NCBI RefSeq assembly: GCF_040183065.1
Contig: NC_091120.1
Span: forward strand, 168,919,488 to 168,983,487
Direction of reading: 5' to 3'
Source: Periplaneta americana
Lineage: Eukaryota; Arthropoda; Insecta; Blattodea; Blattidae
Length of the DNA: 64,000 nucleotides
The position numbers were made by a program, and so were the translations under genes. This document shows positions 1 through 64,000 of the stretch, piece after piece; position 1 is the first letter of the stretch, and each line of letters begins with the position of its first letter. The notes beneath the pieces are model-generated. The model worked only from the letters and a program-made list of their open reading frames with translations, had not been told where the DNA came from and searched no databases.

Positions 1-196
1 CCCGGGTTCGAATTCCGGTCGGGACAAGTTACCTGGTTGAGGTCTTTTCCGGGGTTTTCCCTCAACCCAATACGAGCAAATGCTGGGTAACTTTCGGTTC
101 TGGACCCCGGACTCATTTCACCGGCATTATCACCTTCATTTCATTTAGACGCTAAATAACCTAGATGTTGATACAGCGTCATAAAATAACCCAATA
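1..196 (+). mobile_element. tRNA-derived SINE (family A), 5' end cut by window
   Basis: The sequence begins at a B-box-like GGGTTCGAATTCC and runs through the SINE body (TCAACCCAATACGAGCAAAT, TCATTTCACCGGCATTATCA) to the tail CATAAAATAACCCAATAAAA. The same body occurs in reverse at 9826-10086 and 35118-35374 and forward at 28464-28941, so it is a dispersed family. The A-box half lies outside the window. It is non-coding and would be reverse transcribed by a LINE in trans. Confidence 0.85.
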
Positions 197-199
197 AAA

Positions 200-868
200 A
201 CATTTGTCCTAATCTCAATATTTTCAAAGTTACACTAATTTGAAGTTGTTTGTAAAATACCATTTTTCTTTAGTTTTAAGGGTAAAATAATATTATAAAT
301 AGAGAATGAACTATTCAGAAGTGTAATTTCTTTAATTGGCTAGTGTTCTGAAGCTAAAAATGTGTTGTTAGTTGCTTTGTACAGATTTTTTTTTAACTAA
401 AAATGACATTATTCCTACGCACTTATCACAAAAATTGTTACAGATCAAACGACTTTAGGAACTTGACTCTTTACAATTTAATTATGCATCTTAATGTACA
501 GTCTTGAAGAATTACAAGAATGGAGTAATTTGTAACAATTGTTCTGATAAATTCGTAAGAAAATGTAATTTTGTGGTTAAAAATTGAAAAAAAAATCTGT
601 ATGAAGCAACTATGATATTCACAGCACATTTTTGGCTTCGGAATATTAGCTAATTAAAGAAATGATACTCCTGAATAGTTCAGTCTTTATTTGTAATATT
701 ATTTTACCCTTAAAACTCAAGAATAATGGTATTTTACAAACAATTTCAAATTAGTATAACTCTGAAAATACTGAGATTGGGACAAATGTTTATACGACAT
801 TTTTTGCTCAGAATGTCTTCGGAAATAAGCTCCGTAAGGGACGGTAAATCCTCGTGAATCACCCTGTA
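200..868. mobile_element. Palindromic foldback/MITE element
   Basis: Positions 200-494 and 495-786 are diverged reverse complements of each other; for example ACATTTGTCCTAATCTCAAT on the left pairs with ATTGAGATTAGGACAAATGT read from the right. The symmetry centre is near 495. The right side continues about 80 bp past the symmetry and ends in CACCCTGTAT, a common insect transposon terminus; the matching left terminus is missing and SINE tail abuts there. No coding potential is visible. Most likely a non-autonomous DNA transposon. Confidence 0.7.
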
Positions 869-1439
869 TTTGACGAGATTTTTCTGTCCTATTTTACGGG
901 TCAGAATCCAAATGTTTAAGAGAAGACTGCTAATTCCTGCAGTTTCTGAATGCACCTTTGCTGTTAATCTTATAACAAAACAAACAAATCAACATTTTAG
1001 CACTATTTTACTGCCCTACTGGAAATTTATAGCAGCTGTTAGAACTGTACCTTAAGCGTAAAGTTTTCGCTATGAATTACTCACGTGAACGAAGACTGAA
1101 GTTCTTTAAGTGTATGTGAGAAACTTCAAGGTGTTTTACTTTCAAGTCGGTCTATTACACAGAGAACCTTCAGGACAGAAATCATTAGCTACATATACAA
1201 GCGAAAACTCAAGCTACTTATTCGACCAATAAGAGCAAAAGGGAATATAAACAAAACACGATAGTCAATGCATTTCACAACTTTGGTAGCATAACACTGA
1301 CTTACAATGACCCGAGTTCGGATCGTGGTGATGGCGTAGTGGTAATTATGGTAGATAAAGCAAAATTTCCAGAAGGTTTTTCTCAGGGTTTCCCATTTCC
1401 CTCAATCATCCCAATGTCACTCTCCGTTTCAATATATAT
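869..1439. other. AT-rich stretch without recognised feature
   Basis: No ORF with recognisable protein similarity, no tRNA-like signal and no clear inverted or tandem repeat. Probably decayed intergenic DNA. Confidence 0.5.
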
Positions 1440-1861
1440 TCAGTATTTTATATGCATCAAATTTATAACAATGTCTTATTGAATTCTGTACATAAAAACT
1501 GAAATATATTTAATTTGTATTCACATAAAATACATAAAACTAAAATATCAGACAACATATGCTTGACAGTTCCTGAATGTACCACAACTGTAGCTTATAA
1601 TCACAGCAGCAACTTCGGTCCAAGGCTTTATAACATGATAATAGATAAATTCCCGAACATTCAATTTGCTAATGCTCCTTATTTTAAAAAATAAAATTAA
1701 AAACTGGAGAAAATATAAAGTTCAATTATTGTAATATCTGTGTTTTTCTTTTTCTCTTTTTACTTTTTATTCTTCTAATTAATAAAATACTTATCTTAAA
1801 ATTTTGTGGAATGCACCCTGAGCATGAGTATGTAGACTATGTGGGGATGCTTCTAGCAATA

Positions 1862-1862
<1 letters not shown>
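1440..1862 (+). pseudogene. LINE reverse transcriptase 3' end (family K), decayed
   Basis: With frameshifts this reads as the C-terminal tail of a non-LTR reverse transcriptase: segments NIFNLYS, SDNICLTVP and NHSSNFGPRLYNMII are recognisable and match the copy on the opposite strand at 38220-38765. The short 3' UTR (GTGGAATGCACCCTGAGCAT) also matches that copy and is followed by an (ATT)n tail. 5'-truncated, as LINE copies usually are; not functional. Confidence 0.7.
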
Positions 1863-1958
<96 letters not shown>

Positions 1959-1959
1959 G
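1863..1959. repeat. (ATT)n microsatellite, LINE tail
   Basis: About 97 bp of uninterrupted ATT units directly after the LINE 3' end at 1862. The long poly-Tyr reading frame across it is an artefact of the repeat. Confidence 0.95.
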
Positions 1960-2318
1960 CATTACCCAAAACGGTGCCGAAAGTAAAATGCATTCTAAAT
2001 TATCTGAAAGTTCTTCAATGTATTAAAAATGATAAAAAATTGGCGCAAAAAATATGAAAAAGACATATTAGTTAAAAAACGTAAAAAATGCAGAAAATGC
2101 AATATAAGAAATTACTTTTTTACGTTGATATTAACATAGATTTCTATATTAATAGGCATCGTCCTAATGTGGAAAATAAGATGACTTTTCATCAACATCC
2201 GCCCCCTTGATGACTGACTGAAAGGATGGAAGACTGACTAAACAATTGCCTATCTGATTGACTCACTGATTGACGAGTGACTAAAGATTGACTAAACAGT
2301 TGACAGAATGACTGTATA
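1960..2318. other. AT-rich stretch with cryptic TGACT repeats
   Basis: No gene. Between about 2205 and 2315 the words GACTGACT, GATTGACT and CTAAACA recur irregularly, a cryptic simple repeat. Nothing else recognised. Confidence 0.5.
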
Positions 2319-3449
2319 TGGGCTATTCCATATGAAATCGATCAGTAAAAAACCTCGCATTTTTTTATATTCTAATTTTTTCCCTACTTATACAAGGTGC
2401 TGAGGGAAGTGTATTTTCAAAAATATACTATCGAAAGTCAAACCGTTTTCGTATTATTGAGCGACAAATTTAGCGTATTTTAGAAAAACAAGCCTCTTTC
2501 AGCGCTCAGAACTCTGGAACCATTTATTGCAGAACATTGAACGAGAGCTCATTTTGAAGCTGACATTTGGTAGGTTATGTTAAGAAGTAATCCTTATTTT
2601 TATTGTACACAGAGAGACAGATAATCTGATTTTACTTGCTTTTAGGTTTTTTGGCCATTTGTAAAAATGTAAAAAAAATTTTGAGAAAAAACCTTGCATT
2701 ATTAAGAGGGATTCGGCATTGTTTGCTTAGTGATACGGCAATAAGTTTTAACTGTATTAAATAAATTATTTTCACACGCCTAGATTGAACGGCGCAGTAC
2801 CGCACGTACTGGCCGAGAGCTGAAGATAAGCGAGCGTTGGGCGTCATTTTACTCCTGTGTTTATGAAAACTTGTGATAAAGCTAGCCCAGCCATGACTCC
2901 TAGACGACACATCACGTGTTTGTCTCCTTGCCTTGCTTGTCTCGACTACCTACAGTCAGCTGGTTAGTTCACGCGCGTACTATTTATTTTCATTTGATAT
3001 TTTCAATACTTTCTTATCAACGGTGCACCAGTAAAAAATATGTGTTTATTTGTACTTTCAATGCGGAATCTAACCATATATTTTAAAAATATTTTTTCGT
3101 GGCCAAAGGCGTCTTAATGAAGAAAAATCTAAATTTCTCCATTTCCATAAAAATTAAGAAAAACTGTTTACATGTCAATATAAACTTCAATTTCTCAGCA
3201 TCAAAATAAGCCATGATTTCGATCATTGGGTGAAAGGATTTCGGAGCCACAACAGTTTAAAGTTGCTAATTTTATGAAAATACGATAAATTTAAATATTA
3301 TCAATTTAAACACTATGAAGTTCTGATGCCTCAAACTTTGCACAAAGCATTGTATCACAGTTGTCTACGGACAGAAAAATTTCATTGTATTTAAAAATTG
3401 AAAGGTCAATTTTCTCTATATTTCGGTCTATTTGAGATGGAATAGCCCA
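2319..3449. mobile_element. Non-autonomous TIR transposon, family T1, copy 1
   Basis: 1,131 bp bounded by terminal inverted repeats TGGGCTATTCCATATGAAAT (left) and TGGGCTATTCCATCTCAAAT (read inward from the right), with TA on both sides as expected for a TA target duplication. A second copy, alike across its length, is at 44703-45842. No transposase is readable, so it would depend on an enzyme elsewhere. Superfamily not assigned; TA duplication suggests the Tc1/mariner-like group. Confidence 0.8.
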
Positions 3450-3458
3450 TATGTTAGT

Positions 3459-4372
3459 AGTAGTATTTATTTATTTAACCTGGTAGAGATAAGGCCGTCA
3501 GGCCTTCTCTGCCCCTCTACCAGGAGATTCCAACTACAATATCAACAATAAAATTACAATTAGTATTAAATTTACAATTACAATTACAAATAATATTACA
3601 GTTAGTATTAAATTTACAATTACAATAAAATCAAAGTACGAAAAGATTACCTGAATAATTAAAGCTAGATAATTTATCATAGAGAAACAAAGAATATTTT
3701 ATATTTACTGAATTACAAATTAAATCTAGAATAACAAAGTTGTATAGTGATGAAATTACTGGATATTGAAATATTTTGTGATAGATTAAAGAAACTATTT
3801 ACAAGTAATCAATTACTGACCAAGTGCCTAGTAAGTTTTCGTTTGAATTCAATTTTATTTCGACAGTCCCTGATGCTAGCAGGTAGCGAATTCCAGAGTC
3901 TTGGCAGGGCTATTGTGAAAGAAGATGAGTATGAGGAGGTGCGATGGGATGGTATTGTTAGTATTGTTTCATGACGAGAGCGTGTGTTCAGATTATGGTG
4001 GGAAGAAAGGTAAGTGAAGCGAGACGACAGGTACGAAGGAATAGAAGAGTTCAAGATTTCGAAGAGAAAGAGAAGTGAATGTAAATTTCTTTTCTTATCT
4101 AGTTTAAGCCAACCTATTGCTTCCAGGGATGGGGTAATATGATCATATTTACGAACATTGCTTACAAAACGTACACACAAATTATGAGCACGTTGAAGTT
4201 TCGTTTTGTTGTCGCTGGAGAGGTCAGTCAGTAAAATGTCCGCATAGTCGAAATAGGGAAATGCAAGTGTCTGCACAAGGGACTTTTTTAAGCAAGAGGG
4301 GAGATGAACATTTATCCTTTTTAGCACATGGATAATAGAATATACTTTTCTGCAGGTTCTGTGATCTGTGTT
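3459..4372 (-). pseudogene. LINE (CR1/Jockey-like) reverse transcriptase C-terminus
   Basis: The minus strand keeps an open frame of 172 codons (4327 to 3809) matching the C-terminal region after the RT palm of CR1/Jockey/L2-type LINEs: LPSCLKKSLVQTLAFPYFDY, then KLQRAHNLCVRFV, DHITPSLEAIGWL and PRLWNSLPASIR in the expected order. The frame extends upstream (HRTCRKVYSIIHVLKRINV) to about 4372, where SINE sequence begins. The 3' end carries the CTCTACCAGGTTAAATAAAT motif, also seen at 63935-64000. The RT catalytic core and endonuclease are missing: a 5'-truncated copy. It lies directly beside TIR element 2319-3449. Confidence 0.85.
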
Positions 4373-4374
4373 AT

Positions 4375-4556
4375 ATACCGAAGTTGCACTCGGGCGTATG
4401 TTCGATTCACTCTTGGGTTATTATATGGTTAGGTTTATTTCCGAGTTTTCCCCAACTTTAATGTGATTGTAGGTAATTTCATGGCGAATCCCAGTTATCA
4501 ACTCTAACTAACCTAGTAGTTGATATATCATCGTCAAATAACCAGATAAAAACGGT
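4375..4556 (+). mobile_element. tRNA-derived SINE (family B), 5'-truncated
   Basis: B-box-like TGTTCGATTC near 4398, body CCGAGTTTTCCCCAACTTTA and a tail ATCATCGTCAAATAACCAG. The same organisation occurs intact in reverse at 20954-21187. The A box is missing. Confidence 0.7.
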
Positions 4557-5030
4557 AAGCAAGAATTCCTTTCAAGCTTTTCCTTAAGGTCTGGCTTGTA
4601 GTCTAAAAGATGCTAAAAAAAAATAGAACCGAGGAATGTACGAGTATTTCACAAGACGTTGTGGCTCAGGATTCCGGCCATGTACCAGAGATCTGTGGGG
4701 AGCATCGTCCCGAGGGAACACAACCGCCGCACTGTTCTGTCCGCCCACCAACATTTGAATGGGTTGGCAGCAATCTAGTTATCGCGGACATGATCATACG
4801 GACTCGCAGAGAAACCAAACAAGCGAGGAAATGCGCTGGAGTGCAGCACATCAACATCTTACTGAAGTATCCAAAGACAGCAGGGAAACTGCATATTACG
4901 TATGTTTATTTGTCTTTCTTTCATTTTTAAAAGTTTGTAACCTCGTAAACACAACTAATTTATGTTTATGAATTTTGAACATAACGATGACGCCCTCATA
5001 GGCAGCCTCTCAAGTTAGCAATTTGTATTC
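4557..5030. other. No recognised gene; left flank of a hAT element
   Basis: Contains an unassigned open frame of about 106 codons (4610-4930, plus strand) without a recognisable domain. The last part may belong to the outer hAT element whose C-terminus resumes at 6145, because 5031-5038 is the target site of the inner hAT. Confidence 0.4.
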
Positions 5031-5261
5031 CTTTACTGCAGCCGTGGCGAAAATCTGACTCACGAGCACATTGTGGCTCGCAATGGTTTCTCTTACTTTC
5101 TACCTCCCACAACCCCCACCCTCTCACGCACTGGAGTCAAAATCCGTTCCATTTGTATTTGTCTCTGACCTGCGAGTGGCATATCGTCGCAGTGTCTCTC
5201 TCAAAACCATATACCTCTACAAAAACGAAAGTTTCAAGTAGGATGGGAGGACGAATTTGTT

Positions 5262-5262
<1 letters not shown>

Positions 5263-5328
<66 letters not shown>
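5263..5328. repeat. 66-nt poly(T) run
   Basis: Uninterrupted T run inside the hAT element. It could be the A tail of a minus-strand retrocopy that has otherwise been lost, or slippage expansion. Confidence 0.95.
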
Positions 5329-5332
<4 letters not shown>

Positions 5333-5464
5333 ACAATATGGTGAGAATATTAAATGTATGATTTGTTCATAAGTATTACGAAGAAAATGGTTGTGTAACA
5401 TAAAACGACATTATACGTTACTACATGTTACTGATGAAACATTAAAAGGTTAAGTGTTGTTGTA

Positions 5465-5520
<56 letters not shown>
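5465..5520. repeat. (ATT)n microsatellite
   Basis: About 56 bp of ATT units within the hAT element. Confidence 0.95.
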
Positions 5521-5669
5521 CATCTCTGTACTTCGATCCTTTTTCAGCAGATGTACGAATAATGCGGTTAGATCTTCAATTTAAACTCACAGATTTACAA
5601 TGTGATGTTAAATGAAATCTAGGTATAAGGAGTTGACAAAATGTTCAACCTTTCAAATCTTTGCCAAAA

Positions 5670-5864
5670 AATAAATATCCGAAGCTTCGTTCTTTCGCTT
5701 GACCTGTTCGCTTGTTCGCTACAACTTACGTTTGTGAAAAATTATTTTCAACAATGAAAATAGTAAAAACCAAATTTAGACCATGACTGACAGACAAACA
5801 CCTTCGTGATCAACTACGACAGGCAGTAAGTGACATAATTCCTGATTTTGAAACTCTGTCGTAG
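5670..5864 (+). pseudogene. hAT transposase C-terminal dimerisation domain, two internal stops
   Basis: One frame of 65 codons reads NKYPKLRSFA, stop, then TTYVCEKLFSTMKIVKTKFR, stop, LTDKHLRDQLRQAVSDIIPD and a final stop. The CE-x-LFS-x-MK core followed by LTD-x-HL is the hAT C-terminal dimerisation signature of the GTF2IRD2/ZBED-like hAT group. The in-frame stops are at about 5700 and 5784. It belongs to the enclosing element 5039-6136. Confidence 0.8.
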
Positions 5865-6179
5865 AGACATTCTGAAGACAATTAATTTTAGGTTGTGATA
5901 ATGTGTCCTATGTTTTCTTGTTCATTTCTGTCTTCATTACACGTACTAAACATTAGTTTGTAGCCTTGTACTGTATAAAATTTTATCAAGTGCAAGACGT
6001 AAGGAAAATGAATATCCGTTAATAAGTCAGACAGTTGCTTCACTTCCCCTTCGGGTGTCCGCCTCCCTCCATAGGTGCTATGCACGTTGCAGGTTACACA
6101 GTGGCTCGGCGCACGATAGCATTTTCGCCACGGCTGCTTTACTGCATTCTTTAGCAGATTTCGATAGATCAAAATATCC

Positions 6180-6524
6180 AGTTTAACATCAGTTCCAGGA
6201 AATGTAGGAGATAAAGTGAACGAGAAAACAGCAAATATTCTTTCCAAAAACCCTGGCTATTATCAACTTAAAGAAATTCAAGATATTCTCGAGGGAACAC
6301 CCCAAAAACCAACAAAATTTTCTATAGAACAGCTCACAGCTTTTGTGCAAGCTTGTCTTACTTCTTGTGACGTAGAACGAAGTTTTTCGCGCTGCAGAGC
6401 TATGCTGAGAGACAACAGGCGAAGAATGACAACAGAAAACATACGTCACTGCTTAGTTGTGAACTGTAACGGCATAAATGGAGCATTCAGCAATGAGGCA
6501 AGCACTTCAAAATCCATAGACTAA
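6180..6524 (+). pseudogene. hAT transposase C-terminal dimerisation domain (outer element)
   Basis: An open frame from about 6180 to 6524 reads PGNVGDKVNEKTANILSKNP, then LTSCDVERSFSRCRAMLRDN and RRRMTTENIRHCLVVNCN. The S-CDVERSFS motif is the conserved hAT dimerisation core, in a different subfamily from the inner element. The related sequence on the minus strand at 46900-47090 shares CDVERSFS. The upstream catalytic part is not readable; the left flank was separated by the insertion at 5039-6136. No natural start codon: a fragment. Confidence 0.8.
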
Positions 6525-6742
6525 ACGTAAGTTACCTATACCTTATTATTCTGTTAAAATAATATGAGACTGATAATGCATATTTTGTAGCATATTTATC
6601 TATTTTACGGCATAATGGCATACATATTCTTCACGTTTTTAGGGCATGAACTTCCTTTCCCTGTTTATAACAGTAAAACACACGTCACTTACATCAACTG
6701 TATCATGGAGTAATGAATATAGCATTACATGGTAATTATGTA

Positions 6743-7828
6743 CAGGGACATCATTTTATTTTTACTTCAATTTTTATTGTACCTGAGTTTTTGAATGTAC
6801 TTCACTCCCACCCCTTCTACTAACGAAGTTCAACCGTCCTCCACACCGCATATACAGTCATAGTAGCCTTACGGTCATAGTAAACAGTACGTTCCAAAAA
6901 TATGTTCCCGTTTTCCAGTGACGAAAGAGCTTTCAATATTGAATCATTTTCGCACAGGTACTGTCGTCCATTTGCTACGTCGTATCCCGGTTTCCCCCAC
7001 CAGCTTTTATTCGCCAGCTAGTGGCTGGGCTCTCTTAGCTCTTTTCTGAGAAGATTAATTTCTGTTAGGAATTGGACGTCTACGTAATATTATACAACCG
7101 TTTAAAATAACTTAAATAGAAGGGCTTCGTTAAGTAATTAACTGTCACGTGATTTCCCTCCTTTCTACGACCCTACGAAATAACCACTTGGACGGACAGT
7201 AGATAGTATGTCTGAGTAATTTTATCTTTTCGGATCGGGCAGAGTGAAGATTGAATTTACAGTACGTGAGGTACTGTTTTATAGAGTAGATACAGAATTA
7301 TTTCAACATGAGTTACTAGTACGAAGAACGAAACTGGTAATTGGAATTAAGTACAATAGTCTATAGTGCGATAATATGCACATTAGAACTGAAGCCTGTA
7401 TCGAAATGAACGGCCACCATTTAAAAAAATGTGTTTAAATATCCATATTATGATTATTTTTTGATTTAGCTTCATTCTCCATAGTGTACGCTAATGTGCT
7501 GTAGACAGTATAATATACACTGCATAATGAATACGTCCACATGGACAGCTCAGTTCTTGAGTAAAAACACTCATTGTTAATACTGTACTGTATTTTGATT
7601 AAACAAAAACCTAATGAAAATGATCAAACTCAAAAGTGCAATATTTCCTAGTTTATTTAAATGGATGAACTAATTTTCTTCCCTCCTATACCTAGTGAAG
7701 TGATTTGTTTGTATATTACGCCAGTATCATTGAACTCCAGTCGTGGAACGGGGAAGCAAACGGCATTGATCCATAGGTATAGGCAAGTTAATATTAAAAA
7801 TGTTAGTAAAAATAAAATGATGTCCCTG
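6743..7828. mobile_element. Non-autonomous TIR transposon, family D, copy 1
   Basis: 1,086 bp with inverted ends CAGGGACATCATTTTATTTT and AAAATAAAATGATGTCCCTG, flanked by TA on both sides. Two further copies are at 14656-15711 and 26479-27584 and align over the whole length (shared internal words GGAATTGGACGTCTACGTAA and GATCGGGCAGAGTGAAG). No transposase is readable. A host-independent transposase would be needed in trans. Confidence 0.88.
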
Positions 7829-8387
7829 TATTAAGTATGGCCCAAGCAATCTTCCAGCAATAGGCGTCCCGAGTACATAGGCTTACATTACCAAATATAT
7901 ACATACATTTTAATTGAATAATTTTTAAAATTTTCTTATGACTAGCATATTGTGTGTCCCTTTACACTCTAACTGGAAAAAATGTGCCCAGGACCTCTAT
8001 TGTGGGGAGATGGCGGCCTGGCCGGTGCTTACTACATAATCACCTGTACCGTAACATTTTTATAATAATTCCAATTAAAACACATTTATCTCAACACTGT
8101 GAATGCACGTTGCAGATATACTTCACTTTCAGTGTACTGTATCATGGAAAAATGAATATATTATAACACTTTTACAATAATTTTAATTAGCAATAAGATA
8201 TTATCACTTTTGCACTTTGAAGTGGAAATGACCGATTTTGAATGGATTGGTAATTGCAACACATACAGAGTATTGGAAATGTCCGTGTTTGATACAAAAC
8301 GACAATGAAAATATTGACATCAGTATGATATGAAATTATCCGGTTTTGATTGAAAATACTGATTTTACCAAACTGTTTCTCTTGGAG
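7829..8387. other. No recognised gene
   Basis: AT-rich sequence between family D copy 1 and SINE D. One short open frame (7954-8166) has no recognisable similarity. Nothing else supported. Confidence 0.5.
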
Positions 8388-8620
8388 ACGGCCTGGTTGG
8401 CACAGTCGGTATAGCGTTGGCCTTCTATGCCCGAGGTTGCGGGTTCGATCCCGGGCCAGGTCGATGGCATTTAAGTGTGCTTAAATGCGACAGGCTCATG
8501 TCAGTAGATTTATTGGCATGTGAAAGAACTCCTGCGGGACAAAATTCCGGCACACCGGCAACGCTGATATAACCTCGGCAGTTGCGAGCGTCGTTAAATA
8601 AAACGTAACATTTTTTTTTA
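8388..8620 (+). mobile_element. tRNA-derived SINE (family D)
   Basis: Has a complete Pol III promoter: A box TGGCACAGTCGG and B box GGGTTCGATCCC, followed by a body with GGCATTTAAGTGTGCTTAAA and ACAAAATTCCGGCACACCGG, ending GTTAAATAAAACGTAAC plus a T run. A second copy is at 38927-39161. Confidence 0.88.
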
Positions 8621-9807
8621 ACTTTCTCATGGAAATGACCGAGTTAGAATAAAAACAGTAACATATTCATAAATATGCATCTGTAAACATACCGAAACCG
8701 TTAAAAAAATCATTTTTTTGTTTTCGGTGGAAATGATTGGTTTTGTTTGCAACCTCCACAATTAAAATTGTTTTAATCGGTTTTTAATAACGCTAGGCTA
8801 TATGAAGTGCACTGTTACCTAGCGCCGATGAGTTTGATGTTAGCGAGATGGCATATTCGATTCGAGTAACAAATAACATGGTATATTCTGGAGATCGAAC
8901 TCAGGTCTACTTGATAAGAAAGTTAATTGACTTACAGTAGAGTATAAAACAAAAATAATAAGTCCAAATAGTTGATTCATTAATGATGCAAGAGAAACAG
9001 CAAAGAGTCTTAAAGCCTCCATATGGCGCCTCTGTTATCTAGCTTCTCCCACTGCCGATTTAAACACGCAGTTTACGGGGATTTGTACTTAAACCCTTCA
9101 ATCACAATTCATATCAACAGCCCTTCTCATTTTGCGAAACATCTGTAAGAGTGTGGGGAGATCGGCAATACAAATGGGAGCTGGTATCAGTATCTAGCCC
9201 ATCACAAGGCATTGTGTGAACTACACTTCAACTTTCACCATCATTACACGTCTACTGCGAGGGTGAGGAATGCTATGGATCTGCAGGTGGGGATGGTATC
9301 CTAGGATTGATGAACTTCAAAGCAACTACTGGATAACATATTTCTGATGATAATTATGATGATGATTATGATGATGATAATGGAATGGAATTTCGGGAAT
9401 TCTGTACAGACTTACCTCCAGGCAAGTCTTTGCGTGTATGGGGTCCGTTAGAGCTTAATAATCTAGCCTATAGAGAAAGAATATTAATCAACAGTAATCT
9501 CACTGGAGGTTTTGATTTATCTAGAGAAAATCAAAACTCGAGTGGGATTTAATTGACTATTACACGATTAGAAGAAAGTATATAAAGATTAGAAGTAACG
9601 AAGTATTCCAATAGAATAAAATATTAATTGACTTACGAAAATACAAAACTGTCATCAAATTTTTACCATCTCAACATTATAAATATTACGCTAGTAAATG
9701 GCAGTAGTGTGTTATGATTAGCTGTTTTCTTATCAGTTGTGCAAACTATGGAATCTTCATTGAACACTGTGGACGGTTACCGGTCAAGAAGGCTTTGTTG
9801 ATTCAGT
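8621..9807. other. No recognised gene; decayed repeats
   Basis: Contains a small ATG/ATT-rich patch (9340-9380) and, near 9500-9620, a hairpin GATTTTGATTTATCTAGAGA followed by AAAGTATATAAAGATTAGAA, a word also present at 55355. This implies another dispersed repeat, not delimited here. Confidence 0.45.
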
Positions 9808-10098
9808 TTCATTTTTATTTTTATTTTTTTTTTATATTTTATTGGGTTATTTTACGACGCTTTATCAACATCTAGGTTATTTAGCGTCTGAATGAAATGA
9901 AGGTGATAATGCCGGTGAAATGAGTCCGGGGTCCAGCACCGAAAGTTACCCAGCATTTGCTCGTATTGGGTTGAGGGAAAACCCCGGAAAAAACCTCAAC
10001 CAGTTAACTTGCCCCGACCGGGAATCGAACCCGGGCCACCTGGTTTCGCGGCCTGACGCGCTGACCGTTATTCCACAGGTGTGGACTTCATTTTTATT
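9808..10098 (-). mobile_element. tRNA-derived SINE (family A) with target duplication
   Basis: Full-length copy on the minus strand, body 9826-10086, with head GTCCACACCTGTGGAATAAC at the right and tail at the left. Flanked by 12-bp direct repeats TTCATTTTTATT at 9808-9819 and 10087-10098. Near 92% or better similarity by eye to the other three copies. Confidence 0.9.
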
Positions 10099-11332
10099 AA
10101 AACAGTTGCATTCCACTTCAATTATCCCGATCCCAGTAATCAACGTCACTTGACAGATGATTTTCAATAAATCTTAGTATTAAACAATCTCTGATACGTG
10201 ACTATTCATAATATCATATAGCAGAAGCTATAACATAACCTAAATAATATAAACGAGTGTTAGAAAAGCTTTAATTAGGGATGATGAAATAAACAAGAAA
10301 CATTTTAATTAACGATGATGAAATAAAAAATAAACATGAATAATTTTAAAAGAAACCATTATTGAAAATAGGTACAATTTTCAAATTTGAATGTTTTGGT
10401 GGTTGGTGGTTCAGTTGATGTTATATTGGACATGTGCGCAAAAAATGTGAACTCGTTGATGTACATGGTGTATCCCTCAACTTATTCAGGATTTCTGAAT
10501 GGTGCTCTTCATTTATTTGTAAATAGGGTTTCAGGGAAGATGCATAGCTATGACTAGTGATCTTTATTAATTCTTGTTCTTGAATGCCAATGCGAGTCAT
10601 ATTATTTTGAAACTGCTGTGCATCAACTGGAGTGGTTTGTAATTTTCTGTTTTTTGACGTCGAGACCAGTGCAATTTGAAATGTTGGCAAACAAAGAAAC
10701 AAATGCTAGGGTAGTGATAAAAAGAAACAAATCCTAGGGACGCGATAAAGTTAAGCAAATGCTAGGGACGCGATAAAATTGTGCGATAAGGAGCCATGAT
10801 TGGTTGAAAGACGTCCTTTCGTACCGTTTTATTGGTCAAAAGTAGTGTGACGTAGTAAAAGTGTAATAGTCAGAAAAAAAAAACATTATTTTCAGCACAG
10901 AGTTATATTTTTTTAGTAGAACAATAGCCTGAAGTGTAGCAGAATTTAAACTAAATAAGATTAGACTGGTGATGACGTTTACCGCGTGTTTATAATGCAA
11001 ACAGTTAACGAAATATCGTTATGAAACTTTTACCCTTCAGATGAAATTATAGGAGAGAAACAATAACAGGAAGCAGTGATGCTATGTTGATTACTGCAAT
11101 AATAATAATAGTCGAAAGTGATGGTGACGTTCTTGTTATTTTGTTTAATTCAGCTGTACATAATTAACTCGTAATATGCATTAAAATTAAGTGGACAGTA
11201 ATGTAATCGCAAGAAGACATTGCATTTTTTTCTACATTTACCAGACACGAGAATCATATCAGCTTTTTTCAGCATATATAATATTTGGTTGAGGTATAAG
11301 TTCGTTGAGTTTTTGTTCATCACAATACTGCA
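10099..11332. other. No recognised gene; small imperfect tandem repeat
   Basis: A minus-strand open frame (10702 to 10421, 93 codons) has no recognisable domain and is reported only as unassigned. At about 10690-10785 three imperfect units of roughly 30 bp share CAAATGCTAGGGACGCGATA. The remainder is AT-rich. Confidence 0.45.
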
Positions 11333-11514
11333 ACAGTCTCCTATATACAGTCACGAAGCTTGAGTTTTGAGGGTGCTAGAAACAATAGACTGTGACGGTT
11401 CTATTTTTCATTGCCTGTAATGAGGCGATATTAGCGATCATAGTGGTGAGCAACTATCTAATGTTTGCATATTTACTACGTATTGAGCTTCGCGACTGTA
11501 TATACTAGACTGTG
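11333..11514 (-). mobile_element. hAT-type MITE, family M, copy 1
   Basis: Inverted ends ACAGTCTCCTATATACAGTC and GACTGTATATACTAGACTGT. Flanks ATACTGCA and ATACTGCC give a 7-of-8 match for an 8-bp duplication. Same element as 31126-31282 and 48301-48482, here in reverse orientation. Non-coding. Confidence 0.85.
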
Positions 11515-12100
11515 ATACTGCCTTGTTAGGATATTGTTTATCGTTTGTCGTTTGTTTGTTTGTTTGTTTTTAGTGTTATGCTTGTAAATACTCCATGAAT
11601 TTTGTAAAATTTGAAGAATGTTTGTGCTATTTGTGGGCTGAAGAAGATGGAGTATCAAGTGAAAAAAGAACACTTCCGACATATTCCTCTGTTTGAGTTT
11701 AATAGAGAGAGTTCTTAAAATTTATATTTTCCCCGCCATTCATAAAATATTTTGATATGATACCTCTTGCACCAAAGGGGAGATCTATGACTGAAACTTG
11801 ATTAATATATTTCAGTATTATTATTGTATTTGTTCTGGTAATAATGAACAGTTTGACTCATAGACACTTTGTTTTTCAGCATTAACTTCCTGTGATTGTA
11901 GGTTAGAAGACTCGAAGAGAACGCTGGGATGTAGATCTTCGGCTCCCCCCTCCTACCAATAATGCACAACACAATGTCAATACGGCGGTTGCTATCGTCT
12001 GCGATAGAACGAACTTTTTTGTTGATTTCGAGTTCGTTATTTTTTCTGGTTATTATTTGCTTATATAAGTTGTGCGAACTCTCGCTAAGTGATTTTATAT
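11515..12100. other. No recognised gene
   Basis: AT-rich, with GTTT repeats near 11545-11570. Nothing supported. Confidence 0.5.
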
Positions 12101-12694
12101 TTTATGCTCGACCATGCCGAAATGTAGTAATTATACACCTGGTAGCAGTCCTTTAATGCATGTCATTAAAGTACACATATTCATTAAAGTTCAGGTTTTC
12201 GATTATTCTCGGATATGCAATCGAAAGACAACTAGCGAAATGTCACGGAGGCTGGAAATCCAATACTGTCGCAGAAGGTTATGTTCTGTTACTATAATAA
12301 TTAGCGTTAACTGTAAATAATATTCAAATAAATTCAATTTGTCATCTCGTTTTTCAATGCCGAATTAAATTTCAAGGTTATATCAAGATTAATGTTCTCT
12401 AGGTTATATCAAGGTCAATGATATTCGTGCCTCGGAAAAAATCAATACTTTCGCGTCTGCGCACATCTCACAATTCAGGTCAGTTCCGTTCGTCACTTAA
12501 CATAACCATAACATAAAAACTTATGAATAATTTCAAGTTAGAAATATGGTCGAGCATAAAAAGTCGTATGAAACTTGTCTATAATGGTAATTAAGACGCT
12601 CGTATGAAAATTATGAAACTCGCTTGCGCTCGTTTCATAAACAAACATACTTGCGTCTTAATTACTACCATTACAGGCTCGTTGCATAATGTAC
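12101..12694 (+). mobile_element. Repeat family C with Crypton-like tyrosine recombinase fragment, copy 1
   Basis: One of three dispersed copies (also 35867-36500 and 61548-61990), running from TATGCTCGACCATGCCGAAA to GGCTCGTTGCATAATGTAC. An internal inverted pair TATGCTCGACCAT/ATGGTCGAGCATA delimits the first 450 bp; the last 130 bp forms a hairpin (GGTAATTAAGACGC with GCGTCTTAATTACTACC). Within it, frame from about 12200 reads AIERQLAKCHGGWKSNTVAE then GYVLLL and stop. HGGWKS-x-TVAE-GY matches the motif around the catalytic tyrosine of Crypton-type recombinases. The rest of the recombinase is missing. Confidence 0.6.
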
Positions 12695-12743
12695 TATTAT
12701 TTTATCACTCTTAGTTATTAGTTTATTATTGTTAATATTCTTG

Positions 12744-12745
<2 letters not shown>

Positions 12746-12802
<57 letters not shown>
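12746..12802. repeat. (ATT)n microsatellite
   Basis: About 57 bp of TTA/ATT units, continuing more irregularly to about 12830. Confidence 0.95.
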
Positions 12803-12803
<1 letters not shown>

Positions 12804-13079
12804 CATTATTATTATCATCATTATTTCTATCAGCAACATTATTATTGATGTCTGTAAGATTTATGTACTCTACTGGACTGTAGCAGAGCACGAACATATG
12901 CGCATTTCGGGTATCTATTTAAATATACGATTTCAAATGTAAATTATGAATTATGAATTATTATGAATCACGAAAAGATGAGCAAAGGGAGCGGAAGCGA
13001 CTCGAAACATTTATGCCGTATACAGAAAAAATACAATATTGGAGAAAGCACTGCAAGAAAATCGTTCTGTCGTTTCAAT

Positions 13080-13261
13080 ACACAACACCCTGTACAAAAG
13101 TTTGTGTCAATCCACAAAAGATGATGTTATGCGTCTGGCGGGATAAAGAAGGTGTCATGTACTACGAATTACTTCCCAGGAATGTAGCCATAACTGCTGA
13201 CATTTATTGCCAACAACTCAAACGCTTTGCTGTCGCAATTGAAGAAAAACAACAGATATAA
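13080..13261 (+). pseudogene. mariner transposase internal fragment
   Basis: Frame reads NPQKMMLCVWRDKEGVMYYE, LLPRNVAITADIYCQQLKRF and ends at a stop after EEKQQI. This is the mariner stretch between the first and second catalytic aspartates (family pattern: HPKK..L.VWWDWKG..Y.ELLP.N.TIN...YC.QL). W-to-R in the WWD motif and loss of both flanks show it is dead. No TIR is visible nearby. Confidence 0.8.
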
Positions 13262-14545
13262 TTATTTCATGTCCTTCTTGAATAGAATATTCGTGAAAAT
13301 GTAAAAATTTTAAATTATTCTGGGGGAAAAATCGTATTAGTTCTAATCAACTATTATGAAACTGTAAGTCTTCAATTTCGCATACTATTGTATTATTGGT
13401 TTTTTTTTTATTTTTATTTATTTATTTTTTTAATTACTCGTATATATTTAATTTTCCAATTTTGAGCCATTTCTTGTAATACCTCCTTATTGCCAATTGT
13501 TGTTAGTAAATAATGCATTTAATTCCTAAAATTTCAAGTCATCTCTTAATAATATATAGCTATTTATTGCTTTTAAAATAATGTGTTTAATAACTATTAT
13601 ATATATTTCTTCCTATAGTCATTACAGGTCGCCATTGACAAAGAGTACCTTGATACAATAAGTATAGAGAAATGTCTTGAGGCTTTATGAAACATATTTT
13701 GTTGTTACAGTGAAAAATAACAAATTGAAATAGATTGAAACACAAAATAATATACGAAATAACGTCAAGAAGATATGAATTACAGTCATGGTCCCTTTGA
13801 ATGATGCCTGAAAATAGCTATTAATCCTTTGCGTGTTTGTTTTTTAAAATAATGTGTTTAATCTGTAACTACAGTCAGTGTATTGTTATTAGTATCTCTT
13901 TGTTGTTACCTATTGCTTTAAAAAGAATGTGTTTAATTTGTAATCTTAAGTCATTTTTTCTACTATTCCTTTACTGTACTGTTTACATTTGTTTTTAAAT
14001 CTTTTGTATTGCCCCTACCATTACATATTGCCCTTCAAGAATTTCGGTATTCGTTAGTTGTAAGTCATTACTTGTGTTAAATTTTAATTATTGTAATTGT
14101 TCCTGAATCATGTATGTAACTTGTAACCGTAAATCATTGCTTGTAATATCTCTTTATTACTCTTAACTGTTTCATTGAAACTTTGTTTTATTAATCTACT
14201 ATTGATTAACTTTTTAAGATCGTGATTTACTCTGAAACGGTTAGACATTCTTGTATACCTTTTACATTGATTATTCCTCAAACATCTCATTAATCTTTAA
14301 CAGGAGCCATTCTTTCACTAATGTGCATGCTTCTACATAATTCATGTGAATTGTAACTGTGACCACTATTTCATGTTATCACTTTACTATTGTTTATTGG
14401 TTATAAAATATGTATTTTGATGCCAACTATAACCCTCATATACCTCAAGGTGAAATAGAGTTTATTAAATTGGATAATAAAAAAACACGATTATGCACGC
14501 CCGCACTCCTCTAACATGACGACGATAGTAATCCAGGAGCTTGGG
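13262..14545. repeat. AT-rich region with diverged 80-110-bp repeats
   Basis: Words close to TTAAAATAATGTGTTTAAT followed by TGTAAnTnTAAGTCATT recur near 13570, 13845, 13920, 14060 and 14130. Looks like a decayed tandem array or a repetitive LINE 3' UTR. No ORF of interest. Confidence 0.4.
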
Positions 14546-16407
14546 CAGTGTTGCCAACCCGAAAAATGAGAAAGCGCTAAACCCTTGTTCAAAAAACATC
14601 AGAAAAGCACCAGAACTTGTGTAAATAGGCCTATCGTAATGATTGTTAGTAAATACATGACATCATTTTATTTTTACTTCAATTTTTATTGTACCTGAGT
14701 TTTTAATGTACTTCACTCCCACCCCTTCTACTGATGAAGTTCAACATTCCAAGACCGCATATAGCATATAGCCTACAGTCATAGTAAAGAGTACGTTCCA
14801 AAAATATGTTCGCATTTTCCAGTGAGGTTTCAATATTGCATCATTTTCGTACAGGTACTGTCGTCCATTTGCCTACGTCGCATTCCGGTTTTCCCCACCT
14901 GCTTTTATTCGCCTCTCTGTAAAGGCTAGTAGCTGGGCTGTCTTAGCTCTTTTCTGAGAACATTAATTTCTGTTAGGAATTGGACGTCTACGTAATATTA
15001 TACAACTGTTTAAAATAACTTAAATAAAAGGGCCTCGTTAAGTAATTAACTGTCACGTGATTTCCCCCGTTTCTACGATCCTGCGACATAACCACTTGGA
15101 CGGACAGTAGATAGCATGTCTGAGTAATTTTATCTTTTCGGATCGAGCAGAAGTGAAGATTGAATTTACAGTACGTAAGGTAGGCTACTCTTTTACAGAG
15201 TAGGTACAGAATTATTTCAACATGAGTTACTAATACGAAAGACGAAACTGGTAATTGGAATTACACACATTAGAACTGAAGCCTGTATCAAAATGAACGG
15301 CCACAATTTTGAAGAATGTGTTTAAATATCCATATTATGATTATTTTTTCAATTTAACTTCATTCCCTATAATGTACGCTAATGTGCTGTAGACAGTATA
15401 ATACTATATGCACTGCATAATGAATACGTCCGCATGGACAGCTCAGTTCGTGAGTAAAAACACTCATTGTTAATACTGTACTGTATTTTGATTAAACAAA
15501 AACCTAATGAAAATTATCAAACTCAAAAGCGTGATATTTCCTAGTTTACGTAAATGGATGAACTAATTTTCTTCCCTCCTATACCTAGTAAAGTGATTTG
15601 TTTGTATATTACGCCTGAACTCCAGTCGTGGAAGGGGGGTAGCAACCGTTGATCCAAAGGTATAGCCAGGTTAATATTAGAAATGCTAGTAAAAATAAAA
15701 TGATGTCCCTGTATAATAAAACGTTGCACACTCGTTTTTACTCGTCTTACAATATTACCACACATTTAAAACAATCACTGTAGCACATTCAACTTTTTTA
15801 AAATCGCTGAGCATAGTGCGCCCTTCCCAAGATTATGAATTGTTATAATTATGTTTAATTGTTTTCACTATTTAAATTAACACTTCACTATTATGATATT
15901 ATCACACATTTAAAATAATCACTGTAGCATATTCAATTTTTTAACAGATAGAAACTAACTTTGCTGTGACAGAGATTCTACCACAGAACACCAAGACCCA
16001 AGACAGGCAAGACTCGATTGATTGCAATAATTCAATTACATGTGTACGATGGTTACAGCTAACCCCTACCCGTTACACGCATTCATGGGAATTGGGATTC
16101 CAGTCGGGGAAGCCCCTTCACAACGCTCGTGGCTTGACCCAAGGCTCGTATAGGCGGTGAACTGTGTGTGGTTTTCTTATGAGGTGACTGCAGTGGTTTC
16201 CGTTGTAACATTTTTTCCTGCATAGTCAACGAATCTATTTTTTTTTCTTAGTATTTTATCTTCTTTTCCCTAACAGCTCCAGATTAGGCACTAAAATTAC
16301 TACAAAAACACTATAGTTTCGCTAAGGCGATATTTATTTAAATTTTGCATCAGATGGCTTTCAAAAACACCAGATCTGGTGCCAAAAGCATCAAATTGGC
16401 AACACTG
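14546..16407. mobile_element. hAT transposon with exact 8-bp duplication, carrying a nested element
   Basis: Ends CAGTGTTGCCAA (14546) and TTGGCAACACTG (16407) are perfect 12-bp inverted repeats in the classic hAT form; the flanks are AGCTTGGG at 14538-14545 and 16408-16415. Family D copy 2 (14656-15711) sits inside, so the hAT itself is about 806 bp and non-autonomous. A 55-bp direct repeat (CACACATTTAAAA.AATCACTG) occurs at about 15755 and 15905. Confidence 0.92.
14656..15711. mobile_element. Non-autonomous TIR transposon, family D, copy 2
   Basis: 1,056 bp copy of the element at 6743-7828. Left end slightly decayed (CATGACATCATTTTATTTTT), right end AAAATAAAATGATGTCCCTG followed by TA. Nested within hAT 14546-16407, so it inserted later than that element. 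Confidence 0.88.
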
Positions 16408-16768
16408 AGCTTGGGTGGGAGATAATTCTATATCCATCACTAGGCTCCGTGTTCCAGCTACCTATAAACTGGAATGAAGTTGCCTTATTCGAAGTATATG
16501 TGACGTCACAGCGCAGGTACAGGTACGTTCGTATACAAAATAGTTACGCATCCTCTGCGCTCTTCCTCTAGAAAGTCAAAACCGGGACGCAGTCATAGTG
16601 AGTAGTCTTATCGATCACTGCTCTTACTAGTCGTATTATTTAAATAACTACAACTTTGTGGCTGATTGAAGGTACAGTGAAGAGGTAAAATGCCTTAGGT
16701 AAGACGCTCAAGCGTGTAATATTGCAGGGCATAGTTGAGGATATTTGAACTAACGTTTTCACTATCAA

Positions 16769-18396
16769 CAGTGGCGGTCGTGAACTTGTGGATTGGGAGA
16801 GCTGCAGTAGATTTCGGTACATACAAATTTCACTTCTTGATACCATTACTAATAAGTATAGGACTAAAATAAATGCACTGCATATCGAAAAACCAAAACT
16901 TCCTGACTTAGTTGGGAGATGTCTGTGGGACCATTTGCTAATCCCTAAGAAAAAATAATACCATCGATTTCAGTCTGAATTTCAGATCGGCAGACACTCA
17001 ACTTACAATCTACCAGTGCATTCTGAATTGTCTTAGAATAACCTTAAACAGTGGCATGTTCCAAATGACTTTTGAGAGGCTCGTTTAGATTACTCACGAA
17101 CTGTAGCAACCCACGAAACACATCAGGGTTCTTCGAATCGTTTTTTTCATCATGTCCCCTAAGGGGAAGTTCATATTGGCCACAAAATTTGATTCAATCA
17201 ATATTTTTAAAAAATAATTTCACGATTTTTTCTCACTTCTTGATTATGTTTGAGAATGTTTGTTCTGTTCGTTTCACTTAATTGCACAGCAGTATGAGTT
17301 GCGTAACATAGCCAATGAAACAACATTTTTCAGGTGAGACTGCGAAGATTCGTGCATTTTGCTTTTTAGGGGCAAATGTCCTAAATCTGTCACACCACTC
17401 CTAGTCCATGCAGCATCACCACCGAAAAGGAGGCAAGGAAAACAAAATACAGATTTTTTTTGTTCATATCCACGTAACCACAAATGCTTAGCGTAAATTT
17501 CATTGTTATACTTCCTTACATATATGCACTATTTCGGCTCGATGAAGCTTAAGTAAGATTTAAGTGGGGTAACGGACGACCCTTTAATTTCACTTCATTA
17601 CATCAATTTTCTCCGCAAGGGAAAGTTGAGAAAAATAAAATTAATATTCTGTAATTCACACACACTCATGCTTGCAAATTTGCACTGGTTAAGTTACGGT
17701 ATTAAGACGTCACACCAAAGCAACGCTCAGATATACTGATGGTCAACAATTTTCTAAAACTGGAAAAGAAGTCTCTTTCGTAGTTTACGTGCTATATCAA
17801 AAGGATTCTACTCGTGCAATCATTTTGAGTTAAGGCAAATATTAGGTTCTGCTGGAGGCTGGATATATACGTAATAATAAGGCAAAAGAGAATATTAGTT
17901 TCGTTATATTAACTCGATAAGATTCTACAACAATAAGTATGTGAAAAGAAAATAAACATTTTGTCATTAAGTTTCAAGGGAATAGAGAATCCATTTGACG
18001 CAGCATTACAATAACGGTATGGGAGGAGAGGAAAGTTCTTTTGTGGCCTGGCTCTGCAAGCTACTGCAGTGAGATATGGGTTTTAAACAGCGGCAGTTTC
18101 CCTCTGCTTCCCTTCACCTCTCTACCCCTTGACCATGCAAGACACACTCTCCATGAGCTGACCATACTGCAGAACCCAGGACGACTTTGAATGCAGTGTC
18201 AATTCCAATACAGTCGACGCGCAAAAAGTTTATGCATAAGATAATAGTACATATTCCCGGTCAGATGGAATATAAAGCAATTTGCCAATAAAAGCTGTAA
18301 CAATTCTTCTAAAAATTAAAATAAATATAATTTTTATTTTCCTGTCAAAGCAGGGAGTGCTGCAGCTCCGCAGCTCTTATGGACGAGCCGCCCCTG
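16769..18396 (-). mobile_element. hAT transposon nested in 16441-19080
   Basis: Ends CAGTGGCGGTCGT at 16769 and, read inward from the right, CAGGGGCGGCTCGTCC at 18396; flanks ACTATCAA at 16761-16768 and 18397-18404 give an exact 8-bp duplication. It carries the broken transposase 16860-17483 on the minus strand. At 1,628 bp it is about half the size expected for the ZMYM1-like hAT group, so deleted. Confidence 0.9.
16860..17483 (-). pseudogene. hAT transposase (ZMYM1-like, TTF-type finger), N-terminal half
   Basis: On the minus strand the TTF-type zinc-finger region reads MWLRGYEQKKSVFCFPCLLF then WTRSGVTDLGHLPLKSKMHE and SSQSHLKN (C and H ligands visible). After frame breaks come FCGQYELPLRGHDEKNDSKN and PDVFRGLLQF, then SKTIQNALVDCKLSV, SEIQTEIDG and GPTDISQLSQ. 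The order matches ZMYM1-like hAT proteins. Where the family has D-E-T-x-D, this copy has N-G-P-T-D, so the first catalytic aspartate appears lost. At least three stops or frameshifts. The C-terminal dimerisation domain is missing. Confidence 0.8.
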
Positions 18397-19329
18397 ACTA
18401 TCAACATAGACAACATTTCATGTAATTATGTAAAATAAACGTAAAAGCGACAAAAACAGTGCACTGAAAGACACTGCAATATCAAAAGGCACACAAAGTG
18501 TGTTGAACGTAATCCAAAAGAACCGTAAGTAGCTACCATGAAAATATGAAAATTATGAAGATATTAACTCGACGTTTAGCATAGAGGTGTTTAGCCTACC
18601 ATGATGTCTATTGCCAACATTCAAATTGATAAATTAAGTAATCTACATTTTAGGGAATTTCTAGAAAAGTACATATAAAATTAGTGGGTTTTCAATGATG
18701 AACGACATGCAATATCCTAATGAAACACGAAAAAATGGGAATATCTTGTACTACATCATGCACCAATAACGTCATGTACTATTAAAATAATTTCTTGCAG
18801 CATAAAATCATTTCTAGTGACATCCGCATATGTTCAAGTTCTGTAACTTACGAATTCACGTTATTATTCACAGCACAGATCACGACGAAAATGAACATCA
18901 TGGCTCAAACATGAGTTTACTAGTATACATTCAGATTGTCAGAAGTTGACTGTACTCCACGAACAAGCAGCGACGACTTGTTTGTTTATATCCTTACCCG
19001 TTGCATTATCTGTGTTCGGCGTACTATATACCCAATGTGTCTTTAACTTCAGTCTTTAGGTAGCTGGAATACGAAGCCTATCCATCACATTCTCTCGATC
19101 TTGCGCCCTTAGATTCCAGCTTTACAAACTTGACTTGACGATTTCTTTTAACTCCAAACTAGCAGATTTCTTCAGACGGGATCGAAAACTAGCCCAGCAT
19201 TGGCATTGAACCGTAGATAATGTAGCAGAACACATGACTTATTAATTTCTGTCTTCTATTCATCTCAAAAATTTTTGTCACAGCGAAAAAACGCTAGAAC
19301 TTCAGCATCAATTCAATATCAGCGACAAC

Positions 19330-19560
19330 TTACTTAAAAAAATTATAAAAAAACATCAGTGAGTTGATGAGAGTAAGATGGTATTTGGTGAGCTGAGTCC
19401 GATATTTCGCCATAGGATGACCCAACATTTGCCTTTATAGTTGGGAGCACTTTGGAAAAAAAAAAAGCAAATGATCAGCCGTACCAGGAATCGAACCCAT
19501 GCATGAACATTAGAGTTTGTAGGAACATAAATTGCACTGCTACACCACCACTCATTGACG
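19330..19560 (-). mobile_element. tRNA-derived SINE, minus strand
   Basis: Minus strand shows an A-box-like GGTGTAGCAGTG, a B box GGGTTCGATTCC (from GGAATCGAACCC at about 19489) and a body GGCAAATGTTGGGTCATCCT followed by CGGACTCAGCTCACC. This tail layout resembles the SINE at 63287-63565. Confidence 0.7.
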
Positions 19561-19811
19561 AAACATCCATTTTTATTTGTCACACTCTTCAATGCTATGT
19601 TTTGACGATAGAGGTCTATTAACAAGGCGAATCTGTCAGTCATAAGTTCATGTCGTCACGTGACGTAACTGAGTATCAAAGGTTGTGTTTGGCCATGACA
19701 GTACTGCCACACAAGCAGTATTATCTCGCGTCTGTATTATCTATGTACGTGTATGCCGCGCATATAGCCTTCAGTTGAGTTTATCAGTGCAAACAACACT
19801 GTCGCTCGCAA

Positions 19812-19883
19812 GCCTCCTTAGCTCAGTGGCAGAGCACTGGTCTTGTAAACCAGGGGTCGTGAGTTCAAACCTCACAGGGGGCA
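19812..19883 (+). tRNA. tRNA-Thr (anticodon UGU)
   Basis: Perfect cloverleaf: acceptor GCCTCCT/AGGGGGC (one G-U), D arm GCTC/GAGC, anticodon arm CTGGT/ACCAG with the canonical loop CTTGTAA (U33, anticodon TGT), five-base variable loop GGGTC, T arm GTGAG/CTCAC with TTCAAAC, discriminator A. CCA is not encoded, as normal in eukaryotes. A T run starting at 19890 is a good Pol III terminator. The only ordinary host-type gene I can support in the window. Confidence 0.95.
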
Positions 19884-20953
19884 AACGAATTTTTAATTTC
19901 GAAATTAAGTTATTCAGGTCGGTAAAGCGACAGTATTGTATCACAAAATCGATCCCTCGTACGTAATCTACATCGCAATAACGTAAACAAACAACTACGT
20001 ACTACTGAAATTGGTGAAAAATGAATATTTTGCGTGCCGAAAACTAATTTATTTTCATTTTTTCGCGTATTTACTTTCTCGTAATTATAAGAACAAAATT
20101 AATAGTATTCTGATAGCGCAGAAATCGATTCTTGAAATACTTCAAGCTAAAAGTATATCTTTTAGCACAAGACACTCAAACTAAAAATTGTATATTATAG
20201 GACTCATGACAATTTCTCCAAGTAGGTAATCCTTAATTTGGCCTGACTAATATTTAGTTAACGGCCTATTTATTTTTAAAGTTTTGTTAATGTGTTTTCC
20301 ATTTCTGCAACATAATTTTATTTAAAACAAGCAACACTTAACTTTAATAGTCGTTAACTACGCAATAGCAACTGGTAATGATTTTGTGTTGTAAAGCAAT
20401 GCTTTATTGGATGAAATTATTCTTTAAATTTTTTATTTGTAGAGTAAGTCATGTGTAAATAATAACCTATTACAGTAGGCCATAGACTATAAACAAAAAG
20501 TTGACAAGTGACAACTTGTAGGTGATCATTATTGAATAATAATTATTACAAAGTAAGGTTATAGTTCTAACTCTAATATTAACATCGGAAATCCGTACTA
20601 CTGCCAAGACTTTACTCCAGTCTTTTTTTAGTGTGCAGTCATATGTGATTTGAGCAATAATAAAACCAATATGTGCACTAATAAAACGAATTTTGTACAG
20701 CAAAAAAAAAATAACATAATACGTGAAATCAATAGTATAATATTCATGACAATTTGCATTGTATAAGTTACTCGATAAAATTAGAAATCAATGTCTGAGA
20801 TTTTATAATGCACTTCACAAAAGTGTATTGTGCAACATTTTTTGCACGTTCATATTTTTAAAATTGAACATACAACATATTTTGCATCGAAAATTTAGAG
20901 CAATATTATTCCAAAGCCTTCGCAAAACTACACTGTAATGGTAACTAACAAAG
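19884..20953. other. No recognised gene
   Basis: AT-rich, with two unassigned short open frames. Apart from the Pol III terminator just after the tRNA, nothing is supported. Confidence 0.5.
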
Positions 20954-21187
20954 TTGGTTATTTAGCGATGCTGTATCAACTACTCAGTTATTTAGCGTCG
21001 ATGGGATTGGTGATGGTTAGATGGGGCTGAGGATTCGCCATAGATTACCTGGTATTCGCCTCACGGTTGAGGAAAACTTCGGAAAAAAACAACCAAGTAA
21101 TCAGCCCAAGCATGAATCGAACCCACGCCCGAAGACAACTCCTGATCGGCAGGCAAGCACCTCGGCCGATTAAGCTACGCGTGGCTT
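20954..21187 (-). mobile_element. tRNA-derived SINE (family B), full length
   Basis: Minus strand: A box TAGCTTAATCGG, B box GGGTTCGATTCATG, body CTTGGTTGTTTTTTTCCGAA and ATGGCGAATCCTCAGCCCCA, tail GCATCGCTAAATAACCAA. The truncated copy at 4375-4556 is the same family. Confidence 0.85.
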
Positions 21188-21252
21188 GTTAGAAATTAAA
21201 GTCTCTTGCAATTAAGTATTAAATTACATAACTCTCAATGTTGCCTTATACA

Positions 21253-21748
21253 GTGTAAATGTCCAATTATTAAGGAGTCCTCTGAAGTTAAGTATTTTGG
21301 CATAATTTCTGACAATCGTTTAAAATAGAACAAACACATTAATTACCTTTGTAATAAATTACGTAAAATAATATATTATTTTGTTTTATTGAGGAATTAC
21401 TTGTCAATAAGTTTATTACTCACAATATACTTAACTTTATTTCAATCGGTAATTATGTATGAAATTATAGGATGGGGTAGCTTATTTAAATCCAATTTTA
21501 ATCCACTTTATTTATTACAGAAGAAAATAATTAAAATATGTCTTCATAAACTTATTTATTTTCTATCTCAAAAATTGTTTTTAGACTTTAATGTTCTTAA
21601 AATAAGACAAATTTATTATATTGTATTAATAAAATTCATACATAAAAATCGAAATAATTTTGAATTGTATTCGCATAGTTATGAAACAAAATATTGTTTG
21701 AACCAAAATGCAACACTGCTAAAGTATTTAATCACAGTAGTAATTTAG
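21253..21748 (+). pseudogene. LINE reverse transcriptase (family K), one internal stop
   Basis: A single frame from about 21253 runs KYFGIISDNRLK, stop (TAG at 21326, where the family has W), NKHINYLCNKLRKIIYYFVL, then MYEIIGWGSLF and LYLLQKKIIKICLHKL. Y-G-x-I-x-W-G and LQK-IIKIC mark the thumb region after the RT catalytic domain. The 3' UTR continues to about 22060 (CACCCCTGAGTACGAATTCT). The same family is at 1440-1862 and 38220-38765. 5'-truncated. Confidence 0.82.
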
Positions 21749-22060
21749 GCCCAAGAAATTATAACAAATTTATATTTAAATATCGTAATCTTGTCAATTC
21801 AAATAGTTCTAGTACTAAACTAAAAAAGTTATGTATGAATTTTATAAAAATTGAAAAATTGTAAATTTAAATTTATATATTCTTATTGCATAGTAAACAT
21901 AAGACAAACTGTATTATATACTTCTTAATTTCAATTCAGGAATCCACCCCTGAGTACGAATTCTACTCTTTCAGGTGCGAGCTAAAGTTTTTCTGTTTAT
22001 TTATATTTTATGTTACAATTATTAGCAAAATAAATAAATAAATTAATTAATTTATTATCG

Positions 22061-22394
22061 ATTTATTAAATTTCTAATTTCTTTGTCAATACTGATTCTT
22101 TATTATTATCCACATCTTTCCTCTATGTTCTCATTTTATTTTATTTCTATTGTTAAAGAATTGCATATTCTTACTTTGTAATTCCGCTCATGTAAATCAT
22201 TATTAATAATTATAAGATAAATTGTTTATTAATGTTTATGTGAACAAGATGCCTTGATCGGCATCCAGCCTGTGTATTTTTCTATGGGTTTAAACAATAA
22301 ATAAATAAACAAATTAGTTAATTAAGTAAATAATTAATTAAATAAATAAGGAAGCAAGCAAGTAAATAAGTGAATAAGTAAATAACTATGAAAG
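22061..22394. repeat. AT-rich, TAAA/TAAT-rich low complexity
   Basis: Irregular AATAAATAAATAA and TAAGTAAATAA runs that grade into the minisatellite on the right. No gene. Confidence 0.6.
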
Positions 22395-22850
22395 TAAATA
22401 AATAACTAAATAAGTAAGTATGTATGTAAGTTTACAAATAAGTAACTAAATAAGTAAGTATGTATGTAAGTTTACAAATAAGTAACTAAATAAGTAAGTA
22501 TGTATGTAAGTTTACAAATAAGTAACTAAATAAGTAAGTATGTATGTAAGTTTACAAATAAGTAACTAAATAAGTAAGTATGTATGTAAGTTTACAAATA
22601 AGTAACTAAATAAGTAAGTATGTATGTAAGTTTACAAATAAGTAACTAAATAAGTAAGTATGTATGTAAGTTTACAAATAAGTAAGTATGTATGTAAGTT
22701 TACAAATAAGTAACTAAATAAGTAAGTATGTATGTAAGTTTACAAATAAGTAACTAAATAAGTAAGTATGTATGTAAGTTTACAAATAAGTAACTAAATA
22801 AGTAAGTATGTATGTAAGTTTACAAATAAGTAACTAAATAAGTATGTAGG
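22395..22850. repeat. 40-bp minisatellite, about 11 units
   Basis: Units built on AAGTAACTAAATAAGTAAGT followed by ATGTATGTAAGTTTACAAAT repeat head to tail with almost no divergence; one unit near 22680 lacks 12 bp. The homogeneity implies recent expansion. Confidence 0.95.
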
Positions 22851-23838
22851 CTTATAAATAAGTAAATAAATAAACAAATAAGTAGATAAATAAATATTGG
22901 CTGACTTTCTGGATAGAATTTTTCACTCATGAGGAACGTCTGTATCGCTAGAGACGCTAGACGAAGGCATAACGCCATGACTAAGATCACGCAACTTCGG
23001 CTTAGGACTGCGAAAATCATCCCATCCGGACCGCCAAAATCGCTGCAGAAACCCCCTCGCGATTTTTATGCTTACGTTTGTCATGTGAGTACACAACATG
23101 TGATCGTCATCTGTTACCAACAGCGTGAAAAGGAGGGGAGGAAGAGGTCTCACACACATCTATATAAAACAGAAGAAAGAAAACAATGTTCGAAGGCCGT
23201 AGCTCGGCAACAGAAACATTTTGCTAGTCTTTTATTTTTAATGAGGCAAGAAGCCGCCATAGCAAACTTGTAGGACAAGTTGCAAAAGCATTCGAAGCAT
23301 CTCCACTCCTCTGCCTCAACCAGAAGCCACGGCCTTCACAGATTTTAGACTTGTTTTCATATGTGAGCGTCGAACGCTTGCAAATACTACGGTTTTTGTT
23401 ATGAATATTCATTTCCAAATGCATGCATGAAGTAAGTTACTTGCTCAAGGAGACTTTCAATCTACACGGTATAGTGATTGAGATGGAAAATTTTCCTTCT
23501 TCATTCAATATACAGCTGTACGCTCTCTTGCAGTGGCGGCTCTGGCGCAAATAAAGAGATGATTAGCCAAGAAAAGGGGATTTCCTTCTCAAAATGAGCA
23601 ACTTTCGCTCCAACCCCCAAACTGTCGTTAAATTACTGGACATGCTTTAGGCCAGTAGGCCTATTATAAATACAGTTAACTGAGTTTAACTTAACGTACA
23701 TGCCGTATTATAGACTCTCGGTTAAGTTAAACTATAGTGGAACACGATTGGTATTACTGCCAGGAAAAAAAAAGACGATCTCTGGTGTTTCATTATATTA
23801 TTGATGTTAAAATGGCCGACGCTTGTGGAGAATCTTTA
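22851..23838. other. No recognised gene; slightly GC-richer patch
   Basis: 22925-23340 is less AT-rich and has overlapping open frames on both strands (114 codons plus, 78 codons minus), none recognisable. A hAT-like terminus CAGTGGCGGCTC starts at 23532 without a detectable partner. Confidence 0.4.
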
Positions 23839-24449
23839 TTAAGGGGTTAGGTACAGCTTACAGCAGTAAAATTGTGGAAATATTCAACATTTTTTTTTCC
23901 TCCATTACTGTATCTTGTACAATAATGAAAAGTGGTAAGTTATGTGTAAAATACTGCTATATAAAAAAATATTTTTACGATTTAAAAAAAAATATTTACA
24001 TTTTTTTTTTTTTCAAAATTCATTTCACTGTGTAGTGATGAAGCATTTTCCACATACTATCCAGCATTCTGTGATGAAATTTTTTTGTGTATTTATGCAT
24101 GTTATAGCCTATCTATAATATGATGCAAGATCACTTCTCTACCTTTGATAGATTGTCTGATAAAAAATAAATTCATTTAAAAATGGTCAAATATCAGCAC
24201 TTTCTTCTAACACAAAAAAAAATTATTTATTAATGAATGTAGTTGAAAGAGCAAGATATTGTAAACATGATTTTCATAATAATAATAATTTTTTTTAACT
24301 GAAAAAAATATCTTTTTTTTTTCATATAACAGAAGGACAGTGTTTTACATATACCACTTTTCATTATTGTACAAGATACAGTAACGGAGGAAAAAAATGT
24401 TGAATATTTCCAAACATTTTACTGCTGTAAGCTGTACCTAATCCGTTAA
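23839..24449. mobile_element. TTAA-flanked element with long inverted repeats
   Basis: 611 bp including TTAA at both ends (23839-23842, 24446-24449). Inverted arms start GGGGTTAGGTACAGCTTACA and CGGATTAGGTACAGCTTACA and stay nearly identical for about 100 bp, then diverge for another 70. The TTAA target suggests piggyBac-group mobilisation; no transposase remains. Confidence 0.85.
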
Positions 24450-25978
24450 GAAACATTTTTGTTCTTCGATAACAGAGAGAATACAATAGAAAAACCTATA
24501 GAAAACCTATACCGCCTACTTCAGTACATACTTGTCAGACTTAAGCTCAAATAGTTTCTTTAGCTAACTGACAACGATATACTCCCAACACAATACAACC
24601 AGACTAAATCATGCATGACCATCCGCTACTTAATGTCATACAGAATCATCTGCGTATTTTTATAAATTGTGTAGAACGTTTACGAAATAGAATTCAGTCA
24701 AATAATAAAACTATTTTTATAAGTCTAATGGGATAATATTAGGTAATATTATTAGTGTGTTTATAAAAAGGGCCCCATTATTTCATAGCAAATCTTACCA
24801 GGAGACTGTCTGCCACACACAGTACAATGCGCAATAGGTTTATAGTAGATTTATGGACACCTCCGAAATCTTCCATCGTTTTCAGTATACTTAACTAATG
24901 ACAGAGGGGAAAAGCGCGGTGCAACAAAGAAAGTCGTTTATCCTTTTAAATAATCTTTAAATTCAAACTCTAAACTACATATTTTTGCACTTTCTCATCT
25001 TTTTGTTGCATGTTGTGTCGGAAACAATTTTAGAACTATAAAGCCTAATTCTGAAGGGTAGAACTGTCTGATTCGAAAGCCTCAATCTGTTTTAAAACTC
25101 ATGTTCATTTTTGTGTTTCAGAGTGGTTCACTCTGTTTCGAAAAATTCTTGGCCGTCATGGTCGTTCAGTAATTTTGATCACTTCCTCATCGTCACTCAA
25201 AACTAGGAATGGAAGTTCAGACACCGACCCTATGAAGTTAACTACGTCATGTAGCCTATTATACAAATCGTGTTGTTTATATCAACTCAGGATAGTACAG
25301 AAACTTATACAGAGCCTTGAATCAAAACATTGCTCGGTTCGTGCGAAAATTTTCACAAGTCTCATAATAAGATTATCCACAATTTGGATACAACACTTTA
25401 TGGCATCTTAGCATTATAAATTGTAGGAAAGAAATTATGAAATAATTCGGCATCCATAGCTGACAAAGTCTTCATATGTTCGTATCGATTAGTTGCGCTT
25501 AGCATTGGCATTGAATAAGGAGAAATTGGTGACCTAGCTATCTTAGGTATCAAATTTATGTTACAAATGTTTCTTTATTCTCTTAATATACGAGTAGTTT
25601 CTCTGAACCATAGAACTGTTTTATGTGATATTACAAAAGTGGTACAAAATTGTTAAAGATTAGAAATAAATGATACGTTACCTTCTGTCCTACATTTAAT
25701 TTCTTGTTACGTGGCGCGTACATGCGGTAAGCAAGATAGCCAGACGAGTTGCATGCATCCCCTCCCAAGCGTTCCGGTATTACGTCAGAGCAAATACGTC
25801 ATTGCTATTATTGGTACGCGTGCCATAATAAGCCGATTACGCACGATATTGGATGTAGTATAAACCTGTTTATAATGCTAGGATGGCATAAATATATAAT
25901 AACAGGTAATTTCAGCCTGGCAAACCAAGAAAAGCGGTAGAGTATTGAGCCGAAAAAGACGATGGGGCCTGCACATTA
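24450..25978. other. No recognised gene
   Basis: 1.5 kb with short unassigned frames (for example 25175-25411 plus strand, 78 codons). No domain, repeat or RNA gene supported. Confidence 0.5.
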
Positions 25979-26028
25979 GTGGTGGTGGTGGTGGTGGTGG
26001 TGGTGATGATGATGGTGGTGGTGGTGGG
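25979..26028. repeat. (GTG)n/(GAT) microsatellite
   Basis: GGTGGTGGTG run with interspersed GAT, about 50 bp. Confidence 0.9.
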
Positions 26029-26090
26029 TATGAAAAAATGAAATAAGAAGAATTGAGGAGTTGAAGAAAGAGGAAATGAAGGGAGATATA

Positions 26091-27744
26091 GGGGAAACTC
26101 GGCTAATTCCGCAGTACGAGTAATTCCGCAGTAGTGCATATATGATTTTACTGCGGCTTTATAATAGCGTGAACGTAAGTTTTGAGAGGCTCTCAACAGG
26201 AGACATGCTCTCTGCAGTGCTATAGAAAAAATCAAGGACATTGGTCGACACCTCTGTCGGCAATACAGTGAAACATCGAAAGTTAGCTGTTTTTCGTGTT
26301 TTGCTACACACCTGTGAAGAAAGTGAGCATTGTTACATATAAATTGTTCCTTTTGTGTTACTTTCATAATGTAATTCATAATTATTTACGACTGCGGAAT
26401 TAGCCAAGTCCTATTGCGGATTTATCCGCAATGTTGCGGAATTACCCGAGTTGTCCTTTTTTAACTATATTGTATCTACATGGACATCATTTTATTTTTA
26501 CTTCAATTTTTATTGTACCTGAGTTTTTGAATGTACTTCACTTCCACCCCTTCTACTAATGAAGTTCCAACTGTCCTCCAGACAGAATCAAGGGTGCACA
26601 TAGTAAACAGCACTGAGTTAGTGAGTATAGTACGTTCCAGAAATATGTTCGCGTCTTCCAGTGACGAAAGAGCTTTCAATATTGAACCATATTTTCGCAC
26701 AGGTACTGTTCGTTTGCCTACGTCGCATCCCGATTTCCCCCACCTGCTTCTGTACTCCCCTCTGTAAAAGCTGGGCTATCCTAGCTCTTTTCTCAAAAGA
26801 TTAATTTCTGTTAGGAATTGGACGTTTACGTAATTTATATAACTGTTTAAAATAACTTAAATAAAAGGGCTCGTTAAGTAATTAACTGTCACGTGATTTC
26901 CCCCCTTTCTACGATCCTGCGGCATAACCACTTGTACGGACAGTAGATAGCATGTCTGAGTAATTTTATCTTTTCGGATCGGGCAGAAGTGAAGATTGAA
27001 TTTACAGTACGTAAGGTACTCTTGTATAGAGTAGGTATAGAATTATTTCAACATGAGTTACTAGTACGAAGGACGAAACTGGCAATTAGAATTAGATGCA
27101 ATAGTCTATAGTGCGGTAATATGCACAAAAGAACTGAAGCCTGTATCGAAATGAACGGCCACCATTTTCAAAAATGTGTTTAAATATCCATATTATGATT
27201 ATTTTTCAATTGAACTTCATTCTCTATAGCCTATTGTACGCTAAAGTGCTGTAGACAGTATAATATACAATGCATAATGAATACGTTCCCATGGATAACT
27301 CAGTTCGTGAGTAAAAACATTCATTATTAATACAGTACTGCATTTTGATTAAATAAAACCCTAATGAAAATTATCGAACTCAAAATTGCGATATTTCCTA
27401 GTTTACGTAAATGGACGAACTACTTTTCTTCCCTCCTATATCTAGTAAAGTGATGTGTTGTGTTTTATGCCAGTATTATCGAACTCCAGTCGTGGAAGGG
27501 GGTAGCGAACGGTGTTTCCGATTCTCTAAAGGTATAGACAGGTTAATATTAAAAATGTTAGTAAAAAATAAAATGATGTCCCTGTACAACTAAATATATT
27601 TGCTTTTTAATAGGTTTCTTTATCTCATTTGGTAATGAAAGATTTCGTCCATGTCTACTTACCTTGATAATATTTTTCAGTAAACATTTTGATAAAAATA
27701 TGATAATTTACTTCTAAATATTGTAGAATTAGCCGAGTCTCCCC
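26091..27744. mobile_element. TIR element split by nested family D copy
   Basis: Ends GGGGAAACTCGGCTAATTCC (26091) and, inward from 27744, GGGGAGACTCGGCTAATTCT, each bordered by TA. Removing the nested element 26479-27584 leaves about 550 bp. The left part contains at least five copies of the word TTCCGCA/TGCGGAA in both orientations (26110-26450), like subterminal transposase sites. No coding region. Confidence 0.65.
26479..27584. mobile_element. Non-autonomous TIR transposon, family D, copy 3
   Basis: 1,106 bp; ends CATGGACATCATTTTATTTT and AATAAAATGATGTCCCTG, bordered by TA. Aligned to the copies at 6743 and 14656. It interrupts the element 26091-27744. Confidence 0.88.
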
Positions 27745-28452
27745 TACAAGAATAAGGAAAGACATAAAACGAACAAAAATTAATAACAGCGAAAGAAGGT
27801 AACTTGAGGATGAAAGGGATAATGAATAGAAGGAGAAAAAAGAAAAATTAAAAGTTATCATGGAAAAGCGGAAGAAAAATGTAGGATTAATAAAAAGAAA
27901 ATAGAACTAAACTGGAATAAGAAATATCATCCAAAGTAACGAAGTGAATTCCTTGCTGCACAGTGGCTGTACTATTCGTAAGGGCACTCTAAACTTTGTA
28001 ATTGAGCCGGTGGAAAGAAAGTTGTTGTAGTAGAGACTGCATCCGGGTGGCTGATATGGAGCTGTGCACGAGCTGTCAGACAGTCTGAAAGAATCCAGCA
28101 GAAGTATTGGCCCCGGCAGACAGCATTCCACGACGGCAATAGAAATGTCTCCGCCTGATGAGGGCGAAGTCCTCATCCATTAGAAAGAACTCTGCGTCCC
28201 CCGCCTCTCGCACTCCTCTGCCCATTATCATTTTACATTTTGAGACTATGGATTGCGGGTCGATCCTTCTTGTCTAATCTTTCCGAGTGCGGATCTCAAA
28301 CAACGGCCCGTACAACGATTTCGGCCCGAAGTCATTTCAACACCAGAACTGTGAAGTCGGTACACAAAACTTCCGACTCTCACTCAAACCCCGACTTCGT
28401 TACCGGTGAGCAGGATTGGGGGAGTAAATTATCTGTACGTATTTTACGTGTA
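27745..28452. other. Unassigned stretch with a GC-richer patch and open frames
   Basis: 27930-28440 is clearly richer in GC than its surroundings. It holds a minus-strand frame of 89 codons (28176 to 27907) and a plus-strand frame of 74 codons (28240-28464) followed by CCGGTGAGC, which resembles a splice donor at 28404. No domain recognised; could be exonic or a decayed repeat. Confidence 0.35.
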
Positions 28453-28463
28453 ATTTACATGTA

Positions 28464-28685
28464 GTCCACACCTGTGGAGTAACGGCTAGCGCGTCTGGCC
28501 GCGAAACCAGGTGGCCCGGGTTTGATTCCCGGTCGGGGCAAGTTACTAGTTGAGGTTTTTTCCGGGGGTTTCCCTCAACCCAATATGAGCAAATGCTGGG
28601 TAACTATCGGTGCTGGACCCCGGACTCATTTCACCGGCATTATCATCTTCATTTCATTCAGACGCTAAATAACCTGAGATGTTGA

Positions 28686-28757
<72 letters not shown>

Positions 28758-28941
28758 GGCTTTTAAGGAAGCCGGAGGTTCATTGCCGCCCTCACATAAG
28801 CCCGCCATTGGTCCCTATCCTGAGCAAGATTAATCCAGTCTCTACCATCATATCCTACCTCTCTCAAATCCATTTTAATTTATCTTCCCATCTACGTCTC
28901 GGCCTCCCCAACAGCGTCGTAAAATAACCTACCTAAAAAAA
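28464..28941 (+). mobile_element. tRNA-derived SINE (family A) interrupted by a LINE fragment
   Basis: Head CACACCTGTGGAGTAACGGC with B box GGGTTTGATTCCC, then the family A body to GAGATGTTGATA at 28685. A LINE 3' fragment intervenes, and the SINE resumes at AGCGTCGTAAAATAACC (about 28912). Flanked by TTACATGTA at 28455-28463 and 28942-28950. Confidence 0.9.
28686..28911 (-). mobile_element. LINE 3' fragment (AAGT-tailed family) inside SINE
   Basis: On the plus strand this is (CTTA)n from 28686 to 28757 followed by TGGCTTTTAAGGAAGCCGGA and sequence matching 34245-34400, i.e. the 3' end of the LINE at 34222-35633 in reverse. It split the SINE, so it is the younger insertion. Confidence 0.88.
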
Positions 28942-29130
28942 TTACATGTAAAATACGTAATGTAGAAAACTGTTTATACACGGAGTAATAAACTAACATT
29001 TATTGTTTTTTGGCAACCTTAACATCAATTACTTGATTCCTTTTAAGTCCTGATAAGAACAATATCTGTTGCAGCAGATTTTTTTTGTGATTCTATACTG
29101 CAGTTTTTACATAGATTATAACATTTGTTC

Positions 29131-29470
29131 GTCCCGCGCCGTAGCGTCGTGGTCTAAGGCATCCTACCTATGACTCGCGTTACGGAACGCGCGCTGGTTC
29201 GATTCCTCATGGGGGAAGAAATTTTCTCATGAAATTTCGCCCAGTGTATGGAACCGGTGCCCACCCTGTATCGTGATGCATTTGGGGAGCTATGATAGGT
29301 AGTGAAATCCGGTTGCGAATGCCAGCTATAACGGCTGGGGGGGATCATCGTGCTAGCCACACGATATCTCCATTCTGGTTGGATGATCGTCCACCTCTGC
29401 TTCGGCATGTGGGCGTGAGGCCAGCAGCCGGCTGGTCGGTCTAGGCCCTCCGCGGGCTGTAGCGCCACGG

Positions 29471-29542
<72 letters not shown>
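29131..29542 (+). mobile_element. tRNA-derived SINE (family E) with 16-bp target duplication
   Basis: A-box-like TAGCGTCGTGG, B box CTGGTTCGATTCC at about 29196, body with CCAGTGTATGGAACCGGTGC and CTGGTCGGTCTAGGCCCTCC, then an (ATT)n tail from 29470. Flanked by ATTATAACATTTGTTC at 29115-29130 and 29543-29558, an exact 16-bp duplication. The 104-codon minus frame over it is not a gene. Confidence 0.93.
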
Positions 29543-29548
<6 letters not shown>

Positions 29549-29558
29549 ACATTTGTTC

Positions 29559-31117
29559 ATACTTACTTTCATTCACTCCAATACTTAGAAAAATAGTAAA
29601 GTTTTGCTTACTTTCGTTTGTTTGTTGGAAAATCCCACAACATCCAAACTATTTTTTTTGGGGGGGGGGGACTTTATATAATATATTATAAACACAACTA
29701 ATAGTGAATAAAGCTAACATTAGCAACTAATATCACTTGTTAAATACATTTTGACAATTATAATACAATTAATTAAAGTAAACAGTTTTTATTGATTTCC
29801 CGAAAGTTTTGTTTTTGTCACTTGTTTTAAAAATAAACGATTTTAGTGATAAAGACCTTTTAATAGTATAACAGTTTAAGGTAAATATTGTGATTTGAAC
29901 ATAATAACTCATTAAAACTTTTATGTGGTAAATGATTAATCATCAAAGAATTTGGAAGCATGGCTGAATAGACTTTTTGTATGTCAGGACATTAATAAAC
30001 TTATTTTTTCAATATTCGCTTCCATTGGCCATTGGTCGTAGGCCATGTGTACAGATCTCTGTAGAAACCTTTCATTTCAGCCGGTATGAATTGCAAAATC
30101 TTCTTAAGGTCTCCATTTTTAACATTAATTGGTAATCTCGAGTTATATGCTAGGTTTGTTGTCAGTTCAAACGGTAAATCTTCATCACAAACTGAACAAA
30201 GAAAGACTTAAATTAAAAGTTCTTGGAGGTTTTTTTACGTATTTAATTTATTATGTTAATTACGCATTATTTACGCGTATTTTACTGTAATGTATATAAC
30301 CTTTTTTACTCGTAAAGTCCCAACCCTGTCGATGACTTGCCTTAACATAACTCATCTCTTCTCATCTTACCTTTCCTACACCCCTGATCACATATAACAG
30401 ATTTACCATCCCCATATTAAAAACGGTAACATGTGGAAGAGAACAACCACCAGGATCGCCACTGTCGATTGACAAGGACCGCTAGATGGAAATACAGTTG
30501 CTCTATGCAATTCCATAAGGGTTATAATGTGACTTCTTTTGCAGTCGCTAGATGGCAGCATAGTGAAACTGATAAAAGTTGTTGCCTTCAAAGCTCATAA
30601 GGCTGATCAATCTGTTATATGCGTCCTGGGGCCTATATCTAGGCTGTTGCAACCTTGCATTTGGCTGTTACTTGCGTTGACAACCTTCCCTATAAAAAAA
30701 TTAAGAGCGCTGCGTGCGGTAGCCTTCTGAACCAATCAGACAGTATAAATTTTCTATCAGCTACTGCTTCTGCTTCTTCGAGCGTTTCTGTGCAGGGTGT
30801 ACAACCCTAGTACTTAAGTACTAGGTCTAGTATACTGTTTAAATTTTTCAGTACACTAATACTTTTTAGATCTTTAGCATCTTTAGCATCTTTTGTTTTA
30901 CTCATGTTTACAATACCGCTAAATATTCTGCCTTCAGACGCCTTTGCACCTCCCTGGGAAAGTTTTCATGTGACCAGAGATTACGAGATGTACGTATGCT
31001 GTCTCGGAAATCCCAACAATTATCACCCCTCACATCGTGTACCTTTCCTCCTGACTCACCCTGTATATAGAATGATTGAAAAGTCCGGCGACATAGAGTA
31101 GACAAAATCCGTTATTA
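29559..31117. other. No recognised gene; possible CTCF-like motif
   Basis: CGCTAGATGGCAGCA at about 30545 fits the CTCF core (SYAGRKGGCRS); a near match CCGCTAGATGGAAAT lies at 30479. CCAAT and TATAAA words occur at 30733-30749. No transcription unit could be supported. Sequence near 30797-31066 begins CAGGGTGT and ends CACCCTGTA, possibly a decayed TIR element. Confidence 0.35.
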
Positions 31118-31125
31118 GTCCAGAT

Positions 31126-31282
31126 ACAGTCTAGTATATACAGTCGCGAAGCTCAATACGCAGTAAATATGCAAACATTAGGTAGTTGCTCACCACCAGG
31201 CAATGCAAAATAGAATCGTCACAGTCTATTGTTTCTAGCACCCTCAAAACTCAAGCTTCGTGACTGTATATAGTAGACTGTG
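31126..31282 (+). mobile_element. hAT-type MITE, family M, copy 2
   Basis: 157 bp, ends ACAGTCTAGTATATACAGTC and GACTGTATATAGTAGACTGT, flanked by GTCCAGAT at 31118-31125 and 31283-31290. An internal segment present in the other two copies is deleted. Confidence 0.92.
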
Positions 31283-31290
31283 GTCCAGAT

Positions 31291-32075
31291 AAGAAAAATG
31301 GAAAAAGGGGAAAGTTGCCGAAAATTATAGTTTTGAATATAATATGCTTGAATTTTCCACTGTTTAGGCTGTACACTAGTAATTAAGACATACCCGCCAG
31401 TCCCAGTGTTGCCAAATTAGTTTTACCGGAATTTAGACACGCAATGTATCGGGCAAATTACGAAATGATGACGATAATAACAGTGTTGCCAATACATGTC
31501 CATAGAAAGCCGACAGGTACGAACGAAATTTCCCCGAATTCTTATGCTATCAATGTAAATAAATATTTCTTTGCGCTGTTGGAAGTTAAATAAGCGATAA
31601 ACTCTGGATGTCAACTATTTTTCTTCATTACATAATGCATTGAGGGTTAGGAATTCTACTGGCTATTTTGAATAGGGAGTGACTGTACCATTTTACTGAT
31701 CACATTGCAACCCACTACATATTGTTAGCATACATAACCATATTTCAATCACATCTTACATATATTAGCCTACCTTCCACAATTATTATAAATGAGCAGT
31801 TTTTGGTTACATTATAATTTTAGATGACAACTGTCTCAACTTTTTAGTTGATATCCTCTTTTACTTTTTAATCTCGGATCCAAAAGGATGGAGTTTTATG
31901 TAATTTGTATCTTTCGACGGCACATCATTCCTAGCTACACACTTGATTGTTTTAACATAATTCTGTTTTTATGTAATAAAATTCATTGTATTTAATATGT
32001 TCAGTATTATAGATTTTCGAAGTACATTATTCAATATTTTATATCTTATTAACATTCATAAGATTTGTTTTTTAC
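31291..32075. other. No recognised gene; two hAT-like termini
   Basis: CAGTGTTGCCAA, identical to the terminus of hAT 14546-16407, occurs at 31409 and 31489 in the same orientation, without a detectable opposite end. Possibly solo ends or decayed copies. Confidence 0.45.
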
Positions 32076-33272
32076 TAGCCGTACCCGTGCGCTCCGCTGC
32101 ACCCGTTAGAAATAAATATAAAGTAATTACATAATTAAAATAGAATATTTGATCCAGGGAACATTCGTGTTTGATAGAAGGATAAATCGTTTAATGTGTT
32201 ACTTAATTTAAATTGCATCCAAATAATTAAAATGCGATCATTTTGGCCCAGAGACACTCATTTGGTGCAATGACAATTCCTTTAACATGTTTCTTAATTT
32301 TTATTACATGCAACCATAGTTTCATGAAGATTGACATCATTTAGATTTAATGTGTATATTTTATTTTACTTGTTATAGGTTTCCATTGAATTATGGTAAT
32401 AACTTAATTTTAACCCTTGTTTTCTACGTATTCAGTAAATGGCGCTTGGCCCACTATGGTTCTGAACCCTTCAAATAACTTAAATTATATTATATAATAT
32501 TACATATTATATTATATTATATTATATTATATTATATTATATTATATTATATTATATTACATTATATTATATCAGAAGTTACTGTAATAACATTATAGCA
32601 TTATGTCCATCTAGAGAAACTACACTTTCCAATGGTGAAATAATAATTAATTATACAAATCGGTTAATTTAGCTTCCGATATTACTTCATACAAACACAG
32701 AAACATTCTCTGTAGGCTATCTTTCATAGCTCTCGATTGTTGCTGTCCAAGGCCCCTTATAGACGAAGTCATTTGTTTTTTAATTCATTACACGGCCTTA
32801 GATGGCAGTTATTTTAATTTTAAAACTCATTTATCTCATTAAATATCAGTCCTAACAAAATTTTTCAAGGAATAAAGCTTATCGCAAATTATTTTTAAAG
32901 AAACCTTTGTTATGTAAAATTTTTCACAAAAATCAATAATAAGCGAGATATTTCGATTTATTTAATTCAGACCCCTTTAACCCCCCCCTTTTAAATAATG
33001 TATTTTGAATGCCATATAGCCTAAAATCTAAGTTACAACGAACTTAGTTTATATTCAAATTTTCATCGAAATCCGTTCAGCCATTATCGCGTGAAAAGGT
33101 AACAAACATACAGACAGACAGACAGACAGACACACAGACAGACATACAAACAAAAATTTCAAAAAAGCGTTTTTCGGTTTCAGGGTGGTTAATTATATAT
33201 GTTAGGACCAATTATTTTTGGAAAGTCGAAAATTACCAGAAAAATTTCGGCTACAGATTTATTATTAGTATA
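32076..33272 (+). repeat. Dispersed-type repeat with CAGA-rich 3' end
   Basis: Starts ACTAGCCGTACCCGTGCGCT and ends with AATCCGTTCAGCCATTATCG, AACATACAGACAGACAGACA and TTATTATTAGTATAGAT. This start/end organisation is one I recognise from insect repeats of uncertain class, but only one copy is in the window. A (TTATA)n run occupies about 32488-32572. No ORF. Confidence 0.45.
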
Positions 33273-34221
33273 GATAGATAATACAACCTGCCCTGAAGGA
33301 CGAAAGTATTCGCTGTTAACACTTCATTTGTTTTATGTTATTCTCAAACAAAAAGATTGTGACTGTCAAAGAAGGATTTTACATAATAAATTATTAATAG
33401 GTGGCGTTATTACCTTCAATTATTACTCTGTTTACAAGACAATGAACATTTTAAATGAAAATGGCGGTAATTTAGGTTTGACTCTCTACTAGTCCAAACA
33501 AATGAACACGCCTGTCCCCCCCCCCCCTACATTTCTCTCACAGTCCATAAGCACTCCATATAAACTTTAAAGGGCTTGTAAATTATGACCAGATGCCAGC
33601 TGAGAATATTTCCAGGCGACTGCCGTGAAATAGGAAGTAATCTTATTACTTTCTCATCACAAGCAAGAAGTATATAGAAAAGTAATGTGATAAACTGCAA
33701 AAAAGCGACTTGTATATCTGGAATAGATAATCGAATAAAAGTGACGTCGAAAATATATAATCGAAAGCACATATCACGATAGTACAAGCGACGCGCCCCA
33801 CAGAGAACGGAATGCCCATTACAGCTTCATTATCACCGTTTCATTTAATGACCTTTACAACTCAAAAATGACGTTAACTACTATAAATAATTACAAATTG
33901 TCATTTTTTTGTGAGAGCGGTAAATTACCTGTTTTCAGAACACTGCAAAGCTTCACTGTGTCATTCCTGCTGTGATGAAAGAAAAGTTGCACGAGAAGGA
34001 AAACAGCTAATTTCAAGCGACAGGGTAAACAGAACACTCACTCAATGTGAAATAATGTGCTTTGCTGATGTATGTACGTATGTACGAAAAGTAATGTACA
34101 ACAACTTTTAGTGGCAACGTATTTAATAGGTAAGCAAAACTAAATAATGCAGAAAAAAGCTACAGATTTTACCTATTTTTCAAAACAGAAACCAAGTCTC
34201 TCGACACGTTTATCCCATCGT
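33273..34221. other. No recognised gene
   Basis: Short unassigned frames on both strands (33527-33787 minus, 33911-34111 plus). Nothing else supported. Confidence 0.5.
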
Positions 34222-35633
34222 GACTTACTTACTTACTTACTTACAAATGGCTTTTAAGGAACCCGCAGGTTCATTGGCGCCCTCACATAAGCCCGCCATC
34301 CGTCCCTATCCTGTGCAAGATTAATCCAATCTCTACTATCATATCCCACTTCCCTCAAATCCATTTCTATATTATCCTCCCATCTAAGTGTCGGCCTCCC
34401 CGAAGGTCTTTTTCCCTCTGATCTCTCAATTAACACTCTATATGCATGTCTGGATTCGCCCATACGTGCTACATGCCCTGCCCATCTCAAACGTCTGGAT
34501 TTAATGTTCCTAATTATGTCAGGTGAAGAACACAATGCATGCAGTTCTGCGTTGTGTAACTTTCTCCATTCTCCTGTAACTTCATCCCTCTTAGCCCCAA
34601 ATATTTTCCTAAGAACCTTATTCTCAAACGCCCTTAATCTCTGTTCTACTCTCAAAGTGAGAGTCCAAGTTTCACAACCATACAGAACAACCTATAATAG
34701 AACTGTTTTATAGATTTTAACTTTCAGATTTTTTGACAGCAGACTAGATGATAAAAGCTTCTCAACCGAATAATAACACGCATTTTCCATATTTATTCTG
34801 CGTTTAATTTCCTCCCGAGTGTCATTTATATTTGTTACTGTTGCTCCAAGATATTTGAATTTTTCCACCTCTTCGAAAGATAAATCTCCAATTTTTATAT
34901 TTCCATTTCGTAGAATATTCTGGTCACGAGAGACAATCATATACTTCGTCTTTTCAGGGTTTACTTCCAAACTTATCGCTTTACTTGCTTCAAGTAAGAT
35001 GTCCGTGTTTTTCCTAATCGTTTGTGGATTTTCTCCTAACATATTCATGTCATCCCCATAGACAAGAAGCTGATGTAACTCGTTCAATTCCAAACCCTCT
35101 GTGTTATCCTGAACTTTTTATTTATTTTATTGGGTTATTTTACGACGCTGTACCAACATCTAGGTTATTTAGCGTCTGAATGATATGAAGGTGATAATAC
35201 CGGTGAAATGAGTCCGGGGTCCAGCACCGAAAGTTACCCAGCATTTGCTCGTATTGGGTTGAGGGAAAACCCCGGAAAAAACTTCAACCAGGTAACTTGC
35301 CCCAACCGGGATTCGAACCCGTGCCACCTGGTTTCGCAGCCACACGCGCTGACCGTTTCTCCACAGGTGTGGACTCCTGAACTTTCCTAGTAGCATATTC
35401 TAGAGTGAAGTTAAAAAGTAAAAGTGACAGTGCATCTCCTTGTTTCAGCCCGCAGTGAATTGAAAAAGCAGCGGACTGAAGCTGGCCTATACGGACTCTG
35501 CTGTAAGCTTCATTGAGACACATTTTAATTAATCGAACTAGTTTATTAAGAATACCAAATTCAATAAGAATGTTATATAAAACTTCTCTCTTAACCGAAT
35601 CATATGCCTTTTTGAAATCTATGAGACACCAGA
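34222..35633 (-). pseudogene. LINE reverse transcriptase, motif A to C-terminus, one stop plus SINE
   Basis: Minus strand, 5'-truncated at about 35633. Motif A reads LIDFKKAYDSVKREVLYNIL; then RIGQLQSAAFSIHCGLKQGD; motif C is LLVYGDDMNMLGEN (usual Y-A-D-D, here G); then KFKYLGATVTN. A TAG at 34692-34694 replaces the proline expected before VVLYGCETWTL. After it comes an intact 133-codon frame (AFENKVLRKIFGAKRDEVTG, RRLRWAGHVARMGE, GRPTLRWEDN). The 3' tail is (AAGT)n. A SINE (35118-35374) interrupts it between motif B and C. Apart from these lesions it is one readable frame, so a young copy. Clade likely RTE/BovB-like, not certain. Confidence 0.92.
35118..35374 (-). mobile_element. tRNA-derived SINE (family A) inserted in the LINE
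   Basis: Full-length family A copy in reverse, with exact 11-bp duplication TCCTGAACTTT at 35107-35117 and 35375-35385. The interrupted LINE codons (RKVQ before, GLELNELHQLL after) confirm the target site. Confidence 0.95.
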
Positions 35634-35639
35634 TTCAAT

Positions 35640-35840
35640 ACACCTCGTTCATAAAACTCTTTTTTTCTGGACGTATAACCACCTGTTCATGACTGATTTC
35701 ACTTCTTCATCCGAATCAAAGCGTTGGCCTCCTAGGAATTTTTTTTATTGGTCCGAAGAGGTGAAACTCAGACGGCGCGAGGTCTGAGCTGTAGGTTGGG
35801 TGATTGTCGCCTCAATGCCTCTGACACTGGGTGGAGCTGC
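35640..35840 (-). pseudogene. mariner transposase C-terminal fragment
   Basis: Minus strand reads PTYSSDLAPSEFHLFGPIKK and then, after a frameshift, GGQRFDSDEEVKSVMNRWLY. YS-x-DLAPS-x-xHLF contains the third catalytic aspartate of mariner (D34D); the family's second following D (DYHLF) is E here. The upstream catalytic residues are missing. It abuts the LINE at 35634. Confidence 0.8.
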
Positions 35841-35866
35841 AGCGATCACTGGTCGGCCGGAATATG

Positions 35867-36500
35867 CTTCGTAATTATACACCTGGTAGTAGCCCTTTAA
35901 TGCACCTCATTAAAGTACACCTATTCATTATAATTCAGTTGTTCAGCCAATGAGAAATCACCATTGTAGCATTATAAAAGCGCAAGTATCGATTATTCTC
36001 GGATATGCAATCGAAAGACAATTAGCGAAAAGTCACGGAGGCTGGAAATCCAATACTGTCGCAGAAGATTATGTTCTGTTACTACAAAAATTAGCGTTAA
36101 TTGTAAATAATATTTAAAATAAATTCAATTTGCAATCTCGTTTTTCAATTCTAAATCAATTTCCAGGTTATATCAAGACTAATGTTCATGTTATTCTCTA
36201 GATTATATCAAGGTCAATGACATTAGTTCCTCGGAAAAAATCAATACTTTCGCGTCTGCGCACATCTCACAATTTAGAAGGTCAGTTCCGCTCCTCACTT
36301 ACATAACCATAACATGAATATTTATGAATAATTTCAAGTTAGAAATATGGTCGAGCATAAAAAGTCGTATGAAACTTGCCTATAATGGTAATTAAGACGC
36401 TCGTATGAAAATTATGGAACTCGCTTGCGCTCGTTTCATAAACAAACATACTCGCGTCTTAATTACTACCATTATAGGCTCGTTGCATAATGTACTATTG
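35867..36500 (+). mobile_element. Repeat family C with Crypton-like fragment, copy 2
   Basis: Same repeat as 12101-12694 with a damaged left end (internal deletion of the TCGACCAT segment). The hairpin end (36365-36500) is intact. Its last 370 bp are part of the 500-bp tandem duplication. Confidence 0.7.
35950..36117 (+). pseudogene. Crypton-like tyrosine recombinase C-terminal fragment
   Basis: ATG frame of 55 codons: MRNHHCSIIKAQVSIILGYA, then IERQLAKSHGGWKSNTVAED and YVLLLQKLALIVNNI, stop. HGGWKS-x-TVAE-x-Y is the block around the nucleophilic tyrosine in Crypton-type recombinases (family pattern HGGWKSSTVAEGYI). The conserved arginine and histidine blocks upstream are missing, so it cannot be active. 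Copy 1 near 12200-12290 encodes the same block. Confidence 0.55.
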
Positions 36501-37131
36501 TACTTATGTATTTTCAGATTATATTCAAAACTAAAATGTTATAATCAATTTATTAAGGATGCTTAATTTACATTATCCAAATATTAATTTAATGAGTATA
36601 ACATATCATGGCCCTAAATTAAGCCTATTAAGCAATCTCGTTTTTCAATTCTAAATCAATTTCCAGGTTATATCAAGACTAATGTTCATGTTATTCTCTA
36701 GATTATATCAAGGTCAATGACATTAGTTCCTCGGAAAAAAATCAATACTTTCGCGTCTGCGCACATCTCACAATTTAGAAGGTCAGTTCCGCTCCTCACT
36801 TACATAACCATAACATGAATATTTATGAATAATTTCAAGTTAGAAATATGGTCGAGCATAAAAAGTCGTATGAAACTTGCCTATAATGGTAATTAAGACG
36901 CTCGTATGAAAATTATGGAACTCGCTTGCGCTCGTTTCATAAACAAACATACTCGCGTCTTAATTATTACCATTATAGGCTCGTAGCATAATGTACTATT
37001 GTACTTATGTATTTTCAGATTATATTCAAAACTAAAATGTTATAATCAATTTATTAAGGATGCTTAATTTACATTATCCAAATATTAATTTAATGAGTAT
37101 AACATATCATGGCCCTAAATTAAGCCTATGT
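36132..37131 (+). repeat. 500-bp tandem duplication
   Basis: 36132-36631 and 36632-37131 start with the same GCAATCTCGTTTTTCAATTC and end with CCCTAAATTAAGCCTAT. I see about three substitutions and a one-base insertion between them, over 99% identity. The unit starts inside repeat family C and extends into unique flank. Confidence 0.95.
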
Positions 37132-38112
37132 AAAATATTTTTGGGGGATACTCGAAAACGAAGCATTAGTTTTATTGGGTCTGTGACAGTCAAGAGTTTG
37201 GGAACTTCTGTTCTAATGTAATTCCTCTTTTGCTATCGGTAGTGCCGACCACACTACATCTTCCATGCCCGTCATGCGTCTTTATTGCGTCTGAAAGTGG
37301 ATATCTTTACTTAATAGGAAAAGCAGGAGAACAGAAAAGTTGGAAATAGAGAGACTAGTATATGAGGGAAGGCAGTAGGCTACGAGAATAATAGTACGGT
37401 AAGAGAAGAATAAGAAGAAAATTATTAAAAGGCATTTAAAGCCGAGGAGGAGGAGATAATAAAACGAAAATAAAATAGGCTGCATTCATGATGGTGAATG
37501 TAAGAAAGAGAAGAGTGTGTAAGGAAAAGAAAATGTCATCGTCTTGCTGGTTCCCGTAAAGAATAAGTGATTTATTTCTGCCTTCATACAGACCGACGAG
37601 CGACGAACGGTTAACGGTGAAGCGGCCACAAACAAAATTAGTTTGTCTTCAAAAGAAGTCCAATCTGAATGAAACTTTACGCCGTACCTTACCCAATTAT
37701 CCAAGAGGACGTTACTGAAACAAAAGATGTAGAAAAGATCGATTTAATTTTCCAAGGAATATTCAAATCTCCGCTCATCAGTTCAATTATTTTCTTGATT
37801 AAACCGTAGAAAAATGACTGGCTTCAAGCAGTGTACACTGCGCCATTATTTTCTTAGCGGTAATTTAATGAATTAACCAATTCGAGCCGTTATCTGATTG
37901 CCTTCCTTTTCTCGCTGAGATGAAGTGTCTTTAATTGAATGAGACATAATACGAAGGAATTCAGTGGCGGTTGTTCAAATGAAATCTGTAAATTATTGCA
38001 GTCTTGTTACAGATTTTTAAACGACATAAATTTAGTCTAAAACTGCAAATGTTACATTCCTTTGGTACAGAGGAGGATCCCGAAGGCTGCACTGTAGCTT
38101 CTAGTGGGCTTA
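37132..38112. other. No recognised gene
   Basis: Purine-rich stretch at 37310-37540, otherwise AT-rich. No ORF with similarity. Confidence 0.5.
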
Positions 38113-38132
38113 TTGTACCTTACTACTACTAT

Positions 38133-38176
<44 letters not shown>

Positions 38177-38219
38177 ATAATAATAATAATAACAATAACA
38201 ATAACAATAACAATACTTT
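38113..38219. repeat. (TAC)n then (AAT)n/(ACA) microsatellite
   Basis: Compound array; it marks the tail of the minus-strand LINE that follows. Confidence 0.9.
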
Positions 38220-38765
38220 ATTGCCAGAACAAAGATACATATTGTTTTTTTTAATATAAGAACTCTCTAGCACCTCCAGAAAGAGAAAGTTACATACTCG
38301 TGCTCAGGGGGCATTCCACATAAGTTAATGTTAAGACATTTTATTGTATAATAAAGTAAAAAGTAATAAAAGAAAAAAAGAAGAAGAAAAAACACATATC
38401 ACAATAATTGAACTTTAAATTTTCTCTGTTAACAGCAATTTTTAATAGATTTTTTAAAATAAGGAGCATTAGCAAATTGTATGTTTGGGAATTTAGCTAT
38501 TATCATGTTATAAAGCCTAGGACCGAAGTTGCTACTGTGATTATATGCTATGGAACTGTCAAGCATATGTTGTCTGATCTTTTGGTTTTATATTTATCTG
38601 AATATAAATTAAATATGTTTCGGTTTTTATGTACGAAATTCAGTAATACAGTGTTATAAAATTGATGGAAGTGAAATACTTTAAATTCTGAATACAGCAG
38701 CTCTGAAGGATAATCAAGAGGTTTTTGAAGGCATATTTTTATTATTCTTTTCTGTAGCATCTACA
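38220..38765 (-). pseudogene. LINE reverse transcriptase 3' end (family K)
   Basis: Minus-strand frame: MLQKRIIKICLQKPLDYPSE, FHFHQFYNTVLLNFVHKNRN, IFNLYSDKYKTKRSDNICLT. After a frameshift NHSSNFGPRLYNMII follows. The 3' UTR (GTGGAATGCCCCCTGAGCAC) matches that at 1800-1862. 5'-truncated, no catalytic core. Confidence 0.85.
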
Positions 38766-38926
38766 TTATTACCAATTATATAGCCCTGATCTTACGTCTT
38801 CAAATTATATCTCTTTCGATTCATGGTCTACTTTCTGTGTGAAAGAAATTTTCAAAATTTGAAAGCCGTTGAAATGGGTGGATGGGTGGATATCACCGAA
38901 CTCTTCACATCAAAAACCAAAAACAG

Positions 38927-39161
38927 TTGGCCTGGGTAGCGTAGACGGTATTGCGCTGGCCTTTGCTCGAAGTTCCGGGTCCGATCCCTCCGATGGCATT
39001 TAAGTGTGTTTAAATGTGACAGACTCATAACATGAGAGTAGATTTACTGGCATGTAAAATAACTCCCGTGGGACAAAATTCCGGCACACCGGCGACGCTG
39101 ATATAATTTCGGCAGTTGCGATTGTCATTAAATAGACCATAATTTAATTAAAAAAAACAGA
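38927..39161 (+). mobile_element. tRNA-derived SINE (family D), copy 2
   Basis: Same body as 8388-8620 (GGCATTTAAGTGTGTTTAAA, ACAAAATTCCGGCACACCGG). The A box is decayed (TAGCGTAGACGG) and the B box is GGGTCCGATCCC. A-rich tail at 39150. Confidence 0.85.
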
Positions 39162-39725
39162 AACTGGTATTTAATTCGAGATAACTGCGATCTCCTTAGT
39201 TACTGAAGTCAACAGAAATACTGCAGCAGTTCGTCTTACCGTCAATGAGGCGTTTCATTTTAGGAAGAGAATTGTCAGAGGAAATCGATTGTGCATCTCT
39301 GACAACCTGCTTAAGCGAAGGATAACCACATTATTGATTACATACAGCACGAAAAATAAAATACACTCACGAGAAGTATCAAGTAAATCATTATATAGGA
39401 ACCTTTCTTCATAAAGTGTTATACACGCACACTGAAGAACTTTCAAGTCAGGTGTTGTCTGCCTCAAGGACGCAAAAATTTAATTCCAGGATACCTCGGA
39501 CTTAGTCACTGCACAACAACGTCGACCCAACCTACCGCTGTGAGGTAAGCAGCAGCGCCTAACCATGGCAGATTCTTAGTTCTTAGTTCTTCGTCTACCA
39601 CCACCACCACCACCACCACTACTATTATTAAGGCTACCATCACAATGTTTCGGTTTATAAGGAGAACGAAGAAAATCCAGCCCTCAATTTTGAACATGAT
39701 TTGGCTACAGAGTATACGAACTACT
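39162..39725. other. No recognised gene; short (CCA)n
   Basis: A CCA array at about 39597-39620. Nothing else supported. Confidence 0.5.
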
Positions 39726-40165
39726 TTTATGGAGTAATAGTACTCATATTAATAAGGTTCTTATGTTGCAAAAAAAGCTATTGGAATTATAACAAATTCA
39801 TCAATGAAGGCACACTGCAGACCGTTATTTTTTAATGAAAAAATGACTGTAACATCACTGTATATTTATCGAGCCTTAAATTTTGTCAAAGATAATTCAC
39901 AAATTTTGACACATAGGAATGATGTTTATCTATACAACACCAGAAACTGTGATCTTTTTTTTTCTTACCTAAATGTAGGCTAACCAAAACAATGAATAAT
40001 TATTTTATTACTATGTCTTTAAAAATTGCAAACAGATTTCCGACACATGTTTTCAATCTGGAAAGGAAGTCTTTTAACAGACTTGTCTCTGGTTGATTGA
40101 TCAACAAACCCTTTTATGATATTAATGAGTGGTTCAATATCAATGTTATTAAGTGTTTCTGATAC
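39726..40165 (+). pseudogene. LINE reverse transcriptase C-terminal fragment
   Basis: Plus strand in two or three frames: WSNSTHINKVLMLQKK, frameshift, AIGIITNSSMKAHCRPLFFN then SLYIYRALNFVKDN, frameshift, SLKIANRFPTHVFNLERKSF and PFYDINEWF. The order (LQKKAI-x-II, HCRPLF, final FY-x-I-x-E block) is that of CR1/Jockey-like LINE C-termini. Confidence 0.7.
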
Positions 40166-40838
40166 AATTTTATTGTTTTTTATGTCTCTGTTCTTTATTT
40201 TATATGCATTATTTATCTTTGTCAATTGCACAAATATTTATTCACTGATTATACGATACTCAATATACAGTAAAACCCCCAATATGAAGAGCTATCCCAG
40301 TTTTTATCGGACGTATCCCTGGAAACAGGTTTCGCTTAGCATGGCGACGGTCAAATATGACATGGGAAGTAACAGCCCACTTAGGGGGGATTCAGAGCAT
40401 CAGTTTTCGGTAATAAAATTTCGCAACTTATACATTGCATTACATATGCAAATACTTGCCTAGCTTAGACTAATGATGGACGAATTATTGGACTTCGTGC
40501 ATGAACTGCGCAATAAGTAGCTTTAATAATTTAAACAATGAACTTATTTACATTGCAGGATTTCTCTTTAATTTTAAATATCTGAATATGACTGAAATGT
40601 CAACACACTTAAAAATAAACAAAAGTAATGAAATGCATCTTTAAATATAAGTTAAAATAATAGCTTTTCTAGAAAGCTCTCTAATAATGTATAACATACT
40701 CAGAGTATAAAGTACAATTAAATAAATTTAACTTATATCCCAAGTTTATCGTTACGAAGATCATTCAGAAGGTCTTCACGTTCCATTCCTACGACGTCTT
40801 CATATTGATTCTTCTTACAGTTTGAGAAAATATCGGGA
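40166..40838. other. No recognised gene
   Basis: AT-rich, one unassigned frame overlapping the LINE remnant. Nothing supported. Confidence 0.5.
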
Positions 40839-40945
40839 AAAAAAAACTGAACTAGGTAATTAGCCCGACCGGGAATCGCACCCTCGCTCCAGAGCAGCCC
40901 CAGGTGAGCAGCCAAATGCTCTACCGGCTGAGCTGCACAGGTGGA
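40839..40945 (-). mobile_element. tRNA-derived SINE fragment
   Basis: Minus strand: A box CAGCTCAGCCGG, B box GGTGCGATTCCCGG, then CTAATTACCTAGTTCAG. Truncated after the head. Confidence 0.7.
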
Positions 40946-41689
40946 TAACGTGATTTCGCTTTTCGAGGTTTCTTACATTTAGGCGTGTTTTGACCCATTT
41001 TGCGCCCTATATACTGTATACGCCGATAGGTGAGCCATTCTGCCTCAGCCCCTGACAGAACCAGGATCTACCCGCAAACGAGTAGCCTGACAAGCCCCAG
41101 AGCCAGGAGCCCCGTGCCCTTCATATATCAGCATCGGAAACCCGTACTACTCCCATGACCACCTCAGCTTATTTTTAACTACTGGAGATCTTATTCACTT
41201 CAAGCATTAGGCTGATCTTAAACATGTTCCGATGCCCATTTTGTCCTTTACTTTCCTACATCTCTCCTTTCCTTTGGTCTTTATCTCCTTGCTTGAGCCT
41301 GTAGTCTGCTAAGCAGCTGGAGATTATAGATGAAATAAGGGGGAGGCGAAATGAGTTGATGGAATGGTAGTACCACGAGAAAATCCTTTGCAAAGTCTGC
41401 TTTATCGACTAGAAATTCCATCATAACCCGGACCGCCTGGATAAAAGACCAGAGTACTATACTTTCTTTCATAATGTCTGATAGGAGAAGTTGAATAGCA
41501 GTTTTACTTCTATCTTCGTCTGCCGGCAGTGTTTACTTCTCTGGTCAGACATTGTGGAACGAAGTATAGTACTTGAGCCACAGATGCAGAAATGCCGGTA
41601 GTTAATAGAAAATATTACTGAAATGTTCTACAATATTTATAATATCTGTTTAAAGCATTGATTTTGATGTTAGAATGAAACCTCACTGA
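40946..41689. other. No recognised gene; CCC/GCC-richer patch
   Basis: 41030-41160 is GC-richer (CAAGCCCCAGAGCCAGGAGC). Possibly a decayed SINE body. No ORF recognised. Confidence 0.4.
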
Positions 41690-42359
41690 ATCTACAGCCT
41701 TTGTTTTTAATTAGGTCTACATACAGAGGTGAGCCTGCCTGGAGAGAAATAAAAAATAGGTTGCAGCCGCCAAATTACTCTTCAAGGAACGACCACTCAT
41801 ATAAATTGAGGGAAAGAAGGCAGAGGACGGACACTGGAAAGTTTTCTTTTGTCAATCGTACTATCAGGGACTGGAATGCTTTACCTGCAGACTTACAAAA
41901 GGCTTTACCAATAACCAAAAATGTATTTAAAAATAGGCTTAAGGACTTTACTAATAGACGGTAATTAGCCTATACACAGTATTTAAAGGGTGTAAATGAT
42001 ATGTTGTTATTGAAGTGTTGTATCAGTGAAGAATTATGTTGTGTCAGTGAAGTGTGTAGTGTAAGTGAAACGTGTTCCTGTCAGTGAAGCTTTATAGTTT
42101 ATAGTGACAGTGCAAAGTATTTGAACAGTGAAATGTTTTTGAAGTGTTAGTGAAATCATGATAGAATCAGTGAAATGTGTCGTAGTTCCAGTGCAGTGAG
42201 TGAGTTGACAGCGAAATGAGTGTAATGTTGAAAGGTACTTGTGCAGATATGAACATATCATACTCGTGGGTTTTAGTTCGATCTTAGGTTTAAGATACAA
42301 ATTAGATTTATTTCAAATGTTATTTTAAGTGATCGTTTCATTTAATTTAGGATATTCCC

Positions 42360-42397
<38 letters not shown>

Positions 42398-42570
42398 TAT
42401 TATTATTATCATCATCATCATTATTATAAATTATTGTCAATATTAATTATTAGTATTATTATTAATTGTATTTTTAATTAATAAGTTTATTATTGTCATT
42501 ATTGAGTGTAATTAGTTACCACTGCCGCCGAGTATATACCCATTGCAGTGTGAATAAATACATACATACA
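41690..42570 (+). pseudogene. LINE reverse transcriptase C-terminus and 3' UTR
   Basis: Frame of 87 codons from 41701: STYRGEPAWREIKNRLQPPN, SRNDHSYKLRERRQRTDTGK, FSFVNRTIRDWNALPADLQK, ending with a stop at 41964. FSFVNRTI-x-DWN-x-LP is a typical LINE C-terminal block. The 3' UTR contains GTGAAGTGT-type repeats (42000-42230), an ATT array (42362-42412) and ends GTGAATAAATACATACATAC. 5'-truncated. Confidence 0.85.
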
Positions 42571-42721
42571 TGTATCGCCTGCTGTTAGTTTATAAGTTTA
42601 CTATTATTTTTAGGGCCTAATTGAACATATTATTGTTTACTTTAGGTATCTGAAACTGAATTATTTCTACATAACATTCCTATGACTAGTAATAGAAGTA
42701 GGTCCTACAATAATAATAATG

Positions 42722-42760
<39 letters not shown>

Positions 42761-43588
42761 TTCTTCCTTTATACGTTAGGTAGTGTTGCTTCTAGCACGT
42801 GAAATTGGTTTTCCACTTCTTTCCAATGCCTTTTCACATTTATTTCTCATATTGGTTTTCATATGAAAAATTGTTTGCATTCGTACGCTTGAATTGCCCT
42901 CAGCCTGTTTCCTATGCCTACAAACATTTTCGATTTCCAATAACCAATTGACTCCCACTTCTTCTTGTACGTTTCTTCGTTCATAGCCAAGCGTTTTCAA
43001 CCTTTCAAGCTATTCTTAGTTTTTCATTACTGGTAAATATACGTTCTGAATATGTACACTGGTCAACACAGAAAATGCTTCGGAGAATAAAGTAATTAAT
43101 TCTTACTAAATTAGAGTCGATGATCACGAATATGACATTAATTTTTGCCAATTGGTTCTGGTTTTGGCGATATGCATTATGACTAGTTGTGCTCCGTCCT
43201 TTAAAAATGTTACACGGAAACGAGTTTTGTGCGAGATCGTGCGTATTTGCTTGGTTTCCGCACAAAACCAATCCGCGGAAAGTCTAAAATTCCACATTCA
43301 GTATTCCCAACCTAACACATAACAATTTCCCTCTTCTTACCGCTTAAGTGACATATTGATTTTACTGCTTTAGGCCTTTAACATATTATTTTTAGAGACG
43401 TTTAATATAGTAATAATTATAAATTGGAAACTTACCACTGCAATTTTACCTAAATTGCACTGTTAATTATTGTTTTTAAATATTTGCAAAAATTAAGTAA
43501 ACTCTACAACTCCACTAAAGTTACTGCATTCGTGATCCAAGTAACATTAAGGAAGCCGTGAAAAAATCAACAAGATTCCAGACTCATC
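42571..43588. other. Unassigned stretch with a minus-strand open frame
   Basis: (AAT)n at about 42706-42758. The minus-strand frame 43000 to 42776 (74 codons) is charged and helical in character but not recognised. At 43240-43275 are CCAAT-type words. Confidence 0.35.
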
Positions 43589-43678
43589 ATGGCGGCTACT
43601 TTGAACGAAGGAGATGTGGATCTTGAAGTTGAAGAGGCTTGGGAACAAGGCTGTGCTTCTCTGCAATATGTTATATAA
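43589..43678 (+). CDS. Short ATG open frame, 29 codons, unrecognised
   Basis: Starts at ATCATGG (good eukaryotic start context), reads MAATLNEGDVDLEVEEAWEQ then GCASLQYVI and stops. The composition is protein-like (acidic, alternating) and unlike the neighbouring AT-rich noise. No clear splice donor follows. It could be the first exon of a host gene, a small peptide gene or chance. No function is proposed. Confidence 0.25.
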   Translation: MAATLNEGDVDLEVEEAWEQGCASLQYVI

Positions 43679-43970
43679 ATAATATTGTTAAAATATTAAA
43701 ATGAAAAATAAATCATTATATAATCTTACCGTTTGTTTTAAGTTCGCATTTATAGACTGGGGGGGGGGGGAACAGACGTATATCACGGCCTGCTGGAGTA
43801 TAGTAAACACAGATAACATTTTAAAGCAACAATGTTGAAGATAGATATTTTTGTTTTACAAATCTGCCGTCATTGAACAGAAACCAAGATGGAGATTTCA
43901 TTGCAACTAATTAGAAATTCCTCTTTCAGGTATGTAATAAACGATCTTCGCACAAAATAATGTACGATAC

Positions 43971-44078
43971 ACGAGCGGTATGTTTTCTTTCAATTCTCGG
44001 AAATTAAAAAAGCTCAAGTATGTTTCGCTTTTTGAAACTTTTCCTCGAACATGAAAAATTCAACATACCGCTCTTGTA
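43971..44078. repeat. Short inverted repeat (hairpin)
   Basis: ACGAGCGGTATGTT on the left and AACATACCGCTCTTGT on the right, with a 78-bp loop that itself holds AAGCTCAAG-type words. Possible mini-MITE. Confidence 0.6.
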
Positions 44079-44514
44079 ACGAATATTACTATTGTAGGCT
44101 AGTGGTTTTACTATACCTGAATGAGAAGGGGTTCGTTTTAACACTTCCCACTGACAAAGCGAGCTTCACTATAACATTAGACAGTTGCTATTCAAAATCT
44201 TGTGACTGAAAACGTGATTTCTTTACTGTGTTCCCTTACTATGACTCTCTGTGAGCAAAATTTTTATCTGCTATTCTTAAACATGGTGCGTAAATATAAT
44301 GTAACTTTTTATTTTACTTTTACCACCACGCACCCGATAACAATGTGATTTTTATTTCTAATAATTCACCCTACAACAATGGGTATTCCACTCCACACAG
44401 CAACACAGTAGTCGTTATTGCACTCCACACAGCGACAATGACAATACACGACGTGTATTATTGAGAAGAACAACAATGTACTCCTAATTTCAACTAATGT
44501 TCACAAAGCACTAT

Positions 44515-44632
44515 GTAAAAAAACTATGAAAACTCGTTAAATATAGATACAATAAGTAACTTTTTATTTTACTTTTACCAAAAAAAAAAAAAACTATGAA
44601 AACTCGTTAAATATAGATACAATAAGTAACAT
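44515..44632. repeat. Small direct duplication
   Basis: ACTATGAAAACTCGTTAAAT followed by ATAGATACAATAAGTAAC appears twice (about 44522 and 44592), separated by TTTTTATTTTACTTTTACCA and an A run; the separator also occurs at about 44305. Confidence 0.85.
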
Positions 44633-44702
44633 AGTCTATGTATTTTGCATTATGTAGGGTCTAGATCAAAATTTCACTCACACTAATAAGATTAACAACT
44701 TA

Positions 44703-45842
44703 TGGGCTATTCCATATGAAATCGATCAGTAAAAAACCTCGCATTTTTTAATACTCTAATTTTTTCCCTATTTATACAAGGTGCTGAGGAGAGTGCATTT
44801 TCAAAAATATACTATCGAAAGTCAAACGGTTTTCGTACTATTGAGCGACAAATTTAGCGTATTTTATAAAAACAAGCCTCTTTCAGCGCTCAGAACTCTG
44901 GAACCATTTACTGCAGAACACTGAACGAGAGCTCATTTTGAAGCTGACATTTAGTAGGTTATGATAAGAAGTAATACTTATTTTTATTGTATACGGAGAG
45001 ACAGATAATCTGATTTTACTTACTTTTAGGCTTTTTGCCCATTTGTAAAAATGTAAAGAAATATTGAGGAAAAACCTTGCATTATTAAGAGGGATTCGGC
45101 ATTGTTTGCTTAGTGGTACGGCAATAAGTTTCGAGGGTATTAAATAAATTATTTTCACACGCCTAGACTTGAACGGCGCAGTACCCCACGCACTGGCCGA
45201 GAGCTGAAGATAAGCGAGCATTGGGAGTCATTTTACTTCTGTGTTTATGAAAACTTGTGATAAAGCTAGCCCAGCCATGACTGCTAGACGACACATCACG
45301 TGTTTGTCTCCTGGCCTTGCTTGTCTCGACTACCTACAGTCAGCTGGTTAGTTCACGCACGTAGGCTACTATTTATTTTCTTCATTTGATATTTTCAATA
45401 CTTTCTTATCAACGTTGCACCAGTAAAAAATATGTGTTTATTTGTACTTTCAATGCGGAATCTAACCATATATTTTAAAAATATTTTTCATGGGTAAAGG
45501 CGTCTTAATGAAGAAAAATCTAAATTTCTCCATTATTCCATAAAAGTAAGAAAAACTGTTTACATGTCAATATAAACTTTAATTTATCGGCATCAAAATA
45601 AATCATGATTTTGATCATTGGGTGAAAGGGTTTCGGAGCTACAACAGTTTAAAGTTGCTAATTTTATGAAAATACGATAAATTTAAATATTATTAATTTA
45701 AACACTATGAAGTTTTGATGCCTCAAACTTTACACAAAGCATTGTATCACAGTTGTCAACGGACAGAAAAAGTTTCATTGTATTTAAAAATTGCAAGGTT
45801 AATTTTCTCTATATTTCAGTCGATTTGAGATGAAATAGCCCT
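44703..45842. mobile_element. Non-autonomous TIR transposon, family T1, copy 2
   Basis: 1,140-bp copy of 2319-3449 in the same orientation, starting TGGGCTATTCCATATGAAAT, with TA at 44701-44702 and 45843-45844. The right end is slightly decayed (GAAATAGCCCT). Confidence 0.85.
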
Positions 45843-46080
45843 TATACAAATTTTACATGATCAAACACAAACACAGGTCAAAATAATTGTAAAAAATGTA
45901 AGTGAAAACACGTAGCACATATTTTAAATGTTTTTACTTAGTCTCTTTTAACTTTTGTTATATTGAAATTTGATATTCACTATGCTTGCACACATTGAAA
46001 CTAAAATGATGTTAACATAGTGGATAATGTAAGAATGTATCTGATGACATCGCAGGCGCGATGAAAACGTTAATACAAAT

Positions 46081-46325
46081 GAGGGGTTTGGGGCAAAAAC
46101 CAGGCAGCTCCAATTTTTTTTTTTTAGTTATTTATGCACAGAGGACAAAAAAATTACGCTCTATCGTTTGGTCGAAGAACCAGGTAGTTCCAAGAATTGC
46201 ATTCACAGTTATAATGCATTTTGGACCTCCCTCTTCTGTACATGCTTATTGTTTGGCGGTAAGTTTTTTTTCATTATCTCGAAAAATACTGAATTGGAAC
46301 GCCTGGTTTTTCCCCCAAACCCCTC
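46081..46325. mobile_element. MITE with 32-bp inverted repeats
   Basis: Ends GAGGGGTTTGGGGCAAAAAC and, inward from the right, GAGGGGTTTGGGGGAAAAAC; the similarity continues through CAGG and TCCAA. AAAT borders both ends (46077-46080, 46326-46329). A third copy of the ACCAGGTAGTTCCA word sits inside at 46180. Superfamily unassigned. Confidence 0.8.
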
Positions 46326-46454
46326 AAATACCAAAATATGTACCAGTACTATAAAGGAACTATTCCTTAAATATTGTATGATAAGTCATTAGACTGAAAA
46401 TAATAAAACCATTTAATTGAATAATAAAACAATTTCATTGTACTGTTGTTGAGT

Positions 46455-46640
46455 CAACTGTCCGAAGACAGGTCTGAACCTCACAAGTGATACCAACAAG
46501 GCATCACTTAAGAGGCAACTAGGCCAAGAGGTAATGAGGTAGGGTGGCCAGTTCCTTTCCCCCTCCATTGCATACATCGCCGATTAGCTACATGTTACGC
46601 TAATCAGACTTCAGATGCATACAAATAATTGTTTTTCCTC
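46455..46640 (+). repeat. Dispersed repeat (TCCGAAGACAGGTCTG family)
   Basis: TGTCCGAAGACAGGTCTGAA, CACAAGTGATACCAAC and AACTAGGCCAAGAGG. The first part recurs in reverse at about 55152-55195. Probably a SINE-like repeat; boundaries not defined. Confidence 0.5.
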
Positions 46641-46746
46641 TTAACACATCGTCAAGTGAGATGTACTGCCTGAAAATAGATGTAGGCCTACAATGTAATT
46701 ATATATCAGCCAGAAACTTAATCAGAGGCATTATGACTGTTATAAA

Positions 46747-47572
46747 TAGGGAGCGGATTTTTATGTGCTAAAAAATTTAAATATATTTATTTTTATGTGC
46801 TAAAAGTATGAAAATATTTGCTAAAAATGAAAAAAAAAATATTTCTTTTATATATGACAAAAGTACCTTACTTAGCTTGGAAAAAAAAATGTTACTAGAT
46901 ACTGACCAACCACACTTGAGTGCTAATAGTTGGCCGAGAATTACAGTGAACAACAAAGGTCATCTCCAAATTCTCCATCACAAATGCATGCCGATTATCT
47001 CTGAACAACGACTTATACTGTGAAAACGATCTTTCCACATCACATGACGTCAGATGTGCATATTTAAAGAGAGGAATGTCACAAACACAAACACCGTCAG
47101 TTTCACCTACAGGCACACCCTCCAATACTTGAGCAACTTTACACATTTTTTCCAAACACATTCTGGAACTTGTCCCTTAGTACTTGTACTTCTGAACCTG
47201 GTAACGAGTCTAGTTTAATTTTCACGGCACGCACCTCCACGTTTCAGACAACAGGTTTAGAAACACGAAGCAACCAAGAATTCTTAAAAAGATAACGTAC
47301 TTCTGAGTGACATAATTGATTTAGTTTTAAAATATTTAAAAGTTCTTGTAAAAAAATTATTTAAGTAAAAAAACTCCAAGATTTATGTCCTTATAATAGA
47401 TTTCCTGAAAATATGTATTTACATAATTTTTTTTTGTGAAAATATGTGTTTTTATGTGAAAATAAAACTCGGGTTTTAAACTTGAAACTTCATGTTCGGA
47501 ATTTTTAACTTTGTTAATTGTGTTTTATCACATGCAAAAATAATATTTAATTACATAGGAATCCGCTCCTTA
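46747..47572 (-). mobile_element. hAT transposon with exact 8-bp duplication
   Basis: Ends TAGGGAGCGGATTTTTATGT (46747) and, inward from 47572, TAAGGAGCGGATTCCTATGT. GTTATAAA flanks both sides (46739-46746, 47573-47580). It encloses the dimerisation-domain remnant below. 826 bp, so internally deleted. Confidence 0.92.
46900..47090 (-). pseudogene. hAT transposase C-terminal dimerisation domain
   Basis: Minus-strand frame contains YAHLTSCDVERSFSQYKSLF then RDNRHAFVMENLEMTFVVHC. The S-CDVERSFS-x-YK core is the hAT dimerisation motif. No catalytic region is present; the rest was deleted from the element. Confidence 0.85.
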
Positions 47573-47580
47573 GTTATAAA

Positions 47581-48300
47581 TGTCTATTTTATAATTTTAA
47601 GTACCTTTTTGCCTGCCTATTTTTACTTTTTAGTGACTAAAAATCCACAGCTTGCTCATTGGTTATGGCTCTCTTTGTATAATGATTCCGAATCGTGAGG
47701 TTCTCGCACCACAGTTTGACAGTCGTTATAACGTATCAGCAATTCACATCCGCGCCGACACGTTGCTGTAAACGAAAGTGGTTGTACTTGGCGCACAGTC
47801 GTGGATGCAGAGGAGTATCAAGTGAAGGTATGCACACCCTCCCACAAGCCCGTTAGGAATGCGCGTTTCTGCGATCAAGAACAGACCAAGCCACTACAAC
47901 GATCCCATTTCTTATGTTTATTAGTTTTGCTAACGTACCTCATTACTATTACATACTTGTACAGCAAATTCACTCTACGATACTGTTCCTTAGAAAACCG
48001 ATCGATTAGGTCATGACATATACTGAAAACTACTACTAGAAGAAACTAGAGACAAATCTGCATTTATTTCTAAACTATAACAACAAACAACAACAGTATT
48101 TAATATACTGTATAAATAAATATAATATCTCGTAACACAAAAGAAAAAATAACAAGAACACCCGCAAACAAGGAAAAAAATCAGCCAATATAAAGCAACA
48201 TTTTACACAGGGAGAGCAAACTAACAATACATGACGCGATTTTCTAAAGCCAAGAAGAAAGACAGAGAGGGAGAACGAGAGAGAGCTTAACAATACAGCC
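47581..48300. other. No recognised gene
   Basis: 47690-47880 is GC-richer and has an open frame running into AAGGTATGC, a donor-like site at 47828, but there is no ATG in frame. Nothing supported. Confidence 0.4.
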
Positions 48301-48482
48301 ACAGTCTAGTATGTACAGTTACGAAGCTCAATATGTAGTAAAAATGCATCTATAGATAGTTGCTAATCACTAGGATCGCTACTATCGCCTCATTACAGAC
48401 AATGCGAAATAGTACCTGCACAGTCTATTGTTCCTAGTACCCTCATAAACTCGAGCTTCGTGACTGTATATACTAGACTGTG
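48301..48482 (+). mobile_element. hAT-type MITE, family M, copy 3
   Basis: 182 bp; ends ACAGTCTAGTATGTACAGTT and GACTGTATATACTAGACTGT, flanked by ATACAGCC at 48293-48300 and 48483-48490. Confidence 0.92.
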
Positions 48483-49344
48483 ATACAGCCGAACATAGAC
48501 GAAAGCAGCCGAGACTTGCAGTAGACTTGTCAGCGGTGCGTAGGATTTCTCCAAATTCGCCTCCTCTAGCGAGTTCTAGTTAGGTATAAACACTTTGCTA
48601 ACAAGCTATCCTATTGGTTGAACTGCTGTTGTCATGGTTACCGGGGAGGAGAGTCATACAGTTGTCTCCGATGTCCCGCTCTCGCATAGACACTGCAGGC
48701 TGCCCGATGTTGATTGTACACTTTACAGCGTTATCTGTTTTCTTTCGGTATGAATTATTATTTGTAGGGTAAACATTGGTAATTTCGTGGCAGTGGTTAT
48801 TTCGTGACACTTTTTCTTGGCTCTTTCGTGAACTAACCAATGGTGTTACGAGATTCAAATTTCCGCCAAGGAATTGCATATGTTGTCCGGTTTCCAGAAA
48901 CATACAGCTACGCTTTGTGTGACTATTGTAGCTGCTCAGTGAGCTTTTATGTTTGGAGAGAGCAAGTTAGCGTCGACTTCTCAGGCGTACAAATTTGATG
49001 GATGTTTGTAATTACATTACAGGTAAGCATTACATAAAGGTAAGCATATGATATTTGGTACAATGATTTATTATACCTTAATGAAATTTTAGAAAATATT
49101 TTTGGAATTTTAGATACAGCTATAGTCGTCATATAGGCTTAGCTTTACTGATAGAAATCATAGCTGTTTGAGGCGAAACTTTGTTGAGCATTAAGCGTTA
49201 CATTTTATACTATTTTAAAAATTGTATTACATTACGAATTTTAGAAATCTGCAGACAAGATGTGATAACAAAAAAGAAAAGGGGGACGCAATGGGTTCAG
49301 TATAGATTCTGTTTGATCTGTTATCATGCTAAGTGCCAATGATA

Positions 49345-49965
49345 AGTGCTAGATGACTTACTTGCAAGAATTATGACAGAAAATGAAACATGGCTCCACC
49401 ATTTTGGACCGGAGACAGAGGCAGACAATGGGTGGCATCATGCAAATTCACCAAAGAAATAGAAATTCAAAAGTGCACCTTCGGCAGGAAACGTTATGGC
49501 TACTGTGTTTTTCGATTCAGGATTCTTGCTTGTGGACATCATGCCACACGGAACCACCATTAATTCTGACGCGTATGTGGCAACTCTCAAGAAACTTCAA
49601 GCTCGACTGAATCGTGTTCGACGATATCGGGAGATGCAGGATGTTCTGCTATTGCACGACAATGCACAGCCATATGTCAGTCACAAGACCACAGACCAGA
49701 TCAGAAAATTCGGACAGACACACTGAAACACCCGCCTTACAGTCCTGAACTGGACATTACCATCTCTTTGGTAAACTGAAGGTTTCCTTCGCGGAACGAA
49801 ATTAGAAGATGACTCCCTTGTGCACGCTGCTAAATAATGGCTCAGACGTGTTGGTCCAGACTTTTACCGTGCTGGTCTACAGGCCTTCGTTCCTAGGTTA
49901 CGTAAGGCAGTTGAAAGGGATGGGGATTATGTGGAAAAGTGACATTTTGTTCCTAAAGGATGTAA
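49345..49965 (+). pseudogene. mariner transposase, broken
   Basis: Plus strand across several frames: MTENETWLHHFGPETEADNG, then SAPSAGNVMATVFFDSGFLL, HGTTINSDAYVATLKKLQAR, VLLLHDNAQPYVSHKTTDQI and PPYSPELD. LLHDNA holds the second catalytic D; PPYSPELD holds the third. The first, normally TGDETW, reads T-E-N-E-T-W, so D is replaced by N. The C-terminal part (RRVGPDFYRAGLQAFVPRLR) is also visible. At least four frameshifts; inactive. Confidence 0.85.
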
Positions 49966-50089
49966 CTACATTCTGTGAAAATAGCAAAGGTGTAAGATAA
50001 AAATGTAATTTTTAAACAAATGTTATGCATTAGGTTTGGAATGAATGGGGCCGTCTATTGCTTATCTTACACTGTATTAATATGTTACA

Positions 50090-50135
50090 TTTTATTGATG
50101 AACGTTTTCGGCATATTTATGCCATCTTCAAATCT
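50090..50135 (-). ncRNA. Hammerhead-like remnant of a Penelope-type terminus
   Basis: Minus strand reads TTTGAAGATGGCATAAATAT then GCCGAAAACGTTCATC. This matches the hammerhead layout CUGANGA - stem II - GAAA: the box is TTGAAGA (C replaced by T), stem II GGCAT/ATGCC with loop AAAT is perfect, and GAAA follows. Penelope-like retroelements carry such ribozymes in their terminal repeats. No reverse transcriptase is present nearby. Activity is doubtful because of the C change. Confidence 0.45.
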
Positions 50136-50729
50136 TAAAAGTTGCATTACTTTTGGAGTAACAATAGTAATATAAGCTATAGTAAAGTCCGTAATAAAAG
50201 TGTTCAGCCTTTCAGGGCAAAGAAGATCCCGTTTCAATTTCAATTTTTACTTTGATTTCAATCTTATTATGTGTTGATATGTATTTCTATGTTTTCTTGC
50301 TATGAATATTAGACGGAATTACTATGTTTGAAGTCTTGTAACAATAAATGAGAATTTCATTTGACGTTAATGAATTTTTCCACAATTCTTCTACCTCTCA
50401 CGAAATTATCAATGTAATATCACGAAATTACCAAGGTTATCACGAAATAACCAACCTTTCAGCTTAAGTTGTAAAAGTGGTTTTTGGCACTAATTCAAGA
50501 ACGTGTCCAGTCTTTTATGTCTCCAGATTTGTACAGCAAGTTATCGTCTTTTAGATGAAAAAATCGGAATAAGGATATATTTACACATTTGCATTATAAA
50601 TTAATTCTCATGAAATTATCACGAAATTACCAATGTTTACCCTACTATCTGTAGCGACTGGCATCACCAACTTGATGTGGCCGGCTTGAGGTAACTTACA
50701 TCTTAGTTGCATAGAAGAGTAAAATTAAT

Positions 50730-50836
50730 ACATACATACATACATACATACATACATACATACATACATACATACATACATACATACATACATACATACA
50801 TACATACATACAGTACATACATACGTACATACATAT
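50730..50836. repeat. (CATA)n microsatellite, LINE tail
   Basis: About 107 bp of CATA units with small interruptions, directly at the 3' end of the minus-strand LINE. Confidence 0.95.
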
Positions 50837-51567
50837 ATGTATTCTGCGCAAGGGTATGTCTTTAACTGCAAACCAAGCATTCTCCAGTCTTCCCTATTTT
50901 CTGCCTTCCTCTTAGTCTCCGCATATGATTCACGTATCTTAATGTTGTCTATCATCTGATATCTTCTTCTGCCCGAACTCTTCTCCAGTTCACCATTCTT
51001 TCCAGTGTATCCTTCAGTAGGCAGTTTCTCTTCAACCAGTGACCTAACTAATTCCTTTCTCTCTTTGTGATCAGTTTCAGCATCATTCTTTCATCACCCA
51101 CTCTTTCCAACACAGCTTCGTTTCTTATTCTGTCTGTCCACTTCACACGCTCCATTCTTCTCCATATCCGCATTTCAAATGCTTCTAGTCGCTTCTCTGC
51201 ACTTCGTTTTAATGTCTATGTTTCTGCCCCATACAATGCCACACTCCGCACAAAGCACTTCACTAATCCTTTTCTTAGTTCTTTTTCCAGAGATCCGCAG
51301 AAGAAACTCCTTTTTTCCTATTAAAAGCTTCCTTTGCCATTGCTATCCTCCTTTTGACTTCCTTGCAGCAGCTCATGTTACTGCGTATAGTAAGCTTAGT
51401 ACATCCCAAGTATTTGAAGTTGTCCACTTGCTCTACTGCCTCATTTAGAATTCGCAAGTTTACCTTCTTTATTTCTCTTCCGACAACCATTGTCTTCGTC
51501 TTATTTGCATTTATCTTCACCCCATACTGCTCACAGCTGTCATTTAGAGCCAGTAGTATATTCCCCT
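50837..51567 (-). pseudogene. LINE reverse transcriptase C-terminal part, 3' piece
   Basis: Minus strand: LALNDSCEQYGVKINANKTK then TMVVGREIKKVNLRILNEAV, EQVDNFKYLGC, and after frameshifts MIDNIKIRESYAETKRKAEN with REDWRMLGLQ. GxKIN-x-x-KTK and FKYLGC are RT motifs D and E. The piece carrying motif C lies at 52283-52345 beyond a 715-bp insert. Tail is (CATA)n. Confidence 0.85.
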
Positions 51568-52282
51568 TTTTTTACTTTCTCTATGAGGTCAGGAGGGGAA
51601 CAACCCTGTGCACGCGACCTGAGGTCTATTGTGCGCCCCTGGAATGAGTTGCGAGCTCACCCACCGCACCCACGTCGAACCGACCTAACCACCAACACCC
51701 TAACGACCAGCCCCACCATCCTTCTAAGTCCGTGTACCATTCCACCCAACAGCCCCCCCCCCACATCTCCCCCCAAACGGTCTGGACTGTACGCCACCCT
51801 TCCCGACTGGCCGACGGGAGGGGAGTAGATTCCGCTAGAGCCCGGACGAGAAGTTATGGCACCGGCGCGAGGGACACATTTTAGTTCGTTTGCTTGGACT
51901 CGCCCTCACACTCAACTGGAGGGGTGTTGGGTTAGTTGGTTACTAGCATTCCGAGTGTTCAAATCGTTCTGCTACTACCGCTATTGCTAATACTGAAAAC
52001 ATTGTCCTTCTGACCGCTCTCATTATGCCATTGTCTAAGGTGTGAAATCATAGTGTAGTTCATAGTCAAGGACATGAAATAGCATACAATGTATGGAAAT
52101 TCATGTCAGAAGAGGCTGTAAACGGAATACCAATTCCATTGAAAAGCGTGTGTGCAAGAGTACTGGCTGCCACTGGTATTTCAAAGCGAACCTACCGGGT
52201 TACCAACTGCCAACTGCCACATATCCCTGGAGGCCGGCCGAGAGCGTCAGGAGCTACGGAGGGTCGCCGCAGACGCGATCTG
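51568..52282. mobile_element. 715-bp GC-rich insertion in the LINE, with target duplication
   Basis: Bordered by AGTATATTCCCCT (51555-51567) and AGCATATCCCTT (52283-52294), an imperfect duplication of the LINE target; an uninterrupted LINE reads ...AGCCAGT joined to AGCATATCCCTTAGTATC. A T run (51567-51573) at the left edge suggests a minus-strand retrocopy. 51590-51870 is strikingly GC-rich. The right half reads on the plus strand as a transposase N-terminus (next entry). Confidence 0.65.
52025..52282 (+). pseudogene. Possible Tc1/IS630-type transposase N-terminal fragment
   Basis: Frame reads MPLSKV, stop, NHSVVHSQGHEIAYNVWKFM, SEEAVNGIPIPLKSVCARVL and AATGISKRTYRVTNCQL. The R-x-x-AATGIS-x-RT segment resembles the first helix-turn-helix of insect IS630/Tc1-like transposases. 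No catalytic domain. The sense strand is opposite to the inferred direction of retroposition, which is unexplained. Confidence 0.4.
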
Positions 52283-52345
52283 AGCATATCCCTTAGTATC
52301 GTCTCCTCTTCTGCTAACATTGCCGTATCACCAGTAAATCTTATA
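52283..52345 (-). pseudogene. LINE reverse transcriptase motif C, 5' piece
   Basis: Minus strand reads FLFIRFTGDTAMLAEEETIL then RDML, continuing into LALNDSCEQYG at 51567 once the insert is removed. Motif C, expected F-A-D-D, is F-T-G-D here, so inactive. Truncated above 52345. Confidence 0.8.
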
Positions 52346-52349
52346 AAAA

Positions 52350-52861
52350 GAAAATGTCCGTCCTTTGAAAATGTCTGAAGAAAAGGGGAACTGTTGCGGA
52401 ACAATCGTCATCACTGGGTTAGAAGCCGAATTGCTGAAAGTCTCAAGAAGTCTGGAAAGTTTGACATTTATGAAGAAGTACATTGTATTTCATCCACTGG
52501 CTCCACCAAACGTGCCGACATCATAGCAATTGATAACAATCAAACGATTGGCTTCATAATCGATCCCACTATAAGATTTGAGGGTGCCGAATTCCAACCA
52601 CAAGAAGTAGATCTGGAAAAGAAAAGACATTATGAACCCGGCTTTCCTTATCTGGAAAAGAAATACCGCATACCCGTTTGTCGCTGGGAAGTAATTGGCT
52701 TGCTCTTTGGTGCAAGGGGCACTATATCAAGATTTTGTATCAATTTCTTTCATCGTTTCCATATCGATCTTTTGGAACTTCAAGATATAGCCATTAATGT
52801 TTTAAGACATTCCTTGTTAATTGTAAATAACCATCTGTACAGCTCTATATATGAAAAATAA
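52350..52861 (+). pseudogene. LINE C-terminus with restriction-like endonuclease
   Basis: Frame of 155 codons from 52394: RHHWVRSRIAESLKKSGKFD, then CISSTGSTKRADIIAIDNNQ, TIGFIIDPTIRFEGAEFQPQ, EVDLEKKRHYEP, and VIGLLFGARGTISRFCINFF. The layout RH-x-x-V, then R-A-D...I-D-P-T-I-x-FE...K-x-x-Y is that of the C-terminal restriction-like endonuclease of R2/NeSL-type LINEs (PD-(D/E)-x-K fold; here the P of PD is A). No stop within the domain, ending naturally at 52861. The reverse transcriptase is lost by 5' truncation. Followed by TAAAATAAAATAAA-type tail. Confidence 0.8.
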
Positions 52862-52995
52862 ATTATTCATGTCGAGGATAGCTGCCCCCAAAAAATAAAT
52901 TAAATTAAAATAAAATAAAAATAAAATTTAAATTTAAAATAGAATATTGTTGATCTACAATTAATTTAGGTGCTGTTACCGCTCGGTGGGCAGCT

Positions 52996-53120
52996 ATCCT
53001 TTTTCGATTCTTCTCTCTGGTACGTTCAACCAGAGGTCCCGGGATCGATACCCGGCCCCCGAACAATTTTTCCCTTGAAATTATTCAAATCTGCTTTACA
53101 CGGAGCTTCACCTGAAAGAC
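52996..53120 (+). pseudogene. tRNA-like family A, 3' half only
   Basis: Contains GGTACGTTCAACCAGAGGTC, the T arm CCGGG-ATCGATA-CCCGG and CAATTTTTCCC, as in the copies at 53378 and 57125. The 5' half is replaced by unrelated sequence. The downstream flank (GAAATTATTCAAATCTGCTT, GAAAGACTAGATTTGCAT) is shared with 57361-57430. Confidence 0.75.
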
Positions 53121-53274
53121 TAGATTTGCATAATATATACGTCACTGTGTATATTCTCAACAAATCATAAAGATATTGGAACTTTATATTTTATTTTTGG
53201 TGCCTGAATGCGGATTCGATCCTAAATCAAGAGCCCGATTGCCTTTCTCACTACAGAAAATCACAATTCCAAGT

Positions 53275-53377
53275 CCACACAGAGATTGTGTGCACTCGAT
53301 GTGGGTCTCTGGCGTTTCGTCAGCCCACGCGAGTTGTGTGGATATAAAAGGGAAGAGTTGAGACGGTGTCGAGTGTA
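53275..53377 (+). repeat. Conserved 5' flank of tRNA-like family A
   Basis: CACAGAGATTGTGTGCACTC, GTGGGTCTCTGGCGTTTCGT and ACGCGAGTTGTGTGGATATA recur in reverse at 57202-57305 upstream of the other family A copy. So the repeat unit is larger than the tRNA-like part and does not start at it, unlike a SINE. Confidence 0.8.
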
Positions 53378-53453
53378 GTTCCCGGGTAGCTCAGTTGGCA
53401 GAGCCCTGGTACGTTCAACCAGAGGTCCCGGGTTCGATACCCGGCACCGGAAC
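53378..53453 (+). tRNA. tRNA-like sequence, family A (anticodon position GTT)
   Basis: Near-complete cloverleaf: extended acceptor GTTCC/GGAAC, A box TAGCTCAGTTGG in a normal D arm (GCTC/GAGC), anticodon stem CTGGT/ACCAG, T arm CCGGG-TTCGATA-CCCGG with B box, then CAATTTTT as a Pol III terminator. The acceptor has internal mismatches (C opposite C, G opposite A). The loop is ACGTTCA: position 33 is C instead of the universal U, so normal decoding is unlikely. Conserved flanks on both sides. Probably a Pol III-competent tRNA-like RNA or pseudogene. Confidence 0.65.
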
Positions 53454-54023
53454 AATTTTTCCCTTGAAATTATTCTTCTCTCTCTTGTCTATGATCTTAC
53501 TTCAGCTGGAATACTGACATATTGTATTCTGGTAAAATATTAGGGGAGGCACGGCGTTCCTTGCTTCCCCTGAAAATCCGCCGCTGAAAAAACTGCATTT
53601 TAGTAAGGGTTCCCGCAGATTACAGTTTGAAATACGCGATATATTTATCATTCGATCCATGGAGTCGCTCTCGCTCTTAAACAGAAAAGGATGAGACGGG
53701 TGAACAAGAAAATGGCATGTTCGTAATGAGAAACTAGGACATATGTACGAGCAGCTGTATCAAGCTCGACCTTTCAGAAATACGACACGGGCTCCTCCTC
53801 TGGGTTCATTTACACCGCATCAAGGCTCTTACACAAGCCCGTCATTGATTCCTACATACAGATACTAATTCCGTTCTTGGAAAGGATTATCTGATTTACT
53901 TACGGTTCGGGCGTCAACGTCGTGAGGCCTACGTTCTTACTATTCATTCGTTACTTGGTTGGTTGCTACCAGAAAAATGTTTCGCATTCGAGGGCATTTC
54001 CTTCGAGCGAAGAGCTCTCTAAA

Positions 54024-55020
54024 ACCTCGTTCCCACTTTTCAAGTAACTTGAATTCAAGTCACTTGATTCGACGAACTTGAAAAGTGTGAACTATGTTTC
54101 AAGTTGACTTCAAGTCAAGTAACGGCTTGAATTCAAGTTTCAAGTGAACTTGAATCCCTTTCTACTTTTTACTCGACTTGAAAGGACACTTGAAACAACT
54201 TGAAGAGTGTGAACGTCACTTGATAACTTGAATTCGAGGAGAAAAGCGGGGGAATTTAAATTAACAGCTGTTTTAAGAGCGTTAAATTAACAGCTGAGTG
54301 TTTTTCTGTTCTACTGGGAACGTGAAAATAATAGGAAACAATAGGAAGTGAAATAATGACCAAATATTAGAGTTTCTTAAGTTGTATAAGACTTACGAAG
54401 GCCTTTGGATTATAGAAACTGCATAGTTTCGTGACAGAAATGCAAAGGAAGCTGCCAAGGAAGGAAGAGTTCATTGAAAATTGAATAGCAGAGATTTTTA
54501 ACATGGAACACAGATGATATATGAAAGACAATTAAAAACCATTAAACTGTAGATAGAGAAGAAGTGAGGAAGATAGGAGGGATTAGAAGAGCGTTGCTTG
54601 AAGGGACGACATTTATCGGCCGAAACTGGCATGGTTCAATGTGGCTGATAGATTTTTTTTTTTGGGACTGTAACAGCTTCAAGATAATCATTTTCAATTA
54701 TGGTAAATCAAACCTGCTTATATTTTATTACATTTACATTAAGAATTATTAAATCTGCTTGAAAATTTCACTTATTCTATTTGTAATGGTCAGTGGTCGT
54801 GTATTTCTCTTACTAATCTAATTCCTAACCCATACTGAACAACGCGTCTTCAATTTCTTCAATATATTTATCATTTCCCTGGCACGGAGGCTTGCTACTA
54901 CAGAAATTCCTAATTGCACAACATCCATGGACGCCATTTTATCCTACTGGAAAACAAAATAACTTGAATATGTCTGAACTGCGACTTGAATTCAGGTTAT
55001 TTTAAAAGTGTGAACGAGGC
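54024..55020. mobile_element. TIR element with dense ACTTGAA/TTCAAGT array
   Basis: Inverted ends ACCTCGTTCCCACTTTTCAA (left) and GCCTCGTTCACACTTTTAAA (inward from right), bordered by TAAA. Within 54040-54240 the words CTTGAA, TTCAAG, ACTTGA and CAAGT occur about twenty times in both orientations; one or two also sit at the right end (54962-54995). The interior has no recognised ORF. About 1 kb, non-autonomous. Confidence 0.75.
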
Positions 55021-55462
55021 TTAAACCACGTTAACGAGCGAGAGTCGCTTCAAGCACCCAGAAATCATTTAAGTTTTTACTCGGAAGAGCACACAATCTA
55101 CAGTACTCCTTACTGTGGCTTAATGAATTAGCTAGGGATAAAAGTGATGCCATGTTGGTATCACTTGTGAGATACAGACCTGTCTTCGGACAGTTCACTA
55201 AACACCAAACAAGATGTTCTGTGAGAATGTGAAGTATAAAGTAGGCCTAATATAATATTTATGTTGGTTCTGACTTGCCATTATATTTACCACAATTTCT
55301 ACTCAACTTGATATTTTTCTCGTTTTTTTAATGTTTTGTCTAAAGTAGGCGAAAGTATATAAAGATTAGAAGAAAGAAAGTATACATCTTGATTACACAA
55401 CTTTTAACACTATATCACTTCGGAATGTGTATTATATGTCTTTCTCGTGTTAAATTCTATCG
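55021..55462. other. No recognised gene; repeat fragments
   Basis: About 55152-55195 is a reverse fragment of the repeat at 46455. At 55355, AAAGTATATAAAGATTAGAA matches 9578. Nothing else. Confidence 0.5.
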
Positions 55463-55469
55463 TACCTGG

Positions 55470-55504
55470 TTAACATGTTTCGACCTGTTATTGGCCTTCT
55501 TCAG
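55470..55504 (-). ncRNA. Hammerhead-like motif, left arm
   Basis: Minus strand: CTGAAGA, A, stem GGCC-AATAACA-GGTC, GAAAC, then ATGTTAACC. CTGAAGA fits CUGANGA and GAAAC the second core strand; stem II pairs four base pairs. One extra A precedes stem II, and stem III is not obvious, so cleavage competence is uncertain. Position near the Penelope terminus is as expected. Confidence 0.5.
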
Positions 55505-55732
55505 AACTGGTTGTTGCTGGTCTTGGCGCCTTTTGTTTTGTTTCCTATAGGAGTGTGTTTGTGTAGTGTAATGTAGCGTCAAAGACTGTGTGTGTTCAGA
55601 AATTGAGTTGTGTGTTGAGAATTTCATTTGGATGTGTTTTTGTGTGTCTGTATATTTTGTATTGTTCTAGTGTGTTTAGTTTCTGGCTTTTTGGTTGGAT
55701 GTGTAGAATTTCCATGTCTGTGTTGATGTTTC

Positions 55733-55984
55733 TGTGACACCTGCAACAACTTCTACATAGGACAGACAGGCAGATCATTTCAAACACGTTACAAAGAACA
55801 CATCACAGCCATAACAAAATTACAAAACACTTCCACATATGCAGAACACATCACAAATGCTAACCACACCTGCAGAGACATTAACACAGACATGGAAATT
55901 CTACACATCCAACCAAAAAGCCAGAAACTAAACACATTAGAACAATACGAAATATACAGGCACACAAAAACACATCCAAATTAA
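55733..55984 (+). pseudogene. GIY-YIG endonuclease domain of a Penelope-like element
   Basis: 83 codons and a stop: CDTCNNFYIGQTGRSFQTRY, KEHITAITKLQNTSTYAEHI, then MEILHIQPKSQKLNTLEQYE and IYRHTKTHPN. FYIGQTGRSFQTRYKEHI has the YIG, G and catalytic R of the GIY-YIG fold; E in TLEQYE fits the metal-binding glutamate. C-D-x-C is the Penelope linker. The N-terminal reverse transcriptase is absent. The inverted copy (minus, 55787 to 55596) has K for E in EQYKIY but is otherwise close. Confidence 0.9.
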
Positions 55985-56100
55985 ATTCTCAACACACAAC
56001 TCAATTTCAGAACACACACACTCTTTGACTCCACATTCACTAACAAACACACCCCCACAGGAATCAAAACAAAAGGCGCCAAGACCAGCAATAACCAGTT

Positions 56101-56135
56101 CTGAAGAAGGTCAATAACAAGTCGAAACATGTTAA
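56101..56135 (+). ncRNA. Hammerhead-like motif, right arm
   Basis: Mirror copy: CTGAAGA, A, GGTC-AATAACA-AGTC, GAAAC. Stem II is weakened by substitutions relative to the left arm. Core strands intact. Confidence 0.45.
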
Positions 56136-56142
56136 CCAGGTA

Positions 56143-56234
56143 CCCGGGTCCTTGGTTCTACGTACCAAGCGCTCTCACCATTGAGCTACGCCCGAGTTCA
56201 ATCCACAGCACCGGACCGAACTCCCCTCCTCCAG
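56143..56234 (-). pseudogene. tRNA-like family B, 5' part, arm of a foldback
   Basis: Minus strand carries the leader GGTGCTGTGGATTGAACTCG, D arm and anticodon arm (CTTGGT-ACGTAGA-ACCAAG) up to GGACCCGG, where Penelope sequence begins. It pairs with 56253-56349 as a foldback around an 18-nt loop. Confidence 0.8.
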
Positions 56235-56291
56235 GCCACTAAGGGAAAAACACTGCAGGAGGGGAGTTAGATCCGGTGCTGTGGATAGGAC

Positions 56292-56364
56292 TTCGGCGTA
56301 GCTCAATGGTGAGAGCGCTTGGTACGTAGAACCAAGGACCCGGGTTCGATCCCCGGCGCCGGAG
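56292..56364 (+). tRNA. tRNA-like sequence, family B (anticodon position GTA)
   Basis: Full cloverleaf: acceptor TTCGGCG/CGCCGGA (one G-U), D arm GCTC/GAGC, anticodon stem TTGGT/ACCAA extended by a C-G pair, loop ACGTAGA, T arm CCGGG-TTCGATC-CCCGG (B box), T run ATTTTTC directly after. The loop equals the Tyr loop in its last five bases but has AC instead of CU at 32-33. Its leader is repeated in the inverted arm. Could be expressed by Pol III; decoding is doubtful. Confidence 0.7.
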
Positions 56365-57124
56365 CGAATTTTTCTTCTCTAATATTAAATGTTTTCCATG
56401 CCAACAGGATGCAATACTTTTGCCGAAACTTAGAACTTCAAACTTCGAGTTTGATTATCAAATGAAGTGTACTACAGTGGCGGCCGCTCTTTATGTGCAG
56501 CAGACAGTTAATTTTCTGTCCCTAGCATAATCTTATTTAACTTTCCTTAGTTTTACGCGCTCCAATGCACGAAGAATCGTGAACTCCTATTAACTATTCT
56601 ATAGCTTGTGCGTCGTCTGCAAGTCCCAGTCGGTATCGCAATGAACAGCAGTGAAATGCAGCGAATCTTGCACATGCGCACAGAGGAGCTTACATTCGCT
56701 TGATGTGTGACGTAATCTATGGTTTACCATTATTAACAGTGTGAGCTACAAAAGCAAGCAGCGAGTTCGCATTGGCGTTCTATAAAATCTACAACCAATC
56801 AGGAGCGAGTGACTATTTGTAGATGGGTTACAATCTACAAATAGTCACTCACGGACTCTGCAAACAACGCGGACGTCACGACATCTCTGAGGAGCAGTAG
56901 TGTACTATTTGTGAGTTTGTTCTATTTACAAGTCCTGATCACAGAAGGTAGGGACGACAATTTTATTGTTATGTCATAGGCCCCCCCCCCAAACTTATCT
57001 GAACTTTTTTTTTTTCTATTGACGTTAGAAAATATTAAATTCAAAAGATCTTTTTTGCATTTGTTTAGGATTAAGTTTATGTGCTTAAAATGGTGAATTA
57101 ATGAATAATTTCAAGGGAAAAATT
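56365..57124. other. No recognised gene; internal hairpin
   Basis: GTGAGTGACTATTTGTAGAT-type inverted words occur at about 56800-56850 (CAATCAGGAGCGAGTGACTA and its partner TAGTCACTC), forming a hairpin. CAGTGGCGGCCGCTC at 56474 resembles a hAT terminus. No ORF. Confidence 0.4.
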
Positions 57125-57201
57125 GTTCCGGGGCCGGGTATCGATCCCGAGACCTCTGGTTGAACGTACCAGCGCTCTTTCCAACTGAGCTACCCGGGAA
57201 C
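57125..57201 (-). tRNA. tRNA-like sequence, family A (anticodon position GTT), copy 2
   Basis: Minus strand: GTTCC/GGAAC, A box TAGCTCAGTTGG, anticodon arm CTGGT-ACGTTCA-ACCAG, T arm CGGG-ATCGATA-CCCG with one B-box change, then CAATTTTTCCC. Same loop and flanks as 53378-53453. Acceptor again has a C-C mismatch between GTTCC and GGG, shared by both copies. Confidence 0.6.
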
Positions 57202-57440
57202 TCCACCCGACACCGTCTCAACTTTTCCCTTTATATCCACACAACTCGCGTGGGCTGACGAAACGCCAGAGACCCACATCGAGTGCACACAATCTCTGTG
57301 TGACTTGGAATAGTGGTTTTCTGTTAACGTACACAGTGACGTATATATTATGCAAATCTAGTCTTTTTTCCTTTGAAATTATTCAAATCTGCTTTACAGG
57401 GAGCCTTACCTGAAAGACTAGATTTGCATGGTGAATTAAT
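57202..57440 (-). repeat. Flank of tRNA-like family A, rearranged
   Basis: 57202-57305 matches 53275-53377 in reverse. 57330-57430 (GTGACGTATATATTATGCAA, GAAAGACTAGATTTGCAT) matches the sequence downstream of the copy at 53013 but in a different order, showing rearrangement of the unit. Confidence 0.65.
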
Positions 57441-57746
57441 GTCTTCAGATCATGTGTCTGGACTATAATAGGCATATTTATATTTAATTTTTGGATGTAT
57501 AAGAATTTCTATTTCTAATTTCCTTATCTGAGGAATGGAAGCACTGTAATGTTTCTTTTGTAACAGCCTGTACTCATGTGTTAGAAGTCTGCAGATGTTC
57601 AGGCCGCCACTTGGAGAAATATGAATAACATACCTCACAACAATGCAGAAAACAGAAAAGTGATCCCAGTATAATGTGTAAACTTAAAGACGAGATTAAA
57701 TAAAATAATTAGACGATGAAAGAGTAATGGAACGGAGAAATATTCT

Positions 57747-57818
57747 CTCCGGCGCCGGGATTTGAACCCGGGTTTTCAGCTCTACGTGCTGATGCTTTAT
57801 CCACTAAGCCACACCGGA
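57747..57818 (-). tRNA. tRNA-like sequence, family C (anticodon position GTA), copy 1
   Basis: Minus strand, 72 nt: acceptor TCCGGTG/CGCCGGA (one G-U), D arm GCTT/AAGC, anticodon stem TCAGC/GCTGA, loop ACGTAGA, T arm CCGGG-TTCAAAT-CCCGG. A and B boxes fit (TGGCTTAGTGG, GGGTTCAAATCCC). The terminator is weak (ATATTTC). C33 instead of U33. Flank GATGAAAGAGTAATGGAACG shared with copy 2. Confidence 0.65.
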
Positions 57819-58128
57819 TACTACCCCGGCGTCGGACATAATTGTCTCTGATTAAGTTCCAACTCTTGGGTTCCCTCTAGTGGCCGCCCTCTGCACTACG
57901 TCATAGATATCTATGAACGTAGGACCGAAGTCCACACATGTGCTGAGGTGCACTCGTTATGAGTGACTAGTTGGCCGGGATCCGACGGAATAAGCGCCGT
58001 CTTAAATCACGAAGTGATTTACGCATATCATATATATTATTTTAATGTACCGAAGTACATATGATATTTCCATGCAGATATTCTGCGTCATCATACGATG
58101 AAAGAGTAATGGAACGGAGAAAAATTCT

Positions 58129-58199
58129 CTCCGGCGCGGGATTTGAACCCGGGTTTTCATCTCTACGTGCTGATGCTTTATCCACTAAGCCACACCTGA
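58129..58199 (-). pseudogene. tRNA-like family C, copy 2, decayed
   Basis: As copy 1 but with an acceptor mismatch (TCAGGTG), one anticodon-stem mismatch (TCAGC/GATGA) and a missing C in the T-arm/acceptor junction. The loop ACGTAGA is unchanged and the T run is stronger (ATTTTTC). It lies between the arms of an inverted repeat. Confidence 0.75.
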
Positions 58200-58237
58200 T
58201 ACTACCCCGGCGTCGGACTCTTTCATCGTATGATGAC

Positions 58238-59084
58238 CAGTGGCGTAGCGTCAATGTAAGCTAAAAAGCTTAGCTTCCCCAGTTAATAATAATTTCATAA
58301 TAAACCTGCAGTTTATGGAGAAAATTATTTATTAATTTTAATAGAATTTATATTTACGCGTTAAATATTGTGATGCGGCAGCTCAGGATTATTTGTGATG
58401 CAGCAGTAAACAAGAAGCCTGCACACACCAGCTTCCAGACTGGTTTCTTCTGTGTAATCCACCCCGCAGATTTTCCATCCCTTTCTAACTAAACTACCCT
58501 AGTCGCAAGGCTCGCAAAGAAGCTAGCTTTAACATTTAAAATAAGTACGAGTAGTTTCCGAGTTATCCCTTTTCGTCAATTGTGTTCAGTTGAAGTGTTA
58601 GTGTGCATTGTGGCTGATATAATAAATAATGAGAGAAATAACAGTTCCTGACACTAATTTACTTGAATTTTTTAAGACAATTGTATTATCAAGACTGACT
58701 TACGAACAAAAGTATGATTTAAAAAACAAATGACCGACTCCCTTGCTGTCAATGAAGGACACAACCAAAAGACAGACGCGTACTTACGTAATGATACTAA
58801 TACTGTGATTTCTGTAAGTATGACAGGGAGTGAGCTAATGTCATACGTATACGTGTCTATTTGTTAAGAGATATGTGTAAACCGTGAAATCGTATTTTGT
58901 TACGTCTCATTTGAGGTCATGCCTTATTGGTGTTACTTACGATGTTCCAACCAATCTTCGACTGCTGACTTGAAATTGACTACTGTTTATTTTAAGACTG
59001 TATTTTTGTAATACGTTTCCTCATATTGCATGAAAGACAACTTGAATTAGCTTCCCCTGCTCAAAATTTCATGCTACGCCACTG
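58238..59084 (+). mobile_element. hAT transposon with exact 8-bp duplication
   Basis: Ends CAGTGGCGTAGC (58238) and GCTACGCCACTG (59084), flanked by ATGATGAC at 58230-58237 and 59085-59092. The subterminal word AGCTTCCCC repeats inverted near both ends. An inner frame from 58629 (MREITVPDTNLLEFFKTIVL, SRLTYEQKYDLKNK) may be the N-terminus of its transposase. 847 bp, deleted. Confidence 0.93.
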
Positions 59085-59155
59085 ATGATGACGCAGAATA
59101 TCTGCATGGAAATATATGTACTTCGGTACATTAAAATAATATATAAAATAATTAG

Positions 59156-59820
59156 AGTTTATATTTCATATGATATCTTCAGGAAGGTAAGTTTCATATA
59201 AAAAAATTCTGTTAGCACTGTTATGTAGTTTTGTTGATGTATGCATGTGTTTCTGTACGAGAGAGAAGCAGACCTACAGTTCAAGTCCTATACAACTCGG
59301 TCCGAAACATCGTGGATGTGGATGTAACATTGTAGGAAACATGCTCTCGAAAATAAAATATTCATATTCCGATATACTGCACCACGGTCAAGCCATGAGA
59401 TAAATGATGTCCCCCGTAACTCCGTTGTATGGGGATTCTAGGGTTTTGCTTTGCTTCCTCAAGGAAACGGTTCTCACTCCGCCTATGCTTATGGTAATTA
59501 TTAAACTTTCCTGTAAAACTGAAACGTATTGTTCATAAAATTTATTATTAGCTTATTTATATGTACAGTACTATATTTAATAAAATTTAATTAAAAGATG
59601 CTGTAGGCCTACTCCTATTCTACTCCTTCAACATTCGACAGGGGGCCTGAATGCTATTTGAATTTAAAATTATGGTTGCTGGTTGCCGAAATGGAGGAGT
59701 TCAACTCCAAAGCTATTGACAGCTTCTGCAGCAATAAAGAGCACAGCATGGACTTCACACTACGCCACTAATAAGTAGATCAACCAAACTTTAACTACTT
59801 TTTAAAGTGAATTTTCTATA
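59156..59820. other. No recognised gene
   Basis: AT-rich with a hAT-like word CTACGCCACTA at 59761. Nothing supported. Confidence 0.5.
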
Positions 59821-59989
59821 CAGGGTGTTTAAAAAATACGGGGCATAATTTCAGGTATGTATTTCCCACATGTAGACAATCAAAATAGTTCATTACAACA
59901 TGTGTCCGGAAATGCTTTATTTCCGAGTTATGGCCTTCACAACATTGAAATTCACCGGAACGTTTTTCTTTCCGCAGGTCGTTGTCATT

Positions 59990-60080
59990 ACAGAAGATGT
60001 TCAAAATGTCCACCTCCTGCTTGAATACAGACCTCACATCGATGTCTCATTGACCTGCGAACACGATCCCAAACTCCAGG
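59990..60080 (-). pseudogene. Transposase C-terminal tail of the DUF4817 element
   Basis: Minus strand, +1 frame relative to the N-terminal part: GVWDRVRRSMRHRCEVCIQA then GGGHFEHLL and stop. This is the C-terminal signature of mariner-like transposases of this group. All three catalytic aspartates lie in the deleted part between YPYHI and GVWDR. Confidence 0.8.
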
Positions 60081-60096
60081 AGTATTGCGTATGTCC

Positions 60097-60450
60097 TCAG
60101 ATATGATAAGGATACAATTGATACTCCTTCAACAGTCTCCAGACAGTCGTATGAGGAACATTGACTTGCAACGCTACCCTTCGTGTGCTGATAGAAGGAG
60201 TTATGTTCACAGCCTCCAGAATTTCCTCATGTACTTCTGGAGTTGTAGATCTTGGTCGTCCCCTTCCCAAACCAGGAGAGTTAAATTTTCCACACTCGCA
60301 CAGACGGTAATGGAGACGTACAAATATCTTCCGATCTGGACATTGTCGCTGTGGGTACCTCTCCTGGTACAACCGACGAGCCAGCGCAGCATTGCCGTCC
60401 GCCTTACCGTACATGAAGTGTATCTCTGCCAGCTCTTGATTTGAATACAT
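60097..60450 (-). CDS. DUF4817 / helix-turn-helix N-terminal part of transposase
   Basis: 117 codons from the ATG at 60450: MYSNQELAEIHFMYGKADGN, AALARRLYQERYPQRQCPDR, KIFVRLHYRLCECGKF, then GRPRSTTPEVHEEILEAV and VPHTTVWRLLKEYQLYPYHI, stop. Residues 1-50 are the DUF4817 block; GRPR is an AT-hook-like linker; residues 75-110 form the second helix-turn-helix. An upstream frame continues into the TIR without ATG. This keeps the DNA-binding half of the transposase only, so it could bind TIRs but not cut. Translation not shown. Confidence 0.75.
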   Translation of the reverse strand: MYSNQELAEIHFMYGKADGNAALARRLYQERYPQRQCPDRKIFVRLHYRLCECGKFNSPGLGRGRPRSTTPEVHEEILEAVNITPSISTRRVALQVNVPHTTVWRLLKEYQLYPYHI

Positions 60451-60706
60451 GTCGCACAGTCTAACGCCCACACAACACTGAATGTAACCTTCGCCTCGGA
60501 ATGAACTGTCAGAGTGCCCTCTTAATGTCCCCTTTGACGGCAACGACCTGCGGAAAGAAACACGTTTCGGTGAATTTCAATGTTGTGAAGGCCATAACTC
60601 GGAAATGAAGCATTTCCGGACACATGTTGTAATGAACTATTTTGATTGTCTACATGTGGGAAATACATACCTGAAATTATGCCCCGTATTTTTGAAACAC
60701 CCTGTA

Positions 60707-61547
60707 TTGTAGCACACTCTCATTTTCAACCACGAGCCGCCACTGGTATACCATGTTAAGCTCTCATTAATACTTCTTTAATAATAATAATAATTATATA
60801 ACAATTTTGCTATAATTTTGAAATACTATATTGAGTAACCGGTGTACAGAAATCATATCATAGTCTGTAATTTTGTGTATAATCATATACACGGCCGTTT
60901 TGCACCTGGTGCACATACATTTATCTGGAAACCCAAGGAATAATAAAAACTTGCATAAGTATAATAGATTTGGGAAAACAGGGTATTGTATTTTAATAAT
61001 TGTGTTAGCCCAAAGGATTATTTAATTTCAACTTGATCTAAAATAAAAATTGAATATTTCCACAACATAAGCTTTTATTTATTCACATTAATATATTACA
61101 AGATATCTAGCAATACATTTACATGTACTAAGTAGCAAGTGTGTGTATCATTCTGGAGGGAGGAACGAGGAATTACGTGTCAAATAAATATCATCTTGAG
61201 AAGCTTCAAAACACTTTAAGTTAAAAGTATTAAACACATGAAACTTGTTTGCAATTGCACATCTACGTAATATGGAATTTAATCATACGAAAATCATACC
61301 TGAGTTTGTAAACCCAATACAAGAAACTTTACGAAAACACTCTGTAAGTTCTGCCCTCGAGGATTAAACAAGCAATTAAGTGCTAAGTACAAACTTGGGA
61401 AATAAAACAATAAAAAAAAAAACAAAAACGTCTGATTAATGATTCAGTGAAAATTGTAAAGTTATCAACTTATTGTTGTTTCATATTTATATAAAACCAA
61501 ATATAATTTACGTATACAATATGTGATCATTCTAATAAATATAGTTT
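60707..61547. other. No recognised gene
   Basis: ACGAGCCGCCACTG at 60727-60740 resembles a hAT right end (CAGTGGCGGCTCGT inverted) with no partner found. Otherwise AT-rich. Confidence 0.45.
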
Positions 61548-61990
61548 ATGCTCGACCATGCCGAAATGTAGTTTATACACGTGGTAGCAGCCCTTTTATG
61601 GACCTCATTAAAGTACACCTATTCATTAAAGTTCAGGTGTTCCACCAATCAGAACATACCATTGTAGCAATATGAAAGCGCAAGTATCGATTATTCTCGG
61701 ATATGCAATCGAAAGACAACTAGCGCGAGACATTTGTTTCTCGGAAAAAATCAATACTTTCGCGTCTGCGCACATCTCACAATTTACGAGGTATTTCACA
61801 AGGTCAGTTCCGCTCCTCAGTCAGATAAGAATAACATGAATACTTATGAATAATTTCAAGTTAGAAATATGGTCGAGCATATAAAGTCGTATGAAACTTG
61901 ACTATAATGGTAATTAAGACGCTCGTATGAAAATTATGAAACTCGCGTCTTAATTACTACCAATATAGGCCCGTTGCATAATGTACGAGT
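61548..61990 (+). mobile_element. Repeat family C, copy 3, recombinase block deleted
   Basis: Starts TATGCTCGACCATGCCGAAA and ends GGCCCGTTGCATAATGTAC. The HGGWKS block is gone: AAAGACAACTAGCG joins directly to downstream sequence (CTCGGAAAAAATCAATACTT). The hairpin end is shortened (lacks GCTTGCGCTCGTTTC). Confidence 0.8.
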
Positions 61991-62090
61991 ACTATTACAA
62001 AATTATAACAATATAAATAAATACATGATTATGTTTACACACACGCACATTGAGCATGTAATCCCCAGAACTAAAGGAACATAGTGGATG

Positions 62091-62334
62091 AATTGAGCTG
62101 TTCAGAGCAGAAGTGGTGTAAATCAAAAATGGGTAATGAGGGTTAAAGTAAACATTCTGTAAAATACAGCGCAAAGTAGCAATTAATATTCAATTTATTT
62201 AAACTATTAGTAGTCAGTGGATAGCAAGAAGGCCATATTAATTGCTACTTTGCGCTGTATTTTACAGAATTTTTACTTTAAACCTCATTACTCAATTTTC
62301 ACTTACACCACTTTTGCTCTGAACGGCTCAATTA
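62091..62334. repeat. Hairpin element with 100-bp arms
   Basis: Arms 62091-62190 and 62235-62334 pair nearly perfectly (AATTGAGCTGTTCAGAGCAG left; AATTGAGCCGTTCAGAGCAA inward from right) around a 44-nt loop. The inner part TGTAAAATACAGCGCAAAGT is identical in both arms. Looks like a MITE or foldback copy. Confidence 0.88.
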
Positions 62335-62410
62335 TCAACTTTCTTGACATGTAACATTTAAGGTTTAGCTCAGTAGCAAAAAATAATCCACCCAATGAGT
62401 TATTGTAATT

Positions 62411-62640
62411 ACACATTTATGTATAATAACATTAAATTTCATGAACAGCAAACAAAGGCAACTCTTAACATAAATATCTTCCCAATATAATCACACACAA
62501 TTACACACACTGTTCATGTGTGTATACACATTTATGTATAATAACATTAAATTTCATGAACAGCATACATAGGCAACTCTTAACATAAATACCTTCCCAA
62601 TATAATCACACACAATTACACACACTGTTCGTTGTACCCT
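62411..62640 (+). repeat. 115-bp tandem duplication
   Basis: ACACATTTATGTATAATAAC to ATTACACACACTGTTC occurs twice (62411, 62526) with three or four differences. Confidence 0.9.
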
Positions 62641-62728
62641 CAGGGACAACGTGAACTCGCCAGGATCAAGTGGAAGGTTTGAATAATTTAAAATACATTC
62701 TGATTAACACTGTTCAAACAATAAATAC

Positions 62729-63286
62729 ATGGACTTATTTTTGTTCAACATTTATATAAAATTACATTTAAGCACTTATGCAGTGTTAGTCATTTTAATA
62801 CGACATAAATCAGATCTTCATCTACCCTCTGTTAGTCTAAGCTGTTTTAAAAAAGGAGTTCGCTATTCATGTATAACAGTTTTCAATGCATTGCCTAATT
62901 ATCTTAAGGATTTGAAGAACCACGAGAAAAGGTTTAGAAAAGAATTAACCAAATTTCTACGTACTCATACCTTCTACATAACTGATGAATTGTTGTGAAT
63001 TGAATTATTCTACTTAAATGACATGTACAATTTTATATAGCTCAACTAAAATGTTTTTATATTGACTTAATCTGTTTACTATGCATTGTATATTTTTGTT
63101 CAGCAAAACTGATGAATTATTGATATGCATTATCAATTTCTGTATATCGCAACTGGTTGAATTGTTTATGCCTTAAATTTAATTAACCCACTTGTTTGTA
63201 TTATACATATAGCTCAACTGATGAATGATCGTTTGCGTTTGTAAATGTAATAATCTGATTGGCTATGTATTGTATATACTTTTAGT
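62729..63286 (+). pseudogene. LINE reverse transcriptase C-terminus and 3' UTR
   Basis: Frame of 89 codons: IRHKSDLHLPSVSLSCFKKG, VRYSCITVFNALPNYLKDLK, KELTKFLRTHTFYITDELL, stop at 62998. KKG-x-x-YS...FN-LP..LK and the closing HTFY block are standard for CR1/Jockey-like LINE C-termini. The 3' UTR holds diverged CAACTGATGAAT repeats and probably continues after the SINE to about 63725 (AGATATATGGAATAAAATAA). Confidence 0.82.
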
Positions 63287-63565
63287 AGAGCCATAAATGT
63301 AGCTCAGTCGGCAGACTCGCTGGGCTGCTGATCCGGAGCTGCGTTCGGGCTTGGGTTGGATCCCCCCTTGGTCTTTGGTTTCTTCCGAGGTTTTCCACAG
63401 CCGTGGGACTGAAGCCGGATGGTCTACGGCGAGTCCTCGGCATCAACCCCTTTGATTTGATTACCTGGCTGGGTTTTTCCGAGGTTTTCCCCAACCAAAA
63501 GGCAAATGCCGGGTAATATTTTGACGAATCCTCGGACCTCACCTCATCTCAGTATGTCTCGCCAA
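63287..63565 (+). mobile_element. tRNA-derived SINE inserted in the LINE 3' UTR
   Basis: A box TAGCTCAGTCGG, B-box-like GGGTTGGATCCC, body CTTCCGAGGTTTTCCACAGC, GGCAAATGCCGGGTAATATT and CTCGGACCTCACCTCATCTC. The body repeats the CCGAGGTTTTCC word. Confidence 0.85.
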
Positions 63566-63725
63566 AATATTGTAAAAAAAATTGCACAAAATTGTAAAAA
63601 TTGTAGAAAATTACTAAATTATAAAACTGTAAAAATTTGTAAAAATTGTAATTGTAATATTGTAAAATTTTGACTTGTTCCACATCTTAAAGCTTCATTG
63701 CTAATGTAAGATATATGGAATAAAA
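63566..63725 (+). mobile_element. LINE 3' terminus
   Basis: TGTAAAAATTGTA-type repeats followed by CATTGCTAATGTAAGATATA and TGGAATAAAATAAATGAATG, a LINE 3' end that runs into the ATGA array. Probably the end of the LINE at 62729, separated by the SINE. Confidence 0.6.
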
Positions 63726-63829
63726 TAAATGAATGAATGAATGAATGAATGAATGAATGAATGAATGAATGAATGAATGAATGAATGAATGAATGAATGA
63801 ATGAATGAATGAATGAATGAATGAATGAA
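63726..63829. repeat. (ATGA)n microsatellite, LINE tail
   Basis: About 26 units without interruption. The His-Ser-Phe-Ile repeat frames on the minus strand are artefacts. Confidence 0.95.
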
Positions 63830-63934
63830 GGGGTGAGAATGAGATAGGACAAAGGCATAATTTTAACAAAAATAGTTCTTTGTTTAAGTTCATTTCGCAT
63901 GCATATGGGGATAATGATAATGATAATGATAATA

Positions 63935-64000
63935 ATGATTTATTTCAGCTGGCAGAGTTAAGGCCGTAAGGTCTTCTCTTCCACTCAACCAGCAAAAAGT
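63935..64000 (-). mobile_element. LINE 3' end, same family as 3459-4372, cut by window end
   Basis: ATTTATTTCAGCTGGCAGAG and AAGGCCGTAAGGTCTTCTCT match 3467-3525 in the same orientation, preceded by a GATAAT array. The LINE body lies beyond 64000. Confidence 0.75.

Follow-up and report, generated by a model that had tools for sequence, protein, structure and literature searches.

The tRNA-derived SINEs Sbg1-Sbg9 of Blattella germanica, as the accessible portion of PMC9191728 describes them, carry a tRNA-like sequence with A and B boxes, lack a long open reading frame, and are flanked by target-site duplications. Animal retrozymes, according to the accessible portion of PMC7229834, are tandem units of 150-450 bp that give rise to circular RNA, with duplications of more than 4 bp when these are present. 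The tRNA-like sequences considered here lie in a window of 64 kb (the whole stretch of insect DNA that was analysed) and resemble both. They share with the Sbg SINEs the features just named, but differ from them, as far as those excerpts go, in having a tRNA-like sequence also at the 3' end, with the body upstream, in insertions that exceed one unit, and in ends that are GAAATTATTC (A1 and A2) or CTCTTTCATCGT (C1) rather than a simple repeat or poly(A). Judged as SINEs, three of the four loci have target-site duplications, while neither the order head-body-tail with one head nor a poly(A) or simple-repeat tail is found. With animal retrozymes they share tandem units of a few hundred nucleotides, a highly self-paired predicted circle and duplications longer than 4 bp, but a tRNA-like sequence stands in the hammerhead's place and the monomers within one insertion differ (PMC7229834, same excerpts).

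I propose that these sequences probably form a small family of non-autonomous retroposons with a tRNA promoter, copied from multi-unit RNA. The best reading is of a SINE variant that works partly like animal retrozymes, and its basis is four loci in one window. The unit runs in the order tRNA-like, tail, body, leader and measures 382-389 nt (about 290 without a stretch missing from A2). A 3' half followed by a spacer and a 5' half can be discerned in a tandem tRNA unit of this kind, as in a circularly permuted tRNA gene (PMC3978253), but the present insertions end in a complete tRNA-like sequence. Three loci are single insertions with target-site duplications of 12-14 bp, each holding sequence from more than one unit. 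The 3' end of an insertion is a tRNA-like plus tail, the 5' end is cut inside the tRNA-like or inverted, and at most two tRNA-likes are seen per insertion. No stop-to-stop reading frame of at least 110 aa exists in 52862-60024. That these are not ordinary SINE heads, as the sequence-only reading had held, is borne out by the tRNA-like at the 3' end (A1, A2, C1) and by insertions in which tRNA-likes or tails occur more than once; around the ordinary SINE heads in the window, 3 of 3, neither a further copy nor an inverted piece lies within about 1 kb.

The six tRNA-like copies listed by that reading are real. ARAGORN and Rfam RF00005 both call five (42.0 bits for A1, 49.1 for B1, 43.2 for A2, 61.5 for C1 and 37.4 for C2), A2 (57126-57199) appearing in the permissive Rfam run only and the other four in the standard run. 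The sixth, B2 at 56143, is called by neither ARAGORN nor the Rfam tRNA search and is matched by a profile of the other copies (56230-56141, minus strand, E = 2.6e-15). The present analysis adds a partial A copy, A3 (53017-53086, plus strand), 97% identical to A2 and 96% to A1. All seven copies begin the anticodon loop with ACGT, as had been claimed for the six, the loop being ACGTTCA in the three A copies and ACGTAGA in both copies of B and of C, and ARAGORN names the tRNA-likes Asn(GTT) and Tyr(GTA). The pattern ACGTNNA plus a T arm occurs three times in the window and not at all in 100 shuffles. The cloverleaf folding described for A1, B1 and C1 stands, with 19, 21 and 21 of 21 standard pairs; C2 has lost one T-arm base and one anticodon pair is broken. 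One point departs from the earlier description: C1 is followed by ATATTT, without four or more T.

Compared by eye with the consensus sequences in the accessible portion of PMC9191728, the A box (TRGYNNARNNG) fits exactly in A1, B1 and C1, and the B box (RGTTCRANTCC) fits exactly in C1, with one mismatch each in A1 and B1 and two in A2. Together the boxes make up a putative internal Pol III promoter of the tRNA type. The replacement of U33 by C, found in 7 of 7 copies, is as earlier described but is nothing special: an ordinary SINE head at 28468, whose loop by eye is CCGCGAAA, also lacks U33. That the copies are functional tRNA genes was rejected in view of C33 in all seven, broken pairs in A1 (2 of 21) and C2, and the target-site duplications, even though B1 and C1 keep 21 of 21 pairs.

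The copies A3 and A1 belong to a single retro-insertion (53019-53471) with one partial and one whole tRNA-like 389 bp apart, all on the plus strand. The left duplication (53007-53018), ATTCTTCTCTCT, is 12 bp common to both flanks, though its final CT may be A3's. Then come A3, the 3' part of an A-type tRNA-like from the anticodon stem onward (53017-53063), a first copy of the tail, which is a T run plus a small stem-loop (53064-53086), the body (53087-53347), the leader (53348-53379), complementary to the tail, the acceptor 3' strand and the T arm, A1 itself (53380-53452, to 53453 by ARAGORN), and a second tail (53453-53475) that forms the 3' end of the insertion and whose final ATTC overlaps the right duplication (53472-53483). 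Among about 20,000 random flank pairs, 5 share a duplication of this length. What had been read as an extended conserved flank 5' of the A type turns out to be the body and leader of the retroposon unit.

An R2-type LINE remnant adjoins the A3-A1 insertion. Insertion of such a LINE into a tRNA-like at 53017 was considered and rejected: to judge from the 12-bp duplication, it was A3-A1 that inserted beside the remnant. An endonuclease targeting the ACGT loop site-specifically was dropped on account of the same duplication. The start of A3 at nucleotide 27 would fit reverse transcription stopped by a methylated G26; this is seen in one copy only and was set aside.

A2 is also a single retro-insertion (57102-57429), with one tRNA-like behind an inverted 5' piece. 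Its 14-bp duplication, ATGGTGAATTAATG on the plus strand, lies on the 3' side at 57090-57103 and on the 5' side at 57428-57441 (both assigned to the minus strand) and is equalled by 1 of about 20,000 random flank pairs. The tRNA-like (57126-57199, from 57125 by ARAGORN) and the leader plus body (57200-57364) are on the minus strand, and the inverted segment of tail and body start (57365-57429) is on the plus strand and shares 17 nt of the unit with the direct segment. The inversion is visible in the matches of 53067-53131 to 57365-57429 (93.8%) and of 53115-53151 to 57366-57330 (100%). The A body matches A2 at 53115-53151 and from 53253 onward, with no BLAST counterpart in A2 between 53151 and 53253.

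The C locus is again a single retro-insertion (57713-59145), holding two tRNA-likes 382 bp apart, inverted at its 5' end and there interrupted by a DNA transposon. The 14-bp duplication, ATAAAATAATTAGA on the plus strand, is at 57700-57713 (3' side) and 59143-59156 (5' side), both assigned to the minus strand; among about 20,000 random pairs of flanks, 2 equal it. On the minus strand, in order of increasing coordinate, are the second tail (57713-57746), C1 (57747-57818), a 19-nt leader (57819-57837), a multi-hairpin body (57838-58094), the first tail (58095-58128), the decayed C2 (58129-58199) and its 19-nt leader (58200-58218). The inverted 5' segment, on the plus strand, has an inner part (58217-58237) that is the exact inverse of 58087-58107 and an outer part (59085-59145) that is the inverse of 58031-58094. 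Between these parts lies an element (58238-59084, no strand assigned) that I take to be of hAT type from its ends, CAGTGGCGTAGC, and from the 8-bp duplication ATGATGAC that flanks it (58230-58237 and 59085-59092).

At the B locus the two copies are inverted with respect to each other and differ in sequence. B1, on the plus strand, has a leader (56257-56291), a tRNA-like (56292-56364, to 56365 by ARAGORN) and a tail (56365-56386, its 3' end approximate). B2 (56142-56226, minus strand) consists of a leader of about 30 nt upstream of a truncated tRNA-like from which everything beyond the T stem's first strand is missing; at that point a Penelope-like element (55462-56141) takes over. No target-site duplication was found for B, the longest string common to the flanks being 6. 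Penelope copies occur in direct and inverted arrangements, as do the copies here, but the latter have no reading frame of at least 110 aa and so no reverse transcriptase with GIY-YIG.

Might the paired copies be nothing but a fixed dimeric SINE, transcribed by Pol III from its first tRNA-like without any multi-unit RNA? The order tRNA-like, body, tRNA-like, tail is exactly that of A3-A1 and C2-C1, and the accessible portion of PMC9191728 reports a cockroach SINE, Sbg9, that is dimeric. The idea is nonetheless unlikely, for in C the first tRNA-like is preceded by 19 nt of leader and there is also an inverted tail-body piece, and B2 has its own leader; both leaders are upstream of the point at which cockroach SINEs start, which the same excerpts place 11 nt before the A box.

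With a multi-unit retroposon, the copied RNA would contain several units, and reverse transcriptase would come from a partner LINE or Penelope-like element. Synthesis would start near the small stem-loop some 20-35 nt beyond the last tRNA-like, and synthesis from two primers would give the inverted 5' ends. Two-primer synthesis by LINE-1 predicts an overlap of inverted and direct segments, such as the 17 nt of A2. Decoding would not be the reason why the tRNA-like persists; at the DNA level it would serve as an internal Pol III promoter and at the RNA level as a folding module. If the model holds genome-wide, then there are SINE-like parasites that move as multi-unit RNAs, a tRNA-like that switches between a promoter-bearing cloverleaf and a rod, and a link between tRNA-type SINEs and retrozymes.

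The rod would arise from the leader, whose sequence complements the tail and the tRNA-like's 3' half, clearly in A and B and weakly in C, so that cloverleaf and rod compete. Shuffled leaders paired as well in 0 of 200 cases for A1, A2, B1 and C2 and in 3 of 200 for C1, against 33 of 200 for a tRNA-Thr control, though the high score of C2 stems from its 21-bp inverted tail, not its leader. In a folding test, shuffled leaders were equally stable in 19 of 200 (C1) and 39 of 200 (C2), a weak leader effect, and a control at 8391 without leader pairing was also stabler than most shuffles (4 of 200). Matching by type is not strict: the C1 leader scores 42 with the arm of B1 and 39 with its own. Rod and forced cloverleaf have energies of -60.8 and -38.1 kcal/mol in A1, -57.4 and -45.1 in B1, and -46.8 and -41.1 in C1, with no difference between the two in the tRNA-Thr control. 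The unit RNAs are accordingly modelled as either a tRNA cloverleaf or a long rod. In RNA that includes the leader, its pairing with the tail and the tRNA-like 3' half would turn cloverleaf into rod, which could protect the full-length RNA against tRNA-processing enzymes; transcripts that start just upstream of the tRNA-like, without leader, would form the cloverleaf.

The same complementarity would exist in a foldback element of DNA alone, MITE-like, with leader and tail as terminal inverted repeats and the tRNA-like as a captured passenger. Some form of inverted complementarity is present at each locus, and G-U is not significantly favoured among leader-arm mismatches in A1, B1 and C1 (14 G-U to 6 A-C, p 0.12), so this count does not tell a DNA inverted repeat from RNA pairing. 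Such an element is very unlikely all the same. The ends of the insertions are not mutually inverse, the 3' end being the tail and the 5' end a truncated or inverted inner piece, and duplications of 12-14 bp are outside the lengths usual for MITEs.

A further alternative is a tRNA-containing retrozyme: a circular RNA whose unit ends would be marked or made by the tRNA-like in place of a hammerhead. Reverse transcription round the circle would always start at the same 3' point and give copies that exceed one unit. The units of 382 and 389 nt suit it, as does sequence from more than one unit in all three insertions with target-site duplications, and plant retrozymes have been proposed to yield cDNAs of different lengths from a circular template (PMC4918200, in the portion accessible). 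Circular folds give z of -5.4 for C and -4.7 for A, below all 14 control stretches (-2.65 to +2.03). Independently of this alternative, the body and first tail of C (58128-57838) have a folding z of -5.24, with 0 of 200 shuffles as stable, and 0 of 214 systematic windows are as low as 58128-57839, so that no stretch sampled is more structured than the C body. Unfavourable to the multi-unit retroposon are the A body, which taken by itself shows no unusual structure (33 of 214 windows score at its level or below), and the similarity among the A, B and C bodies, which is not significant (192, 59 and 157 of 500 shuffles).

If reverse transcription had gone twice round one circle, the copies should be identical, and so the differences between monomers count against a circle: of 70 sites, 3 separate A3 from A1, and at two of these A3 has the base of A2; B1 also differs from B2. 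Nor is there a hammerhead in the units by Rfam, and the core pattern, in 52800-59300, has its only match in the adjacent Penelope-like element. Minimal hammerheads occur in elements of the Penelope-like kind (PMC7229834, same excerpts), and Rfam also missed the hammerhead-like cores of the one here, so minimal forms could escape it; no other Rfam ribozyme family was reported in the units. Circular RNA is possible, with the differing monomers speaking against it, and the retrozyme is unlikely. To the same low degree one may entertain a class akin to retrozymes, with a tRNA-like module instead of the self-cleaving ribozyme. Its RNA, of 290-390 nt, would be viroid-like, mostly self-paired and perhaps circular; the cloverleaf would be its own Pol III promoter, hidden by the rod, and the RNA would spread through reverse transcription of stretches exceeding one unit.

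Outside the window, the ACGT-loop pattern was found at one locus in a viral contig collection, where ARAGORN found no tRNA in 2832 bases, and at 43 loci in a genome contig collection. ARAGORN placed six of nine of the latter in tRNA-Ser genes and two in tmRNA genes, with no call for one (L043). With 9 of 43 examined, these genome contig loci are taken as unrelated to the retroposons. Four further exact patterns had no match in viral contigs, neither plasmids searched with C nor phages searched with A gave a blastn match, and six loop strings did not occur in the literature text searched.

There remains the proposal of the sequence-only reading that different self-paired anticodon stems around a constant loop betray selection on RNA structure. 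The stems are as described, and such selection is likely, judging from three types. Between C and A, 13 stem sites differ and five pairs have changed on both sides, yet A1 still has 19 of 21 pairs. Stem pairs were listed by script rather than from the MAFFT column structure, since a gap there splits the anticodon stem. Random base changes did as well in 250 (C to A), 6 (C to B) and 6,534 (B to A) of 100,000 trials; transitions alone, with G-U counted as paired, did so in 40,467, 2,775 and 58,654 of 100,000. When transitions were scored by Watson-Crick pairs only, the counts out of 50,000 trials were 837 for C to A and 100 for C to B. It is a further step to a family of RNA genes selected for some function other than decoding, such as contacts between ACGT loops. 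The doubly changed, still paired stems and the constant loop would suit one, but common descent alone can explain the loop, three loci are retro-insertions with target-site duplications, both C copies lie in one insertion, and C2, B2 and A3 are decayed or truncated. A free gene family of this kind is not supported and is very unlikely. As an alternative to selection on structure, the types may descend from different tRNAs, for the A anticodon stem is the same as that of the tRNA-Thr gene at 19812.

The sequence-only reading had described a family of tRNA-like sequences with an anticodon loop beginning ACGT. The family holds up: five intact members are detected by two programs (ARAGORN and the Rfam model), and the truncated copy near 56143 by a profile of the others. 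A profile of the remaining copies also picks up a partial copy at 53017, new to that reading, and the loop starts with ACGT in all seven. The copies comprise type A (A1 at 53380, plus; A2 at 57126-57199, minus; the partial A3 at 53017, plus), type B (B1 at 56292, plus; the truncated B2, minus) and type C (C1 at 57747 and C2 at 58129, both minus). As controls the window offers a normal gene for tRNA-Thr at 19812 and three heads of ordinary SINEs, at 8391, 28468 and, on the minus strand, 10010.

I propose that these sequences belong to units of a non-autonomous retroposon that has a tRNA-type promoter and is copied from a multi-unit RNA. The anatomy comes from a self-comparison of 52900-58400, set against the whole window, together with alignments. 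Read on the tRNA-like strand, the shared plan starts with a tRNA-like and its tail, which has a T run, followed by body and leader and then by the next tRNA-like with its own tail. Type C presents this series unbroken from C2 to C1, at a spacing of 382 bp. In type A, A3 is followed by tail, body and A1 at a spacing of 389 bp, A3 itself being only the 3' part of a tRNA-like, from the anticodon stem onward. A2 has leader and body pieces matching type A, and its 5' end consists of tail and body start in inverted orientation; BLAST finds in it no counterpart to some 100 bp of the first A body, from 53151 to 53253. By eye only, a TATATAAA-like stretch (53340-53380) can be seen some 35-40 bp before the A1 tRNA-like, a position from which TATA-directed transcription would begin in the leader.

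A3-A1, A2 and C2-C1 are insertions. The flanks of A3-A1 have ATTCTTCTCTCT in common (12 bp), a length also attained by 5 of some 20,000 flank pairs drawn at random, and those of A2 and C2-C1 have 14 bp in common, attained by 1 and 2 of about 20,000, respectively (a few draws in which the pair lay less than 40 bp apart were left out). Microhomology with the ends of the element may account for some duplicated bases, e.g. ATTC in A1. An element at 58238-59084 subsequently interrupted the C insertion; from its ends CAGTGGCGTAGC and its own 8-bp duplication, ATGATGAC, I take it to be a hAT-type transposon. At the fourth locus, B1 and B2 face each other, and a search there for a target-site duplication found none.

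The copied template appears to have exceeded one unit in length. The tail and part or all of the tRNA-like are present twice in A3-A1 and C2-C1; in A2 the tail is present twice, one copy inverted; and B has two copies, again one of them inverted, of the leader and the greater part of the tRNA-like. No second copy is found near any of the three ordinary SINE heads in the window. The inverted pieces at the 5' ends, which at A2 include an overlap of 17 nt, resemble products of two-primer reverse transcription, a process known for LINE-1. A1 and A2 share their 3' terminal base, as far as microhomology allows it to be placed, and C terminates at a comparable position. By eye, these termini are in or next to a small stem-loop of the repeated unit, TTGAA-ATTA-TTCAA in A and TCATC-GTAT-GATGA in C.

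A circular RNA template would account for copies that exceed one unit. Folded as circles, the C unit gives a z of -5.4 and the A unit -4.7 (60 shuffles), or -5.35 for the A unit without 53148-53246, while 14 control stretches range from -2.65 to +2.03 (20 shuffles each). Two passes round one circle are nonetheless disfavoured by the copies themselves. Within one and the same insertion, 3 of 70 sites distinguish A3 from A1; two of them show the base of A2 in A3 and another in A1. B1 and B2 are not identical either. These sequence differences favour an RNA composed of different monomers, through transcription of an array or template switching, over a single circle. Between C1 and C2, the differences are mainly changes in C2.

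RNA pairing scores show the leader pairing with tail, acceptor 3' strand and T arm. Shuffled leaders pair equally well in 0 of 200 cases for A1, A2, B1 and C2, in 3 for C1 and in 33 for tRNA-Thr; the C2 score is due to a perfect 21-bp inverted copy of its tail. Leader pairing is not confined to arms of the same type (the C1 leader scores 42 with the B1 arm and 39 with its own), so type-by-type co-change is not proven. In the folding test, the number of leader bases paired to the 3' half or the tail is 31 for A1, 31 for A2, 30 for B1, 10 for C1 and 17 for C2, and zero in each of the four controls (Thr, 8391, 28468, 10076). The folding energy is reached by no shuffled leader in 200 for A1, A2 and B1, by 19 for C1 and by 39 for C2; the controls give 22 (Thr), 4 (8391), 44 (28468) and 106 (10076). 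The resulting rod, which competes with the cloverleaf, is predicted to beat a forced cloverleaf by 22.7 (A1), 12.3 (B1) and 5.7 (C1) kcal/mol, with no gain for tRNA-Thr. Part of this complementarity may be an inverted repeat of the DNA, since among leader-arm mismatches of A1, B1 and C1 together G-U does not significantly exceed A-C (14 vs 6).

The C and A bodies were compared with 214 systematic windows (8 shuffles per window; standard deviation floor 3 kcal/mol). The C body, in which three stem-loops tipped by TTCG are seen by eye, has a fold z of -5.24 in a separate shuffle test, and in the window comparison 0 of 214 are as low. The A body alone is unremarkable (33 of 214 equal or lower); with its tRNA-like, 6 of 214 are. 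The stretch 53247-53379 has a z of -2.55, with 1 of 200 shuffles equally stable.

Selection on the cloverleaf, as the sequence-only reading had it, is likely, judged from three types. Between types, both partners have changed in four of the five pairs of the anticodon stem and in one of the D stem, with pairing kept. A random-base null reaches this, per 100,000 trials, 250 times from C to A, 6 from C to B and 6,534 from B to A. Nulls restricted to transitions are weaker: in the same order they give 40,467, 2,775 and 58,654 per 100,000 when G-U is accepted as a pair, and with Watson-Crick pairs alone accepted, 50,000 trials give 837 for C to A and 100 for C to B. It is possible that the types descend from different tRNAs, because the A anticodon stem is identical to that of the tRNA-Thr in the window, but the loop and the leader, acceptor and tail motifs common to the types speak against it. 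Descent most likely accounts for the persistence of the ACGT loop, whose arm stays paired in either predicted fold of B1 and C1; in A1, unlike these, the predicted rod opens that arm.

Under the proposed retroposon model, a partner's reverse transcriptase would copy the multi-unit RNA, initiating near the tail stem-loop, and the rod might shield full-length RNA from cleavage by tRNA-processing enzymes. Animal retrozymes (PMC7229834) work partly alike, but the hammerhead is their defining feature, and Rfam and a core pattern find none in the units. With SINEs (PMC9191728), the units have a promoter and target-site duplications in common, but they depart from the usual order and tail. Among the titles and abstract beginnings listed from an open-access library, none describes such a unit.

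Other elements lie nearby; of these, the R2-type endonuclease, the DUF4817 domain and the Penelope-like element are in keeping with an insect host, probably a cockroach or termite. A3-A1 is inserted just downstream of a non-LTR retrotransposon remnant (52379-52861, plus) with an R2-type endonuclease domain, called from a PDB sequence match to R2 protein (E 0.0011); a Pfam search of the remnant gave no match. A foldback Penelope-like element (55462-56143; inverted arms of about 270 bp, 93%) starts within the T arm of B2 and has hammerhead-like cores, CTGAAGA...CGAAA, at 55504 (minus) and 56101 (plus). Its middle reads by eye as GIY-YIG-like, with two stops in the reference sequence. Two copies of an ordinary SINE (28468-28740, plus, and 10082-9800, minus; extents approximate) consist of a head, a body with GGTTGAGGTTTTTTCCGGGG and a tail, and by eye their tRNA-like loop, CCGCGAAA, likewise lacks U33. 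A third tRNA-type SINE head, at 8391-8462 (plus; 27.4 bits with the tRNA model), is different from these. A reading frame with a DUF4817 helix-turn-helix domain occupies 60097-60576 (minus), and 54022-54139 holds short overlapping inverted repeats based on AACTTGAA/TTCAAGTT, with a 15-bp tandem period.
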